A stretch of 47,501 bases of DNA from positions 1 to 47,501 of IMG/VR virus record IMGVR_UViG_3300045996_000864. One strand, given 5' to 3'. Position 1 is the first letter of the stretch. Each line of letters opens with the position of its first letter. A program made the translations under genes and the position numbers. The notes under the pieces were generated by a model. That model made no database searches. It was given only the letters and a program-made list of their open reading frames with translations, and was not told where the DNA came from. Shown one piece after another: positions 1-47,501 of this stretch. This DNA is from a virus.

Positions 1-448
1 CCTCAACCGCTTTCTCGCCAAGCCACGCCGCACCAGAACCCACATCCGCTACGCGGTTGGCGAACCAGCCCAGAACACCGCCCTCTTCTTCGGGCTTCGG
101 GGCCTTGTCGTTCAGCTCCTTCAGTCGGCCCTTGTAGGTGTCGGCCGTGGTCTCGTACGGGCTGCGGTTGGCGACCGATTCTTCCTGCGAGGTGTAGCCG
201 GCGGTGTTCAGCTTCTTGCTGACATCTCGCGCCTTGCTGGCGTAGAACGCGTCGAAGCTGCGCATGGCCAGGGCCAGTGGCACGTCAGCATCGGAGAAGG
301 CCCTGAGCAGGTCGGGCTCGTCGCGGAACATGCCGTGTCGCTGGAGCGTGGTGGAGTAGCGGATTCGCCGGTCCTCCACGGGGCGACGGGCCGCGTTGAC
401 GATCCGATCAGGATCCTCGACTCGTTGCCACCAGTACTTTTTCGCCAC
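1..448 (-). CDS. Large internal virion protein, N-terminal part (cut by window edge)
   Basis: This is the first 149 codons of the same protein encoded whole at 39810-45833; the rest runs off the left edge. The start is GTG, directly after the TAA of the upstream gene, and reads MAKKYWWQRVEDPDRIVNAA. The second copy encodes the same residues with many synonymous changes, which confirms that this N-terminus is translated. The upstream gene end supplies no strong ribosome site, so translation may be coupled. The function is inferred from the full-length copy: a large protein carried in the head, between portal and internal virion genes. Confidence 0.88.
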   Translation of the reverse strand, partial: MAKKYWWQRVEDPDRIVNAARRPVEDRRIRYSTTLQRHGMFRDEPDLLRAFSDADVPLALAMRSFDAFYASKARDVSKKLNTAGYTSQEESVANRSPYETTADTYKGRLKELNDKAPKPEEEGGVLGWFANRVADVGSGAAWLGEKAVE

Positions 449-898
449 TTACTGCCCCATCGCGTGAAGGATGTTCACCAGGGCGGCAATGCCTTCGCCG
501 CCATCGCCCCGCGCATACTCAGCGAGCTGCTCCGACACGCGCCTCTGCGGGCGCGGCATCTGCCCGCCAGTCACAGCGTTCGGGCCGGCGCCGATCGGGG
601 CGCCAGACGTGACCGGCACAGACGGATCACCAGGATCGAACAGGCCCGGGAGAGGGCGGGGCTCCGCCTGCGGCGGTCCGGCAGGGCCAGCCGAGCTGGC
701 CAGCCTGCGTGCTACCTCCGAGGGAGGCGGGCCTGCGGGCTGACCGGGAGCGGCGGCCAGTGGGGCCTGCTTCTGCTGCTGCTCGAATGCCTGCGCCTCC
801 CCGTACTTGGGGTCGGGTAGGGCGCGGATGGGCTGCCCGCCAGCATCGGTACGTTGCGAGAGGGCTCCGGGACCGCTGACACGTGCGGGGCTAGTCAT
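449..898 (-). CDS. Proline/glutamine-rich structural-operon protein (copy 1)
   Basis: This is a 149-residue protein of unknown function between portal and the large virion protein. The N-terminal two thirds is low in complexity, rich in Pro, Gln, Ala and Gly and probably disordered. The C-terminal 40 residues (PRPQRRVSEQLAEYARGDGG and on) look helical and amphipathic. The ATG overlaps the stop of the 65-residue cassette gene. The right-hand copy is the same length with about eight substitutions and uses a TTG start. Position and composition suggest a minor head or scaffold-type accessory protein, but this is inference only. Confidence 0.82.
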   Translation of the reverse strand: MTSPARVSGPGALSQRTDAGGQPIRALPDPKYGEAQAFEQQQKQAPLAAAPGQPAGPPPSEVARRLASSAGPAGPPQAEPRPLPGLFDPGDPSVPVTSGAPIGAGPNAVTGGQMPRPQRRVSEQLAEYARGDGGEGIAALVNILHAMGQ

Positions 899-1092
899 CG
901 CGCCTCTTCCGCCGTCTTGATTCGACCGTCAAGCACTCGCCGTTGGACGGACTCATGCCATCCGCAGCCCGGCCTAGATGGCGCAAGGGGGTGGGGCGTC
1001 AACGCGTCCTGGTCAAATACGCGCTTGCCGCAGCGGCAGCGCCAGTTGCGAGCGTTCCAACGTCGGTAGATGCGCAGGATGCGACTAGTCAT
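891..1092 (-). repeat. Direct repeats CTAGTCAT bounding the 194-bp cassette
   Basis: The identical 8-mer ctagtcat lies at 891-898 and 1085-1092, 194 bp apart. The right copy of this locus has a single ctagtca at 46289-46295 and lacks everything between. Recombination between the repeats, or its reverse, explains the presence or absence of the gene exactly. The repeats also encode the starts of the two genes (ATGACTAG). Confidence 0.85.
895..1092 (-). CDS. 65-residue cassette gene, present in one haplotype only
   Basis: This is a small basic protein of unknown function. An Arg-rich N-terminus is followed by a Cys-rich stretch (WRCRCGKRVF, then PGCGWHESV), which could bind zinc through three Cys and a His. 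Its ATG overlaps the stop of the 61-residue gene and its TGA overlaps the ATG of the 149-residue gene, so it sits in the operon without gaps. The whole gene is missing from the second copy of the locus, at a point where both borders carry the same 8-mer. It is therefore a dispensable accessory gene, perhaps DNA-binding. Confidence 0.68.
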   Translation of the reverse strand: MTSRILRIYRRWNARNWRCRCGKRVFDQDALTPHPLAPSRPGCGWHESVQRRVLDGRIKTAEEAR

Positions 1093-1270
1093 TGGCCACC
1101 TCGTCGTGGAAGCTGGCGCCCGCCCCGAAGCCCAGCTTCTGGGTCGCGCGAGCGCCCTTCAGTAGGTCGACGCAGTGGGAGGTGAGCTTGCCCAAATCCT
1201 TGCGGGTTAGCTCCGCCTTCTGGGCGATGGTGATGGAGCCCTTGCCTTCGACAATGACCTCAATCTGCAC
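1085..1270 (-). CDS. Small conserved protein after portal (copy 1)
   Basis: This is a 61-residue protein of unknown function, starting GTG three bases after the portal stop. It begins MQIEVIVEGKGSITIAQ, a beta-strand-like segment, followed by a probable helix and a short acidic tail. The second copy is identical except for the last few residues (…FGAGASFHDEVAND against …FGAGSEFHDEVNVD). That tail is where the 194-bp cassette is inserted or lost, so the C-terminus varies with the haplotype. Its place next to portal suggests a virion or packaging accessory role. Confidence 0.8.
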   Translation of the reverse strand: MQIEVIVEGKGSITIAQKAELTRKDLGKLTSHCVDLLKGARATQKLGFGAGASFHDEVAND

Positions 1271-1271
1271 G

Positions 1272-3095
1272 TCACATACCGCCCGTCGCTCGCTTGCGGC
1301 TAACCGATGCTTCGAGATGCGCCTGTCCGTTACCCCTCAGGGACGACAACAGGCCCTGCACCGTGGGCATACCGCCCGGCGCCTGCCCCGCCTGGCCGTA
1401 CGGCACGCCCTCCTGGAGGCCATTGGGGCGTACGCCGGGCGGAAGCTCTGGCCCGCCTGGCCCAGCAGGTGCACCTTCCGGCCCCATGGGCTGCTCTGGG
1501 ACTTCAGGCTCCGGCTGTTCGGGCGGGGTGAACGCCTTGATCAGCGCCTCATCCAGTGGTAGGCCCTTCTTACGCAGCCTCAGCACCTCGGCTTGTGCGA
1601 TCAGCACGGGCATCGGGTCCTGGCCCTGCATGGCCATGGGGCCAAACGCCTGCGACAGGCCCATCAGCCCCTGCCTGGCGGCCTGGGTGATGTTCTCAAT
1701 GTCGATCTGGCGCTGCTCCTCGTCCGGGTCCAGGTCGAACGGAAGCTGCCGGCGGGTGGTGTCCTGCGAGATCAGTCCGCCACCGAGGAGCTGGAGCAGG
1801 GCAACGATGGCCTGGGCTGGGGTCTGGCCGGCAGAAAAACCATATGTGACCTTGCAGGCGTAGCTGTCACCAATGTCCTTGGCTGGCGTGTAGGTCAGCT
1901 CGAATGGCTTGCCGGTCAACACCCCGGAGATGCGCTTCTGCACGTCCGGCCACAGCGCTACGTCCAGGGCGAAGCAGAGTTCGGTGACCTCTTCCAGGGC
2001 CTTGCCAATGACGGTCTGCATGGTGCGGACCTGGGTGTTCATGGTGCCCATCAGGGCTTCGACGCCCTGGCCGGTGATGATGTTGGCGTTGACCCCGCCA
2101 GTGCGGGCCTCCGGGTACCGGGAGCCCTCCTTCACCGCCCGGTCCAGCTGCTCGTTGACGGCGAAGATGTCATCCGGCACGTCAAGGCGGACACGAGCGA
2201 CTTGCTGCGGGTTCTGGGTGCGGATCGTGGCGTCAGGCCCGTAGGGCATCTCCGTCACGTCGTCAGGCATGGCAATCGGGGCGTTGATGGCCTTGTCGGC
2301 CGCGTTCAGCTGGTACATCGTCATGATGGCTTTGCCCAGCATGGGGAACACGGCGTCATCGAACTGGCCGCGGGGCCGATCTTCCTGATCGGGGCGTTCC
2401 GCCACCGCTGCGAGCACCTTGCCGATGGGGTTTTTCCACCTGGCCAGCACCAGCCGGTTGCAGTCCGGCAGATACACCACGTTCTCGTCGCGGTCGGCGT
2501 AGGTGACCAGCTCGATCAGCTCGCCGCCCTGCCGCTCCCGCCCATCCTTGTACTTGATGAGCGCAGCCGAGTCGGGGTAGGTGGAGCAGAGCGCCAGCAC
2601 GTCGATCTGGCTGACCTTGGCCAGCCATACGAGGTCGCCGAAGCGGTCCTTGTAGTAGTAGGTCCCGAAGCTGGACACCCACCGGATCTTGGGGCACTTG
2701 TGCTTGAAGTCGGGCTCGACCAGGTACACGCCGAAGGCGTAGGACAAGGTGGCATCCGAGAAGTTCAGGTTCTGCCGCTCAAGATCGGACTGGTCCCAGT
2801 AGTAGGAGGCGATCTTGTTCTTCTTCGCAGCGCGCGTCTGGTCTGCGGCCGACGCCATCGACCCCGAGGCGCAGGCCAGCGAGGGGAGCGGGGCCACCAG
2901 CTCGGACGTGTCACGGGCGGCGTTGTCGATGGTGTTCGCGACCATCGACTGGGGCATGTCATCAGCGAAATGCTGCGGGAACATCTCGTGCATCCGCCCG
3001 CGGCGGACCTGACGCACCAGATACGAGTCCCTGTCCCGCTCGGAACTGCGGGCGCGCATCGCCTCCACGCGCTGGTGGATCTGTTCTATCTCCAC
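1272..3095 (-). CDS. Portal protein
   Basis: This 607-residue protein would form the dodecameric ring at the packaging vertex through which DNA enters and leaves. The call rests on its position directly after large terminase (the GTG overlaps the terminase TAG by one base), on its size, and on a portal-like layout: a helical N-terminus, a mixed core with a FGVYLVEPDFK segment, a long helical region about residues 330-450 containing the ITGQGVEALMG motif, and a Gln/Pro/Gly-rich flexible C-terminus from about residue 520. A second, partial copy lies at the right end of the window. The sequence alone does not place it in a specific portal family. Confidence 0.85.
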   Translation of the reverse strand: MEIEQIHQRVEAMRARSSERDRDSYLVRQVRRGRMHEMFPQHFADDMPQSMVANTIDNAARDTSELVAPLPSLACASGSMASAADQTRAAKKNKIASYYWDQSDLERQNLNFSDATLSYAFGVYLVEPDFKHKCPKIRWVSSFGTYYYKDRFGDLVWLAKVSQIDVLALCSTYPDSAALIKYKDGRERQGGELIELVTYADRDENVVYLPDCNRLVLARWKNPIGKVLAAVAERPDQEDRPRGQFDDAVFPMLGKAIMTMYQLNAADKAINAPIAMPDDVTEMPYGPDATIRTQNPQQVARVRLDVPDDIFAVNEQLDRAVKEGSRYPEARTGGVNANIITGQGVEALMGTMNTQVRTMQTVIGKALEEVTELCFALDVALWPDVQKRISGVLTGKPFELTYTPAKDIGDSYACKVTYGFSAGQTPAQAIVALLQLLGGGLISQDTTRRQLPFDLDPDEEQRQIDIENITQAARQGLMGLSQAFGPMAMQGQDPMPVLIAQAEVLRLRKKGLPLDEALIKAFTPPEQPEPEVPEQPMGPEGAPAGPGGPELPPGVRPNGLQEGVPYGQAGQAPGGMPTVQGLLSSLRGNGQAHLEASVSRKRATGGM

Positions 3096-5005
3096 TATGC
3101 AGCTCCAGCGGAATCGAATCGGAAAACGCCGCGACGTGCTACAGCACCGCGGGAAGTGAACTTGGATTGGGCGTGGGTCTGACTACCGAGACCGCCCCTC
3201 AGGTATTGTCTCACACCCAACTCGGCAAACCAGAGCATCATCACCATGTCCTGGATTTGCTTCTTGTTGCCCGGCTCCCATGTCGTCAACTGATGCTTCA
3301 ACGTGTCCACGTGCGGGCACTGCCGCACGGCCGGCAAATCGATACGTCCGTCACCGTCAGGGGCAGGGTCGGAAACCCCATGGCCCAGTGGCCGTGGCAC
3401 TATTCGCCCGTCGATCAGAGTGACCGACGCCAGGAACAGGGGTTGAAGGGTGGCCTCCACCCCCTTGTCCGGGTCCCATTTGTTCTGCCGAGTCTCGTGC
3501 TCCACCAGTCGGCAGCCCTGGCCAGTGAGGAAGTCCCTGATTTCGGGCAGTTGGGTGATGAACTGCTGAACGGCGTTCTTCTCGATCCGCCACTCATTGA
3601 TGCCGTACTTGACGGTCCAGTCCTTGAGTCGCTGAATCGACTCGGCCGGATACACGCCCTTCTTGTTCCACACGTCGAGCACCCAGCGCCGGGCCTTTAG
3701 CCCGTACTTCTTGTCGACGGCCACGACGCCCATCGAGTTGAACCCCGCGCTGGACGCCGGGTCCCACGAGCCCACCTTGTACAGGCCCTGCTGGCCCTCC
3801 CGGCGATGGCCGGGCGCCATCGGAGTCATCGGTCCGTGGAAGCGGTACTTGCTGATGGAGGCGTTCACTGCCTCGGCCGGAAACACGGCATTGTCCGGCA
3901 CGTCGTTCTGCTGGTAGATCAGCTCGAAGTGGCGGGGGTTGGCGAACGCGGCCCTCTTCTTACGGATGACCTTCGGCGCCATCCGCTCCGGCCACAGCAC
4001 CTGCCACGTGTCCCACTCTGACGAGTGGCCGTTCTCCAGGACCGCCGGCTGACTGAAGTAGGTGTAGGTGGGGTTGTCTTCGAGGTCCTTCGCCTCGTCC
4101 CGCAGGTAGCGGTACATGTCCATGGTGCCGACACGGGTGCCCAGCACCAGCAGGCGGCCAGGATCCTCGTCCTCCGAACCCGGCTCCAGACGGGACGAGA
4201 CCTCCTGCGCCACCCAGTTGGCGTGGGCCTCGTACGAGGTGTAGTTGGTGAGGTCCTCGCAGTCATCCAGGATGACCCAGTCAGCGCGCGTGCCGTAGAT
4301 CTGGCCACCGATGCCCAGGGCCTGGACGGTGGGGTCCTTCTCCTCCGGGTTCCGGCCCTTCACGTAGATCAGGTCTTCGCGCCAGGCCAGGCCATCGGCC
4401 TTGTCGTCCGAGCGCCAACCACCGTCCGGCCCGAACGCGGCGTGCATCGCCTCGTAGCGGGGGTGCGTTAGCCGCTGCTTGATGCCCAGGAGGAACTGCT
4501 TGGCCAAGCGCTGCGTCTTGGACACGATGATGATCCGCACCGACGGGTCACGGTTGATCAGCCACGTGACGAAGTTCATCGTCCAGGTGGCTGACTTGCC
4601 GTGGTTCGGCGGGAAGTTCAAAATCACCTGGTCGGTGCCCTCGGAGCCCACCTGATACTTCATCAGCGGATAGCGCTGACGCTTCTCCCCGCCCTCCACG
4701 ATCCAGAAGTCGCGAGGCTCACGGCCGCACATCACGTCATGCGCCCGCAGCTGATGCAGGGGTAAAGGCTGGAACAGGTAGCGCGCGGCGAACTCGGGGA
4801 AGTCCGGCACCTCGGAAACAGTCTTCTCGCCGGCCTTCAGGTTGGCCGAGATCTTGTCGGCCCTGGCCTTGAAGTCGGGCTGCTTGCGCCAGTCCTTCCA
4901 CGTCTCGTACGAGCGCCCCACGGAGGCCATGGCCTCTTTCACGCCCATGCCCGCGGCGCGACGCTGAAGGACCAGTTCCTTCGCTTCGGCGGTGGGAATG
5001 TTCAC
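3095..5005 (-). CDS. Terminase large subunit
   Basis: This is the DNA-packaging motor ATPase and nuclease, 636 residues from the chosen GTG. The ATPase domain shows a Walker A-like loop (FPPNHGKSAT, near residue 135) and a Walker B (WVILDDCEDL, near 245). The nuclease domain begins at GSWDPASSAGFNS with a probable metal-binding Asp, followed by a second conserved segment near EWRIEKNAVQQF. I chose GTG at 5005 because TGGAG lies five bases upstream; an in-frame TTG at 5023 has no such site. The first 60 residues (GMGVKEAMASVGRSYETWKDW) look like a helix-turn-helix, as in small terminases, and no separate small subunit is visible. Confidence 0.93.
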   Translation of the reverse strand: MNIPTAEAKELVLQRRAAGMGVKEAMASVGRSYETWKDWRKQPDFKARADKISANLKAGEKTVSEVPDFPEFAARYLFQPLPLHQLRAHDVMCGREPRDFWIVEGGEKRQRYPLMKYQVGSEGTDQVILNFPPNHGKSATWTMNFVTWLINRDPSVRIIIVSKTQRLAKQFLLGIKQRLTHPRYEAMHAAFGPDGGWRSDDKADGLAWREDLIYVKGRNPEEKDPTVQALGIGGQIYGTRADWVILDDCEDLTNYTSYEAHANWVAQEVSSRLEPGSEDEDPGRLLVLGTRVGTMDMYRYLRDEAKDLEDNPTYTYFSQPAVLENGHSSEWDTWQVLWPERMAPKVIRKKRAAFANPRHFELIYQQNDVPDNAVFPAEAVNASISKYRFHGPMTPMAPGHRREGQQGLYKVGSWDPASSAGFNSMGVVAVDKKYGLKARRWVLDVWNKKGVYPAESIQRLKDWTVKYGINEWRIEKNAVQQFITQLPEIRDFLTGQGCRLVEHETRQNKWDPDKGVEATLQPLFLASVTLIDGRIVPRPLGHGVSDPAPDGDGRIDLPAVRQCPHVDTLKHQLTTWEPGNKKQIQDMVMMLWFAELGVRQYLRGGLGSQTHAQSKFTSRGAVARRGVFRFDSAGAA

Positions 5006-5336
5006 GTGACTCCAGGTATTCAATCGCCTACGCGGAACCGGTTCCGGAAAAGCTGATAGGTGTCAGCAAGAAGTCCGGCACGAATGGAATGAGGGCAGGA
5101 CATAGACCTAGCCCGGGACTGCGACCCACTTGCCGGCGAACAACCTGACTAGTGAGCCGGACTGGAGTGCTCTCCGCTGGGGCTGCGAGCCCTCAAAGGC
5201 GAGTAGTCCAAGTACCCGCTGGGAAGCCACTGTTGATTAGGTGGCTTCCGCAGGTGACCACGGCCTAGCGTAACAACCCCAAAATGGGGTATCGCCGAAC
5301 AGCACAAACCTCAGCGAGAGATAGTTGCAGAGGAAA
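5006..5336. other. Non-coding leader region with hairpins, upstream of terminase
   Basis: I see no convincing gene here. It holds a perfect 9-bp stem, GGAAGCCAC at 5222-5230 with GTGGCTTCC at 5241-5249 (loop of 10), and small stems GGGCT/AGCCC at 5180-5192 and CCCC/GGGG at 5277-5289. It also has a longer-range GGACT...AGTCC pair. On the minus strand it contains GGTACTTGGACTAC, which resembles the motif found at other control regions. It is probably the 5' untranslated and promoter region of the terminase-portal operon. Confidence 0.5.
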
Positions 5337-5528
5337 CTACCCTGCTACCTTGCGTACCGCGTTCCATCCGGCCTTGAAGCCGCGATGGAGAGCCTCGTCC
5401 CCGAACTCGCATGGGCAAGCGCGTCCACGAGTGGCGTCGCTGCCACGAGTCTCGTACGCCTTCTCGATCCCCGCCGAGACGCCAGCGCCATAGCGCTGCG
5501 GGTAGCTCTCGTCCACGTAGATGCGCAT
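5337..5528 (-). CDS. Small protein of unknown function
   Basis: This is a 63-residue reading frame beginning MRIYVDESYPQRYGAGVSAG and ending FGDEALHRGFKAGWNAVRKV. The C-terminal GFKAGWNAV pattern and the normal amino-acid composition look like a real protein, whereas upstream in-frame sequence translated from C-tracts does not. No strong ribosome site precedes the ATG (only a GGGG run). It stands alone in the control region between the terminase operon and the divergent small-gene operon. It could be a minor regulator, and it could also be spurious. Confidence 0.5.
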   Translation of the reverse strand: MRIYVDESYPQRYGAGVSAGIEKAYETRGSDATRGRACPCEFGDEALHRGFKAGWNAVRKVAG

Positions 5529-6019
5529 GCCCCAAGGGTAGGTAGGGGGACACCCCCTATCCCCCACATACACCCCCCACAAACCGGGCCTATCCCACCC
5601 CACCCCCAGAAGGGGCCACACCCCACCCAGAATCACCTGACATTTGTGAACGGAGAGTTATATATATACACACATACAGTAACAAACACCTGGGTCCGCT
5701 CGCGTGCCCGCGCGCGCGTGGCGCGGCCCGCTGCACAGCGTCTGACCTGCATAAATACATGAATGTAAGATCATGTAGTACCCCCTCCCCCCTCCCCCCA
5801 TGGGGGGTATCCACCCGGACTACCCATGTGGTAGTGGGTTAAGTGGAGGATGTCTCCGTTTAGGTGCGATAGGCCGCACCCTCATGCGTGTTACTTCGGG
5901 TCACACCTGTCGTCAGCTGGGGCTGCGTGCCGTGACCTAACTGTGACTTGACTCTGTGCCGGCTTGAGGGTCAGCCTTGAGAGGTACAAGGGCAGCAGTA
6001 CTTCAAGGGAGTGGTGGTC
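5529..6019. promoter_or_regulatory. Divergent control region: G/C tracts, TA island, palindromes
   Basis: This non-coding stretch lies between divergent operons. From 5530 to 5640 the plus strand has many C-runs, giving the minus strand repeated runs of three to six G that could form quadruplexes. A TA island (ttatatatatacacacatac) lies near 5658-5678, and an alternating CG run near 5708-5720. Palindromes are CCCCCCATGGGGGG at 5794-5807, ACTACC/GGTAGT at 5819-5835 and GGTGCG/CGCACC at 5863-5880. Just before the first plus-strand gene come TTGACT (5948), TACAAG (5985) and AGTACTTC (5997). Promoters or a replication origin are plausible here but not proven. Confidence 0.55.
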
Positions 6020-6250
6020 ATGGCCAGTCAGTTCGGTGAAGAGATCAGCTACGAGCAGGCGTACAAGCAGGCGCGTGAGGCACTGGCTTGCGTGTCGGAC
6101 GAGACGCTGGCGCTGCTGGAGGAGCAGGCGGATTCCGAGGTGAAGGTGGATGCGGTGCGCGGGGAGCGGGCGGACCGCGCGTGGGCCGCGAAGAAGGCGC
6201 AGCTGGCCGGTCGACCGGAGGGAGAGCCGGCCTTCCCGCGCACTCTCTGA
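6020..6250 (+). CDS. Small helical acidic protein
   Basis: This is a 76-residue protein of unknown function, the first gene of the plus-strand block. It is mostly helical and charged (QFGEEISYEQAYKQAREALA, then SDETLALLEEQADSEVKVDA). I chose the ATG because AAGGGA lies nine bases upstream; two in-frame GTG codons just before it are too close to that site. The control region immediately upstream carries the TACAAG...AGTACTTC motif, so this is probably the first gene expressed from a phage-regulated promoter. Confidence 0.7.
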   Translation: MASQFGEEISYEQAYKQAREALACVSDETLALLEEQADSEVKVDAVRGERADRAWAAKKAQLAGRPEGEPAFPRTL

Positions 6251-6323
6251 GCGGGCCGGGTGGTGGCCAGGCGTCAAGGTCTGGCCGCTCGCCCAGTCGG
6301 GCTTAGCGAGGGAGGCGAACTCG

Positions 6324-6413
6324 GTGGCTTACATCTACGCGTCAGCGTTCATCGTGACCGTGCTGGTCACGGCGCTGCTCTGGCCCTGCAAGAGCTACGG
6401 CAAGGAGGAGTGA
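6324..6413 (+). CDS. 29-residue single-pass membrane peptide
   Basis: This very short gene starts at GTG with GAGGGAGG about eight bases upstream. It encodes one hydrophobic helix (AYIYASAFIVTVLVTALLW) followed by a short basic tail (KSYGKEE). The stop overlaps the ATG of the next gene (TGATG), and the end of this gene contains that gene's AAGGAGG. It is probably an inner-membrane micropeptide. Its role is unknown, but the two consecutive membrane peptides may act together. Confidence 0.62.
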   Translation: MAYIYASAFIVTVLVTALLWPCKSYGKEE

Positions 6414-6523
6414 TGACGCTCAACGAGCTGGTGGATCACCTCGTGACCGCGGCGTTGCGGTGGTTCACGTTCTCGGTTGTGTTCGTGCTGTTGGTGAAGT
6501 GGGGCGTCCCGATCTACGGATAG
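6413..6523 (+). CDS. 36-residue single-pass membrane peptide
   Basis: This gene begins MTLNELVDHLVTAALRW, followed by a hydrophobic helix (FTFSVVFVLLVKWGVPI). A near-perfect AAGGAGG sits five bases before the ATG, which overlaps the stop of the preceding micropeptide. It is probably anchored in the membrane with the N-terminal amphipathic helix in the cytoplasm. Function unknown; the pairing with the preceding membrane peptide is the only context. Confidence 0.68.
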   Translation: MTLNELVDHLVTAALRWFTFSVVFVLLVKWGVPIYG

Positions 6524-6535
6524 GAAGGAACTGTC

Positions 6536-6733
6536 ATGAGGTGTGCGATCTGTGGGGCTGCGGCCACGCAACAGGATGAAGTGTCAGGAACGAGGTTCTG
6601 CGAGGCTCACGCCGGCCCGCTGGCGTGGACCGACAGGCTCATCAATGTGTACTCGCTGGCGCTGAGACTGGGCGGATACTACGACTTCCCAGTCAAGGTG
6701 CCGGGGCCACTGAACGTGGAGCGTGCGGCATGA
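6536..6733 (+). CDS. Small zinc-ribbon-like protein
   Basis: This 65-residue protein starts MRCAICGAAATQ. One CxxC at residues 3-6 and a CEAH further on (about 22-25) together make a plausible single zinc site. The rest is a helix and a short C-terminal tail. AGGAAGGA lies upstream of the ATG. It is one of several Cys-pair proteins in this block. The cellular partner is unknown; a nucleic-acid or protein contact is a reasonable guess. Confidence 0.74.
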   Translation: MRCAICGAAATQQDEVSGTRFCEAHAGPLAWTDRLINVYSLALRLGGYYDFPVKVPGPLNVERAA

Positions 6734-6987
6734 ACGAGGCGCAGAACGCGGAGCTTGCCTCGGCACTCGTCAACGAGGTGATCCAGCACTGCCCGTGCGG
6801 GGCACTGAACTACGCGCCGGCCATGTTCCATCGGCGCAGTACGCAGCATGACTGCGTGCACCATCCACGTGAGCGGTGCGGCCACTGTCGGGGTGTGGAT
6901 CGCCTGATCGCAGGAGTCGAAGCACGACTGCTGGTTGAGGTTGAGCACGGACCGTTCGTGATCACGAGACAGGAGAGAGTGGCATGA
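6730..6987 (+). CDS. Cys/His-rich small protein
   Basis: This 85-residue protein starts from the ATG that overlaps the previous stop (ATGA). The N-terminal 20 residues are helical (MNEAQNAELASALVNEVIQ). A Cys/His cluster follows: CPCG, then HDCVHH and CGHC, enough ligands for one or two zinc ions. It ends with GPFVITRQE. Function unknown; the tight coupling to both neighbours says it is translated as part of the small-gene operon. Confidence 0.72.
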   Translation: MNEAQNAELASALVNEVIQHCPCGALNYAPAMFHRRSTQHDCVHHPRERCGHCRGVDRLIAGVEARLLVEVEHGPFVITRQERVA

Positions 6988-7148
6988 GCATCGTCGAGTA
7001 CGCGTATCGCGCTTGGTTCTGCGCTTCCTGCGCCGTCGAGTGTCGGATGGGCAACCGCGAAGTAGATAACTTCGACCTCGTGTGCCCGGAGTGCGGGCGA
7101 GCGTACGTCATTGTCGCCGGCGACGCCGCCCGGCCGGCGGGTGCATGA
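6984..7148 (+). CDS. 54-residue two-CxxC zinc-ribbon protein
   Basis: This gene starts from an ATG overlapping the preceding stop. It contains two clear metal-binding pairs, CASC near residue 13 and CPEC near residue 34, the classic spacing of a zinc ribbon. Between them lies a polar linker, and the tail is Ala/Gly/Pro-rich. No enzyme motif is present. It may bind DNA or RNA, or a host polymerase, but nothing in the sequence settles that. Confidence 0.7.
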   Translation: MSIVEYAYRAWFCASCAVECRMGNREVDNFDLVCPECGRAYVIVAGDAARPAGA

Positions 7149-7180
7149 TGAGCGAGTGAGGAACGACTAGCCTATGGATC

Positions 7181-7519
7181 ATGCGCTACGAGTCTCGGGC
7201 CTACGGCACCCGACAGGAGATCATCCAGACCTTGCAGTCCCGCATGACCGCGAGTGGTAGCGCCCGGCGCCACGAAGAGGCAGGTCAGGCCATCTTCGAG
7301 TTGCAGAACGGAGCCACTCGTGTCGTGACCCGAGACCACCAGTTCGTGGTGGAGGGGGAGCCCATGAACTACCTGGCTGGCATAGTCCAGGGCAGGGGTG
7401 ACGAGACCGAGTACGTGAAGATCTCTGCTCGCAGCCACACGGAAGCGTGGCGCCTGGCACATGACTTGCCAGGCGTGTGCGTCGGCCTGTATAGGGACGT
7501 GACGCACGACGAGATCTGA
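7181..7519 (+). CDS. Hypothetical protein, 112 residues
   Basis: I do not recognise this protein. It reads as a soluble alpha/beta protein (MRYESRAYGTRQEIIQTLQS at the start, FVVEGEPMNYLAGIV mid-way, WRLAHDLPGVCVGLYRD near the end). Repeated hydrophobic strands about residues 35-75 suggest a small beta-sheet. The ribosome site is weak (TGAGGA about 19 bases upstream), so the start is less certain than for its neighbours. A GC-rich hairpin follows it directly. Confidence 0.68.
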   Translation: MRYESRAYGTRQEIIQTLQSRMTASGSARRHEEAGQAIFELQNGATRVVTRDHQFVVEGEPMNYLAGIVQGRGDETEYVKISARSHTEAWRLAHDLPGVCVGLYRDVTHDEI

Positions 7520-7536
7520 GCTAGTCTCGATCCACC

Positions 7537-7559
7537 GCCCCGGCAACGGGTGCCGGGGC
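7537..7559 (+). terminator. GC-rich hairpin, possible weak terminator
   Basis: The arms GCCCCGGCA (7537-7545) and TGCCGGGGC (7551-7559) form a perfect 9-bp stem with a five-base loop. It sits just after the stop of the 112-residue gene. No U-tract follows (tctgattag), so it may be an attenuator or RNA-stability element rather than a full terminator. Confidence 0.55.
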
Positions 7560-7578
7560 TCTGATTAGGGACAACTCC

Positions 7579-7695
7579 ATGATGACCCAAGCGGACACCG
7601 CACATGCGGTGAGAACGTCGCTTGAACCAGTAGCCCGTCGGGTGCTGGGGCAAGCGAGCACGATACTTGCCCAGCTTCGGCGGGCCGAGCTATGA
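7579..7695 (+). CDS. 38-residue helical peptide
   Basis: A short reading frame with tandem ATG codons encodes MMTQADTAHAVRTSLEPVAR and a basic amphipathic helix ending QLRRAEL. Its stop overlaps the ATG of the next gene (ATGA), which is the main reason to believe it. Upstream is TTAGGGACAACTCC, a moderate ribosome site. Function unknown. Confidence 0.5.
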   Translation: MMTQADTAHAVRTSLEPVARRVLGQASTILAQLRRAEL

Positions 7696-7892
7696 CTGGA
7701 CGTTCACGCCCTGCTCCGGCCGATACCTGGTGTGTATGTGGTGAGCCAGCCGAACGTGAGCTGACGTGCGAGGACGGCACGATCATCTATTCGTGCGTCA
7801 CGCCTGATCCAGCCAAGGTGGCCGAGCTGTCGAGTCAGATGACCGCGGCCATGCGTGAGCCGATGGACTTCGGCGATGCCGGTCGCCGATGA
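7692..7892 (+). CDS. Small Cys-containing protein, 66 residues
   Basis: This protein has a CVCG motif near residue 14 and single Cys residues at LTCEDG and YSCVTP. The pattern suits one zinc site built from short beta-hairpins. A helical C-terminus follows (AKVAELSSQMTAAMREPMDF). It is translationally coupled to the preceding peptide. It resembles the other zinc-ribbon mini-proteins of this operon, and no specific function can be assigned. Confidence 0.68.
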   Translation: MTGRSRPAPADTWCVCGEPAERELTCEDGTIIYSCVTPDPAKVAELSSQMTAAMREPMDFGDAGRR

Positions 7893-7902
7893 TGACGAAC
7901 CG

Positions 7903-8109
7903 ATGAGCATCAGCGAACTGCAAACACACCGCTGGCACCTGGGCATCGTGGAGCATCCACGTGTCGAGCACCTCGTGGCGCCCGGTCAGGTGACCGACGG
8001 CGGGTGGGCGCTGGCCAGGTGTGGTGCGGTGGTTGCGGCCGAGCCCATCTTGAGACCTGTCGCACGTGACCGTTGCCAGGCGTGTCTCGCCTGGTTGAGA
8101 TCCCACTAG
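7903..8109 (+). CDS. Small protein with Cys pair, last gene before terminator
   Basis: From MSISELQTHRWHLG the frame gives 68 residues. It has GGWALARCGAVV in the middle and CQACLAW at the end, so it is another likely single-zinc protein. In-frame ATG codons at 7855 and 7876 would extend it into the previous gene. I prefer the later ATG because it avoids that overlap, although no strong ribosome site distinguishes them. A strong intrinsic terminator follows within 40 bases, marking the end of the first plus-strand block. Confidence 0.62.
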   Translation: MSISELQTHRWHLGIVEHPRVEHLVAPGQVTDGGWALARCGAVVAAEPILRPVARDRCQACLAWLRSH

Positions 8110-8115
8110 TTGGTT

Positions 8116-8153
8116 GCCCCGCCCCGCACGCCAGACAGGGCGGGGCTTTCTCT
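8116..8153 (+). terminator. Intrinsic terminator
   Basis: The arms CCCCGCCC (8117-8124) and GGGCGGGG (8138-8145), extended by a flanking G-C pair, form a strong stem with a 13-base loop. TTTCTCTT follows at once. It closes the first block of small plus-strand genes. Confidence 0.85.
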
Positions 8154-8154
8154 T

Positions 8155-8261
8155 GGTACTTCATGTTTGCAGTGGCACACGTTGTGCTGGATTCCTTGCT
8201 TGTTCCTTGTGGTACTGCTTGACTTGTAGTCAATAAGTACACCGGACAAGGGAGTAGACAA
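8155..8261 (+). promoter_or_regulatory. Control region with TTGACT and the ACTTGTAGT / AAGTAC motif
   Basis: This region separates the terminator from the next gene. It contains GGTACTTC (8155-8162), TTGACT (8219-8224, -35-like), ACTTGTAGT (8222-8230) and AAGTAC (8235-8240). The last two also occur, in either orientation, upstream of other transcription units of this phage. No clear -10 hexamer sits at the right distance from TTGACT. AAGGGAG precedes the GTG start of the next gene. Confidence 0.55.
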
Positions 8262-8564
8262 GTGGGTACGTACACCGAGCGGATTGCCAGAGGCGCCGCA
8301 TTCCTGGACGAGAAGCAGCCTGGCTGGCGTGAGCGCATCGACCTGGAGGCGCTGAACCTTGCCTCCCTGGAGAATTGTGTGTTGGGCCAGGTGTTTGGCC
8401 ACTTCGACGGAGGCTTCGCCGCACTGGCAGATGCGGGGCTGGTCGCCGACGTTGCCACCCTGGACTACGGATTCGACGTGAATGGCGACGAAGACGACGA
8501 CGGGTGGTACTCCGTCCTCACGCAGGAGTGGCGGGAGTACATCGAGTCGACGAGGGCTGCCTGA
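8262..8564 (+). CDS. Conserved actinophage hypothetical protein, 100 residues
   Basis: The protein begins with TERIARGAAFLDEKQPGWRE and continues RIDLEALNLASLENCVLGQV. This 'AxFLDExxPGWxxRIDLxxLxL...CVLGQ' pattern is one I recognise from small proteins widespread in actinobacteriophages, of unknown function. The start is GTG with a good AAGGGAG site. The C-terminal half is acidic (NGDEDDDGWYSVLTQEWREY). It is the first gene after a terminator and control region, and its stop overlaps the next ATG. Confidence 0.82.
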   Translation: MGTYTERIARGAAFLDEKQPGWRERIDLEALNLASLENCVLGQVFGHFDGGFAALADAGLVADVATLDYGFDVNGDEDDDGWYSVLTQEWREYIESTRAA

Positions 8565-8812
8565 TGGCCAGGTGGGATCACAAGCTGCACCTGGGCGACG
8601 TGTGGCGCAATGAGGAAATGTCGTTCGAGCAGCGCCGGGACGCGGTTGTCGCTCGCATCAGGGCCGCCCAGTTCTACGACGATCTCGACATCGAACTGTC
8701 CTGCATCGTGGATGACCTGGCGACAGCCGAGGACGTGCGCCAGTTCGACCATGACTGGGACAGGTTCTACGACTGGGCGGACATGGCTCGCGTTTGGGTG
8801 GCGACGTTCTGA
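8564..8812 (+). CDS. Acidic helical protein, 82 residues
   Basis: The ATG overlaps the previous stop (TGATG). The sequence is acidic and aromatic: MARWDHKLHLGDVWRNEEMS, then a helical FEQRRDAVVARIRAAQFYDD and a C-terminal VRQFDHDWDRFYDWADMARV. I do not recognise the family. The charge pattern, with negative surface and exposed Trp/Tyr/Phe, would suit a protein that binds a host target or mimics DNA; that is speculation. Confidence 0.74.
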   Translation: MARWDHKLHLGDVWRNEEMSFEQRRDAVVARIRAAQFYDDLDIELSCIVDDLATAEDVRQFDHDWDRFYDWADMARVWVATF

Positions 8813-9093
8813 TGTTCAGCCAACAGGATGCTTCGTCACCGGCAGGTGACAAGCCGGCGAGCCGTGGTTTCACCCGGCTCGACCACGATGCGCTCCAGCT
8901 GGCGCAGGATCACATGCACGTGGCAGCCGAGCTGATCAACGGCGTGATGGAGAGGCGCAGGTTGGACCTCTCGATGCAGATGGTCTCGTTCCTGTCCGAA
9001 GCCAAGCAGGATGCGGACCTGGGCGAGCGAGCCGTCACGATGGCCGAGAAGTACATGGGTTGGACAGAGGGCGAAGAGGAGAAGTCGGCATGA
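8812..9093 (+). CDS. Helical hypothetical protein, 93 residues
   Basis: Translation is coupled to the previous gene (TGATG). After a disordered N-terminus (SQQDASSPAGDKPASRG) the rest is predicted helical (LQLAQDHMHVAAELINGVME, LSMQMVSFLSEAKQDADLGE). No motif of known function is visible. It belongs to a run of six tightly linked small genes likely made together early in infection. Confidence 0.72.
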   Translation: MFSQQDASSPAGDKPASRGFTRLDHDALQLAQDHMHVAAELINGVMERRRLDLSMQMVSFLSEAKQDADLGERAVTMAEKYMGWTEGEEEKSA

Positions 9094-9320
9094 ACATCAA
9101 GAAAGAGATCAAAGACGGCAACGTCAAGAGTGAGCTGGTCGCGGCCACCCTGGCGCAAGCCTTCACGCTCCTCGCTCTCGCACCGTACGACAACTGGGGG
9201 CACGAGGGTTCTCCGGCCGAGATGGCTGCGTTCGTGGTGAAGACAGCGAAGGAGCGGGGCAACATGGGCTTCGTCGAGAACGTGGTACTGGGCGAGCGCT
9301 GGTACCGGGAGGCGTCGTGA
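9090..9320 (+). CDS. Hypothetical protein, 76 residues
   Basis: The ATG overlaps the preceding stop (ATGA). The protein starts MNIKKEIKDGNVKSELVAAT and has a central hydrophobic helix (LAQAFTLLALAPYDNWG), too short and interrupted for a clear membrane segment. The C-terminal part (FVVKTAKERGNMGFVENVVL) looks alpha/beta. No family recognised. Confidence 0.72.
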   Translation: MNIKKEIKDGNVKSELVAATLAQAFTLLALAPYDNWGHEGSPAEMAAFVVKTAKERGNMGFVENVVLGERWYREAS

Positions 9321-9541
9321 GTGACCTGTCCAAGCAGCTGGTTGAGGCTGCCGTCAACGGCATCATCGAAGAGTTCGATGGCGTGTGGTCTGATGGCTCA
9401 CGCATCATGACGGAGGAGGCTGCGCCCATCGCACGTGCCGCCACCGTGGCTGTGCTGCGGGAGTTGTCGGGGCACGGGGTTCTCAAGATTGACTGGGCGT
9501 GGGTCAATGGTCTGGCCGACGAGATCGAGGAGAAGTCGTGA
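9317..9541 (+). CDS. Hypothetical protein, 74 residues
   Basis: The GTG start overlaps the preceding stop (GTGA). The protein is MSDLSKQLVEAAVNGIIEEF followed by a helix MTEEAAPIARAATVAVLREL and an acidic end. It looks like a small all-helical soluble protein. No known family is evident, and context is limited to the operon of small genes. Confidence 0.7.
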   Translation: MSDLSKQLVEAAVNGIIEEFDGVWSDGSRIMTEEAAPIARAATVAVLRELSGHGVLKIDWAWVNGLADEIEEKS

Positions 9542-9729
9542 GCGCGCAGAGCTTCCGCGTGGGTGATGCGGTTCGAGTCCTCCATCCGGGTGCTGGGCTC
9601 GGCATCGTGGAGTACATCGACGAGCAATCGGGCGCGTTCCGGCCGATACTCGTGCGCCCTGAAGCGGGCGACGCCCAGTGGTGGGCGTCGCATGAGCTGC
9701 GTAACATCACCGGGTTGGCCGACGACTGA
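9538..9729 (+). CDS. Small beta-barrel-like protein, 63 residues
   Basis: The GTG start overlaps the preceding stop (GTGA). The sequence FRVGDAVRVLHPGAGLGIVE and QWWASHELRNITG reads like a short SH3-like or KOW-like beta-barrel (the GDxVRVL...G.GIVxxI pattern seen in small nucleic-acid or protein-binding barrels). This is fold-level pattern recognition only; no function is assigned. Confidence 0.72.
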   Translation: MSAQSFRVGDAVRVLHPGAGLGIVEYIDEQSGAFRPILVRPEAGDAQWWASHELRNITGLADD

Positions 9730-9758
9730 CTGAGCAACTGACGTGAGGAGTCGGGGAC

Positions 9759-9953
9759 ATGGCACGCACACTGACCATCTGGCTGGGACTAGTAGTCGCA
9801 CTCATCGTCACTGTGGGTGCAGTCATCAACCCCATGGTGCGACGAGGCTACCTGCCCGAGGGTGCCGTGGGTATCCTCACGTTCTGCCTGCTGGCTGTAC
9901 TGGTGGGCATAGGTATCCACTTGCAACGCAAGCGGAAGAGGGTGAGACCCTGA
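9759..9953 (+). CDS. Two-helix membrane protein, 64 residues
   Basis: Two hydrophobic segments (TIWLGLVVALIVTVGAVI and AVGILTFCLLAVLVGIGIHL) are separated by a short basic loop, and the protein ends in QRKRKRVRP. The positive tail and loop favour both ends in the cytoplasm or a hairpin in the membrane. It could be an antiholin-like or superinfection-related membrane protein. It is the last gene before a strong hairpin terminator. Confidence 0.72.
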   Translation: MARTLTIWLGLVVALIVTVGAVINPMVRRGYLPEGAVGILTFCLLAVLVGIGIHLQRKRKRVRP

Positions 9954-9978
9954 ACCTGCGACAGTCAACCAAGAGGAA

Positions 9979-10008
9979 AGCCCCGGCTCACCACACCCAG
10001 CCGGGGCT
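9979..10008. terminator. Bidirectional hairpin terminator between convergent operons
   Basis: AGCCCCGGCT (9979-9988) and AGCCGGGGCT (9999-10008) form a perfect 10-bp stem with a 10-base loop. It lies between the plus-strand block ending at 9953 and the minus-strand operon ending at 10024. CTCTCT follows on the plus side; on the minus side the stem is followed by TTCCTCTT. It probably serves both directions. Confidence 0.85.
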
Positions 10009-10023
10009 CTCTGCTGTCCAAGG

Positions 10024-10326
10024 TTACTCGCTGATCCGTCCCGATTCGGAGTCGGCCTCGTAGCCGCAGCCTGCGTAGCCGGCGATGTCCACCCAGTTGT
10101 CTCGCTTCGGCTGCGCCACCATGCGAGCCAGCTTCAGCGCCACCATCAGCATCGCCACCTCACCCGGGGCGATGTCCTCTGTCAGCTTCGGCCGGAGCAG
10201 GGCAGACCAGATGCGTGCGGTGTCCGTGAAGTTCTGGGTCGGTGAACCGTACGTCTTGTTGCGGTCGCCCGTGATGAGGTCAGCCGCTTCAAGCAGCACC
10301 TCTTTCCGCGGCTCGCTCTCGCTCAT
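10024..10326 (-). CDS. DUF6378-type phage protein
   Basis: This 100-residue protein shows the pattern EVLLEAADLITGDRNKTYG, then SPTQNFTDTARIWSALL, VAMLMVALKLARM and a C-terminal DNWVDIAGYAG. This is the signature of the DUF6378 family, common in phages and found near nucleotide-metabolism genes; its biochemical activity is not established as far as I know. The ATG overlaps the upstream DUF4406-like gene by ATGA. It is the last gene of the long minus-strand operon. Confidence 0.85.
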   Translation of the reverse strand: MSESEPRKEVLLEAADLITGDRNKTYGSPTQNFTDTARIWSALLRPKLTEDIAPGEVAMLMVALKLARMVAQPKRDNWVDIAGYAGCGYEADSESGRISE

Positions 10327-10646
10327 GCGGCGTACACCTCCGCCTGCTGCACCCACCAGGCAACTGCCCGAATGGGCATGCCCAGCTCCTCGGCCACGTG
10401 CATCTCCAAGCAGGCGCCCTTGCTGTCCTGCCACCCGAACAGTCCGGCTACGCCGTCGCACTTCAGCATCAGGGGCAGGTCGAACCTGAGATAATCGGCC
10501 CACTCCCACCCGTCGACCAGTCCCGTGTCGGCCGGGTTCTCGACGTCGTAGCCCGCGGCACGCAGCTGCTCGGCAGCCTGGTTGAAGGCGGGGAAGTTGT
10601 GCTCGGGGTAGCCGGACATGGGGCCGGCGATGTAGAGGCGGGTCAC
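10323..10646 (-). CDS. DUF4406-like protein (nucleoside 2-deoxyribosyltransferase fold)
   Basis: This 107-residue protein begins MTRLYIAGPMSGYPEHNFPA, the classic opening of DUF4406 proteins (YIAGPMSG), with FNQAAEQLRAAGYDVENPAD after it. DLPLMLKCDGVAGLFGWQDS and CLEMHVAEELGMPI complete the Rossmann-like pattern of nucleoside 2-deoxyribosyltransferase relatives. Such proteins probably bind or process nucleosides or their derivatives. A MazG and a DUF6378 gene lie nearby, which supports a nucleotide role. The exact substrate is unknown. Confidence 0.85.
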   Translation of the reverse strand: MTRLYIAGPMSGYPEHNFPAFNQAAEQLRAAGYDVENPADTGLVDGWEWADYLRFDLPLMLKCDGVAGLFGWQDSKGACLEMHVAEELGMPIRAVAWWVQQAEVYAA

Positions 10647-10888
10647 TCGTCGCCCTCCTGGTGCTTCGCCTTCAGCTCGTTCACCTTTGCCAGCAGGAGT
10701 AGGAGCTGCTCTTGATTGAGAAGGGTTGGCCTGTTGTTCAGACGAAAGCTGGCGTCGAGGTGCACGACGATCGCACCGTCGTCGCCAATGGTGACCTCGC
10801 AGTCCAGCGGGACTGCGCTGCCAATGAAGTTCGGTTCGTCGTCACCGGGCAAGGTGAATGCGTAGCGGGTCCACCTGGTGTCGGTCAC
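10643..10888 (-). CDS. Hypothetical protein, 81 residues
   Basis: This protein starts MTDTRWTRYAFTLPGDDEPN, continues with beta-strand-like segments (CEVTIGDDGAIVVHLDASF) and ends in an amphipathic helix (LLNQEQLLLLLAKVNELKAK). Its ATG overlaps the upstream stop. No family recognised. Confidence 0.75.
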   Translation of the reverse strand: MTDTRWTRYAFTLPGDDEPNFIGSAVPLDCEVTIGDDGAIVVHLDASFRLNNRPTLLNQEQLLLLLAKVNELKAKHQEGDE

Positions 10889-11163
10889 TCGTTCTCGCCC
10901 TTCCCGTCCTTCAGGAACGCATCCAGTTGGGCGCTGAACGCCTCCCTCTGCGCCTCCTGCTGGTCCCGCACAGCGAACAGCACCTTCGCGTTCACAACAG
11001 CGGAGAGAGCGTGCTGCACCACGACAGGCAGCAGCACGGCCAGCAGCCAGGGCGTGACGTAGTGGGCAGCGGCACCCGATGCGAGGGTGGCGTAGGCCAG
11101 CTTCTGCCAGTCGAGCGAGAACGTGTAGGCCGCAGCCTTGCGAGAGCGAGAGAGATCAGTCAT
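10885..11163 (-). CDS. Membrane-associated protein with coiled tail, 92 residues
   Basis: One or two hydrophobic segments lie between residues 22 and 62 (AYATLASGAAAHYVTPWLLA, then VLLPVVVQHALSAVVNAKVL). They are followed by a charged helical tail (RDQQEAQREAFSAQLDAFLK). The layout recalls small phage membrane proteins of the holin or spanin-accessory kind, but it sits in the replication operon next to MazG rather than with lysis genes. Its ATG overlaps the MazG gene stop. Confidence 0.74.
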   Translation of the reverse strand: MTDLSRSRKAAAYTFSLDWQKLAYATLASGAAAHYVTPWLLAVLLPVVVQHALSAVVNAKVLFAVRDQQEAQREAFSAQLDAFLKDGKGENE

Positions 11164-11467
11164 TGTTCAGTTCCAATCCGCGCTCGGCATAGCGAGCGAT
11201 CAGCTTGTTGATGTTGTGCTGCATGATCTCTTCGAGTGTCATGTTCAACTCGTCAGCGATGCGCGCCACATTCCACATGACGTCGCCCAGTTCCTTGCGC
11301 ACCTTGTCCAGGTCGAGAGGTGCCGCATTCTTCCTGCACCTGCGCTCGAACTCGTTCGCCACTTCGCCAGCCTCGGCGCATAGGCCGAGTGAGAGGGCGA
11401 GCATGTTCACTTCACTCTCGTGGTTGTCGAATCGACGACACCACTTCTGGTATTCACTCGCCTGCAC
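11156..11467 (-). CDS. MazG-like nucleotide pyrophosphohydrolase
   Basis: This 103-residue protein would hydrolyse (d)NTPs or related nucleotides to monophosphate and pyrophosphate. It carries the MazG metal-binding pattern: EAGEVANEFE near residues 32-41 and ELGDVMWNVARIADEL near 60-75. The length matches a single-domain MazG. I chose GTG (MQASEYQKWCRRF) since further upstream in-frame sequence overlaps the neighbouring gene out of frame. Phage MazG proteins are thought to adjust nucleotide pools or ppGpp during infection; which applies here is not visible. Confidence 0.88.
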   Translation of the reverse strand: MQASEYQKWCRRFDNHESEVNMLALSLGLCAEAGEVANEFERRCRKNAAPLDLDKVRKELGDVMWNVARIADELNMTLEEIMQHNINKLIARYAERGLELNND

Positions 11468-11624
11468 CGAACATCTCCTCGTACAGTTCGTCGATGGCAC
11501 GCTTCGCCTCGGTGTACATTCGCTCAACCTCTGGCTTCCACACGTAGTGGCCGGGCGGAACGCCATACGCCCAGTCAAATGGATCCAGGGAGTCTTCGTC
11601 GGTTACGCGAATGACGTGGCTCAT
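11454..11624 (-). CDS. 56-residue hypothetical protein
   Basis: A short gene reads MSHVIRVTDEDSLDPFDWAY, then GVPPGHYVWKPEVERMYTEA and an acidic end. It overlaps the MazG start by 14 bases and its ATG overlaps the stop of the upstream gene (ATGA). Codon use and the even mix of residues look genuine. No function recognised; it is probably translated together with MazG. Confidence 0.7.
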   Translation of the reverse strand: MSHVIRVTDEDSLDPFDWAYGVPPGHYVWKPEVERMYTEAKRAIDELYEEMFGAGE

Positions 11625-11962
11625 GGCCTCTCCTTCACAATGACCGACACGATCGGCTCCTGAAGCCGCTCGATCAGGCGGAGTGGCAGGCCGAACATCT
11701 GGCAGCCTTCCTCGTAATGACGGTGCTCATCACGGTTCGGCACCCAGTCGGCAGGAATGTGGATGATCAGGTCGTCACGGCTCAGGTTGGCGTACCGCCA
11801 CATGTTGATGGTGCGGTAGATGCGACTAGCCACCTCATCCGAGAGCCAGTCCGGGAGATACTGTCGCTCCGGCTCGGGCAGATCGCACGACACATCCGTG
11901 TCGGCCGCAGCAAACCAGCCAACAGTCAGATGTGGTGGCCGCATGAACATGCGCTCTCTCAT
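11621..11962 (-). CDS. Hypothetical protein, 113 residues
   Basis: The chosen ATG (MRERMFMRPPHLTVGWFAAA) overlaps the upstream exonuclease stop. The protein contains LPEPERQYLPDWLSDEVASR and ANLSRDDLIIHIPADWVPNR, and ends with a strand-rich QEPIVSVIVKERP. No catalytic motif is obvious. It lies between MazG and the RNase H-fold exonuclease in a continuous operon. Confidence 0.74.
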   Translation of the reverse strand: MRERMFMRPPHLTVGWFAAADTDVSCDLPEPERQYLPDWLSDEVASRIYRTINMWRYANLSRDDLIIHIPADWVPNRDEHRHYEEGCQMFGLPLRLIERLQEPIVSVIVKERP

Positions 11963-12720
11963 GCGATGTCCCTTATGTCGACACGTGCTATCGCCTTGCC
12001 GCCCCTGCCCCATGAATCACACTTCGGGCACCAGTACTGGTGGTACAGGGAAACTCCTGTCACCTTGTAGCCCCGCCGTTGGCGCACGCCACCGCACGTG
12101 GGCTTGCGACAGATCTCCTCGGGGATCTCGGAATCCCACAGGTGTACGGCCGGAAGCTTGATGTCCGGCAGCAGGCGGTCGAAGGCGCCCTCGGTCACCA
12201 CCACGTCCTGCTTGTTGTACCTGCGGAACCTGGCCCACGCCTTCGAGTCGCCCTCGCGTACCTTGCGCCACAGCATGTGGCCCTCGTGCGCCAGCTTCTG
12301 GCCCACGCCCAGCACCCTGGCCACGTCGTCCAGCTTGTAGGACTCCAGCTTGAGCGCCTTACGTGCCACCTTGTAGAGGTCCACGCTGACGAACGGGCTG
12401 GCCGACGGCAGGCCGGCAAGACGGATGCCGGTGCGCAGGTGTGGCAGGTCGAAGTTGTCCGAGTTGTAGCCCACGACGATGTCCGCCTCGTCGAGCAGGC
12501 GCTGGGCCTGAGTCCACATCTCCTCTGTTCCATTGTGGAACTCGGAGTAGAACTCCACTCGGGACTTGTCATGCCACTTGGCTGCGAAGCAGCAGGTGCG
12601 GGCGTACTCGTGCACCTGCGCACTGGACGTGTACGAGGAGCCACGCCTGCGCAGGTTCCACTCGTCGACCACGTTGGGCAGGCGTTCTATGTCCAGCGTG
12701 AGAATGCGTGGGCCGGTCAT
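11959..12720 (-). CDS. RNase H-fold 3'-5' exonuclease (DnaQ/PolB-exonuclease type)
   Basis: This 253-residue protein has the three DEDD-type exonuclease motifs: ILTLDIERLP near residue 8 (Exo I, D and E), VVGYNSDNFDLPHL near 82-95 (Exo II), and RYNKQDVVVTE near 167 (Exo III, YxxxD). The C-terminus carries Cys residues (CRKPTCGG, then CPKCDSWG) that form a probable zinc ribbon. It would degrade single-stranded DNA 3' to 5'. No polymerase is fused or adjacent, so it may proofread in trans or act in recombination or host DNA breakdown. Confidence 0.86.
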   Translation of the reverse strand: MTGPRILTLDIERLPNVVDEWNLRRRGSSYTSSAQVHEYARTCCFAAKWHDKSRVEFYSEFHNGTEEMWTQAQRLLDEADIVVGYNSDNFDLPHLRTGIRLAGLPSASPFVSVDLYKVARKALKLESYKLDDVARVLGVGQKLAHEGHMLWRKVREGDSKAWARFRRYNKQDVVVTEGAFDRLLPDIKLPAVHLWDSEIPEEICRKPTCGGVRQRRGYKVTGVSLYHQYWCPKCDSWGRGGKAIARVDIRDIA

Positions 12721-12965
12721 GGTCTGGCCTCCAGGCTTATGTTAACCCCGTCATCGGCATCCCCCGTGTCGACGAGAAGCAGGCCCATGTAGTCACCGTC
12801 GCCAGTCAGGTGGCAGTGCACCTGCTCGATGTTGAAGTCCCGCTCCTCCAGGCGCAGCGCCTTCTGCGCCAACGAGAACAGGAGGGAGGACATGGTGCCC
12901 CTGCGCATGTGCGGTACCCGCACCTTCAGCACCTGCACGTTGAGGTCGTACGACACGGCGTCCAC
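12717..12965 (-). CDS. Hypothetical protein, 82 residues
   Basis: The start is GTG (MDAVSYDLNVQVLKVRVPHM), four bases after the upstream stop. The protein alternates strands and helices (LLFSLAQKALRLEERDFNIE, CHLTGDGDYMGLLLVDTGD). This resembles a small alpha/beta sandwich of unknown role. An alternative GTG four codons later is possible. Confidence 0.7.
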   Translation of the reverse strand: MDAVSYDLNVQVLKVRVPHMRRGTMSSLLFSLAQKALRLEERDFNIEQVHCHLTGDGDYMGLLLVDTGDADDGVNISLEARP

Positions 12966-12969
12966 TGGG

Positions 12970-13386
12970 CTAGCCGTTCCGACGGTTGCGTCGCTTGGCG
13001 GGGGCGGTGACCTCGGGCAGCTCACGCACGTTGCCCGCCTCGGCTTCGGCAACGCCACGGGCGATGCTCGCCTGGAGGTCGGCTTCGCGCTCGGTGTCGG
13101 TCAGGCCATCGTCATCGGGCTCGGAGGCGAGGGCCTCCAGGTCGACACCGAACTCTTCGGCCGCCTCTGCCAGGGTGGTGAACTGTGACATGTCCTCGTC
13201 GCTGTCGAACAGGACCATCTCGGTCCCTCCCTGTGGGAGGGGGTAGTCGATGGCGTGCGACAGCCAGGTCGTCAGCTCTTCCGCCAGCTCCCGCCCCAGC
13301 ACTCGATTGGAGTCGGGCTGGTAGATGAACAGCGTGCCGTCCTCGTTGAATCGGACGGTGACACCACCGAACTTCGCTTCAGGCAT
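12970..13386 (-). CDS. Hypothetical protein, 138 residues
   Basis: The first half is beta-rich (FGGVTVRFNEDGTLFIYQPD) with a helix (LGRELAEELTTWLSHAIDYP). The second half is acidic and helical (LAEAAEEFGVDLEALASEPD) and ends in a basic tail (PAKRRNRRNG). The acidic middle and basic end suggest a flexible nucleic-acid or partner-binding tail. It overlaps the 49-residue gene by eight bases. No family recognised. Confidence 0.74.
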   Translation of the reverse strand: MPEAKFGGVTVRFNEDGTLFIYQPDSNRVLGRELAEELTTWLSHAIDYPLPQGGTEMVLFDSDEDMSQFTTLAEAAEEFGVDLEALASEPDDDGLTDTEREADLQASIARGVAEAEAGNVRELPEVTAPAKRRNRRNG

Positions 13387-13528
13387 TTCTCTTCTCCAGC
13401 CACTCGGTCAGGTAGTCGCGCAAAGCGCGGACATCCTCTGGCGCCAGGTCTGCGCAGTCCCACCCGCTATTGAGGCAGAGCAGGTCACCTTCATCGACGA
13501 TAGTCAGGCCGTTGATGTACTCGTTCAA
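13379..13528 (-). CDS. 49-residue protein with TTG start
   Basis: The protein reads MNEYINGLTIVDEGDLLCLN and ends in an amphipathic helix (PEDVRALRDYLTEWLEKRN). I place the start at a TTG that overlaps the upstream stop as TTGA, the same coupling geometry as the ATGA overlaps elsewhere; no ATG or GTG exists in frame near it. It resembles the preceding 62-residue protein in having a beta-strand segment followed by a helix. Function unknown. Confidence 0.62.
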   Translation of the reverse strand: MNEYINGLTIVDEGDLLCLNSGWDCADLAPEDVRALRDYLTEWLEKRNA

Positions 13529-13713
13529 CGTCCGACCGCTCTCTCGTAGTCGTTGATTGCCCCATCCAGCAGGTATCGGAAGTAGACGGCATCCCGAATG
13601 TCGAGATCGACAATGACCCCATCGATGCCATTGATGTTCACGCGAATGCACTCTTCGGCCAGTAGCTCGGGATCGCGATAGTGCCAGGCATCGAACTGCG
13701 TCTCGTCACTCAT
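13525..13713 (-). CDS. 62-residue hypothetical protein
   Basis: This starts at an ATG inside the last codons of the primase core gene (MSDETQFDAWHYRDPELLAE). It has a beta-strand segment (RVNINGIDGVIVDLDIRDAV) and a helical end. It could be a small dimeric regulator, but nothing specific is recognised. It is translationally coupled on both sides. Confidence 0.68.
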   Translation of the reverse strand: MSDETQFDAWHYRDPELLAEECIRVNINGIDGVIVDLDIRDAVYFRYLLDGAINDYERAVGR

Positions 13714-14368
13714 GGCCCAAGACTTTCTGTCGAAGGGCCTGAGGCCCATGCTGAATCAAAAACGAGTTCACGTCCTCGCCCTTCGGGAACACGATCACAC
13801 GCCCATTATGAACATGAAGTAGGACATTAGAAGCTAGCTTCTCCCCAGCCTGGTCACCGTCCGCCAGAACGATGACCTCCTCATAGCCTTCGAAGCAGTA
13901 CTGCCAGTGCGACAGCCATTTCGTGGCGCCCGAGATGCCTACCGCGGGCAGCCCTGCCACGTCGCAGGCGATTGCATCCAGTTCGCCTTCGGTTACGCAG
14001 ATGAATCGTGAGTCCCGCCAGAAGGACATGGCCCCGAAGATGAGGGTCTTGGCACCCTTCTCGCTGTCGTACTTCCGCTTGCCATGGTCGGAGTGGTCAC
14101 ACTCGTCCCGGATGCACCGGAACTTCATCTCGGCCGTGCCGTTCTTCGTGAGGTACGGGATGGCGAGCCACTTGCGGAACCGCTCGTGACCGGGCAGCGG
14201 ATCCAGTACGCAGCCCAGCTGCCACCTGGCAATGACCTCATCCGTCAGTCCACGTCCCCTTAAATAGGTCCGCGCTAGGTCGACGCACTCTGCGTACTCG
14301 GTCGTGGCTTGTGCCAGCAATTCTCTCCGCTTCTCGGAGTGCATCGAGAAACCCGATGTTGTTGACAT
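13706..14368 (-). CDS. DNA primase core (TOPRIM) part
   Basis: This encodes the catalytic part of a DnaG-type primase, which makes RNA primers at the fork. The N-lobe (YLRGRGLTDEVIARWQLGC) precedes the TOPRIM signature EGELDAIACDVAG (Glu near residue 128) and VIVLADGDQAGEKLA (DxD near 170-172). The zinc-binding domain is missing here; it is in the overlapping upstream gene, so the primase is split. The first ATG lies 131 bases inside that gene. A TTG at 14320 preceded by GGAG is another possible start, and a +1 frameshift joining the two is also possible. Confidence 0.88.
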   Translation of the reverse strand: MSTTSGFSMHSEKRRELLAQATTEYAECVDLARTYLRGRGLTDEVIARWQLGCVLDPLPGHERFRKWLAIPYLTKNGTAEMKFRCIRDECDHSDHGKRKYDSEKGAKTLIFGAMSFWRDSRFICVTEGELDAIACDVAGLPAVGISGATKWLSHWQYCFEGYEEVIVLADGDQAGEKLASNVLLHVHNGRVIVFPKGEDVNSFLIQHGPQALRQKVLGHE

Positions 14369-14618
14369 GCATCAGCAACCCAACTGTGTCTTCGGCTCGG
14401 TCCGTGCAACCGGACCAGCACATGAAGCGGTTGATTTCCAGATTGACGGTGGCAGAAGGTGACGAGTCCTCATGAAAGCAGCAAGCTATCTTGGCCCAGC
14501 CACGATGCCGAGCGCGCGAGAGATCAGCCCCATAGGATTCAAGGACTGGGCCAATGGGAATGTTTGGTCTTTCGAATCGGCTGCTGCCTTGCGCCTTGCG
14601 ATCTCGCATTCGTCGCAC
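14238..14618 (-). CDS. DNA primase zinc-binding (CHC2) part
   Basis: This 126-residue protein carries the CHC2-type zinc finger of DnaG primases: CCFHEDSSPSATVNLEINRF then MCWSGC, near residues 44-72, preceded by VLESYGADLSRAR, which matches the usual primase N-terminus. It would recognise the priming site. It lacks the polymerising core, which is encoded next in the +1 frame with a 131-base overlap. GGAGG lies ten bases before the ATG, even though this start is inside the preceding gene. The tail beyond residue 100 is basic and may be a translated overlap. Confidence 0.86.
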   Translation of the reverse strand: MRRMRDRKAQGSSRFERPNIPIGPVLESYGADLSRARHRGWAKIACCFHEDSSPSATVNLEINRFMCWSGCTDRAEDTVGLLMHVNNIGFLDALREAERIAGTSHDRVRRVRRPSADLFKGTWTDG

Positions 14619-14761
14619 ACCTCCGGCTTGTCGTAGGTGTACTGCCTGGCTTCCTTATCCCAGCGCTGCCGCTTGACGCGTGGCCCGATGAGATTGCCAC
14701 AATCGGCGCAGGGATGGCCTTCTGGTTCGGTGCCGTACAGCCATGAGAATGGCCTACTCAT
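14486..14761 (-). CDS. Two-CxxC zinc-ribbon protein, 91 residues
   Basis: The ATG (MSRPFSWLYGTEPEGHPCAD) overlaps the upstream stop as ATGA. Metal ligands CADC (about residue 18) and CDEC (about 50) make a zinc ribbon. The last 133 bases overlap the start of the primase zinc-finger gene in another frame, so both frames must be read. The protein may be a nucleic-acid-binding helper of the primase; that is inference from position. Confidence 0.76.
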   Translation of the reverse strand: MSRPFSWLYGTEPEGHPCADCGNLIGPRVKRQRWDKEARQYTYDKPEVCDECEIARRKAAADSKDQTFPLAQSLNPMGLISRALGIVAGPR

Positions 14762-15126
14762 GCGGCTCCCCATTCAGGCAGGCTCACCGAAACAGCCGGA
14801 TCCAACGTGGCCGAGGCGATAAACAGAGCTTCGCGCAGATTGACCATCGGCAACTCAAGTTTATCTTTAGCTGCACGATCCGCGACTGCCTTGGCCTTGA
14901 TGTGCAACGCCATGAACCAGTACTCGGTCACGTGCCGAACCGTCTTCACGCACTCCGCACACGGACGGCGCTCATGTCCCCTGGAATCCCGCCCGCCTTC
15001 GCCGTGCAGGCAGCAGGCGTGAGCCAGGCTATGCAGGTTCTTGCTCCACTCGTTCAGCTTGAGCAAGCGGGTGTCTTCGTCTACGAGTTCGAGACCTTCT
15101 GGCGGATCCTCCATCTTGCTGCTCAA
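14758..15126 (-). CDS. Hypothetical protein, 122 residues
   Basis: This helical protein has Cys residues at HACCLHGEGG and RPCAECVKTV (a CxxC), and a long helix EYWFMALHIKAKAVADRAAK. Its start lies 98 bases inside the end of the endonuclease VII gene, in another frame. It could contribute a single zinc site. No family recognised. Confidence 0.7.
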   Translation of the reverse strand: MSSKMEDPPEGLELVDEDTRLLKLNEWSKNLHSLAHACCLHGEGGRDSRGHERRPCAECVKTVRHVTEYWFMALHIKAKAVADRAAKDKLELPMVNLREALFIASATLDPAVSVSLPEWGAA

Positions 15127-15529
15127 TGGGAGCCACCACCTTTCCGATCACGGCGTATGCCGGGGGGTTTTCGAGGTAGTCCGCTGCACGACGCAGCGTC
15201 TCCGGGTTGTCTTTCGCCGCGGTCAGAAGCTTGCCGTTGCACAGCCGACAGAGAAGGCCCCTCACGTGGCCTGTCTTGTGGCAGTGGTCCACGTTGAGGC
15301 GGTAACTACGGGACTGCTGGCACGTGGCGCACACGCCGCCCTGGGCGGCAAGAAGGGCGGCATACTGCTCGGCTGTGATGCCGTACGTTTTACCTATGCG
15401 TGCCGCATGGTTGGTGGCGCGGGTCCGGGTGCGCTGACACGTCACACACACCCGACCCCGCGGGCTCTTGAAGAACTTCTCGGCCCGGTTCCTGTTGCAT
15501 TTCTGACACGGGCGCCGGACCGTTGCCAT
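15029..15529 (-). CDS. Recombination endonuclease VII-type HNH nuclease
   Basis: This 166-residue protein contains the endonuclease VII core: YGITAEQYAALLAAQGGVC, ATC, then LNVDHCHKTGHVRGLLCRLC with GKLLTAAKDNPETLRRAADY. The DHCH is the catalytic His-Me finger, and two CxxC pairs hold a structural zinc. A further pair of CxxC motifs occurs near the N-terminus (residues 8-11 and 28-31). Such enzymes resolve branched DNA such as Holliday junctions before packaging. Many phages also carry similar HNH proteins as homing nucleases; its place inside a compact operon favours a phage function. Confidence 0.88.
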   Translation of the reverse strand: MATVRRPCQKCNRNRAEKFFKSPRGRVCVTCQRTRTRATNHAARIGKTYGITAEQYAALLAAQGGVCATCQQSRSYRLNVDHCHKTGHVRGLLCRLCNGKLLTAAKDNPETLRRAADYLENPPAYAVIGKVVAPIEQQDGGSARRSRTRRRRHPLAQAERVEQEPA

Positions 15530-15753
15530 CAGTCGGACTCGGCGATCTTCCAGTCTTCGGCGAGAACGTCGCTCTGCGTCGCGGCCCAAGGCACAAGATT
15601 GCCATCGACCGGCCGGAGGTAGAGGTACGGCCGACGCATCTTCGAATGGTCGTCGGGCACCTGAAGGGCCACCCACTGGCCCGCGGCATTCCAGTCAGTG
15701 CGAGCGACCTTGAACCCAGCTCGCAGCAAGTTGAGTGCTTGTCCGAAGTCCAT
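15529..15753 (-). CDS. tad2: Tad2 / DUF2829 protein, predicted Thoeris inhibitor
   Basis: This 74-residue protein matches the DUF2829 pattern along its whole length: MDFGQALNLLRAGFKVARTD, WN, QVPDDHSKMRRPYLYLRP and a C-terminal LVPWAATQSDVLAEDWKIAE. Proteins of this family (Tad2) are known to be tetrameric sponges that bind the cyclic ADP-ribose-type signal of Thoeris defence. The conserved VPWxxTQxDxLAxDW segment is intact. It sits between endonuclease VII and the endolysin. The ATG directly abuts the endolysin stop. Activity against a particular Thoeris signal is not shown by sequence. Confidence 0.88.
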   Translation of the reverse strand: MDFGQALNLLRAGFKVARTDWNAAGQWVALQVPDDHSKMRRPYLYLRPVDGNLVPWAATQSDVLAEDWKIAESD

Positions 15754-16556
15754 CACTCGGCCGTCCTGCGGTGGTTCTCGTCCGCAACAGCCTTCGCCAC
15801 GGCCGCGTAGTCCACCTGTACCACGGGCGGGTTCTGCTGGAAGTAGTTGCCCACCGCCTCGGCAATGGCCAGGCCGATGGTCGTGTTCAGCTGTTCCACT
15901 GCCGCCTTGGCCTCCTTCGCTGCTGCCGCAGCCACGTCCGCCCTAATGGAGGCCGTGTTGGCGGTGGCATTCACCGTGCCCAGGTCCCGGTTCAGCTGCT
16001 TGTCACGCCTGACACCCGACACCACGGTCATGTGGAGGTCGGCCAGCCAACTGCGCTCGTCTGCCTGCATGTCCTGCTCTCCTCGTGCAATTGCCATCAC
16101 TACGTCCCACGGGAAACCCGGACCGGGATCCCAATGTGTGCCATCGCCTGTGCCCAGCGTGTAGTCGTGATGCCCGATCACGCCTGGCCGATCGAAGTCC
16201 ACATCGCTCGGCCCGATCTTCACGATCGGGATACCGCGGGCCAGGCAGCGGGACCTGATCCAGCGGCCAGCATGCGTGAGCATGCCCATGTGCTGAAGCC
16301 ATTCGGCCCGCGTCCAGTCGGCGAAGCCGCACAGTTCCAGGTTGTCGCTGAACCTGTTGCCGCTGCGCAGGGTCCAGGCCGCCAGCTCGTAGGGCACCCA
16401 GCCCTCTTCGAGCTTCTCGTCATCGGCGCCGGCATGGCTGGATGAGTTGGTGCTGCGCTCGAAGAACGCTTGCAGGTCGTCTACGTCACGTGCACCTTCG
16501 GCGGTGTGGATGACGATCCAGATGACGCGGGCGCCGTTACGGGAGCTGGACTTCAT
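15753..16556 (-). CDS. Endolysin: N-acetylmuramoyl-L-alanine amidase
   Basis: This 267-residue protein would cut the amide bond between muramic acid and the peptide stem to lyse the host. The amidase-2/PGRP-type domain spans about residues 1-155: zinc ligands His17 (WIVIHTAEG), His129/130 (GVIGHHDYT) and the GTHWDPGPGFPWD segment with His141. The C-terminal 110 residues are Ala-rich and helical (coiled coil), with a segment VVQVDYAAVAKAVADE at the end. They may be a wall-binding or multimerisation domain. Unusually, it is encoded among replication genes, far from the holin-like genes. Confidence 0.9.
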   Translation of the reverse strand: MKSSSRNGARVIWIVIHTAEGARDVDDLQAFFERSTNSSSHAGADDEKLEEGWVPYELAAWTLRSGNRFSDNLELCGFADWTRAEWLQHMGMLTHAGRWIRSRCLARGIPIVKIGPSDVDFDRPGVIGHHDYTLGTGDGTHWDPGPGFPWDVVMAIARGEQDMQADERSWLADLHMTVVSGVRRDKQLNRDLGTVNATANTASIRADVAAAAAKEAKAAVEQLNTTIGLAIAEAVGNYFQQNPPVVQVDYAAVAKAVADENHRRTAE

Positions 16557-16786
16557 CAGTCCCCCAACTCCTTCAGTTCGTTGAGTGACGCCTCCATCGC
16601 GTTCATGCAAGCGTCGAAGCCCCAATGCCACAGGGCTGCCCCCATGCGCATGTCGACCTCCCGCTGTCCCTCATCCAGCTCGTCCCAGGGCAGGAGCCAC
16701 GAGGGCTTGGGATCGGGCTGTTCACTCGCCCACTTGACCCAGATCTCCCGCAGGCGCCGACCGAACGGCTCACGCATGTCGGTCAT
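16556..16786 (-). CDS. Conserved actinophage hypothetical protein, 76 residues
   Basis: The sequence REPFGRRLREIWVKWASEQP followed by PKPSWLLPWDELDEGQREVD is of a type I recognise from small proteins in many actinophages, with no known function. It is helical with conserved Trp residues. The start (MTDMREPF) overlaps the upstream gene stop by ATGA. It directly precedes the endolysin, whose ATG overlaps its stop. Confidence 0.8.
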   Translation of the reverse strand: MTDMREPFGRRLREIWVKWASEQPDPKPSWLLPWDELDEGQREVDMRMGAALWHWGFDACMNAMEASLNELKELGD

Positions 16787-17025
16787 CGGTTCGCCTTTCG
16801 ACGATCCCGACGCAGTCGCATTCGCGCGAGGATCGTGACGGTCGGGGGTTGAATCCATCCATGCCGTCCCGAAATCGAGTCGTACCGTTGGCAGTGCTCC
16901 TGGTAGTCGACGCCGCAGCTGCGACAACCATTCGGGGCGGGGACTTCGCCCTGGGATTCCAGCAGGCCCCAGACATCCTGCCCGGAATACCTATCGAGCA
17001 GGTCTGCAATCGAGGCGGTGTTCAT
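16783..17025 (-). CDS. Small Cys-pair protein, 80 residues
   Basis: This protein begins MNTASIADLLDRYSGQDVWG, has CRSCGVDYQEHCQRY in the middle (three Cys and a His, a possible zinc site), and ends in a very basic tail (RMRLRRDRRKANR). The pattern would suit a nucleic-acid-binding protein. The ATG overlaps the preceding micro-gene stop (ATGA). Confidence 0.7.
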   Translation of the reverse strand: MNTASIADLLDRYSGQDVWGLLESQGEVPAPNGCRSCGVDYQEHCQRYDSISGRHGWIQPPTVTILARMRLRRDRRKANR

Positions 17026-17177
17026 CCTTCCAGCCTCTTCCGCTCCGCCCACTCTTCTGCGTCGGACTTGTTGCGGAACTCCGCCATCCACTCGTCCAGC
17101 GCGCGTGACTGAGAGGTGTCGTAAACAGACCAGCCGCCATCGGCGGACTCTTCCACGATAAACCCGTCCATCTTCAT
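17022..17177 (-). CDS. 51-residue protein
   Basis: A short gene reads MKMDGFIVEESADGGWSVYD, then TSQSRALDEWMAEFRNKSDA and EEWAERKRLEG. The opening resembles a small beta-meander and the rest is a helix. Start choice is uncertain: the first ATG abuts GCGGAG, whereas the second (17171) places GGAG six bases upstream. The ATGA overlap with the following gene supports it being real. Confidence 0.68.
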   Translation of the reverse strand: MKMDGFIVEESADGGWSVYDTSQSRALDEWMAEFRNKSDAEEWAERKRLEG

Positions 17178-17182
17178 CTCCG

Positions 17183-17956
17183 CTAACTCGCCATCATGCG
17201 GGAGTAATCGACAGTCAACTGGGCACGCACACCCAAACCCGAAGGATCAGCCGGCCCATCCCTGTTCTTCAACACCGACACGTACAGCACCTCACTGAAC
17301 GCGCCCGGGTTCATGCTGAGAATCAGGCTGGCTTTCTTGCTCGGCTTGAACATCAACCCATTCAGGGGAATGGTGTCCTTCGAGCCCTCGTGCATGCCGG
17401 TCACATGTGCCAAGACCAGTACTGCCGCGCCACACGCCCTAGCGAGGGCGGTGAGGGCTTGTTCAGCATCCGAGTATGCGGCTGACGACTGCTCGTAAAC
17501 CACATCCATCAGGTTGTCCACCACAATCAGATGGGGGTATTCGCCGAAGATCTCGGCGAACGCCCATACCCTGTCCCTGATCTCCTCCATGTCGGGGGAG
17601 TTGGGGAAATCCCAGCGGACGTACTGGTCTATGATATCGAACGCCCTCTTGGCTTTCGGGGTTTCGATATCCATCTCGGCCAGGGCCTCTTCCCTGGTCC
17701 ACAGATGCCAGGCTTGCATGACCCTGATACTCATGCTGGTTTCGTCACCATCCATCGCCAGGTACAGGGTGGGTACTCCTGCTTTGATGGCTTGGTTGAT
17801 GGCGAACACTGACTTGCCCGCGCCGGGCGCCGATGCCACCACGTGTAGGTGTCCCCGTCGGAGCTGCACTTGCTTGGCTTCGAGTGCGGGGTACGCGTTG
17901 GGGATCGGCTGCCCAGCATGGGCGCTGGCCCTGGCAGCCTGCTTGAGCGAGGGCAA
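17183..17956 (-). CDS. RecA-fold ATPase, DnaB-like replicative helicase
   Basis: This 257-residue protein is a compact helicase-type ATPase: Walker A SAPGAGKSVF near residue 43, a middle region MDGDETSMSIRVMQAWHL, and Walker B HLIVVDNLMDVV near residue 140. AAVLVLAHVTGM follows (motif H3-like) and the C-terminus ends AQLTVDYSRMM. It corresponds to the DnaB C-terminal domain without the N-terminal primase-binding domain. It would unwind DNA at the phage fork with the split primase. The start is a TTG one base after the upstream TAG; no better start exists before the Walker motif. Confidence 0.86.
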   Translation of the reverse strand: MPSLKQAARASAHAGQPIPNAYPALEAKQVQLRRGHLHVVASAPGAGKSVFAINQAIKAGVPTLYLAMDGDETSMSIRVMQAWHLWTREEALAEMDIETPKAKRAFDIIDQYVRWDFPNSPDMEEIRDRVWAFAEIFGEYPHLIVVDNLMDVVYEQSSAAYSDAEQALTALARACGAAVLVLAHVTGMHEGSKDTIPLNGLMFKPSKKASLILSMNPGAFSEVLYVSVLKNRDGPADPSGLGVRAQLTVDYSRMMAS

Positions 17957-17957
17957 C

Positions 17958-18311
17958 CTAGGCCGCCGTGAACAGCTTCGTGATGCCACCCTTGTACAGG
18001 TCATCAAGGTTCTTGCCGTACTCGCTATCGGCAAGCAGGTCGGCCGGAACGACGAGCGTGCCGACTACCTTGTTGTGGCTGTCCATATAGCCACCGCCAC
18101 CGTGCTCGACCAGTACATCCACCTGGTCCTCGCGGAGACGGACCTCGGTGTCGAGCCGGTACTCGGACTCCGAACCCTGGGCATCCTCGTACTGCTCGAT
18201 CAGTTCGTACAGCTCGTCGAGCTGATCCTTGTTGCCGTCGAGCTGGAGCCAGAAGGTCCAGGTCTCACCCTCGTGGTCGTTGTACTCCACGAACTTCACG
18301 AACTCAGCCAT
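17958..18311 (-). CDS. Acidic hypothetical protein, 117 residues
   Basis: This acidic protein begins MAEFVKFVEYNDHEGETWTF, with strands WLQLDGNKDQLDELYELIEQ and VRLREDQVDVLVEHGGGGYM. It could be a partner or loader of the helicase, which is encoded directly after it, but nothing in the sequence proves this. The helicase start lies one base beyond its stop. Confidence 0.74.
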   Translation of the reverse strand: MAEFVKFVEYNDHEGETWTFWLQLDGNKDQLDELYELIEQYEDAQGSESEYRLDTEVRLREDQVDVLVEHGGGGYMDSHNKVVGTLVVPADLLADSEYGKNLDDLYKGGITKLFTAA

Positions 18312-18312
18312 G

Positions 18313-18771
18313 TCAGGCCGCCGAGATGGTGTCGACGGCGTCCTGCAACGTGGCCTGCTCCGGGTCCATGCCCTTCGGCACGTTCACGTTGATGCGGTCC
18401 TTGGAGGTGGAGTTGTAGGCGTTGAAGTACGGGCCGAACTTGCCCGACTTCACCGTCACCTTGTACCCGTCGTGCTCACCCAGGTACTTGTCCAGCTCGG
18501 CACTGCCACCGGACTGCTTGCCCTTGTTGCCGAACCCGCCGCTCGCCTTCGGCTGCTCGGTGGTCTTGCCGAAGCCCTTCTTGGCAGCCTCCACGCCCGC
18601 CTCAGCGGCGTCGGCCGCGAAGCCGGCCACGGCCCGGTCGTACACGCCGTGCTCGGTGGCGCCATCCACCAGCGCCCGCAGCGTGTCCCCGTCCTCCGCG
18701 CGCACGTCGAGCAGCGCGCCATTGCCGGCCTTCAGGGAAATGTGGACCCAGTTGTTCTCGGGGTTGGACAT
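18313..18771 (-). CDS. Possible single-strand DNA-binding or fork protein, 152 residues
   Basis: The C-terminal 65 residues (HDGYKVTVKSGKFGPYFNAY, then NSTSKDRINVNVPKGMDPEQ) contain a GKFGPYF motif reminiscent of topoisomerase C-terminal repeats and of small OB-like folds. The N-terminal 60 residues form a separate domain, joined by a Gly/Lys-rich linker (GFGKTTEQPKASGGFGNKGK). It lies just upstream of the helicase. A role in handling single-stranded DNA is plausible but uncertain. GGAAGGA is a strong ribosome site before the ATG. Confidence 0.72.
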   Translation of the reverse strand: MSNPENNWVHISLKAGNGALLDVRAEDGDTLRALVDGATEHGVYDRAVAGFAADAAEAGVEAAKKGFGKTTEQPKASGGFGNKGKQSGGSAELDKYLGEHDGYKVTVKSGKFGPYFNAYNSTSKDRINVNVPKGMDPEQATLQDAVDTISAA

Positions 18772-18862
18772 GGCTATCCTTCCAGATTCACGATGGAATC
18801 GTTAATCTCACGCGAGGACAGCTCCGCTGCCTCGTATCTCAGGAATGCCTGCTAGCTGATTG

Positions 18863-19741
18863 CTAGTCCAGGCGGTAAACGCAGTGACGCCGTACGTCAC
18901 ACTGGCCGCAAGCATCCGACGGCCGCGGAAGGAACCACTGTTCCTTAATCATCCAAGCTGCCTGCACGTGCAGTGCTGCCAGCCGGTTCTCGTCCCAGTA
19001 CTCGTAGGTTTTCAGGGCGGTGCACGCGCCCTTGCGAGCCTCATAGTAGCCAGCGGCATGGACATTAAAGCCGGCCTGCCGCAGCGCCACCAGATAGGTG
19101 GGCAGCTGCGCGGTGACCCGCCGCTTGCTCCACGTCTTGGTGTCGATAGCTACGAGTTGTCCGGTCTCGGGGATCTCGAAGATCCGGTCTATCTTGGCGA
19201 TGTTCTCCACCCCTTGAATGGTGAAGTTCACCTCGACCTCTATGCCGGGCACGGCCATTCGTCCGGGCTGGCCTTCGCACAGCTCGCAGTCCTCGAACTG
19301 GCCCGTCTCGTTACCGAAGACTCGCCCCGTGCCGTCACACTTCAAACAAGGCCCCATGTCGGCGATGGCCCAGCCTGAGTCGGCGCGCCAGCGAATGTAC
19401 TTGCCGACCATGTCCGGGCCGACCACATCCCGGAACTTGTCGAGCGCCGCCTGATTGGCACCCGCCTTGCGGGCCGGGTTGTCCCACTCCTTGAAAGGGA
19501 AGCCTGACTTCTCCTCTTCCTCGCGGATCAGTTCGCCAATGCGATTGGCGTACCAGTCATCCCGACCCTCGAAGAATGGGGCTTCGTCGAACCTGTCGGT
19601 CCATTCGTGGAATGCGGTACCCGCAACCGAGTAGATGCTGGGCGTGACGGGCACCTTCTCGATACGCTTAAGTCGATACAATTCACCGCACGAAGCGAGG
19701 TCTGCATACCTACTGTGCGACATGCGCGGGAGTTCGGTCAC
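18863..19741 (-). CDS. Cas4/RecB-like PD-(D/E)XK nuclease
   Basis: This 292-residue protein begins with SHSRYADLASCGELYRLKRI (a Cys in the usual Cas4/AddB-type N-terminal position). It shows the nuclease core VEVNFTIQGVENIAKIDRIF then QLVAIDTKTWSKR (D...DxK) and QLPTYLVALRQAG. The C-terminal CGQCDVRRHCVYR supplies the remaining Cys for a 4Fe-4S cluster. A zinc-finger-like insertion (CLKCDGTGR ... CELCEGQPG) lies near residues 135-165. It probably processes DNA ends. GTG at 19741 is chosen because AAGGGAG lies upstream and GTGA overlaps the previous stop. Confidence 0.85.
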   Translation of the reverse strand: MTELPRMSHSRYADLASCGELYRLKRIEKVPVTPSIYSVAGTAFHEWTDRFDEAPFFEGRDDWYANRIGELIREEEEKSGFPFKEWDNPARKAGANQAALDKFRDVVGPDMVGKYIRWRADSGWAIADMGPCLKCDGTGRVFGNETGQFEDCELCEGQPGRMAVPGIEVEVNFTIQGVENIAKIDRIFEIPETGQLVAIDTKTWSKRRVTAQLPTYLVALRQAGFNVHAAGYYEARKGACTALKTYEYWDENRLAALHVQAAWMIKEQWFLPRPSDACGQCDVRRHCVYRLD

Positions 19742-19878
19742 CAGTTCAGCTCCCTTGTGCACGTCGAGCAGGTCAAGATGAATCGCTCGGGATTCTCAGC
19801 CACCTGCTGCACTTCGCTAGGGCTGAGGCGGCATATCACCTCGCCGCATTCCTGGCATTCCAGAACCGGCTCAGTCAT
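19738..19878 (-). CDS. 46-residue zinc-ribbon protein
   Basis: This gene is MTEPVLECQECGEVICRLSP, a helix, then CSTCTRELNW. Two CxxC pairs (residues 8-11 and about 37-40) make a minimal zinc ribbon. The ATG overlaps the previous stop and the end overlaps the nuclease start, which favours co-translation with it. Confidence 0.74.
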   Translation of the reverse strand: MTEPVLECQECGEVICRLSPSEVQQVAENPERFILTCSTCTRELNW

Positions 19879-20087
19879 GCGCCGCACCGCTCGCACGGTG
19901 CGTTTTCCAGATCCCGGCAGACCACGCACTTATCCGGACCGCCACGATTGTTCCTATCCGTGGTGCGGTACCCGCACATTGCCCTGGCCTCGCCGCCCCA
20001 GCCGGGTAGGCAGTGCATGCACCATAGGTGCATCACTCGACCACGGCCGGCATCCTGTCGGATTGCTTCTTCGGCTGGCGCGGTCAT
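19875..20087 (-). CDS. Cys-rich small protein, 70 residues
   Basis: This protein contains CMHC, a later CGY, CVVC and C-terminal CERCG, enough ligands for two zinc ions. The ATG (MTAPAEEAIRQDAGRGRVMH) overlaps the NADAR gene stop. It resembles the treble-clef or double zinc-ribbon mini-proteins common in actinophages. Its specific role is unknown. Confidence 0.72.
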   Translation of the reverse strand: MTAPAEEAIRQDAGRGRVMHLWCMHCLPGWGGEARAMCGYRTTDRNNRGGPDKCVVCRDLENAPCERCGA

Positions 20088-20524
20088 GAATCACCTCGAA
20101 TGTCGGCGATGAGTTCCGCCCGCCGCGCCATCAGGAGATGGCCCAACCAGTTCTCGCCATTCCCACGACTGACGCCCCAAAAGGTGTCGCCCCACGTGTT
20201 GCCCTCTACGAGCAGTGCATCGCCGGTTCCGATCAGGCGCATGGCCGTGTCAGTTCCGTAGTCGAACTTCACTTCCAGAATGCGGCGCATCTCAGAGAGT
20301 TTGACCCTTTCCCAGTCCGAGCGGAGGGTGCAACGGCGGCCGAGCTTCTTGGCGTCGCCCGGCGTCTCCGCCGCGAGAATCCGCGCACGCTCCACCGGGT
20401 CCACCGTCTTCTGCGCCTGAAACGCGTGCTCCGCCGTGGGCGCTAGTTCGCCATCGAGGTGACGAGGCGCGTACCAGAAGTTCGAGAGGAACCGATACTT
20501 CCCGCTGAAGCTGTCGATGACCAT
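20084..20524 (-). CDS. NADAR-domain protein (YbiA/DUF1768 family)
   Basis: This 146-residue protein matches the NADAR family throughout: FSGKYRFLSNFWYAP at the start, PTAEHAFQAQKTVDP, then EGNTWGDTFWGVSRGNGENW and LGHLLMARRAE near the end. NADAR proteins bind ADP-ribose-like or N-glycosidic substrates; some act on riboflavin intermediates and others remove ADP-ribose from guanine in DNA. In a phage, reversal of host DNA ADP-ribosylation is an attractive role, but substrate specificity cannot be read from sequence. The ATG overlaps the upstream stop (TAATG). Confidence 0.88.
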   Translation of the reverse strand: MVIDSFSGKYRFLSNFWYAPRHLDGELAPTAEHAFQAQKTVDPVERARILAAETPGDAKKLGRRCTLRSDWERVKLSEMRRILEVKFDYGTDTAMRLIGTGDALLVEGNTWGDTFWGVSRGNGENWLGHLLMARRAELIADIRGDS

Positions 20525-20706
20525 TACGCTGCCTCTCCGAAATCACGCCAGCCATCCGGCTCGTCAATGGACTGACCGTCGTAGGTTTCCCAGTGCCCAC
20601 CGGTCCAGACAATGGCGGCCGAATCGGAATAGCCGGCCGTGTCGAAGTACACACCCAGAATGGCGCGATCCTTGGGCGGTTCACTCAGGTGCCAGATCCC
20701 ACTCAC
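20524..20706 (-). CDS. 60-residue hypothetical protein
   Basis: The start is GTG (MSGIWHLSEPPKDRAILGVY) with an AGAGGAGGAGAG ribosome site. The sequence continues FDTAGYSDSAAIVWTGGHWE and ends in an acidic tail; it reads as a small beta-rich protein of the kind often found in phages as 'W-rich' mini-proteins. Function unknown. It is coupled to the gene before it by GTGA and to NADAR by TAATG. Confidence 0.74.
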   Translation of the reverse strand: MSGIWHLSEPPKDRAILGVYFDTAGYSDSAAIVWTGGHWETYDGQSIDEPDGWRDFGEAA

Positions 20707-20882
20707 TGCGCTCTCCTCCTCTCTGCTGCCTGCATTCTCGCCATTGCCAGACGGTGCAGAACCTGGAGGATTCCAGGTCTGCCGGCGAGGCAACTCCGTT
20801 GCCGTCGCAAAGTGATGTTCGAGGAGAACCAAAGCAGAGCAACGCCTGCTGCTACTCCGGCGGCTATCGTTCGGCCCGCCAT
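20703..20882 (-). CDS. 59-residue single-pass membrane protein
   Basis: The ATG (MAGRTIAAGVAAGVALLWFS) begins a hydrophobic N-terminal helix of about 18 residues. A basic cytoplasmic segment (SNITLRRQRSCLAGRPGILQ) and helix (RLAMARMQAAERRRAQ) follow. It is likely a membrane anchor, and its role is unknown. It overlaps both neighbours by a few bases. Confidence 0.68.
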   Translation of the reverse strand: MAGRTIAAGVAAGVALLWFSSNITLRRQRSCLAGRPGILQVLHRLAMARMQAAERRRAQ

Positions 20883-21211
20883 CACTTCGCCCCAGAGAGT
20901 TGTTCCGTCTTGGCGAGGGAGGAATCCACCATCGCCAGATCGGTTCCGGCCGCCAAGTCCTGGCGGATGCGCGCCGTCAACCATTCGCTGCACTCCGGCA
21001 CGTAGACGCAGTAGCCACCCAGGCGCCAAGCGAAGCGCTCCACCTCGGAACTGGCACTGGAATTGCCGGCCACCAGAATCAGATGGCCCGCGGTGGGCCG
21101 CGTGTCCTTGAATGCCTGCACCTGCTCGATGTGCTGGAGCAGGTCGGAGGAGACTGCCTCGTTGAAGGCTTTGATGGTGCGGCTACCGGGAGAGAAGAAG
21201 AACTGGATCAC
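20882..21211 (-). CDS. Hypothetical protein, 109 residues
   Basis: This protein starts MIQFFFSPGSRTIKAFNEAV and includes a Rossmann-like strand-turn (PTAGHLILVAGNSSASSEVE) and a second strand (GYCVYVPECSEWLTARIRQD). It could be a small nucleotide- or ADP-ribose-binding fold, which would fit the NADAR nearby, but no diagnostic motif is present. The ATG overlaps the previous stop. Confidence 0.7.
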   Translation of the reverse strand: MIQFFFSPGSRTIKAFNEAVSSDLLQHIEQVQAFKDTRPTAGHLILVAGNSSASSEVERFAWRLGGYCVYVPECSEWLTARIRQDLAAGTDLAMVDSSLAKTEQLSGAK

Positions 21212-21822
21212 GGGACAACCTCGGTCAGGATCTTCTCCGGGGTGAAGGGCTTCAGGTCTGGCCCCCAGGGGCCACCGTTATAGCCGAAGTCCTCATCGCC
21301 AGCGACCTTGTCCGACCAGCGCCAGTGGTCACCGTAGCGCACAAGGAACGGCACTATCTCGCCACCGTCGGTTACCACATTCACGACGGCCGGAGGCTCT
21401 GGGCCAAGCAGGGTGAATGTCCTGGGCTCACGTGGCTGCTGCGCCTCCCATGCGGGCGTACCGGGTACGGCGCCGATGACCTCCCAGCCGGTCACCTGCT
21501 CGTGCGTGTGCTTCGAGGAGCCGGTCACTGCCAGCCAGCCCGGGTGGTACAGGTTGCCTGGCCGGAACACGTGGCCCCGGACCACGACAAGGCCGTTGGG
21601 CGCCTTTCGAACCGTGCCCACGGGGTCCTTGCTCGGATCGTCGGCCGGCTCGACCAGTGTCAGGTTTTCGGCGCTGAAGGTCTCCTCGGCGGCTCCGCCG
21701 AAGTCCAACTCGTACACCTCGGACGGAAACCCTGGGCTCAGTGGACCCGAGCCCTGCTTCACGACAGCGTCCACCGTCACCCGGACCCGGTCGCCGACCT
21801 TAAGTTCGCTCACTTGTATCAC
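21208..21822 (-). CDS. Hypothetical protein, 204 residues, first gene of operon
   Basis: This protein opens with a small-barrel pattern (VSELKVGDRVRVTVDAVVKQ) and continues as a beta-rich protein with many Gly, Pro and Trp (GLVVVRGHVFRPGNLYHPGW, VPFLVRYGDHWRWSDKVAGD). The start is GTG at 21822; an in-frame GTG three codons later is possible. It is the first gene after an intrinsic terminator and a control motif, so it probably begins the long replication operon that runs down to 10024. Family not recognised. Confidence 0.74.
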   Translation of the reverse strand: MIQVSELKVGDRVRVTVDAVVKQGSGPLSPGFPSEVYELDFGGAAEETFSAENLTLVEPADDPSKDPVGTVRKAPNGLVVVRGHVFRPGNLYHPGWLAVTGSSKHTHEQVTGWEVIGAVPGTPAWEAQQPREPRTFTLLGPEPPAVVNVVTDGGEIVPFLVRYGDHWRWSDKVAGDEDFGYNGGPWGPDLKPFTPEKILTEVVP

Positions 21823-21830
21823 TGCTTTCT

Positions 21831-21848
21831 GTACTTCACTACAAGTAT
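21831..21848 (-). promoter_or_regulatory. Candidate operator/promoter motif GTACTTCACTACAAGT
   Basis: Here GTACTT and ACAAGT are four bases apart, between a terminator and the GTG start of the replication operon. The same two half-motifs, with spacers of about 3-7 bases or inverted, recur at 5985-6004, 8222-8240, 22814-22832 and 25028-25042. It may be a binding site for a phage repressor or activator. Confidence 0.5.
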
Positions 21849-21861
21849 GGGGGCTGAAAAA

Positions 21862-21884
21862 GGCAGGCCGGGGAAGGGCCTGCC
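21862..21884 (-). terminator. Intrinsic terminator (minus strand)
   Basis: GGCAGGCC (21862-21869) and GGCCTGCC (21877-21884) make an 8-bp stem with a seven-base loop. Read on the minus strand, TTTTTCAGCC follows. It ends the 65-residue gene's transcript just before the replication-operon promoter region. Confidence 0.85.
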
Positions 21885-21892
21885 GGAGTTGA

Positions 21893-22090
21893 CTAGGAGG
21901 CGAGATCGCTCAACGGGAACGTGATCAGGGGTCTCTTGTTGATCGTCGGCTCGACGAACGCCTTGACAGCGTCAACCACGGGCATGAGCGCTAGGAAGTC
22001 CTCGCGGGAGCAGTCCGTGGGCAAAGTGACCTGCCAGTGTCCAGTTCCGTCGGTGGTCCACGAGGCGCGGTATCCAGGGGTGGTGGTCAT
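21893..22090 (-). CDS. 65-residue hypothetical protein with own terminator
   Basis: This is a small soluble protein, MTTTPGYRASWTTDGTGHWQ then VTLPTDCSREDFLALMPVVD. It has a beta-hairpin start and a helical end (AVKAFVEPTINKRPLITFPL). It is isolated from its neighbours by about 130 bases upstream and a terminator downstream. It is therefore likely to be expressed separately, or to be read through from WhiB. An AGGGGGC ribosome site precedes the ATG. Function unknown. Confidence 0.72.
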   Translation of the reverse strand: MTTTPGYRASWTTDGTGHWQVTLPTDCSREDFLALMPVVDAVKAFVEPTINKRPLITFPLSDLAS

Positions 22091-22197
22091 TGGATGCCCC
22101 CTAGCTGGGGTTGGAGCTTATGTTACTGATCACATCTTCTTGAATCTTGGACTTGTTACAGAGGGTGCTGACAAAACTGGACATTCACCCGTCAGGG

Positions 22198-22218
22198 TGT
22201 TGACCGTGCAGGTCAACA
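22198..22218. promoter_or_regulatory. Palindrome TGTTGACC / GGTCAACA
   Basis: Perfect 8-bp arms (22198-22205 and 22211-22218) flank a five-base spacer, and a third half-site GGTCAACG follows at 22221-22228 over the end of whiB. No U-tract follows the hairpin on the minus strand. It looks more like a regulator site than a terminator. TTGACC also resembles a -35 box. Confidence 0.55.
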
Positions 22219-22222
22219 CGGG

Positions 22223-22519
22223 TCAACGTGGTAACGGTGTGTGAGTATCCACAGGTTTATCCAACTTTTCGTGATGCGTGTGCACCACGCCAGCCCACAC
22301 GCCAGTGACAATTCCGAACTCGGCCCGCGCCGCCTCATACTCGGACTGACACCAGTCCCGCACGGGGCAGCCGTCGCAGATTTTGATGGCCTCACGCTGG
22401 AGGTGAGTCCTGCGGGAGAAGAAGAGGGCCGTCTTGCCCGCGCATGCGACCTGGCGGATGCCAGGGTCGCTAGATGCGGACAGCCTCGCTGCCGCATCGG
22501 CGGGAGAGGGCGCCGTCAC
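22223..22519 (-). CDS. WhiB-like [4Fe-4S] transcriptional regulator
   Basis: This 98-residue protein has the Wbl signature: Cys26, then Cys48, Cys51 and Cys57 (the CxxCxxxxxC in KICDGCPVRDWCQ), and a GVWAG turn at about 73-77. Wbl proteins are specific to actinobacteria and their phages. They hold a 4Fe-4S cluster and act by binding the primary sigma factor; phage-encoded ones can block host Wbl function. The GTG start overlaps the upstream stop (GTGA). Downstream is an unusual GTTGACC palindrome. This is the best single indicator of host phylum. Confidence 0.93.
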   Translation of the reverse strand: MTAPSPADAAARLSASSDPGIRQVACAGKTALFFSRRTHLQREAIKICDGCPVRDWCQSEYEAARAEFGIVTGVWAGVVHTHHEKLDKPVDTHTPLPR

Positions 22520-22809
22520 TCGTCACCGCGCAGCAGCGAGGCGTGAAGGCGAAGGTCTCGCGCCGCGCGCTCGTAGCCGATGGCCTTGCCCGTCAGATGC
22601 AGGGTCCGGTCCCGTTCCGGATCGTCATTCAAGCGGTCGTATGCGATGGCAACTTCATCGAACTGAAGGGAGATGCGCTCCAGTTCGGCCGCGACGATGA
22701 ACGGCGCTGCGGCTTTGAGGATCGCAGTGCACTCGCCCGTGGTGGCGAAGGTTGCCCGGTAGGCGGCGGCGTACGCCTCCTCCGGGATCTCGACGTTTCC
22801 TTGTTCCAT
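22516..22809 (-). CDS. Helical hypothetical protein before whiB
   Basis: From the ATG at 22809 this gives 97 residues, MEQGNVEIPEEAYAAAYRAT, then a helical body (FIVAAELERISLQFDEVAIA, YERAARDLRLHASLLRGDE). The ATG lies shortly after the GTACTT...ACAAGT control motif with little room for an untranslated leader. In-frame sequence further upstream is poor as protein. It is co-transcribed with whiB. Similar small helical phage proteins exist, but I cannot name a function. Confidence 0.72.
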   Translation of the reverse strand: MEQGNVEIPEEAYAAAYRATFATTGECTAILKAAAPFIVAAELERISLQFDEVAIAYDRLNDDPERDRTLHLTGKAIGYERAARDLRLHASLLRGDE

Positions 22810-22813
22810 TGCT

Positions 22814-22832
22814 GTACTTTCACCCCACAAGT
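22814..22832 (-). promoter_or_regulatory. Candidate operator motif GTACTT ... ACAAGT
   Basis: GTACTT (22814-22819) and ACAAGT (22827-22832) are seven bases apart, directly before the ATG of the first gene of the whiB operon. On the minus strand this reads ACTTGT ... AAGTAC, in the same order as the plus-strand copy at 8222-8240. Confidence 0.5.
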
Positions 22833-22985
22833 GGGCAGAAGCAAGACAATCTTGAAAGTTACTCCGAATGGAGTAGTTTAGAAGCTCACGGACTGGACCT
22901 GTACCTGGCGGATACCGCCAAACGGGTGAATTTCGCCGGCACTGGTATGGATCCGCAAGATCCAATTGTTGTTCTTGGCGTCTAG

Positions 22986-23181
22986 GTTGTCGCCGGAACG
23001 GGGAGGCGACAACGCAGGCCGGCAACGCCGGCACAGCACCAGTCCAGGCCGAGCCTCCAAAGCTCGGCCCTCCAGTAACAGTACAAGTACAGGCCGACGC
23101 CAGCTGGAGCGTCGGCACAGTGTGAGCCGCCTGCTGCCAACGGCGGCTCACCTAGTACCTGGTCACGCGCGTTGCGCGACC
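22986..23181. other. Array of six consecutive hairpins in a non-coding region
   Basis: Within a 500-base gap between divergent operons I find six stem-loops in a row. H1: GTTGTCGCC/GGCGACAAC (22986-23013). H2: GCCGGC/GCCGGC with loop AAC (23018-23032). H3: GGCCGAGC/GCTCGGCC (23047-23069). H4: GCCGACGC/GCGTCGGC (23093-23116). H5: GTGAGCCGCC/GGCGGCTCAC (23122-23151). H6: GGT-CGCGC/GCGCG-ACC (23161-23181). Five have perfect arms. GTACAAGTAC (23081-23090) sits between H3 and H4. It could be a replication origin, a structured RNA or a regulatory hub. It is not a tRNA. Confidence 0.72.
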
Positions 23182-23316
23182 CTTGCTTCAGGTCCCGGAC
23201 TACCTACTGATGCGTGCGGGAAGCGTGAAAATCTCCCTATCCAGACTCGTCTGACGCGAATCAGAAACATGACAGGTTCTGTTGACCTTCGCTTGCAGTA
23301 CTGCTGTCCTTGATTC

Positions 23317-24207
23317 ATGAAAGAGTCCACCTGCGAAGCCGACCGCCATGGCGACACCTACATGGCGTACACCAACTGGCGCTGTCGCTGCCCCGCAGCC
23401 AAGCGCGCCTGGAAGCTGTACAAGGGCGACAAGAGCAAAGGCACCCTGGTGTACCTGCGGGTGGATGCGACCGGCACTCGCCGAAGGATCCAAGCCCTCA
23501 TGGCCATGGGGTGGACTCAGCGCGATATCGGCCGCGAGATGGGCATCGGCCACGGTGGCGTCAGCAAGCTGACCAAGGGTGAGAAGGTTCGGCAGTCCAA
23601 CGTGGACCGCGTCGCCGAGGTCTACGAGCGCCTGTCCTGCCTGGTTCCGCCGGAGAGTCACGCGGCCGAGCGCACCCGCCGGCTCGCGTACCGCAACGGC
23701 TGGCCCCCGCCGATGCTCTGGGACGACATCGACGACCAGAGCGAGCAGCCCAGGCCACTGCCGCCGGCCCAGGGGTACGCCCGGCTCGACTACCGCGGCA
23801 AGAGTGACGACCCCTGCTTGGTCGAGGGCTGCGCTACGGGACGCTGGAGAGCGGGCCTGTGCGCGCGGCACTTCACCGTGTACCGCGCAGAGGTGGTCGA
23901 GTGCGGGCACCCGCGTTGTGGCGCGATGGTGTGGCGCCTCGAATACTGCGCCCATCACGACATTGGCTTGGACTTCGCCGCGGGCGACTGGTTCGACTGG
24001 GCCGCGGTGGAGCAGATGTTCGACGGCCACTACGACCGCAGTCGCAAGCCCACCGTCCTGGAGATCAGGGCTCTGGTCGCCAAGGCTGACAGGCGGCAGT
24101 TGCCGTACACGGATCTGGCCCGGCAGATGGGCGTGGATCCGACACGGTTCGAGTACTGGCGTGCCGCGGCGGAGCGGCTGCACGAGAGCCTGTCGCTGGC
24201 CGCATGA
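23317..24207 (+). CDS. Helix-turn-helix and zinc-finger DNA-binding protein, 296 residues
   Basis: A helix-turn-helix occupies about residues 58-90 (RIQALMAMGWTQRDIGREMG then IGHGGVSKLTKGEKVRQSN). A Cys/His-rich middle (CLVEGCATGRWRAGLCARHF, then CGHPRCGAMVWRLEYCAHH) has the spacing of two zinc fingers. A second short HTH-like helix pair (DRRQLPYTDLARQMGVDPTR) lies near the C-terminus. It would bind DNA, perhaps at the hairpin array directly upstream or at the recurrent motif. The ATG is the first after the array, with no strong Shine-Dalgarno. It is a candidate regulator or replication initiator. Confidence 0.78.
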   Translation: MKESTCEADRHGDTYMAYTNWRCRCPAAKRAWKLYKGDKSKGTLVYLRVDATGTRRRIQALMAMGWTQRDIGREMGIGHGGVSKLTKGEKVRQSNVDRVAEVYERLSCLVPPESHAAERTRRLAYRNGWPPPMLWDDIDDQSEQPRPLPPAQGYARLDYRGKSDDPCLVEGCATGRWRAGLCARHFTVYRAEVVECGHPRCGAMVWRLEYCAHHDIGLDFAAGDWFDWAAVEQMFDGHYDRSRKPTVLEIRALVAKADRRQLPYTDLARQMGVDPTRFEYWRAAAERLHESLSLAA

Positions 24208-24452
24208 GCACTAGATGGGGCGACGAGCAGCAGACTGGTAAGGGTGTACCCGACGGCTGGTACACGTGGTACGACTGGGCGCTGGTGTACCGCTACTGGA
24301 CGGGTGACGCCGCGGGCCTGCGCAAGCCGTACCTGCTGGAGATTCAGGCGCTGATGCGGCTGGGCTCGGAGCTGACCCCGGATGAGCTGGCGGAGCGTTT
24401 CGGTTTGAGCAGGCGCACCATCGAGAGGTGGCGCGAGAAGACCGCGGCTTAA
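24204..24452 (+). CDS. Helix-turn-helix protein, 82 residues
   Basis: The ATG overlaps the preceding stop (ATGA). The N-terminus carries an aromatic segment (VPDGWYTWYDWALVYRYWTG). The C-terminal half is a clear HTH: LTPDELAERFGLSRRTIERW. It resembles the C-terminal part of the preceding regulator (PTVLEIRALVAKAD against KPYLLEIQALMRLG), so it may be a duplicated domain. It ends convergently with the 144-residue minus-strand gene, overlapping it by the palindrome TTAA. Confidence 0.78.
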   Translation: MSTRWGDEQQTGKGVPDGWYTWYDWALVYRYWTGDAAGLRKPYLLEIQALMRLGSELTPDELAERFGLSRRTIERWREKTAA

Positions 24453-24883
24453 CTCTTGGCCAACACGCCCGGTCCGTCGTCAGGCCGCCGGTCGCGAATC
24501 AGGAAGCCCTGGTTGTAGTCGTAGGTGAGCACCGCGTCCCGCTCGCTCAGCATGTACTCCAGCTCCCGGGACATCTTCAGCTCGTCGGGCGTGACGCCCC
24601 GCCCGGCCCGATGCTTGCCGTAGGCCAGTGCCGACTTGTACACCCAGCCGGTGCCATGCGCGTCTTGGATCCGCCACGGCAGGATGTAGTTCGCTCGCTC
24701 CGCGGCCTGGTCCCTCAGCTTGCGCACGCGCAGCGCCATGGCCTGCGGTGAGCGCTTCCGGCCGCGCTCTGTGAAGTGCCGCGCCATGGCCGAGGCGGAC
24801 AGGCCCTGGTCCATGAGGTGGCGAATCTCCTCGTCGGTGATGTCAGACGTTCGACCCGGATTCGGATGATTACCGACTGTCAT
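24449..24883 (-). CDS. HTH protein, candidate immunity repressor
   Basis: The N-terminal 60 residues contain a helix-turn-helix (DEEIRHLMDQGLSASAMARH then FTERGRKRSPQAMALRVRKL). A C-terminal region follows with YILPWRIQDAHGTGWVYKSA, LAYGKHRAGRGVTPDELKMS and a strand LTYDYNQGFLIRD. It lies back to back with the integrase, separated by a palindrome-rich control region, as repressors of temperate actinophages often are. That position is the main reason to suspect an immunity repressor; the sequence alone says only DNA-binding. Confidence 0.7.
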   Translation of the reverse strand: MTVGNHPNPGRTSDITDEEIRHLMDQGLSASAMARHFTERGRKRSPQAMALRVRKLRDQAAERANYILPWRIQDAHGTGWVYKSALAYGKHRAGRGVTPDELKMSRELEYMLSERDAVLTYDYNQGFLIRDRRPDDGPGVLAKS

Positions 24884-25054
24884 GACTTTCAGGGTACAAG
24901 GAAAGCTGGGCTTGACACAAGTGCGTGTCCACCTGGCAAGATGGCCCTACTTGTAGGGGATCTCCCCGAGGTCGTGCCACGAGACCTAGTCCTATGGGAA
25001 AGCCACTACAAGGAAGTGTTGCTTTCAGTACTTCTGACAAGGTAGGTTGGCCTC
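24884..25054. promoter_or_regulatory. Control region between putative repressor and integrase; attP candidate
   Basis: It contains TTGACA at 24912-24917 (a -35-like box; CAAGAT, 19 bases downstream, is only a weak -10). It also has the perfect palindrome CCCTACTTGTAGGG at 24945-24958 overlapping GGGGATCTCCCC at 24956-24967, and the imperfect hairpin AGGTC...GACCT near 24970-24988. Further on are ACTACAAG (25005-25012) and GTACTTCTGACAAGG (25028-25042). A region rich in small repeats beside a tyrosine integrase is where attP arm and core sites are expected, but no core sequence can be identified without the host. Confidence 0.5.
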
Positions 25055-26074
25055 GTGAAGATGAATGAGCTGGTCGATCGGTACCTGCGCACCCGCCGGG
25101 ACGGCATGGGTGAAAGTACCTACGACAACATCAAGAGCACCCTTGATCGGCTCGCCGCGTCCTGGGACGCGACCCGCCGCCAGCCCTCCGGCATGGATGA
25201 GGAGTGGCTGCGGGACTGGCTGTGGGAGTTCCGGCAGGGCCGGGCCGGGGGACAGGGCAAGAAGCTGGCGAACGCCAGCTACAACAAGACGGTCACCCGC
25301 ACGAAGGGTTTCATCGAGTATCTGGTTCGCCGTGGCGTGGTCTCGCCGTTCGTGCTGGACGCCTGCCAGTCGCTACCGCGAGAGGAGCCGAAGGACTACC
25401 TTCGCCTGTCGGCCGCGCAGGTAGTGCACATGATCGAGACGTGCGAGGATCCGTGGGAACGGTGGGTGCTGGCGTTGGCGTCGCAGACGCTGGGCAGGGA
25501 CAGTGAGCTTCGGAACCGGCGCATCGCCCACCTCAACATGCAGACGGGCGAGCTGGCCTGGTTCCGCAAGAAGACCACGGATGCCGACCAGATGCCGGTG
25601 ACCCGGCATCTGGCGGAGGAGTGGCAGCGCTGGGCCTACGTGTACCAGGAACACTGCGGCTCGTTGGACAAGCAGTGGTTCCTGATCCCCAGCCGCATCT
25701 CCACGCCGTTCTCGAAGCAGCGGTGGATCTACCGCCCGGAGCAGGCTCCGTCCAGGCTGGCGCACATCGTGCAGAAGCATGCCGCGCGCATCACGGGGGA
25801 CGCTCAGATCGCCCTGAAAGGGCAGGGGGTACACATCACCCGCAGGAGCATGGCTCGGGCGCTCTACGACCGTTTGGTGGCGAATGAGGTGCCGGAGCCG
25901 ACAGCCCTGAACAGGGTGCAGGTGATGCTGGGACATGCCAGCCCGAGCACCACGATGATCTACATTGGGGTGCAGCCGGACAGGCTGAAGCGTAACCAGT
26001 TGCTGGCAGGCAGCGACCTACTATGGGTGGAGCAGGAGAACGTGGTGGCCTTGAGGAGCGTCGGCAATGAGTGA
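25055..26074 (+). CDS. int: Tyrosine-family integrase
   Basis: This 339-residue site-specific recombinase would integrate and excise the phage. An N-terminal core-binding (SAM-like) domain spans about residues 1-105. The catalytic domain has the full set of residues: Arg148 (TLGRDSELRNRR), Lys172/173 (FRKKTTDADQMP), His260-x-x-Arg263 (VHITRRSMAR), His294 (MLGHASPSTT) and the nucleophile Tyr303 (MIYIG). The GTG start is tentative; an ATG two codons later is equally possible. It is transcribed away from the putative repressor, which suits a temperate lifestyle. Confidence 0.94.
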   Translation: MKMNELVDRYLRTRRDGMGESTYDNIKSTLDRLAASWDATRRQPSGMDEEWLRDWLWEFRQGRAGGQGKKLANASYNKTVTRTKGFIEYLVRRGVVSPFVLDACQSLPREEPKDYLRLSAAQVVHMIETCEDPWERWVLALASQTLGRDSELRNRRIAHLNMQTGELAWFRKKTTDADQMPVTRHLAEEWQRWAYVYQEHCGSLDKQWFLIPSRISTPFSKQRWIYRPEQAPSRLAHIVQKHAARITGDAQIALKGQGVHITRRSMARALYDRLVANEVPEPTALNRVQVMLGHASPSTTMIYIGVQPDRLKRNQLLAGSDLLWVEQENVVALRSVGNE

Positions 26075-26348
26075 TTCGCAGCAGGTCATCCAGTGGAAAG
26101 AGGGGCGATTCGGCACCGTTGGCTACGTGGGCCAGGTTCGCCTCTTCAGTTATGGATGGGGCACGGTTCGGAACGACCCGGAACCCTGGAAGCTCACGAC
26201 CGACCTGCCGGGGTGGTCGCGCAAGAAGTGGAGCGGCGTGACCCGGGAGGACTGCCAAGCGAAGGCCGAAGAGTTGCTTCGGAAGTTCGCTGCATACCTC
26301 GGGGCCAACGGGGTTAAGTTCCCCGGCCAGGTTGACGAGGCTGCCTGA
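26067..26348 (+). CDS. Hypothetical protein, 93 residues
   Basis: The ATG overlaps the end of the integrase gene by eight bases. The protein is MSDSQQVIQWKEGRFGTVGY then VGQVRLFSYGWGTVRNDPEP, a beta-rich fold with many aromatics, and a helix DCQAKAEELLRKFAAYLGAN. It might be an accessory or excise-like factor by position, but it lacks a helix-turn-helix. Other small phage proteins show the same W/G-rich beta pattern. Confidence 0.7.
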   Translation: MSDSQQVIQWKEGRFGTVGYVGQVRLFSYGWGTVRNDPEPWKLTTDLPGWSRKKWSGVTREDCQAKAEELLRKFAAYLGANGVKFPGQVDEAA

Positions 26349-26638
26349 TGCCCATTCGTGAGGTTCTGGAATGCTCCAAATGCGGACGCGTCATCGAACC
26401 AGAACCGCCACTAGGCGACCGGCAGGGCTGCCTCCGGCGCATCGTGCACGGTGCTACCACCTGGCAGATCGCCCTCTGCTCCACCTGCGTCAAGCCACTA
26501 TGGGACCTGTACCGGGAGTACGTGGATGTGGTCCTGCCGGAGGGTACTGCGGTGGGGCCGGACAAGCTGATGTACCTGCCGCGTGCAGATGCCGACGAGG
26601 TGGCGGTCAAGCCACCCACGTTCAGCGAGGAGACGTGA
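26348..26638 (+). CDS. Zinc-ribbon protein, 96 residues
   Basis: The start is MPIREVLECSKCGRVIEPEP, with CSKC near residue 9 and CSTC near residue 44, a typical four-Cys zinc ribbon. The C-terminal third (WDLYREYVDVVLPEGTAVGP) is mixed alpha/beta. It is coupled to its neighbours by TGATG overlaps. Function unknown. Confidence 0.74.
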   Translation: MPIREVLECSKCGRVIEPEPPLGDRQGCLRRIVHGATTWQIALCSTCVKPLWDLYREYVDVVLPEGTAVGPDKLMYLPRADADEVAVKPPTFSEET

Positions 26639-26859
26639 TGGACCCGCTGGTCCAGGTCGAGTACGCCATTGAGTGGACTGCCCCAAAGGATATCGCCGGG
26701 ACCATCACCGTCATGGGTCAAGGCGAGTTCAACCGTGAACGGGCCGAGAGCTTCATCAACATCTCGACGAAGCTGCCAGGCGGGCAGCGAGGGCGGCTGA
26801 TCTCACGGACCATCACGTGGTCCAACTGGTGCGACGTTGAGGACTGGCGAGCTGCCTAG
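26638..26859 (+). CDS. Hypothetical beta-rich protein, 73 residues
   Basis: This gene is MDPLVQVEYAIEWTAPKDIA, then TITVMGQGEFNRERAESFIN and TITWSNWCDVEDWRA. Alternating hydrophobic residues suggest a small antiparallel sheet. The ATG overlaps the previous stop (TGATG). It ends convergently with the late operon, four bases overlapping the last membrane-protein gene. Confidence 0.72.
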   Translation: MDPLVQVEYAIEWTAPKDIAGTITVMGQGEFNRERAESFINISTKLPGGQRGRLISRTITWSNWCDVEDWRAA

Positions 26860-27101
26860 CCGACCCTGAACAGTGCCTTCCAGTCCATGCCTTGCACGAA
26901 AAAGTGCACCAGCACCCAAGCCCACAGGCCCAAGGCCACGAACCAGACGGGCGGCGCTGACTGGATCAGCGGCCGAAGATGCGCGGTCAGCTCGTTGTGC
27001 GAGCGATTGACCAAGGTCCAGGTTTCGAGGACGAAGAACGCCAGGATCCACGTCAGCCACAGGACCGTCCAGAGGTCCCACTTCCACGCTGACCAGCTCA
27101 T
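26856..27101 (-). CDS. Two-helix membrane protein, holin candidate
   Basis: This 81-residue protein has two strongly hydrophobic, Trp-rich segments: about residues 7-28 (WKWDLWTVLWLTWILAFFVL) and about 50-68 (PPVWFVALGLWAWVLVHFFV). They are joined by a polar loop. It is the last gene of the late operon, directly after another membrane protein, where phage holins often lie. The ATG overlaps the upstream stop (ATGA). A holin would permit the endolysin to reach the wall; the assignment is by topology and position only. Confidence 0.68.
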   Translation of the reverse strand: MSWSAWKWDLWTVLWLTWILAFFVLETWTLVNRSHNELTAHLRPLIQSAPPVWFVALGLWAWVLVHFFVQGMDWKALFRVG

Positions 27102-27268
27102 TCGGCACCCCACTCGGCCAGGGCGTTCTCTAGGCGAACGGCCAGTCGGCCTTCAAAGTCTTCAGCTTCTGTCATGGACATGGGCGCGTCGCCCCCGCAG
27201 GACAGGTAGTGGGCAAGTGACACCTCAAGGACGCCCTTGCCGCAGGCGCAGTCGTCGTTGCCTTCCAT
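27098..27268 (-). CDS. 56-residue Cys-containing protein
   Basis: The start is MEGNDDCACGKGVLEVSLAH, then YLSCGGDAPMSMTEAEDFEG and a C-terminal helix. Cys7, Cys9, a His and a Cys at about 24 could form one zinc site. It lies between two membrane proteins of the presumed lysis cluster. Function unknown. Confidence 0.66.
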   Translation of the reverse strand: MEGNDDCACGKGVLEVSLAHYLSCGGDAPMSMTEAEDFEGRLAVRLENALAEWGAE

Positions 27269-27270
27269 TG

Positions 27271-27492
27271 CTATGCTCCGCCTCCGCTCTTGATGCCCCA
27301 CACGGCCAGAACGGCGCCCGTGACCGGGCTGGCCAGCACCGCCATCCAGAAGGACCAGCCGCGAGCCGAGCGAGCCTTAGCCCTCTCCTCCAGGCGGGCG
27401 AGCCTGTACTCGACAGTGACCAGGGTCCTGTCCACGTTCTGAACCAAGTCGTAGATCTCCCGGTTGCTGACCCGCACGCCGCCTTCGGACAT
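27271..27492 (-). CDS. Coiled-coil plus membrane-helix protein, holin-like
   Basis: This 73-residue protein has an N-terminal coiled coil (VSNREIYDLVQNVDRTLVTV, EYRLARLEERAKARSARGWS) and then one transmembrane helix (FWMAVLASPVTGAVLAVWG). This layout is common for small actinophage membrane proteins encoded after the tail genes and near the lysis module, and resembles haemolysin XhlA-type holin partners. It follows the nozzle-like protein by four bases. Confidence 0.76.
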   Translation of the reverse strand: MSEGGVRVSNREIYDLVQNVDRTLVTVEYRLARLEERAKARSARGWSFWMAVLASPVTGAVLAVWGIKSGGGA

Positions 27493-27496
27493 GTCG

Positions 27497-29371
27497 CTAC
27501 ACCTGCCTCAGGATGACGTTGAGAGTTCCCCCGAACTTGTTGTTCGTCGCCAAGCCCACGTCCTGGCGGAACTGGGCGCGCGTGACCTCGGCCTGATAGT
27601 TGACGTTCAGCAGCCTGTCCTGCACCGTCACCTGCTCCGAACGCTGAGCCAAAGCCAGCAGCGGCAGCAGCCGGTCCTTCGCGTAGCCGTCGTAGCCGAT
27701 CTGCTCCTGGCCCTCAGCCTGCTCCCGGTCGAAGCAGTGCAGCGGCAGCGTCACCTCAGGGAACCGGGTAGGTGTCGGCTTCGCCTTCATCTGCCAGCTG
27801 CGCAGCAGCACCCCATGTCCACCGTCGTTATCGCGCAGGGTGAAGTGCAGGCGGAACGCCTGGCTAGCGGCCAGGCCCTGGCAGGAGAACTCGAAGTTGG
27901 ACCCACCACCGGCCACGTTGAACGTGACCGTTTCGCCCTCAGCGTTCTCTACTGTCACCGACAGGACCGAGTCAATACCAGCCACCGCGGGCAGCTCGCC
28001 CTCCACGCTCACGTAGTGCAGCCGCTTCGGCTCGGTCGTCCCGAACCGAGCCCACGACGTGGTCAGGGTCGCCTCATCCGGCAGGTACTCGGGCTGCGAC
28101 AGCAACTGTCCGCCTTCGGTCACGCCGAAGATCAGGCCGCCTGCGTGCACCTCGATACCGGTTACCACATCGTCGGCATCCACGCCGACACCCGAGACCG
28201 CTTTGGCGTGGGCGTAGCCGCCCGCCTGGTCGGTGGGTGTAGCTAGGTCGATCCACCACACCGAGTCCTGCGCACCCGCATAGATGAGGGTGCCGTCACC
28301 CGTCAGCGAGTGGCACGGCACATCCTCAATGAGGAGAGTGCCCATCTGCGGCTGGCCGTATGGGGTGAATGAGCCGACCCTGGCACCGTTGGTGGTGGCC
28401 AGGGCGAACAGGGAGCCCACGTAGAAGAACAGGTCGTTGACCAGTTCCCGCGGGGGCATGCGCAGCTGCACCACGGGCGGGCCGAGCACCAGTGTGCCGG
28501 CCGACTCGGTCACCGACATGCTGGACACGTCGCTCTTGGTGCCGGAGTAGCCGGCCAGATAGATCCCGTTCGGGCCTTCCGCCACGGTCGTGTACACGTA
28601 GTCGGTGGACGGGTTGATGTAGTGCGGGGTGTGCGTGGTGTCGGGCGGCGCTGGAGGGTCGGGGTCCAGCTCGAACACCTCGTTGCCGATGCAGGCGATC
28701 AGCCGCTGCTTGGCGAAGCCCAACACCACCGGGCCCGTGAACGGGATGTCAGTGGAGTGGATGAGGGTCGCGACACCTGCCGAGTCGATGCGGTAGATGG
28801 CGTCGCTGATGGCGACGAAGATGTTCACGCCGTCGGTGGTCATCGCCGCGGGCACGCCCGACGCACCCAACACCACCGTAGTGGTGGACAGGAGGCCGGG
28901 CAGGGTGGAGATGTACACCTCGTTGTCCGAGTTGCTGGCTGTGACCAGCCGCTGCGTAGCGGACCAGGTGACCTGTTCACACAGGTTCCGGCCGAGGGAC
29001 AGCGAGGAGAACTGACCGGCGATAGTGACCTGTCCAGCCTCGTGCACGTACGCAGCGTCGGACGTATCAAAGCGGATACGTGCGATCTCCGGATTGCCTG
29101 AGTCCAGGTACTTCTGCGCGCAGCCGCCGTGGAAGCTGGCCTGCGAGCGCAGCCACCAGTCACCGAAGGAGTTCTCTCCGGCCTGCTGCGAGCTGTCGAA
29201 CTGCTCCTTCTCCGAGGGGCGGATGTCCCACAGCAGCGGGTCCTGCTGAGAGGGCGCCACCCGGAACGGGATCCCACCGATCATGATGTCGTGGGGTACG
29301 CCGCGCTCTATCGCGGCCGTCAATCGGCCCGACAGGATGAACGGTACTGTGACCGGCGGCGCTGGACTCAC
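27497..29371 (-). CDS. Tail nozzle-like protein (beta-propeller)
   Basis: This 624-residue protein is nearly all beta, with repeated blade-like units, for example MTTDGVNIFVAISDAIYRID, GFAKQRLIACIGNEVFELDP, GDGTLIYAGAQDSVWWIDLA and EVHAGGLIFGVTEGGQLLSQ. A beta-propeller at this point, after a tail-adaptor-like protein, fits the nozzle of podoviruses (tail tubular protein B of T7, gp10 of P22). The C-terminal 200 residues form another beta domain. The GTG start has GGAG upstream. The assignment is by fold pattern and gene order, not by a close match. Confidence 0.72.
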   Translation of the reverse strand: MSPAPPVTVPFILSGRLTAAIERGVPHDIMIGGIPFRVAPSQQDPLLWDIRPSEKEQFDSSQQAGENSFGDWWLRSQASFHGGCAQKYLDSGNPEIARIRFDTSDAAYVHEAGQVTIAGQFSSLSLGRNLCEQVTWSATQRLVTASNSDNEVYISTLPGLLSTTTVVLGASGVPAAMTTDGVNIFVAISDAIYRIDSAGVATLIHSTDIPFTGPVVLGFAKQRLIACIGNEVFELDPDPPAPPDTTHTPHYINPSTDYVYTTVAEGPNGIYLAGYSGTKSDVSSMSVTESAGTLVLGPPVVQLRMPPRELVNDLFFYVGSLFALATTNGARVGSFTPYGQPQMGTLLIEDVPCHSLTGDGTLIYAGAQDSVWWIDLATPTDQAGGYAHAKAVSGVGVDADDVVTGIEVHAGGLIFGVTEGGQLLSQPEYLPDEATLTTSWARFGTTEPKRLHYVSVEGELPAVAGIDSVLSVTVENAEGETVTFNVAGGGSNFEFSCQGLAASQAFRLHFTLRDNDGGHGVLLRSWQMKAKPTPTRFPEVTLPLHCFDREQAEGQEQIGYDGYAKDRLLPLLALAQRSEQVTVQDRLLNVNYQAEVTRAQFRQDVGLATNNKFGGTLNVILRQV

Positions 29372-29387
29372 GGGTGGGCTCCTCGTC

Positions 29388-30806
29388 CTACACGATGGCG
29401 TTGTTGCGGACGAGCAGGACGCTCATGAACGACTGCTTGCCGGCGTCCAGAACCGACGTGTTGAGGGAGCCGCCGGAGTTCTGCCAGGCCGCGATCTCCA
29501 CGTAGTCGGTGGTGCCGTTCAGCTCCACGAACACATCGGACGGGACAGGGATGCAGGCCACGACACCTGACGGCGTCGGCAGCATCACCTCGGAGCCGGT
29601 GACAACGGCGCCGTTCTTGTGGACTCGCACGCCGCGTGCGTTGGTGGAGTTCGGCTCGAAGCTGACCTTCCCGCCGATCTTGTACTTGCCGGCGACCGTC
29701 GCTGTGTAGCGGGTGATGTTGACGCTGGTCGAGTGCCCATTGGCGGAGTCGAAGTCCTCGACCTGAAAGTTGATCGCCGTCCAGGTCCCGTTCGCCACGG
29801 GCTGCAAGGTGTCCTGGAGCAGGTAGGCGCGAGCCGGCGCAGACGTGGTCAGCACTTTGCCGTTCACTGTGCTGATGGCCGCGAGCACGTCAGTCGAGCT
29901 GGCCGTCAGCGTCCCGCTGATGGTGGTGTTCCCGGTGACCGTCAGGGCGCCGGTTGCTACCGCACCCGTCAGCGTGGACGCCCCGTCTACGACCAGCGTG
30001 CCGTCGGTATCCAGGTTGCCGCCAGCGTGGATGGCGCCAGTGGTTGACACAGAGGCGGCGCTCACCGTCGTAGCGGTGACCGCCGGTAGGGCCGCCGTGC
30101 CCGAGACGGTCACGCCACCGTTCAAGGTGGTAGCCCCAGTGACGGTGACCGCAGCACCCGCGGTGACAGCCCCGTCCAGCTGGGTGGTGCCCCGGTTGCG
30201 GAACCCCGGCCTGGCGCTCGCGCCAGGGTTGAGGTCGACGGTGCCATCGTTGAATGCCTGCACCCGGTCAACGCCAGACTGCTGGATCAGCAGCCCCCGA
30301 CGGTCCACGTCGCCGGCCGTGTTGCGGTGAACGAACCCGTCCCTCGCCGCGGCAGTGTCCGCCGAGGACTCGTAGGAGGCGGTCACTCCGGCCGGCAGGG
30401 CGTCCGAGAACACCGACCTGTGTGCGCCCCGGAACGTCTTGTCCTGGATGGTCTGACTGCCGGAGGTGCCGACCACGTTGCCGGTCACGCCGTGCGCGTT
30501 GGTCGCCGCACGGTGCGCCTCGCCCTCGTTGAAGTAGGACGCCGGCACAGCGTGCTCGAAGGCGACGCCAGCTCCGTGCGAGGTGGCGGCAGTGCCGCCC
30601 TGCCCGCGGGCGATGGTGAGCGTGGACCCGGCCACGTTGGTGACCCGCACCAGCTCGGCTGAGGCCGTGGCCTTCTCGAACATGGCCCAGAACGGGGCCG
30701 CAGGATAGCCGGTAAACGAGGAGAGAGTGACGCTGGTGTCGCTCGGCCCGACCGGCGCCGTAGTAGCGGCGACGGATGCTGTGTTGGTGTAGTTCTCGCC
30801 ACTCAT
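29388..30806 (-). CDS. Tail fibre protein with C1q-like tip
   Basis: This 472-residue protein is modular. Residues 1-95 form an attachment domain (TTAPVGPSDTSVTLSSFTGY, then VTNVAGSTLTIARGQGGTAA) of a kind common in actinophage tail proteins. Residues 195-320 are a stalk of short repeats rich in Thr, Val, Gly and Ala (VTVTGATTLNGGVTVSGT style). The last 125 residues (APARAYLLQDTLQPVANGTW ... MSVLLVRNNAIV) look like a trimeric C1q/TNF jelly-roll, a frequent receptor-binding tip. It is probably the host-recognition fibre, and its ATG overlaps the adaptor gene stop. Confidence 0.82.
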   Translation of the reverse strand: MSGENYTNTASVAATTAPVGPSDTSVTLSSFTGYPAAPFWAMFEKATASAELVRVTNVAGSTLTIARGQGGTAATSHGAGVAFEHAVPASYFNEGEAHRAATNAHGVTGNVVGTSGSQTIQDKTFRGAHRSVFSDALPAGVTASYESSADTAAARDGFVHRNTAGDVDRRGLLIQQSGVDRVQAFNDGTVDLNPGASARPGFRNRGTTQLDGAVTAGAAVTVTGATTLNGGVTVSGTAALPAVTATTVSAASVSTTGAIHAGGNLDTDGTLVVDGASTLTGAVATGALTVTGNTTISGTLTASSTDVLAAISTVNGKVLTTSAPARAYLLQDTLQPVANGTWTAINFQVEDFDSANGHSTSVNITRYTATVAGKYKIGGKVSFEPNSTNARGVRVHKNGAVVTGSEVMLPTPSGVVACIPVPSDVFVELNGTTDYVEIAAWQNSGGSLNTSVLDAGKQSFMSVLLVRNNAIV

Positions 30807-31714
30807 CAGCTGGTCAGCTCCCTGTGCGGACGGACCGGGAACCGGTCACGCAGCTTGCGGCGTTCGTCATGCAGCCGCCGATCGAAGATCTCCTGCCACC
30901 TGCGGCTGGAGGCCGTGGCCGACCAGCCCTGCAAGGAGCGGGACCGCTCGCCCTGCTCCACCGAGGACTGCTGGGTGCGTGCCGCCTCGGGCGACAAGAT
31001 CAGGGCGGCCTTGGCGTACAGGCCCGGCAGGTCACTGGCCGAGTCCGGCAGGCCCGTGGACGTCCAAGTGGTGGACAGGCTGGAGGCGACCGGGATGACC
31101 GGCGCCTTCCGGTAGGTGACCCGCATGGTCCAGCCGGCGAGCCCCATCGGCTCGACCCGCAGCCACACCTTGCTGTCCGAGTTCTTGGTGTCCAGGGACC
31201 AGGCGCGTAGCGGCATGTGCCGCTGAACCCCGCCGATCGTCTCCAGCGTCACGTTCAGCACCGACAGGCAGTCGGTGGGCAGCTCGTAGCTCGACGCCAG
31301 CGGAGTGGTAGACAGGTCCACCTCGCCGACCGCGAAGAGGTCCTCGGTGATGGCGCAGATGCCCTCGATCAGCTTCTGGGCCACCTGATGGCGTGGCCAG
31401 CGCGGGTCCACGATGACCCGCGTATTGGCCGTCACCGTGTCGTTGGCCACTGTGCCCATCTGCGCCCGGAACCAGGGCGGGCAGGTGGCGGTGCCACCGT
31501 CCAGGCTGTAGCTGGATACGTGCACGATCTCGCCGGTCGACAGCTCGACGCGGGAGTTGGTCAGGTCGCTGGAAATGTCACTGAGCTGAACGCCGACAAT
31601 GGCGTTGGCATCGTTGCGGGACCAGTCGACGAACGTGCCGGTCCGCTCCTGATTGGTGGTCGCCTGATTCAGGTCGGCGATGACCTGTTCGGCGAGATCT
31701 CCAAGTGTGGTCAT
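30806..31714 (-). CDS. Tail adaptor / head-tail connector-like protein
   Basis: This 302-residue protein starts MTTLGDLAEQVIADLNQATT, followed by beta segments (GEIVHVSSYSLDGGTATCPP) and a helical C-terminus (WQEIFDRRLHDERRKLRDRF). Gene order (adaptor, then fibre, then nozzle) and the mixed helix-beta layout resemble tail adaptors such as T7 gp11 or P22 gp4, which sit under the portal. No definite motif confirms it. It overlaps the preceding small gene by four bases. Confidence 0.66.
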   Translation of the reverse strand: MTTLGDLAEQVIADLNQATTNQERTGTFVDWSRNDANAIVGVQLSDISSDLTNSRVELSTGEIVHVSSYSLDGGTATCPPWFRAQMGTVANDTVTANTRVIVDPRWPRHQVAQKLIEGICAITEDLFAVGEVDLSTTPLASSYELPTDCLSVLNVTLETIGGVQRHMPLRAWSLDTKNSDSKVWLRVEPMGLAGWTMRVTYRKAPVIPVASSLSTTWTSTGLPDSASDLPGLYAKAALILSPEAARTQQSSVEQGERSRSLQGWSATASSRRWQEIFDRRLHDERRKLRDRFPVRPHRELTS

Positions 31715-31947
31715 GCGTTAGCCGCCTTCTTGGCGGCCTCAACGTAGGTCCGGCGAATGGACTTTGGCTGAATGCCCTGCTTGCGCACCCTGCGGTATTC
31801 GGCCAGGTTCGCTTCGAGCCTGCGGTTGGCATCCACCTGATCACCGACGAGAGTCTGGAGGTTGGCGGCACGTGCGCAAGCGCCCCACGACTCGTGAGTC
31901 CCGGGCTCCGGGCAACCGCTGCGGCAGTTGCTAACTGGCTGAGACAA
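31711..31947 (-). CDS. Small conserved tail-region protein with TTG start
   Basis: This 78-residue protein reads MSQPVSNCRSGCPEPGTHES, then WGACARAANLQ and a basic C-terminal helix (NLAEYRRVRKQGIQPKSIRR). The pattern 'CxxGCPxPGxHxSWGxCxRA' is one I recognise from a widespread actinophage family encoded beside tail genes. There is no in-frame ATG or GTG before this motif; TTG at 31947 has GAGG six bases upstream, which decides the start. Its first 17 bases overlap the previous gene. The Cys/His set could bind zinc. Confidence 0.74.
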   Translation of the reverse strand: MSQPVSNCRSGCPEPGTHESWGACARAANLQTLVGDQVDANRRLEANLAEYRRVRKQGIQPKSIRRTYVEAAKKAANA

Positions 31948-33349
31948 TTTCAACCTCGAATCCGTGGGCCAGCCACAGGTCTCTGATTGCGGGATCATCG
32001 GTCGTATTCACGTGCCCGCCATACCAAATGTACTTGGTCCCGAAAGGGATAGCCCCGTACTCGTCAGTGCCCTCACTTGGCACGCCGAGAGCCGTGGTGA
32101 ACAGGTCGTCGTCATCGCCGAAGACGGTGACTTCCCGATAGTTCGAGACGAGCAGCGCGCCCCGCGTACTGGGTAGCGCGTACTTCTCCTGGATGGTGGG
32201 GACCACCAGTCGCCAGGCGGGGTTCACAAACTCGGCAGGCAATGCCGAGTCAACCTCGACCGCAGTCCCGATCGGCTTCGATCGACGGTAGCCGATGGGG
32301 AGAGCAATCTCCGTTTCGGTGGCGGTGCCAATGGGTTGGCTGATTCCCGACGTGGAGCCGATGGCTACGGCCGCGTCGGTTGCCGTGGCAGTGCCAACTG
32401 ACTTGCGTTTGACCTTCCCGATGGGAAGCGCCTGTTCGGTGCTAGACGCTGTTCCAAGTGTCCTGGAGCGCAGTCTCCCAATAGGCTGCGCAGTCTCCGT
32501 GGAAACGGCCTGTGAGACACTCTTGCGCTTCGAGCGGATAAATCCTAATGCGGTGTCAGTTTCGACCGCCTGCGTCAGACCCCTGTGCTTGGAGCGGGCC
32601 ACGGGTGGCGCGGTCTCAGTCTCGGTCGGGAAGGTGATGGCCTTCGTCTTGCGCTTGCCGATCGACTGACTAGCATCTGCTTCGGTGGCCGTATTGACCG
32701 CCACCGAACTGCCGCCAGTGTCCGGCTCGACGGCGATCAGAGCCGCCACGATAGAAGTGCTGGCGTTCAGCACTCCACCGCTAGCCGAGAAGGAACCGGT
32801 CGAGCCCGGCACCCGATAGTTGGACTTTAGGTAGTTGGCGTTCTGGGTGTTCGTGAACGACGTGGGCACGGTCGTTTGTGAAGCCGAACTTTCGTTCGCC
32901 ACGAAGTGTGCGAGGAACGGCTGGAATGCCAGCGACGACAGCGTGGTCGTCGGAATGCTAGTCGTGACCGTAGCGGCCGTAGCCGTGTTGATGTTCACCC
33001 CGATTGGGTCACCCGACGCCTTCGCCCCCGAAATGGCGATGGCCTGCCCCTGATTCCAGTTGGAAGCGGCCAGCGTGAAAACGTACGAGGCGGGCTCCGA
33101 CCCGCCCGCCCGCTTCCAGAACACCTTCAGCTTCTGCCAGCCCGAGTCGGCATCCAGGTTGATGTCCACAATCTGGGTGAATCCGGTAGGCGGCGTGACC
33201 GCCACCGTACCGGAGCCACTCGTCCAGATCTCGATGGCGGCCAGCACAATGTCACCCGACACCGTTCCCGTCGGCCGGGGAATTGTGCAGGTGGAGATGT
33301 TGCTATCGCCCGCGCCGGTCGTAGACGACGCTCGGAACGCAACCGCCAT
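31931..33349 (-). CDS. Tail/fibre-type protein with 20-residue repeats
   Basis: This 472-residue protein has three parts. Residues 1-210 are a beta-sandwich-like domain (PRPTGTVSGDIVLAAIEIWT, SYVFTLAASNWNQGQAIAIS) typical of secreted or tail-surface modules. Residues 219-372 are eight tandem repeats of about 20 residues with consensus ETExALPIGRxRxKxxGTAt. Residues 375-472 (WRLVVPTIQEKYALPSTRGA ... YIWYGGHVNTTDDPAIRDLW) form a compact end domain. Repeats of this kind occur in actinophage minor tail proteins as spacers. It probably extends from the virion as a fibre or capsid-surface decoration. Confidence 0.78.
   Translation of the reverse strand: MAVAFRASSTTGAGDSNISTCTIPRPTGTVSGDIVLAAIEIWTSGSGTVAVTPPTGFTQIVDINLDADSGWQKLKVFWKRAGGSEPASYVFTLAASNWNQGQAIAISGAKASGDPIGVNINTATAATVTTSIPTTTLSSLAFQPFLAHFVANESSASQTTVPTSFTNTQNANYLKSNYRVPGSTGSFSASGGVLNASTSIVAALIAVEPDTGGSSVAVNTATEADASQSIGKRKTKAITFPTETETAPPVARSKHRGLTQAVETDTALGFIRSKRKSVSQAVSTETAQPIGRLRSRTLGTASSTEQALPIGKVKRKSVGTATATDAAVAIGSTSGISQPIGTATETEIALPIGYRRSKPIGTAVEVDSALPAEFVNPAWRLVVPTIQEKYALPSTRGALLVSNYREVTVFGDDDDLFTTALGVPSEGTDEYGAIPFGTKYIWYGGHVNTTDDPAIRDLWLAHGFEVEIVSAS
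32234..32695 (-). repeat. Eight tandem repeats of about 60 bp (20 residues)
   Basis: Within the preceding protein the units start at about residues 222, 242, 263, 283, 303, 323, 345 and 365. Each has an acidic/Thr start (ETD, STE), a hydrophobic ALPIG-like core and a basic stretch (KRKSV, RSKPI). The copies are diverged at the DNA level, so this is an old protein repeat and not a recent DNA expansion. Confidence 0.85.
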
Positions 33350-33356
33350 GAGTGGG

Positions 33357-33626
33357 CTACACCTTCATGAGCACGAACGTGAACCGCAGGGGCCGATCGG
33401 TTGCGGATGGATTCCGCACCGTCGCGCGGAAGATCTGCTGCCCGTTCTCGTTCAGCTGAAACCCCAGATCCTGGAACTCCAGGACTGGATGCACGGAACT
33501 GAAACCCCACGAAATGCCGGTCCAGCCCGAGGGGGCGGGGAACACAAACTCCTGGGTGGAGTTGGCCGGCACATTCTGCGGACCCGTGTTCTTATAGTCG
33601 ATCTCAACGTTGACCGGGACGTACAC
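33357..33626 (-). CDS. Beta-rich virion accessory protein, 89 residues
   Basis: This protein starts from GTG (MYVPVNVEIDYKNTGPQNVP) with AGGGG upstream. It is a small beta-sandwich by pattern (STQEFVFPAPSGWTGISWGF, QQIFRATVRNPSATDRPLRF). It lies between the probable head protein at 33635 and the repeat-bearing tail protein. It may be a decoration or head-completion protein. No family recognised. Confidence 0.74.
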   Translation of the reverse strand: MYVPVNVEIDYKNTGPQNVPANSTQEFVFPAPSGWTGISWGFSSVHPVLEFQDLGFQLNENGQQIFRATVRNPSATDRPLRFTFVLMKV

Positions 33627-33634
33627 GAGACCCC

Positions 33635-34072
33635 TTAGGTGGCGCGGTAGAAATTGGAGACCGTGGCTGTCACGTCCGAACCGTCAGGACTGATGGCCCA
33701 GTCCTGCTTGGTCAGCGGGATCAGCGTCGAGTCGGTGCCCGTGGTGGTATCCGGGTCGTAGGCGATCAGCAGAGCGCCGATCGCGTTACCCGTGAGGCCC
33801 GTCCAGGTTTGGTCGGCGAAGTCCGAGTCAAACCGGTCGTTCGTGTCATCCACGGTGTTGGTGACGGAGGTGATGGTCTTTCTGCCGGCCGTGGTCTGCT
33901 CGTTCGTGGAACCAGCGAGCAGTGCCGCCACGTCGTCGTAGTCCTTGAGGGTGGCGTCCGCCTCAATGCCGGACGACTCCAGGGGGATGACGACGAGAGC
34001 GTCGTTGGCCGCGGGCAGTTCGGCGTAGTACTTGACCTTGCCCTTGGCGATGTTGAAGACAAAATCTGCGAT
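33635..34072 (-). CDS. Head/tail-region protein with ATC start codon
   Basis: The expected N-terminus ADFVFNIAKGKVKYYAELPA matches the beginning of a known phage family (…ADFVFNIAKG…) encoded next to major capsid genes. The only suitably placed initiation codon is ATC, nine bases after a strong GGAGG. Two GTG codons lie upstream of that ribosome site inside a hairpin and would add an unlikely MVPAHWRAVA. The 145-residue product is beta-rich (NDALVVIPLESSGIEADATL, FDSDFADQTWTGLTGNAIGA). It is probably a head-decoration or neck protein. It follows the capsid gene after a 10-bp hairpin. Confidence 0.8.
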   Translation of the reverse strand: MADFVFNIAKGKVKYYAELPAANDALVVIPLESSGIEADATLKDYDDVAALLAGSTNEQTTAGRKTITSVTNTVDDTNDRFDSDFADQTWTGLTGNAIGALLIAYDPDTTTGTDSTLIPLTKQDWAISPDGSDVTATVSNFYRAT

Positions 34073-34103
34073 AGCTACTGCCCTCCAATGGGCAGGCACC
34101 ACG

Positions 34104-34135
34104 AGCCAGGCCCCCGGAGTAGTGAGGGCCTGGCT
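34104..34135 (-). terminator. Hairpin after the capsid gene
   Basis: AGCCAGGCCC (34104-34113) and GGGCCTGGCT (34126-34135) form a perfect 10-bp stem with a 12-base loop. It lies between the capsid stop and the ribosome site of the next gene. No U-tract follows on the minus strand, so it may reduce read-through or protect the capsid message rather than end it. Confidence 0.65.
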
Positions 34136-34145
34136 GCGAGGTTGC

Positions 34146-35126
34146 CTATGCCTTGCCGTCCAGCGCGGGGACGGTGCCCGCGTAGAAGCCGGACTCGATG
34201 GTGCTGCTGGACTTCAGGAGCTGGATGGCGTTCTCGCGGAAGCGAGTCACACCCAGCAGCGCGTACCAGCCCACGCGGTAGAACCGCTTGAGCGCGTCGA
34301 TCGGCTCCGCCACGACCGGCATGATGTCCTGACCCACAGCCTCGAAAAGGGCTTCCTTGTCGATGAAGTAGTTGTTGTAGACATCGTTGGTTCCGGCAAC
34401 CACGGTGCACTTCGAGTTCTCGATGAACCGAACGCCCATGTAGTCACCGAGGATCCGGTTGTAGATGGCGCTGGTGTCGACCTGCTCGTGCGGCTGCTTC
34501 CAGGTGTTGGTGCCCGACTCGGCGAAGAGGTCGTGCGCCACGTCCGGGTGGATGACGCAGGCCGACTTGTCACCGAAGCGCGGCTCGGCGTTGCGGCGCC
34601 GAAGCAGCGTCTTCATGGTGGTCACACCAACCGAGGTGATCTTGGTGGTGGACGCGGCAGTCGGGTTCGCCAGCTGCGGCCCGCCCGCAGCCATGTAGGC
34701 CACGTTCGAAGCGCCATCCAGTACGGCCCGGTACACGGCGTCGATGGAGCGGGTGGCGTTCTTGCCCAGCTCCTCGCCGATCTCGGCGCCCACAGCCTGA
34801 GACCACTCGGTCGCCTGAAGCAGGCGAGTCTCGACCATCGCGTTGCCGTACTCGTTGAGGGTCACCGTGAACTGGCGATCGGCCGGAGGCGCAACCGCGT
34901 CGACGTCGGCGGTCTCGGACAGCGGCGTGGTGGCCAGGGCCAGCTCGCCGCGGACGGTCTTCTGGATGACCTTGCCCGGGTGCGCCTGGCGCACGGGGCG
35001 GGAGTCGGTGAAGGCCCGGAAGATGGGCTCTTCAACCAGGTAGGGCGCGACCTCCAGGTCCAGGGCCTGGTAGATGCGGGTCGCGAAGTTTGTGGTGTTA
35101 GTGGTTGTACCACCGGGAACCGGCAT
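34146..35126 (-). CDS. Major capsid protein
   Basis: This 326-residue protein is the likely HK97-fold shell subunit. It has an N-terminal arm (TTNTTNFATRIYQALDLEVA), long helix region (ATEWSQAVGAEIGEELGKNA), strand-rich P-domain segments and a C-terminal FYRVGWYALLGVTRFRENAI. Its position directly after a scaffold-like gene and before a head-type protein, and its length, fit this role. A GAAAGGAA site precedes the ATG, and a 7-bp hairpin sits about 20 bases upstream. The adjacent hairpins suggest adjusted expression of this abundant protein. Confidence 0.85.
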   Translation of the reverse strand: MPVPGGTTTNTTNFATRIYQALDLEVAPYLVEEPIFRAFTDSRPVRQAHPGKVIQKTVRGELALATTPLSETADVDAVAPPADRQFTVTLNEYGNAMVETRLLQATEWSQAVGAEIGEELGKNATRSIDAVYRAVLDGASNVAYMAAGGPQLANPTAASTTKITSVGVTTMKTLLRRRNAEPRFGDKSACVIHPDVAHDLFAESGTNTWKQPHEQVDTSAIYNRILGDYMGVRFIENSKCTVVAGTNDVYNNYFIDKEALFEAVGQDIMPVVAEPIDALKRFYRVGWYALLGVTRFRENAIQLLKSSSTIESGFYAGTVPALDGKA

Positions 35127-35144
35127 GACTCATTCCTTTCGCGC

Positions 35145-35162
35145 ACCCCGAGAATTCGGGGT
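35145..35162 (-). other. Short hairpin in the capsid leader
   Basis: ACCCCGA (35145-35151) and TCGGGGT (35156-35162) form a 7-bp stem with a four-base loop. It lies about 20 bases upstream of the capsid ATG, on the minus-strand transcript. No U-tract follows, so it may be an mRNA-stabilising or processing element that boosts capsid expression. Confidence 0.55.
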
Positions 35163-35224
35163 CGCTGGGCGACTTACGCTTTACGCGTGAGTCGGTTGAG
35201 GGTGAGCCCGCCGCGCTCTACGGA

Positions 35225-35719
35225 TCAGTACTCAGGGACACCCTGAGCTTCGTAGAGGGCCTTGCGGGCGGCGTCGAATTCCGCGCCCCGCCCCAACGTC
35301 TTCGTTGCCTGCGCCTTCGCGAACGCCGCCTCAACACCGGTTGCGAGCGAATCAGTACCGAGACCTGCGGCCTGCTGGTACTGCTCGGCAGCGGCCCTCT
35401 GGGCCTGCTGCTCCGGTGTTTGCTGAACCGTCTTGTCCTGCTCGGCCTGCTCGATGTTGAAGAAACTCTTGGAGTCTTCCCACCAAGCCTTCATGGCCTC
35501 GGGCGTTTGCTCGCCCTTGTAGAAATCGCGAATGGCGTCAGGCACCTTCAGTTCGTCCCATGCGGCCTGAGCGGAACGCTCGGCCTCCTGCGACCTGAGA
35601 GATTCCAGTTCCTGGTCCTTCTGCTTCAGCGTGGCGTGAGCCTGCTTCAGCAGTTGGCGCAGCTTGCCGGGATCCTGCGAGTCGGTGTCGTCGGTAACGA
35701 ACTCGTTGGTGTCAGACAC
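35225..35719 (-). CDS. Scaffold protein
   Basis: This 164-residue acidic protein is Gln/Glu/Ala-rich and helical: DPGKLRQLLKQAHATLKQKD, QELESLRSQEAERSAQAAWD, TPEQQAQRAAAEQYQQAAGL. The N-terminus is acidic (MSDTNEFVTDDTDSQDPG), as in phage scaffolds that bind the inside of the procapsid. It lies directly upstream of the major capsid gene. A coiled coil is probable at residues 20-50. The start is GTG at 35719; AAAGG lies upstream. Confidence 0.84.
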   Translation of the reverse strand: MSDTNEFVTDDTDSQDPGKLRQLLKQAHATLKQKDQELESLRSQEAERSAQAAWDELKVPDAIRDFYKGEQTPEAMKAWWEDSKSFFNIEQAEQDKTVQQTPEQQAQRAAAEQYQQAAGLGTDSLATGVEAAFAKAQATKTLGRGAEFDAARKALYEAQGVPEY

Positions 35720-35890
35720 GGTTTTGTACCTTTCGCCCTCTTGAGCCGCCGGACAGGCGAGGGGACACCTGCACGGGATTGCTTACTACGTGCCTATCGT
35801 TTACGCCGCTACGCACCTAGGCTCGTGCGAGCGGGATGTCACTAGTGTATAAGTCGCCACTTATATAGGCTGACCTGGGGGAATAGAAAA
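35720..35890 (-). promoter_or_regulatory. Control region upstream of scaffold-capsid genes, with palindromes
   Basis: It contains TATAAGT CGCC ACTTATA (35848-35865, perfect 7-bp arms) and GCTCG TG CGAGC (35821-35832). On the minus strand the first palindrome includes TATACA and TATATAA, which look like -10 elements. The region lies between a terminator and the scaffold gene. It is a likely late promoter with an operator, although no clear -35 box is visible. Confidence 0.55.
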
Positions 35891-35922
35891 CCGCCCCGTG
35901 CCCGAATGGGCAGAGGGGGCGG
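35891..35922 (-). terminator. Intrinsic terminator downstream of the 89-residue gene
   Basis: CCGCCCC (35891-35897) pairs with GGGGCGG (35916-35922), and an inner GCCC/GGGC extends the structure. On the minus strand TTTTCTATTCC follows. It ends the small gene at 35932-36201 and separates it from the capsid transcript. Confidence 0.8.
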
Positions 35923-35931
35923 CCGTGTTGA

Positions 35932-36201
35932 CTAGGCATCCGATCCGAATGCGGCGTCTCTCGCCCTGCGCAGGGCGCGGATCAGTCGATTGATCCCGTC
36001 TCGATCGAGCGTCACATGCCACCCGAAGAACGGGTCGCCCTGGATCGTTTCGTCGCGCTCATCGCTGCCGCGACCGTCTTCGCCCAGGCGAAGAGTGCTG
36101 TGCGTGTTCGCGGTGGCCAACTGCACATGCGAATCCGCTCGCCAGCTGACCTCTGTGCGCAGGCCATCGATGGCTGCGCAATTGACATTCTCCTTGGGCA
36201 T
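35932..36201 (-). CDS. Small conserved actinophage protein in its own transcription unit
   Basis: From the preferred ATG (MPKENVNCAAIDGLRTEVSW) this is 89 residues. It continues RADSHVQLATANTHSTLRLG and ends in the pattern GWHVTLDRDGINRLIRALRRARDAAFGSDA. That 'DRxGINRLIRxLRRARDxAFG' ending is shared by small proteins in many Streptomyces-type phages; function unknown. A 17-bp palindrome lies upstream and an intrinsic terminator downstream. This makes it a self-contained insert within the late genes, like a moron. An in-frame ATG at 36219 is an alternative start. Confidence 0.78.
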   Translation of the reverse strand: MPKENVNCAAIDGLRTEVSWRADSHVQLATANTHSTLRLGEDGRGSDERDETIQGDPFFGWHVTLDRDGINRLIRALRRARDAAFGSDA

Positions 36202-36281
36202 CTCGCCCCACCTTTCCATCCCGGAAGTCCAACGTGATTGCCGGACCCCTCAATGGTAGAAAGGCGGAAATCGATACCCAC

Positions 36282-36298
36282 GTCAGATTGAATCTGAC
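36282..36298. promoter_or_regulatory. Perfect palindrome GTCAGATT G AATCTGAC
   Basis: Eight-bp arms flank a single base, just after the stop of the 277-residue internal virion gene and upstream of the 89-residue gene. It could be an operator for that gene's own promoter. There is no U-tract after it on the minus strand. Confidence 0.55.
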
Positions 36299-36300
36299 TA

Positions 36301-37134
36301 TCAGTACGAGCCCGAGCGGTCCCGCATCAGCGAAGACTGCGTGCCCAAGTAGTTCTCCTCGAACCGGGCCGTGTCCGTGTTCAGCACCTTCTTGCGCTTC
36401 TGCTCCGCGTTCTGGTCATTCAGCAGGGCCGCGTTCTCCTGCTCCTCGCGGGACAGGTTCACGCCCGCGGTGCGAGCCAGGAAGCCCTCGTACTCTTCGC
36501 GGCCGGCGATCTCCCGATAGCCGTCGCGGGCCTCGGCAGCGGTGACGCCCGAGTCGGCGAGCTGACCCAACCGTTCGGTGTCCAGTACTGACCGATCGCC
36601 GAGCGCCTTCACGTTCTCGGCGCCCAGTGAGTAAATGGCGGACTGACGCTTCAGGTTGGTCTCCGTCACGTTCGGATCCATGAGCGCACGCAGCGCGTCG
36701 CGTGGCGTGAGCCCGTGCTGAGCCCAGGCGTCCTTGACCTCGCGCGGCTGCATGTCCCAGTTCTCCTGGTACATGCCCAGGCGATCGTTCAGTTCCTGCG
36801 GGCTGAGATCGTTGGAGATCCACTTGTTGAGGTTGTCCTGCGTGTCGTACTCGCCCGAGCCAACATACCTGCGGACCACGTTCTTCAGGCTCGCCTCGGT
36901 CGCCAGGAACTCGGCCTCGGACAAGGCGGGCAGTCCGTTGCGTACCCGCTCCAGGTTGCCCTTGAACCGAGTCTTGTACGCCTCGGTTTCGCGCAGTTTG
37001 ATGGGGATCACCTCGGCCGTGTCACCGGCTGTCAGCATGTCCCGGATGTCGCCGGACAGCGACGTGAGTCCCCACTGCTGAAGCAAGCTGCTCAGCATGG
37101 CGAAGGCGTTGTTGTCGAACGTGGGCGCTGTCAT
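36301..37134 (-). CDS. Internal virion protein, 277 residues
   Basis: The N-terminal part (NNAFAMLSSLLQQWGLTSLS) and IPIKLRETEAYKTRFKGNLE then VRNGLPALSEAEFLATEASL match a protein type found beside structural genes in several phage groups. The rest is helical and charged (DNLNKWISNDLSPQELNDRL). It lies between scaffold and the related 303-residue protein. Together with that protein and the very large one upstream, it may form the ejected core complex of a short-tailed phage. Confidence 0.74.
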   Translation of the reverse strand: MTAPTFDNNAFAMLSSLLQQWGLTSLSGDIRDMLTAGDTAEVIPIKLRETEAYKTRFKGNLERVRNGLPALSEAEFLATEASLKNVVRRYVGSGEYDTQDNLNKWISNDLSPQELNDRLGMYQENWDMQPREVKDAWAQHGLTPRDALRALMDPNVTETNLKRQSAIYSLGAENVKALGDRSVLDTERLGQLADSGVTAAEARDGYREIAGREEYEGFLARTAGVNLSREEQENAALLNDQNAEQKRKKVLNTDTARFEENYLGTQSSLMRDRSGSY

Positions 37135-38042
37135 CCGATCATCCCAAACGCTTTGCCGATCACCGTCGCCGTTTCAGCCACGGCCTGCCTGGCATTGTTC
37201 GTGTAGCCCCACCGCTGGTCCTTACGCAGCTCCTGCTGCGCCTGCCACACCGGCACCGCGGCCGGAGGCTTACCCGCCTCCGCCTTGCCCTGCATCCACT
37301 GCTGTAGGTACCGGTCGTCCAAACCCACGTCCTGTGGGTTCAGTTCCAGCGTTTGGCTGTAGATATCGATATAGGGCTGGGCGATGTCCTGCACCGTCTC
37401 GCCTGCCTTGATGCGGTCAGCGAACGGCGCGTACTTGCTGGCCGCATAGTTCTTCAGCTTCTCCTGCCATGCCACCAGGCCGGTGGTGCGGTCCTGGCTG
37501 TTGCTGAAGCTGTCGCCCACCGCCTTGCGGATCTGGGCCTCCAGGTCCTGCGGCACGTAGCCGTAGGCCGATGCCAGCTGCTGGGCGTCCGACATGCGGG
37601 CACCGACCTCGCCGCCTACGGTCGTGACCTTGCCTGCTCGACCCAGGGAGAAGATGGCATTGAACACCCACGTGTCCATCATCTTCTCGTCGTAGCCCCG
37701 GAGCTGGCCTTCCAGCCAGATCTTCTGGGCCGCCTCGTGCGGCACGCCCTGGAACCCGTAGGTCAGGGCCCGTTGCGTGACTTCGTCGCCGCCGGTCAGC
37801 ATCGCCCTGCGGGCGGATGCCGGGTCTGCGATCTGCTGGGTTACCCACTGGCGAGTCTGGGCTGGCGTGGCCTTCCACCAGTGGGTTTGAGCCACTGACA
37901 TCTGGAAGCGCTCGGCAGTCCACTTCTCCCGAACGGCCGTCTGCATGAGCGTGCCGATTTCGGGCACGGCCTGCGCCAGCATGGCCACGAAGCCATACTG
38001 GGCTTTGATGTCCTCCGGCGTCGGAGGCGCGGGGGCCGTCAT
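37131..38042 (-). CDS. Internal virion protein, 303 residues
   Basis: This protein resembles the next gene's product in design. It has an N-terminal helix pair (AQYGFVAMLAQAVPEIGTLM, QTAVREKWTAERFQMSVAQT), a long helical middle (SDAQQLASAYGYVPQDLEAQ), and a C-terminal basic segment. The segment SVAQTHWWKATPAQTRQW recalls structural proteins in phages of actinobacteria. The start overlaps the preceding 588-residue gene and its end overlaps the 277-residue gene, so the three are co-translated. The role inside the virion is inferred. Confidence 0.74.
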   Translation of the reverse strand: MTAPAPPTPEDIKAQYGFVAMLAQAVPEIGTLMQTAVREKWTAERFQMSVAQTHWWKATPAQTRQWVTQQIADPASARRAMLTGGDEVTQRALTYGFQGVPHEAAQKIWLEGQLRGYDEKMMDTWVFNAIFSLGRAGKVTTVGGEVGARMSDAQQLASAYGYVPQDLEAQIRKAVGDSFSNSQDRTTGLVAWQEKLKNYAASKYAPFADRIKAGETVQDIAQPYIDIYSQTLELNPQDVGLDDRYLQQWMQGKAEAGKPPAAVPVWQAQQELRKDQRWGYTNNARQAVAETATVIGKAFGMIG

Positions 38043-39805
38043 GAGAGACCTCCGAACGGATTCGAGCTACCCATCATGTTGAAGAACTCCACCGCCAGAT
38101 TCCCGTACTGGTTCGCCGCGGCCTGCTCGGCGAAGTGGCTGGTGACCCAGGCCACCGCCTGGCCCTCCGGGTCCAACTGCGTGTTCGACTGGCCGGCGTA
38201 GTACGCGGCTGAGGACTGCTCCTCCAGCTTGTGGTAGTACTGCACGAACAGCGCCGATTCCTCGGGAGTCAGCTCCCGACCCATCCGCTGGCGGGCGATC
38301 GAACCCACCATCGAGGTGAGCATGGTGGCGTCGCTGTAGCGCACCGCGCCAGAGCCACCACCGCCTCCACCTCCGTACCCGCCACCGCCCCCGTAGCCCC
38401 AGCCGCCTCCGCCGTAGCCACCGTCGGAGTCGTACTCGTCGCCCACCTCAGTGGCGATATCCAGCCCGAGCGCGACCAGTTCAGAGATCGAGTCGTCGAT
38501 GGCGACCTCATCGCCCTGGTTCTGCAAGATGACCATTTCGTTAGCCAGCCACTTCAGGGCCTTCATGTCCTCGGCCCCGGCGATGCCCTTCACGGGGTTG
38601 CCGTCAGCGTCAACGATCAGGCGGGACGCCTGGCTGTTGGAAGACGAGTCCGAGCCGTATGCCGAGGCGGCGGCGAGGGCGGTAATCATCTCGGCCGCGA
38701 ACACTGGATCGTGGCGCATCTGCGCGTACTTGGCCTGAATCCACTGATCCGCGGTAACAACCACCAGCAGGCCAGTCTCGTCACGAGTCACCAAGTACGG
38801 GGCCAGGTTGCCTGGGCCTGTGACCGAGGAGAACGAGCCGGAGTCGACTAGGCCCATGAAAGTGCCGTCGCCCGTGTCGTCCTCGCCCAGCTCGACATCG
38901 CCAGTCTTGTTCTTGTTGCTCTTCCACTCCGCCACCTTCAGGCGATACGTGGACCACACGCTCAGTTCGTTGAGTGCCGCCAGCAGCGGGTTGTCGATCA
39001 GGTCGTCGTTGGTGAAGTACCGGCTACGGGACTCGGCGCGGAAACCGTCGGCCAGCTCCGAGCCCAGCAGGAACCGGGCTGAATCCTGGAGGGGATCCTT
39101 CTTGATGTCCTCCACCATCTGCTCGACCGTCTTAGCGTGTCGGCCACCCTCGCGCAGTTCGCGCTCGTTCTTGCGAGCCTCTTCCTGCTGCTCCGGCGAC
39201 ATGCCCCCGAAGCGGTTGATCTCGTTCGGGTCGACCATCGTCTTGGGCTGAATGCCCATGAACGACTCGCCCGGCAAACGCGATCCCGGCTTGCCGCCTG
39301 GGCCGTCGTTCAGATAAGTGACGTTCGAGGTACCGCCCGGCACCGGCATGGCATCAGGATCGAGGGCGTTGCCTATCAAGTCCTGAGCGCCAATTGGAGG
39401 CGTGCCCCGCCTGGGATCACCCAAGGCAAACGGGCCCATGGTCGCCTGACTGGCGACATACCCCGAATTCCTCCGAGGATCCCCGAGGGGGAATGGACCC
39501 ATTTGGGAACGGTCACCGCCGTTCAGCCCGAGCAGGTCTGGTGAGGGCGTGCGGGGACTTGGCGGTTGAAATACGGGCGTCGGCGCTGGCGTCGGAGGAC
39601 GGCGGTAGCCCCCATCAGGGGACACCGTGCGACCTCGTGGAAGGGGTGACCGGCGCCCTCTGGGCCGACCAGTCCACGGCGCGACGATGCCTCGCCGCTT
39701 GAAGTCGGCCGCGACACGGGCGCGGGCAGCGGCATTCGCCGCGGCTACGCGCTGCGCCGCTGCCACGGCGGCAGCCCCTGAGTTGACGCTAGCTTCCCAT
39801 GCCAC
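38039..39805 (-). CDS. Virion structural protein with Pro- and Gly-rich tracts, 588 residues
   Basis: The first 60 residues are Ala- and Arg-rich and possibly DNA-binding (AAAVAAAQRVAAANAAARAR). Residues 60-190 are Pro-rich with near-repeats MGPFPLGDPRR and MGPFALGDPRR. The middle is helical and acidic (TVEQMVEDIKKDPLQDSARF). A low-complexity Gly/Tyr tract (GGYGGGGWGYGGGGGYGGGG) lies near residues 470-490, and the C-terminus is helical. It resembles no enzyme. The layout suits a flexible internal protein that is released with the DNA. The GTG start lies four bases after the stop of the large protein. Confidence 0.74.
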   Translation of the reverse strand: MAWEASVNSGAAAVAAAQRVAAANAAARARVAADFKRRGIVAPWTGRPRGRRSPLPRGRTVSPDGGYRRPPTPAPTPVFQPPSPRTPSPDLLGLNGGDRSQMGPFPLGDPRRNSGYVASQATMGPFALGDPRRGTPPIGAQDLIGNALDPDAMPVPGGTSNVTYLNDGPGGKPGSRLPGESFMGIQPKTMVDPNEINRFGGMSPEQQEEARKNERELREGGRHAKTVEQMVEDIKKDPLQDSARFLLGSELADGFRAESRSRYFTNDDLIDNPLLAALNELSVWSTYRLKVAEWKSNKNKTGDVELGEDDTGDGTFMGLVDSGSFSSVTGPGNLAPYLVTRDETGLLVVVTADQWIQAKYAQMRHDPVFAAEMITALAAASAYGSDSSSNSQASRLIVDADGNPVKGIAGAEDMKALKWLANEMVILQNQGDEVAIDDSISELVALGLDIATEVGDEYDSDGGYGGGGWGYGGGGGYGGGGGGGSGAVRYSDATMLTSMVGSIARQRMGRELTPEESALFVQYYHKLEEQSSAAYYAGQSNTQLDPEGQAVAWVTSHFAEQAAANQYGNLAVEFFNMMGSSNPFGGLS

Positions 39806-39809
39806 AGGT

Positions 39810-42800
39810 CTACCGACCTTCCGTTACGCGCATCAGGTTCCACAGGCCAGACAATTGGCCGGACTGGGATTCAATCGCCTGGCGGTCCTCCATCGAGAGG
39901 CCCGACAACGGCGTACCCAGCCACTTGATATCGCCCTGGCGCTGATACTGGCTGTTCAGCTTCGAGCGGCCGGCGTTGTCGTAGAACGACACCTTCATGT
40001 ACGCCTCGCGGTACTCCTGGTAGTCAGCCCACATCTCGTTGATCTGTGGGCGCAGGGACGCGAGGTTCTCGGGGAGAGGGTCGGTACCATCCGCCAGCCG
40101 GCCCAGGCCGGGCGCAATCTCGCCGTGAACAAAGTCGGGGTTTGAGCGGCGGTTAAGCTCGGCTGCTGCCAGCGGGTGAGAACGGATCCAGCCGTCCTCC
40201 CACTCGCCCAGTTTAGCGTAGACGGATTTCTCTAGGCTGGGCTGCTGCTTGGCCGCAGCGAAATAGCGGGAGCGGGTCGAGTAGTACTCGTCCAGGTCAT
40301 TCGACAAAGTGACATCCAGGTAGAACTCTTCGATGTCCTTGTGCGTGCGAATGTCACTCTTCAACTGAAGCTTGTACGCCTCATTCGAGAAGTCGCCGTC
40401 CGCCGTCGACTTCGGCATGAGTGCTATCGCCAGTGTCGGATTGCCCCTCGCGAACTCTTGGTTCTCGAACAGCCAGCGGGTGGCCTCGATCGTGTAGGGC
40501 ACGTAGCCCTCATCCACGCCGGCCACCTTCGTGGAACCTGTGGAGAATGCGGCGGGATTCACGATCAGCTCGCCGGGGTAGCGGCGGGCGAACTCCATCA
40601 CCGCTTCCGAATCGGCCCGGAAGAAGTTGTCCGGGTACTTCTGGGCCAGCTCGTTGCGGATATCGAAGAACTCGGCGCGCAGGTTCGGCAGACCCTGAAG
40701 GCGAGCCAGAATGTCCACGTCGATGCCGTCGGGGTCTGCCACCTGGGGAGCCGCGGGGAGGAACGTGCCGAACACGGCCCGCTGGATCATGATGTTGGTG
40801 GTGGTGGCCTTCACGGCATCCAGGTAGCGGGACCGCTCAGCCGGCGAGGCATCCGCCTCGGGCGTCAGCCCGGCGGCCTCCGCGTACATGAGGGCGGCGC
40901 GCATAGCCGACTGGAACTGGCCATCCGCATCATCTTTCGATGCGAACACCGCGAAGCGGGAGAACATGGAAGGCAGCATGTTCTTCAGCGAGAACGGCCC
41001 TTCCGTTCCCTCGAAGTCGGCGCCGCCAGCGAAGCCTCGCTTCAGGCGCTCCAGTTCCACTGTGGCCGATGGCCAGATCTTCTCGGCCGCGGTCATGGTC
41101 ATGCCGAAGATGGGGTTGGCGGAGAACTGCAACGGGTTGGAGAAGCCGGGGTTGAGGAACCGGACCTGCGACTTGAGGCCGTCGAACTGGGGGACTCTCA
41201 GGATCTCGTCGGGCGCCAAGCCAAGACCGGCGAAGGCGTCGGCCAAGACCCGCTGCGCGAGTGCCGTACCGGGGTATGTGAAGGTCAGGTGGTGCTCGGT
41301 GTTGCCCTCTTCGTCCTGGAACGGCTCGTAGTGCACGATGCCCGTGTGCACGCCAGCCTGCATCAGAATGTTGGCACGAGCGAGGCCCTCCGGGTTGGCC
41401 CTCGTAGCGTTGACCAGGCGGCGCAGGAAGTCCTCCTGCGCACGCTGGAACATCAGCCACTTGTCGGCCATCTCGGAGAAGACGCTCTTCTCCATGGGGT
41501 TGTCGGTGCCCTGGAACGTGCGAGCCACGGCCCGCCGGTTCACGGCGGCCTCCACCATGAACGCGGCCTGCTCAGGCTTCATGCCCTTGTCGATCAGCCC
41601 CTGCATGAGCGGGGACAGTTCGTCCTGTGCGATGCGCCGGTTGGCGGTGAACGCCGGCATGATGAACAGCTTGTCCAGTGGGTCGGCCACGACCGCCCCG
41701 TAGGCGCGGGTGGCCAGGTTCGACAGGCCCCGGGTGAAGCCCTGCTTCTCGGGGATCATGGGCGCGTAAATAGGTGCGACCATGCCGTCCGGGCGGACCT
41801 GCGCCGGCAGTTCGCCCAGCTCCTTGGCGGACAACTCCTCGCCCGCGGACAGCTTGCGGAGCAGCGGCTCCGCCTCGTCCGGGAACTGGATGTCCAGCTT
41901 CCCGTCGATCCGGGTCACCTTCCCACCCATGTGGTGAACCAAGTCGTTCACGGCGCGCTGCGCGGCGTGCTGTGCCGCGGCCATGCGATCGGCCGGGTTG
42001 CGGACCGGCTTCCCGTTGGGCAGGTACTGGAGTGCGGCACCATTGGCGCGCATACTCGCGCCCAGCTCATGCTCGCCGTACAGGTGCGTCATCAGATCGT
42101 CAGCGTTCTTGAAGCGCTCCGCCCCGATGCCGAGATCGGCTAGTTCGACCGCCAGTTCATCGGCGACCTGAGCGTCCAGGTCCGGGCGGATCTCAGGCGC
42201 TGGCGCCGTGACACGGCGGCGCTTCGTCACCTCAGGCCGCTCCGGAAGCGTCTTGGGCGCATCCAGCACAGACTTGTCGATCTGAATCAAGTGCATGTCG
42301 CTGCCGCCGACGTGGAGAGCGGCGGCGCGCTGCGACTCGGTGAGCGCCTTCTGGTTGACCTCGTTGATAATGCGGACTTCGGGCAGTGCATCCAGCGCCT
42401 TCAGCGCCTCGTCAACCTGCTCGCGAGACAGGCCGGCTAGGTGGGAGCGCACCTTGTCCAGCGGCACCCAACCGCCGGTGCGCGACTCGATGGCCCTGAC
42501 CGCGTCGTACACGTGGTCGGTGTCGGCGGTGGCCGTGAACGGAGGCAGGTTGACTCCGGTCGGCACTTCCTCGACGACCTCTTCGGCGGCGCGAGGAGGG
42601 AGGGCGCTGACCCTTCGCGACTCGTCGACGTTGGCGAGCGCCTTCTTGGCGATCAACCGTATGGCCATCTTGCCGACGGGATCCGACTGGCGCCGACCCA
42701 GCTCGGCTGCCCACAGGTGCGGGTTAGTGTCAGCCCACTCGTACCCGTTCACGATCTTCACCGGTCGGAACGAGATGTTCCTGCCCGCGGCATCGGTGAT

Positions 42801-45800
42801 GCGCCTCCGGTCCACATGCGTGGAGCGCTCCGCCATGTTCCACGCGTAGGACTCGGCCGCGCTGCCGAACTGCTTGGCGGCGCCTTCCAGCATCAGCTGA
42901 GCCAGCTCAGCGTCTAGGTGCTCGTCGAGCGGGGTGTCTTCCAGGTTGCCACCCTTGCGCTCTGCACGTGCGGCGCGCACCTTTCGGACCCTGTCCAGCG
43001 GTCCGATCATTGCGAGGTGGCGGACCTTGCGTTCCGAACCCGAGGCCAGCAGCTCCCCGTACTCCTGAAGGTCCACGTCCTGCGACAGGCGGGCCATCAC
43101 CTCGGCCGCGCCGGGGTTGTAGCCCTCCTTCTGGAGCATGGACGCCACGGTGTTCACGTACCGCTCAGGCTGGGCGCGGCGCACGTTCTCCAGCATCGCC
43201 AAGTCATCGGGGTTCAGATTGTTGACGCTATTCGCCAGTCGCTCCAGGTCGTGATCGGCGACCTTGCGGTTCAGCACATCCGACTTCACGGCCTTGCGAG
43301 CTTTGCGGTACTCGCCAAGCACCTTCGGGTCACGCCACGCCGAGAACACCGCCAGCTCAAGACCCTGCCGGAACATGTTTGACCAGGTGGTGACCTTCGA
43401 ACTCTTCCACGCGCGCACGAGGGCGTTCGCCGTCTGACCGTCGGAGGTACGGGTGACGGCGTTCAGCAGCCAGTTGCGGTTGCTCAAGCCACGCAACTCG
43501 CGCCAGTTGGGCAGCTCGAAGCCCTCGGACAGCTGCCAGGGGTGCACTGCGGCCGGCATCTTCAGGTCGCCCACGCGGATGTAGTTGCCATCCGGCGTGG
43601 TGTAGTACTCGCGCGGACCCGACTTGTACCCGTTGATGTACTCGCCCTGTGGGACCAGGCCCTTCGTGAGCTGGTCCACGATCTTCTGCGACTCGGGCGT
43701 GTTCCGCAGATTCATCACGTTCAGCAGGGAGCCCATGGTTTGGCGGGTCATGGCCCACCGTTCCGCCGGGTTGGCTCCGGCGTACATGGTGGTCATCATC
43801 TGCGCTTGTCGGCGCGGCATGAACTGGCTGACCAGCTGGCCGAATACCTTCACCGAGTCCGGGGAGGACGGCACGATGACCTTGTTCGAGAACGTCTTCT
43901 CGAACGCTCGCCACCCGCGGCTGTACATGTGGGTGATGCCGAACGTGTAGTTGTTGCGGTACCACTCGCTGGCCTCGGGGGACACCAGCGTGTCCCACCT
44001 GCCAGCCTCGTCCGCAACCAGATGTCCGTCGAGGTCCAGCGGCTTCTTGCCGACCTCCCTCAGCTGCTTCATCACCGACTTGTCGCGCCGGTTGAACGCC
44101 TCCAGCACTGGTGCGATCTTGTCCCTGATCGCCCCGTTGATGGACAGCTGCCCGGGTAGCAGGAGGCGGCTGCCGGTGATCTCGCGGCCAGAGGCTGCGG
44201 CATCCATGAGGATGAAGGTGGACAGTTCCTCAGCCACCTTGGCGCGCTCCGCGGCGCGCTGCTCGGCCGTGAGCTTCGTGCCGTCGTCGTTGGTGTAGCG
44301 CCACAGGGGCTTACCGTCACCCGAAGAATCCAGGACCCAAGGCTGAATGTCGCGGCCAGTCTCGGCCGCTTTCCTCGCCTCCGGCAGTGCCTCTTCCACG
44401 GTGCGTGCCCGCACTTGACCGACGTTACCCGTCCGCTGCCCTACCAGCAGGTCCAGGGTCTTGTCGTAGCCCACGTACTTGCGGTTCCAGGAGGCCCGCA
44501 GCTTTGCTGCCGCGGGGGTGTCCAGGCCGACGCGAACCATCTCGTCGGCGGTCTCCATGGCCTGATCGAACCGCTTAGCAACGGCGCCCTTGGGGGCGTA
44601 GTTGTCGTCAGATGCGGCCAGCATGCGGGTAGCCTCGTCCAGCCTGTTGGCCGGCTGGAGCGCGAGCCCGTAGCGCGCTGCGCGGACAGCCTGGTAGCCC
44701 TTGGTGGCCAAAACGGTGGGGTCCAACTGCCAGGTGACGATGACTTCCAGGGCTGCGGAGGTAATGGCCCGGCCGGGGGAGTTCGGCCCGAACCACTGGC
44801 CGGGCTCCTGCTCCTTGTCGGTCATGAAGCCCTTGAGGATCCCGTATCCCAGACTGTCCTGCGACATGTCGCCGACCGCGCCAAGCAGCTCCTCGGCCTT
44901 CGGGTCCGTGGAGGCGCGCAGTACGAGGTCCTGCGCCTGCGGGGACAAGGCGGGGAATGCCCTGGCCAAGTCCTCCACCGCACCCGTTGTGACGATCTCG
45001 CGAGCGGCATCCACGTCCTCGGGGGACCAGCGCTTGTAGCCCTTCAGTTGCTCAATGTGCTCGTCGGTGACGGGTGCGCGCACTTCGCCGAAGTCTTGCG
45101 AGTAGTGGTTGATCCGGTCGCCCAGGCGATCCGGGTTCAGGCCAGCGTTCTTGATGTCCTGACGCTGTTCATCGGACTGGACTCCGGCGCCCAGGCGGCC
45201 CAGGCCCTCCGCGTAGTTGACGATGCCTTCGGTGAGGCCCAGGCCAAGGGAAAGGACGCCGCCTATGACGGGGATGCGGTCGACCCCTTCGTTGGCCCAC
45301 TGGAGGCCGTCGTCTACCGGGCTGTCAGTGGCATACCCGGCCGATAGCGGGGCCTGCACCGCGCGGTTCCAGGTCCAGGTGGCACCCTCAACCGCTTTCT
45401 CGCCAAGCCACGCCGCACCAGAACCCACATCCGCTACGCGGTTGGCGAACCAGCCCAGAACACCGCCCTCTTCTTCGGGCTTCGGGGCCTTGTCGTTCAG
45501 CTCCTTCAGTCGACCCTCGTAGGTGTCGGCCGTGGTCTCGTACGGGCTGCGGTTGGCGACCGATTCTTCCTGCGAGGTGTAGCCGGCGGTGTTCAGCTTC
45601 TTGCTGACATCTCGCGCCTTGCTGGCGTAGAACGCATCGAAACTGCGCATGGCCAGGGCCAGCGGCACGTCGGCATCGGCGAACGCCTTGAGCAGGTCGG
45701 GTTCGTCGCGGAACATGCCGTGACGCTGGAGCGTGGTGGAGTAGCGGATTCGCCGGTCCTCCACCGGTCGGCGGGCCGCGTTGACAATCCGGTCAGGATC

Positions 45801-45833
45801 CTCGACCCGTTGCCACCAGTACTTCTTAGCGAT
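39810..45833 (-). CDS. Very large internal virion protein (2007 residues)
   Basis: This is the largest gene of the window. From ATC at 45833 it begins MAKKYWWQRVEDPDRIVNAA; the same residues follow a GTG in the left copy, so translation from here is supported although ATC is a rare start. AGGAG lies five bases upstream. The protein is mostly helical, with a hydrophobic segment near residues 165-195 (GGVLSLGLGLTEGIVNYAEG) and no recognised enzyme motif. Size and place beside portal suit a head-carried ejection protein, like the large core proteins of T7-like phages. No lytic transglycosylase motif is visible. Confidence 0.8.
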   Translation of the reverse strand: MAKKYWWQRVEDPDRIVNAARRPVEDRRIRYSTTLQRHGMFRDEPDLLKAFADADVPLALAMRSFDAFYASKARDVSKKLNTAGYTSQEESVANRSPYETTADTYEGRLKELNDKAPKPEEEGGVLGWFANRVADVGSGAAWLGEKAVEGATWTWNRAVQAPLSAGYATDSPVDDGLQWANEGVDRIPVIGGVLSLGLGLTEGIVNYAEGLGRLGAGVQSDEQRQDIKNAGLNPDRLGDRINHYSQDFGEVRAPVTDEHIEQLKGYKRWSPEDVDAAREIVTTGAVEDLARAFPALSPQAQDLVLRASTDPKAEELLGAVGDMSQDSLGYGILKGFMTDKEQEPGQWFGPNSPGRAITSAALEVIVTWQLDPTVLATKGYQAVRAARYGLALQPANRLDEATRMLAASDDNYAPKGAVAKRFDQAMETADEMVRVGLDTPAAAKLRASWNRKYVGYDKTLDLLVGQRTGNVGQVRARTVEEALPEARKAAETGRDIQPWVLDSSGDGKPLWRYTNDDGTKLTAEQRAAERAKVAEELSTFILMDAAASGREITGSRLLLPGQLSINGAIRDKIAPVLEAFNRRDKSVMKQLREVGKKPLDLDGHLVADEAGRWDTLVSPEASEWYRNNYTFGITHMYSRGWRAFEKTFSNKVIVPSSPDSVKVFGQLVSQFMPRRQAQMMTTMYAGANPAERWAMTRQTMGSLLNVMNLRNTPESQKIVDQLTKGLVPQGEYINGYKSGPREYYTTPDGNYIRVGDLKMPAAVHPWQLSEGFELPNWRELRGLSNRNWLLNAVTRTSDGQTANALVRAWKSSKVTTWSNMFRQGLELAVFSAWRDPKVLGEYRKARKAVKSDVLNRKVADHDLERLANSVNNLNPDDLAMLENVRRAQPERYVNTVASMLQKEGYNPGAAEVMARLSQDVDLQEYGELLASGSERKVRHLAMIGPLDRVRKVRAARAERKGGNLEDTPLDEHLDAELAQLMLEGAAKQFGSAAESYAWNMAERSTHVDRRRITDAAGRNISFRPVKIVNGYEWADTNPHLWAAELGRRQSDPVGKMAIRLIAKKALANVDESRRVSALPPRAAEEVVEEVPTGVNLPPFTATADTDHVYDAVRAIESRTGGWVPLDKVRSHLAGLSREQVDEALKALDALPEVRIINEVNQKALTESQRAAALHVGGSDMHLIQIDKSVLDAPKTLPERPEVTKRRRVTAPAPEIRPDLDAQVADELAVELADLGIGAERFKNADDLMTHLYGEHELGASMRANGAALQYLPNGKPVRNPADRMAAAQHAAQRAVNDLVHHMGGKVTRIDGKLDIQFPDEAEPLLRKLSAGEELSAKELGELPAQVRPDGMVAPIYAPMIPEKQGFTRGLSNLATRAYGAVVADPLDKLFIMPAFTANRRIAQDELSPLMQGLIDKGMKPEQAAFMVEAAVNRRAVARTFQGTDNPMEKSVFSEMADKWLMFQRAQEDFLRRLVNATRANPEGLARANILMQAGVHTGIVHYEPFQDEEGNTEHHLTFTYPGTALAQRVLADAFAGLGLAPDEILRVPQFDGLKSQVRFLNPGFSNPLQFSANPIFGMTMTAAEKIWPSATVELERLKRGFAGGADFEGTEGPFSLKNMLPSMFSRFAVFASKDDADGQFQSAMRAALMYAEAAGLTPEADASPAERSRYLDAVKATTTNIMIQRAVFGTFLPAAPQVADPDGIDVDILARLQGLPNLRAEFFDIRNELAQKYPDNFFRADSEAVMEFARRYPGELIVNPAAFSTGSTKVAGVDEGYVPYTIEATRWLFENQEFARGNPTLAIALMPKSTADGDFSNEAYKLQLKSDIRTHKDIEEFYLDVTLSNDLDEYYSTRSRYFAAAKQQPSLEKSVYAKLGEWEDGWIRSHPLAAAELNRRSNPDFVHGEIAPGLGRLADGTDPLPENLASLRPQINEMWADYQEYREAYMKVSFYDNAGRSKLNSQYQRQGDIKWLGTPLSGLSMEDRQAIESQSGQLSGLWNLMRVTEGR

Positions 45834-45846
45834 GATGACTCCTAGG

Positions 45847-46296
45847 TCACTGGCCCATTTGAGCGAGGATGTTCACCAGGGCGGCAATGCCTTCGCCGCC
45901 ATCGCCCTGCGCGTACTCAGCGAGCTGCTCCGACACGCGCCTCTGCGGGCGCGGCATCTGCCCGCCAGTCACAGTGTTCGGGCCGGCGCCGATCGGGGCG
46001 CCAGACGTCACCGGCACGGACGGGTCGCCGGGATCGAACAGGCCCGGCAAGGGCCGGGGCTCCGCCTGTGGCAGGGCGGCGGGGCCAGCCGAGCTGGCCA
46101 GTCTGCGTGCCACCTCCGACGGGGGTGGACCAGCGGGTGCGCCAGGCGCAGCGGCAAGCGGAGCCTGCTTCTGCTGCTGCTCGAACGCCTGCGCCTCCCC
46201 ATACTTGGGGTCGGGTAGGGCGCGGACGGGCTGGCCGCCGGCATCGGTACGTTGCGAGAGGGCTCCGGGACCGCTGACACGTGCTGGACTAGTCAA
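45847..46296 (-). CDS. Proline/glutamine-rich structural-operon protein (copy 2)
   Basis: This is the second version of the 149-residue protein, the same length with about eight substitutions (for example the end reads NILAQMGQ instead of NILHAMGQ). Here the start is TTG overlapping the upstream stop as TTGACTAG, because the cassette gene is absent; the left copy uses ATG. Its stop is TGA, followed by a separate AGGAG ribosome site for the next gene. The N-terminus remains low-complexity and the C-terminal helix is conserved, which suggests that the C-terminus matters most. Confidence 0.82.
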   Translation of the reverse strand: MTSPARVSGPGALSQRTDAGGQPVRALPDPKYGEAQAFEQQQKQAPLAAAPGAPAGPPPSEVARRLASSAGPAALPQAEPRPLPGLFDPGDPSVPVTSGAPIGAGPNTVTGGQMPRPQRRVSEQLAEYAQGDGGEGIAALVNILAQMGQ

Positions 46297-46474
46297 CGTT
46301 CACCTCGTCGTGGAACTCCGAGCCCGCCCCGAAGCCCAGCTTCTGGGTCGCGCGAGCGCCCTTCAGTAGGTCGACGCAGTGCGAGGTGAGCTTGCCCAGA
46401 TCCTTGCGGGTCAGCTCCGCCTTCTGGGCGATGGTGATGGAGCCCTTGCCTTCGACAATGACCTCAATCTGCAC
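46289..46474 (-). CDS. Small conserved protein after portal (copy 2)
   Basis: This is the second version of the 61-residue protein, starting GTG two bases after the portal stop. Residues 1-51 are identical to the left copy and the tail differs (SEFHDEVNVD). The different tail coincides with the cassette boundary. Unknown function. Confidence 0.8.
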   Translation of the reverse strand: MQIEVIVEGKGSITIAQKAELTRKDLGKLTSHCVDLLKGARATQKLGFGAGSEFHDEVNVD

Positions 46475-46475
46475 G

Positions 46476-47501
46476 TCAGATACCGCCTGTCGCTCGCTTG
46501 CGGCTAACCGATGCTTCGAGATGCGCCTGCCCATTACCCCTCAGGGACGACAACAGGCCCTGCACCGTGGGCATACCGCCCGGCGCCTGCCCCGCCTGGC
46601 CGTACGGCACGCCCTCCTGGAGCCCGTTCGGGCGTACGCCCGGCGGAAGCTCCGGCCCACCAGGCCCAGCAGGTGCACCTTCCGGCCCCATGGGCTGCTC
46701 CGGGACCTCAGGCTCCGGCTGTTCGGGCGGGGTGAACGCCTTGATCAGCGCCTCATCCAGAGACAGGCCCTTCTTGCGCAGCCTCAGCACCTCGGCCTGC
46801 GCCTTCAGTACGGGCAGCGGGTCCTGCCCCTGCATGGCCATAGGGCCGAACGCCTGCGACAGGCCCATCAGCCCTTGCCTGGCGGCCTGGGTGATGTTCT
46901 CAATGTCAATCTGCCGCTGCTCCTCGTCCGGGTCCAGGTCGAACGGCAACTGCCGGCGGGTGGTGTCCTGCGAGATCAGTCCGCCACCGAGGAGCTGGAG
47001 CAAGGCAACGATGGCCTGGGCTGGGGTCTGGCCGGCAGAAAAACCATATGTGACCTTGCAGGCGTAGCTGTCACCAATGTCCTTGGCCGGCGTGTAGTTC
47101 AGCTCGAACGGCTTGCCGGTCAGCACCCCGGAGATGCGCTTCTGCACGTCTGGCCACAGGGCCACGTCCAGCGCGAAGCAGAGTTCGGTGACCTCTTCCA
47201 GGGCCTTGCCAATCACGGTCTGCATGGTGCGGACCTGGGTGTTCATGGTGCCCATGAGGGCCTCAACACCCTGACCGGTGATGATGTTGGCGTTGACACC
47301 GCCAGTGCGGGCCTCCGGGTAGCGGGAGCCCTCCTTCACCGCCCTGTCCAGCTGCTCGTTGACGGCGAAGATGTCATCCGGTACATCGAGACGGACACGA
47401 GCCACTTGCTGCGGGTTCTGGGTGCGGATCGTGGCGTCAGGCCCGTAGGGCATCTCCGTCACGTCGTCAGGCATGGCAATCGGGGCGTTGATGGCCTTGT
47501 C
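46476..47501 (-). CDS. Portal protein, C-terminal part (cut by window edge)
   Basis: This frame encodes the last 341 residues of portal and runs off the right edge. It matches residues 267-607 of the left-hand portal with few changes, for example the final residue is Ile instead of Met. Most differences are synonymous, showing purifying selection on both copies. It is complete on the circular map only if the window ends are joined. Confidence 0.92.
   Translation of the reverse strand, partial: DKAINAPIAMPDDVTEMPYGPDATIRTQNPQQVARVRLDVPDDIFAVNEQLDRAVKEGSRYPEARTGGVNANIITGQGVEALMGTMNTQVRTMQTVIGKALEEVTELCFALDVALWPDVQKRISGVLTGKPFELNYTPAKDIGDSYACKVTYGFSAGQTPAQAIVALLQLLGGGLISQDTTRRQLPFDLDPDEEQRQIDIENITQAARQGLMGLSQAFGPMAMQGQDPLPVLKAQAEVLRLRKKGLSLDEALIKAFTPPEQPEPEVPEQPMGPEGAPAGPGGPELPPGVRPNGLQEGVPYGQAGQAPGGMPTVQGLLSSLRGNGQAHLEASVSRKRATGGI

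Follow-up and report, generated by a model that had tools for sequence, protein, structure and literature searches.

What do six consecutive, non-identical stem-loops do in a gap that carries no convincing gene? They occupy positions 22986-23181 of the record IMGVR_UViG_3300045996_000864, an IMG/VR viral contig of 47501 bases, the whole of which we refer to as the window; a sequence-only reading of this DNA had proposed a replication origin, a structured RNA or a partition or packaging signal. The two ends of the record (1-2297 and 45386-47501) are 91-95% alike over ~2 kb. Since these ends repeat each other, the record probably wraps round a genome of ~45 kb, near-identical strains having been assembled together with their strain variation, and the genome can be taken as effectively complete. 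The source is a soil actinobacterial virus, a temperate phage with an integrase.

The array sits between two divergent gene groups, and the earlier observation that the gene list leaves this gap unexplained was borne out. The leftward operon opens with a gene from the ORF list that codes for 97 aa (22516..22809, - strand), with no family match in protein family searches, followed by a WhiB-like gene (22223..22519, - strand; Pfam PF02467) and, beyond it, a replication set on the same strand: a PD-(D/E)XK nuclease, a DnaB-like helicase, a primase and an exonuclease. This early operon also holds a NADAR-domain gene (Pfam PF08719; 20084-20524, - strand). The rightward operon starts with an HTH gene (23317..24207, + strand), recognized in family searches, and includes a small HTH gene and a tyrosine integrase; a repressor-like 144-aa gene lies near these on the opposite strand. 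An XRE-like HTH domain is present in the window's main HTH protein and absent from the versions in two close relatives (G001 and G002, see below), the parts common to all three being the N- and C-terminal ones only.

The perfect arms of the six hairpins measure 9, 6, 8, 8, 10 and 5 bp. Hairpin 1 (22986-23013) pairs GTTGTCGCC with GGCGACAAC over 9 bp around a 10-nt loop; hairpin 2 (23018-23032) has the 6-bp arms GCCGGC/GCCGGC and the loop AAC; hairpin 3 (23047-23069) has the 8-bp arms GGCCGAGC/GCTCGGCC and a loop containing TCCA, which recurs in relatives. Between hairpins 3 and 4 runs a conserved linker, CCAGTAACAGTACAAGTAC (23072-23090), which contains GTACAAGTAC and is like linkers in the relatives L040 and L098. 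Hairpin 4 (23093-23116) combines the 8-bp arms GCCGACGC/GCGTCGGC with an 8-nt loop, and hairpin 5 (23122-23151), the most conserved stem, the 10-bp arms GTGAGCCGCC/GGCGGCTCAC with a 10-nt loop. A further linker, CTAGTACCTGGT (23152-23163), with a counterpart (CTAGTACTGGT) in the L098 array upstream of terL, leads into hairpin 6 (23161-23181), whose perfect core is CGCGC/GCGCG at 23166-23178 and which reaches eight pairs only if one A/C mismatch is tolerated, a G-U when read on the - strand. Hence, four stems rather than the five previously counted have perfect arms of 8-10 bp, the sixth having 5 perfect pairs (8 with one wobble). The supposed 10-bp palindrome in the middle of the array, GTACAAGTAC (GTAC-AA-GTAC), is not palindromic, its reverse complement being GTACTTGTAC; as for its being a recurrent motif, it occurs exactly only once, and recurrence appears only with up to one mismatch (three sites against 0.6 expected). 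Between the array and the leftward operon there is also an unstructured conserved box, TACCGCCAAACGGGTGAA (22913-22930), which is the same in G002 though not in G001.

Chance folding does not account for these stems: counting those of at least 6 bp, they total 41 bp, against a mean of 4.2 (sd 4.7, maximum 20) in dinucleotide shuffles, none of 1000 of which reached the array. When stems of at least 7 bp are counted, its score is unmatched by any other 200-nt segment of the record, in which it forms the densest hairpin cluster; the - strand also folds better than its shuffles (z -3.5). The existence of six consecutive, non-identical stem-loops in the gap was thereby confirmed.

Three close relatives, 70-75% identical, were found via a tail-region protein (27497-29371), and the gap is present in two of them, G001 and G002, the contig of the third starting beyond it. 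Queries with the small HTH, 144-aa and main HTH proteins returned these three alone; the array region had no DNA match in phage and plasmid collections, and no prophage relatives turned up when genome collections were scanned for the neighbouring proteins. In both G001 and G002 the same divergent junction holds six hairpins in the same order, with one extra in G002. Hairpin 1 lies ~180 bp from the leftward ATG in all three phages, and hairpin 6 lies 139 bp from the HTH gene in the window and G001, and 200 bp in G002. Hairpin number and order are kept, as are the linkers (e.g. CCAGTAACAGTAC/CCAGCAACAGTAC), and the loops retain their orientation.

The stems themselves have changed. The counterparts of hairpin 1 in L040 and L041 are again 9-bp stems, of different sequence. 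As MAFFT misaligned the stems, they were aligned by hand, and, with perfect stems chosen per phage and hairpins 2, 4 and 6 only approximately in register, the three pairwise comparisons show 16 of 44, 14 of 43 and 18 of 43 pairs altered in both arms yet still Watson-Crick. In these two relatives, therefore, the stems persist through changes in both arms, so that the sequence-only reading withstands the refutation it had itself proposed, and the gap contains a non-coding element conserved in structure. A coding explanation was rejected: the ORFs that span the array are not common to the relatives, and the differences in linker length are not multiples of three.

The location between divergent regulated operons is one where tandem DNA operators for the HTH or the repressor protein might be sought. 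However, the stems share no sequence with one another and change freely between relatives, so that no protein could read them by sequence, and only short linkers (GTAC, CAG) could be operators; we regard this explanation as very improbable.

The array is part of a wider pattern. More distant relatives were scanned whole or in part, arrays being picked by hairpin density alone, and such arrays were found in G006 (9 hairpins), G007 (21), G008 (21), G029 (22) and G023 (8); none of the shuffles (200-500 each) reached any of them, and several other scanned relatives have no array. Counting the window clade, every one of the eight arrays occupies a divergent gene junction, and nowhere else in its own record are hairpins as dense. 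The five of the wider family are found upstream of the terminase gene terL; in G006 the array is followed by a tRNA-Trp (CCA; L098 6621-6696) and then by terL. The linker motifs of the G006 array are like those of the window, CTAGTACTGGT-ACGCGC against CTAGTACCTGGT-CACGCGC and CCAGTAAGAG against CCAGTAACAG, a likeness which points to kinship of the two arrays at the level of these motifs. Among the matches listed, a search with the G006 array found matches only to its tRNA. The regions L100 13735-14490, L103 8905-9725 and L122 14525-15350, non-coding and upstream of terL, each hold 21-22 perfect hairpins with stems of up to 14 bp.

Does the fold act as RNA or as DNA? The stems of RNA genes pass through G-U pairs in the course of their evolution. 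Taking stems of six or more pairs as the starting point, and tRNA clusters as controls, we counted the pairs added when each type of mismatch was tolerated: the eight arrays gained 13 G-T, 17 A-C, 18 A-G and 15 C-T pairs, and the control tRNA cluster of Stella 33, 17, 14 and 18, respectively; in a second tRNA cluster (19, 16, 18 and 14) the G-U excess is weaker. In the four arrays most like that of the window there were zero G-T pairs. With no G-U excess on either strand, and none on the + strand in ~200 pairs, the stems are strictly Watson-Crick, which argues against a conventional structured RNA and suggests that the fold matters at the DNA level. Such strictness fits either folding of the DNA or one-step double changes by template switching, the latter being silent on function; the missing G-U pairs also agree with an RNA whose stems are strong and of terminator type, or with an RNA gene that undergoes template switching.

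Template switching by itself raises the prospect that the array is a functionless by-product of mutation, in which perfect hairpins are made and repaired in unconstrained DNA. It is known to create or mend perfect stems in one step (PMC8794818), and both the strict pairing and the simultaneous double changes fit such an origin. Against this stand the restriction to a single dense array in each genome, found every time at a divergent junction, and the conservation of number, order, linkers and loop orientation in three phages; we consider it quite unlikely that the array is no more than such a product.

A structured non-coding RNA or a long mRNA leader, the fold of which regulates early expression or acts in trans, is the main rival, though a doubtful one. 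The survival of pairing through double changes is as expected of an RNA, and a promoter-like TTGACA-N18-CAGTCT (+ strand, by eye) ends just before hairpin 1 in G001 and G002, although a match to it is missing in the window. The - strand folds well, as noted above, and hairpin 6 gains a G-U there; the clues to the strand conflict, however, the A-rich linkers speaking for + and the A/C mismatches for -. A search of Rfam 15 found no family at gathering score, only a chance-level mir-306 (20 bits against a threshold of 52), so the array belongs to no Rfam family. There is a precedent in the abundant early non-coding RNA of the mycobacteriophages L5, D29 and StarStuff, which has been demonstrated and is made from Pleft at the right end of the genome (PMC5712189): as here, the source is non-coding DNA within the early control region of a temperate actinobacterial phage, whereas the array of the window has no wobble pairs and is known from sequence alone. 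Taken with the wobble counts, this leaves the structured-RNA proposal of the sequence-only reading weakened: compensatory changes do keep the stems, while the G-U excess and the Rfam match are missing.

By eye, a candidate promoter for the HTH gene, TTGACC-N17-TGTCCT (23282-23310, + strand), is apparent directly before the ATG and downstream of the array, and G002 has the same layout with TTGACC-N16-CATACT; a promoter scan of the window gave no site at threshold. Transcription from such a promoter would start past the array in both phages, and the HTH mRNA need not contain the hairpins. None of the six stems is followed by a U-tract (CCTTG follows hairpin 6), and a small hairpin apart from them, at 22948-22964, is the only terminator-like match.

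Actinobacteria are known to have terminators that lack a U-tract, and its absence is therefore not decisive against the nearest ordinary explanation, in which clustered intrinsic terminators insulate the divergent operons or stop early read-through into the next one. GC-rich, wobble-free stems would suit such a role, as would the position of the relatives' arrays upstream of the late operon. Clusters of short contiguous hairpins, less than ~15 nt apart and behind stop codons, can act as terminators, in an actinobacterium as elsewhere (PMC8355165), and the spacing of the hairpins is similar here. Unlike those clusters, though, the array of the window lies between divergent operons and not behind genes. 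Its six stems have no U-tract, and 6-22 hairpins exceed what termination would need; we judge this explanation unlikely.

Turning to replication, the lowest point of the cumulative GC skew is at 21.8 kb, close to the array. The third-codon skew on the two sides of the array is 0.029 and 0.049 for genes on the - strand, and 0.045 and 0.046 for those on the + strand. As same-strand genes are alike on both sides, with no switch at the array, the minimum follows gene direction and is no evidence of an origin; the GC-skew argument for one thus found no support.

For packaging, the region upstream of terL is the relevant comparison. Exact direct terminal repeats, 253-396 bp long, lie upstream of terL in six cultured phages of Streptomyces, of which five are Beephvirinae and the sixth is Abafar (records L138-L147, for Dennebes, Manuel, Immanuel3, Abafar and FlowerPower, and L048/L049, for Stella); the end regions of these phages hold sparse hairpins only. 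A repeat-end motif of the type ACCCGGGGGTTGTTAA...GGGGAGTG is common to five of the six and was not seen at the Abafar ends; it recurs within the array of G007 and, in other relatives, upstream of terL. The location of both the arrays of five relatives and the cultured repeats upstream of terL makes a packaging or processing signal, as in part proposed by the sequence-only reading, a serious option. The case for it comes from the relatives; in the window the array is 18 kb from its terL, and a search for the repeat-end motif found none.

We tentatively favour, at somewhat less than an even chance, a cis-acting array of DNA hairpins which is read by its fold and serves replication, concatemer processing or packaging. 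Placed where the replication operon on the left diverges from the regulatory genes on the right, its arms would fold once one strand is exposed in replication, recombination or packaging, and the folded array, together with its short conserved linkers, may then be recognized by shape, the readers being phage or host DNA-processing proteins. Candidate roles would be a priming or origin function, or the processing of replication concatemers. Template switching from one arm to the other could alter both while bypassing wobble intermediates, selection then preserving the fold. Besides the distance to terL and the missing repeat-end motif, the constant third-codon skew across the array and the several array-free relatives count against a DNA-hairpin reading, as does the fact that loops of 7-10 nt and GC-rich stems do not make cruciform extrusion easy. 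As a broader proposition, which is possible though doubtful, a family of actinobacterial phages would share one array of 6 to 22 strictly Watson-Crick, non-identical hairpins in a divergent junction, read by its fold, which would serve DNA replication or the processing of concatemers and whose place would have shifted in evolution between the control region and the terminase end.

Several known DNA elements invite comparison with such an array. In phage T7 a hairpin takes part in concatemer processing at the terminal repeat. As in the relatives, where the arrays lie in the terminal-repeat/terL region, hairpin DNA is there close to a direct terminal repeat; T7, however, is known for a single palindrome, not an array, and a search of the window gave no terminal-repeat motif. 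To our knowledge, arrays of different perfect hairpins whose position is held while their sequence turns over are rare in tailed-phage genomes. Streptomyces telomeres contain tandem palindromes that function as folded single strands (PMC4513846), and share with the arrays the tight packing of different hairpins in non-coding actinobacterial DNA and, in G007, GCA triloops. In contrast, the array of the window is internal to an assembly with overlapping ends, its loops are mostly of 7-10 nt, and it has no GCA-type triloops, its one small loop being AAC; it resembles the telomere palindromes in appearance, and we do not class it with them. Among the proteins scanned, no Tap or Tpg terminal protein came up. 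Nor does it belong with the 17-bp palindrome of Cluster O mycobacteriophages (PMC4351075): both comprise many short inverted repeats, the latter being one fixed sequence scattered over the genome, whereas the stems of the window are all different and in one place.

If functional as DNA, the array would mark a fold-recognizing step in replication or packaging, and, if functional as RNA, a fast-evolving class of phage RNA that sequence searches miss. Either way, covariation alone is no proof of RNA, as these stems covary and do so without wobble intermediates.

Three smaller observations concern the same phages. In terL orientation the triloops of the G007 array are four GCA and one GAA. Upstream of terL in the window there are poly-C/G runs and a TATATATATACACACATAC stretch (5543-5807), possibly a terminus or promoter region, and similar features are found in G006 (L098 6130-6280). 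Finally, L103 7157-7221 (- strand), ~1.7 kb from the G008 array, encodes a hammerhead ribozyme of type II (Rfam RF02276, 52.8 bits).
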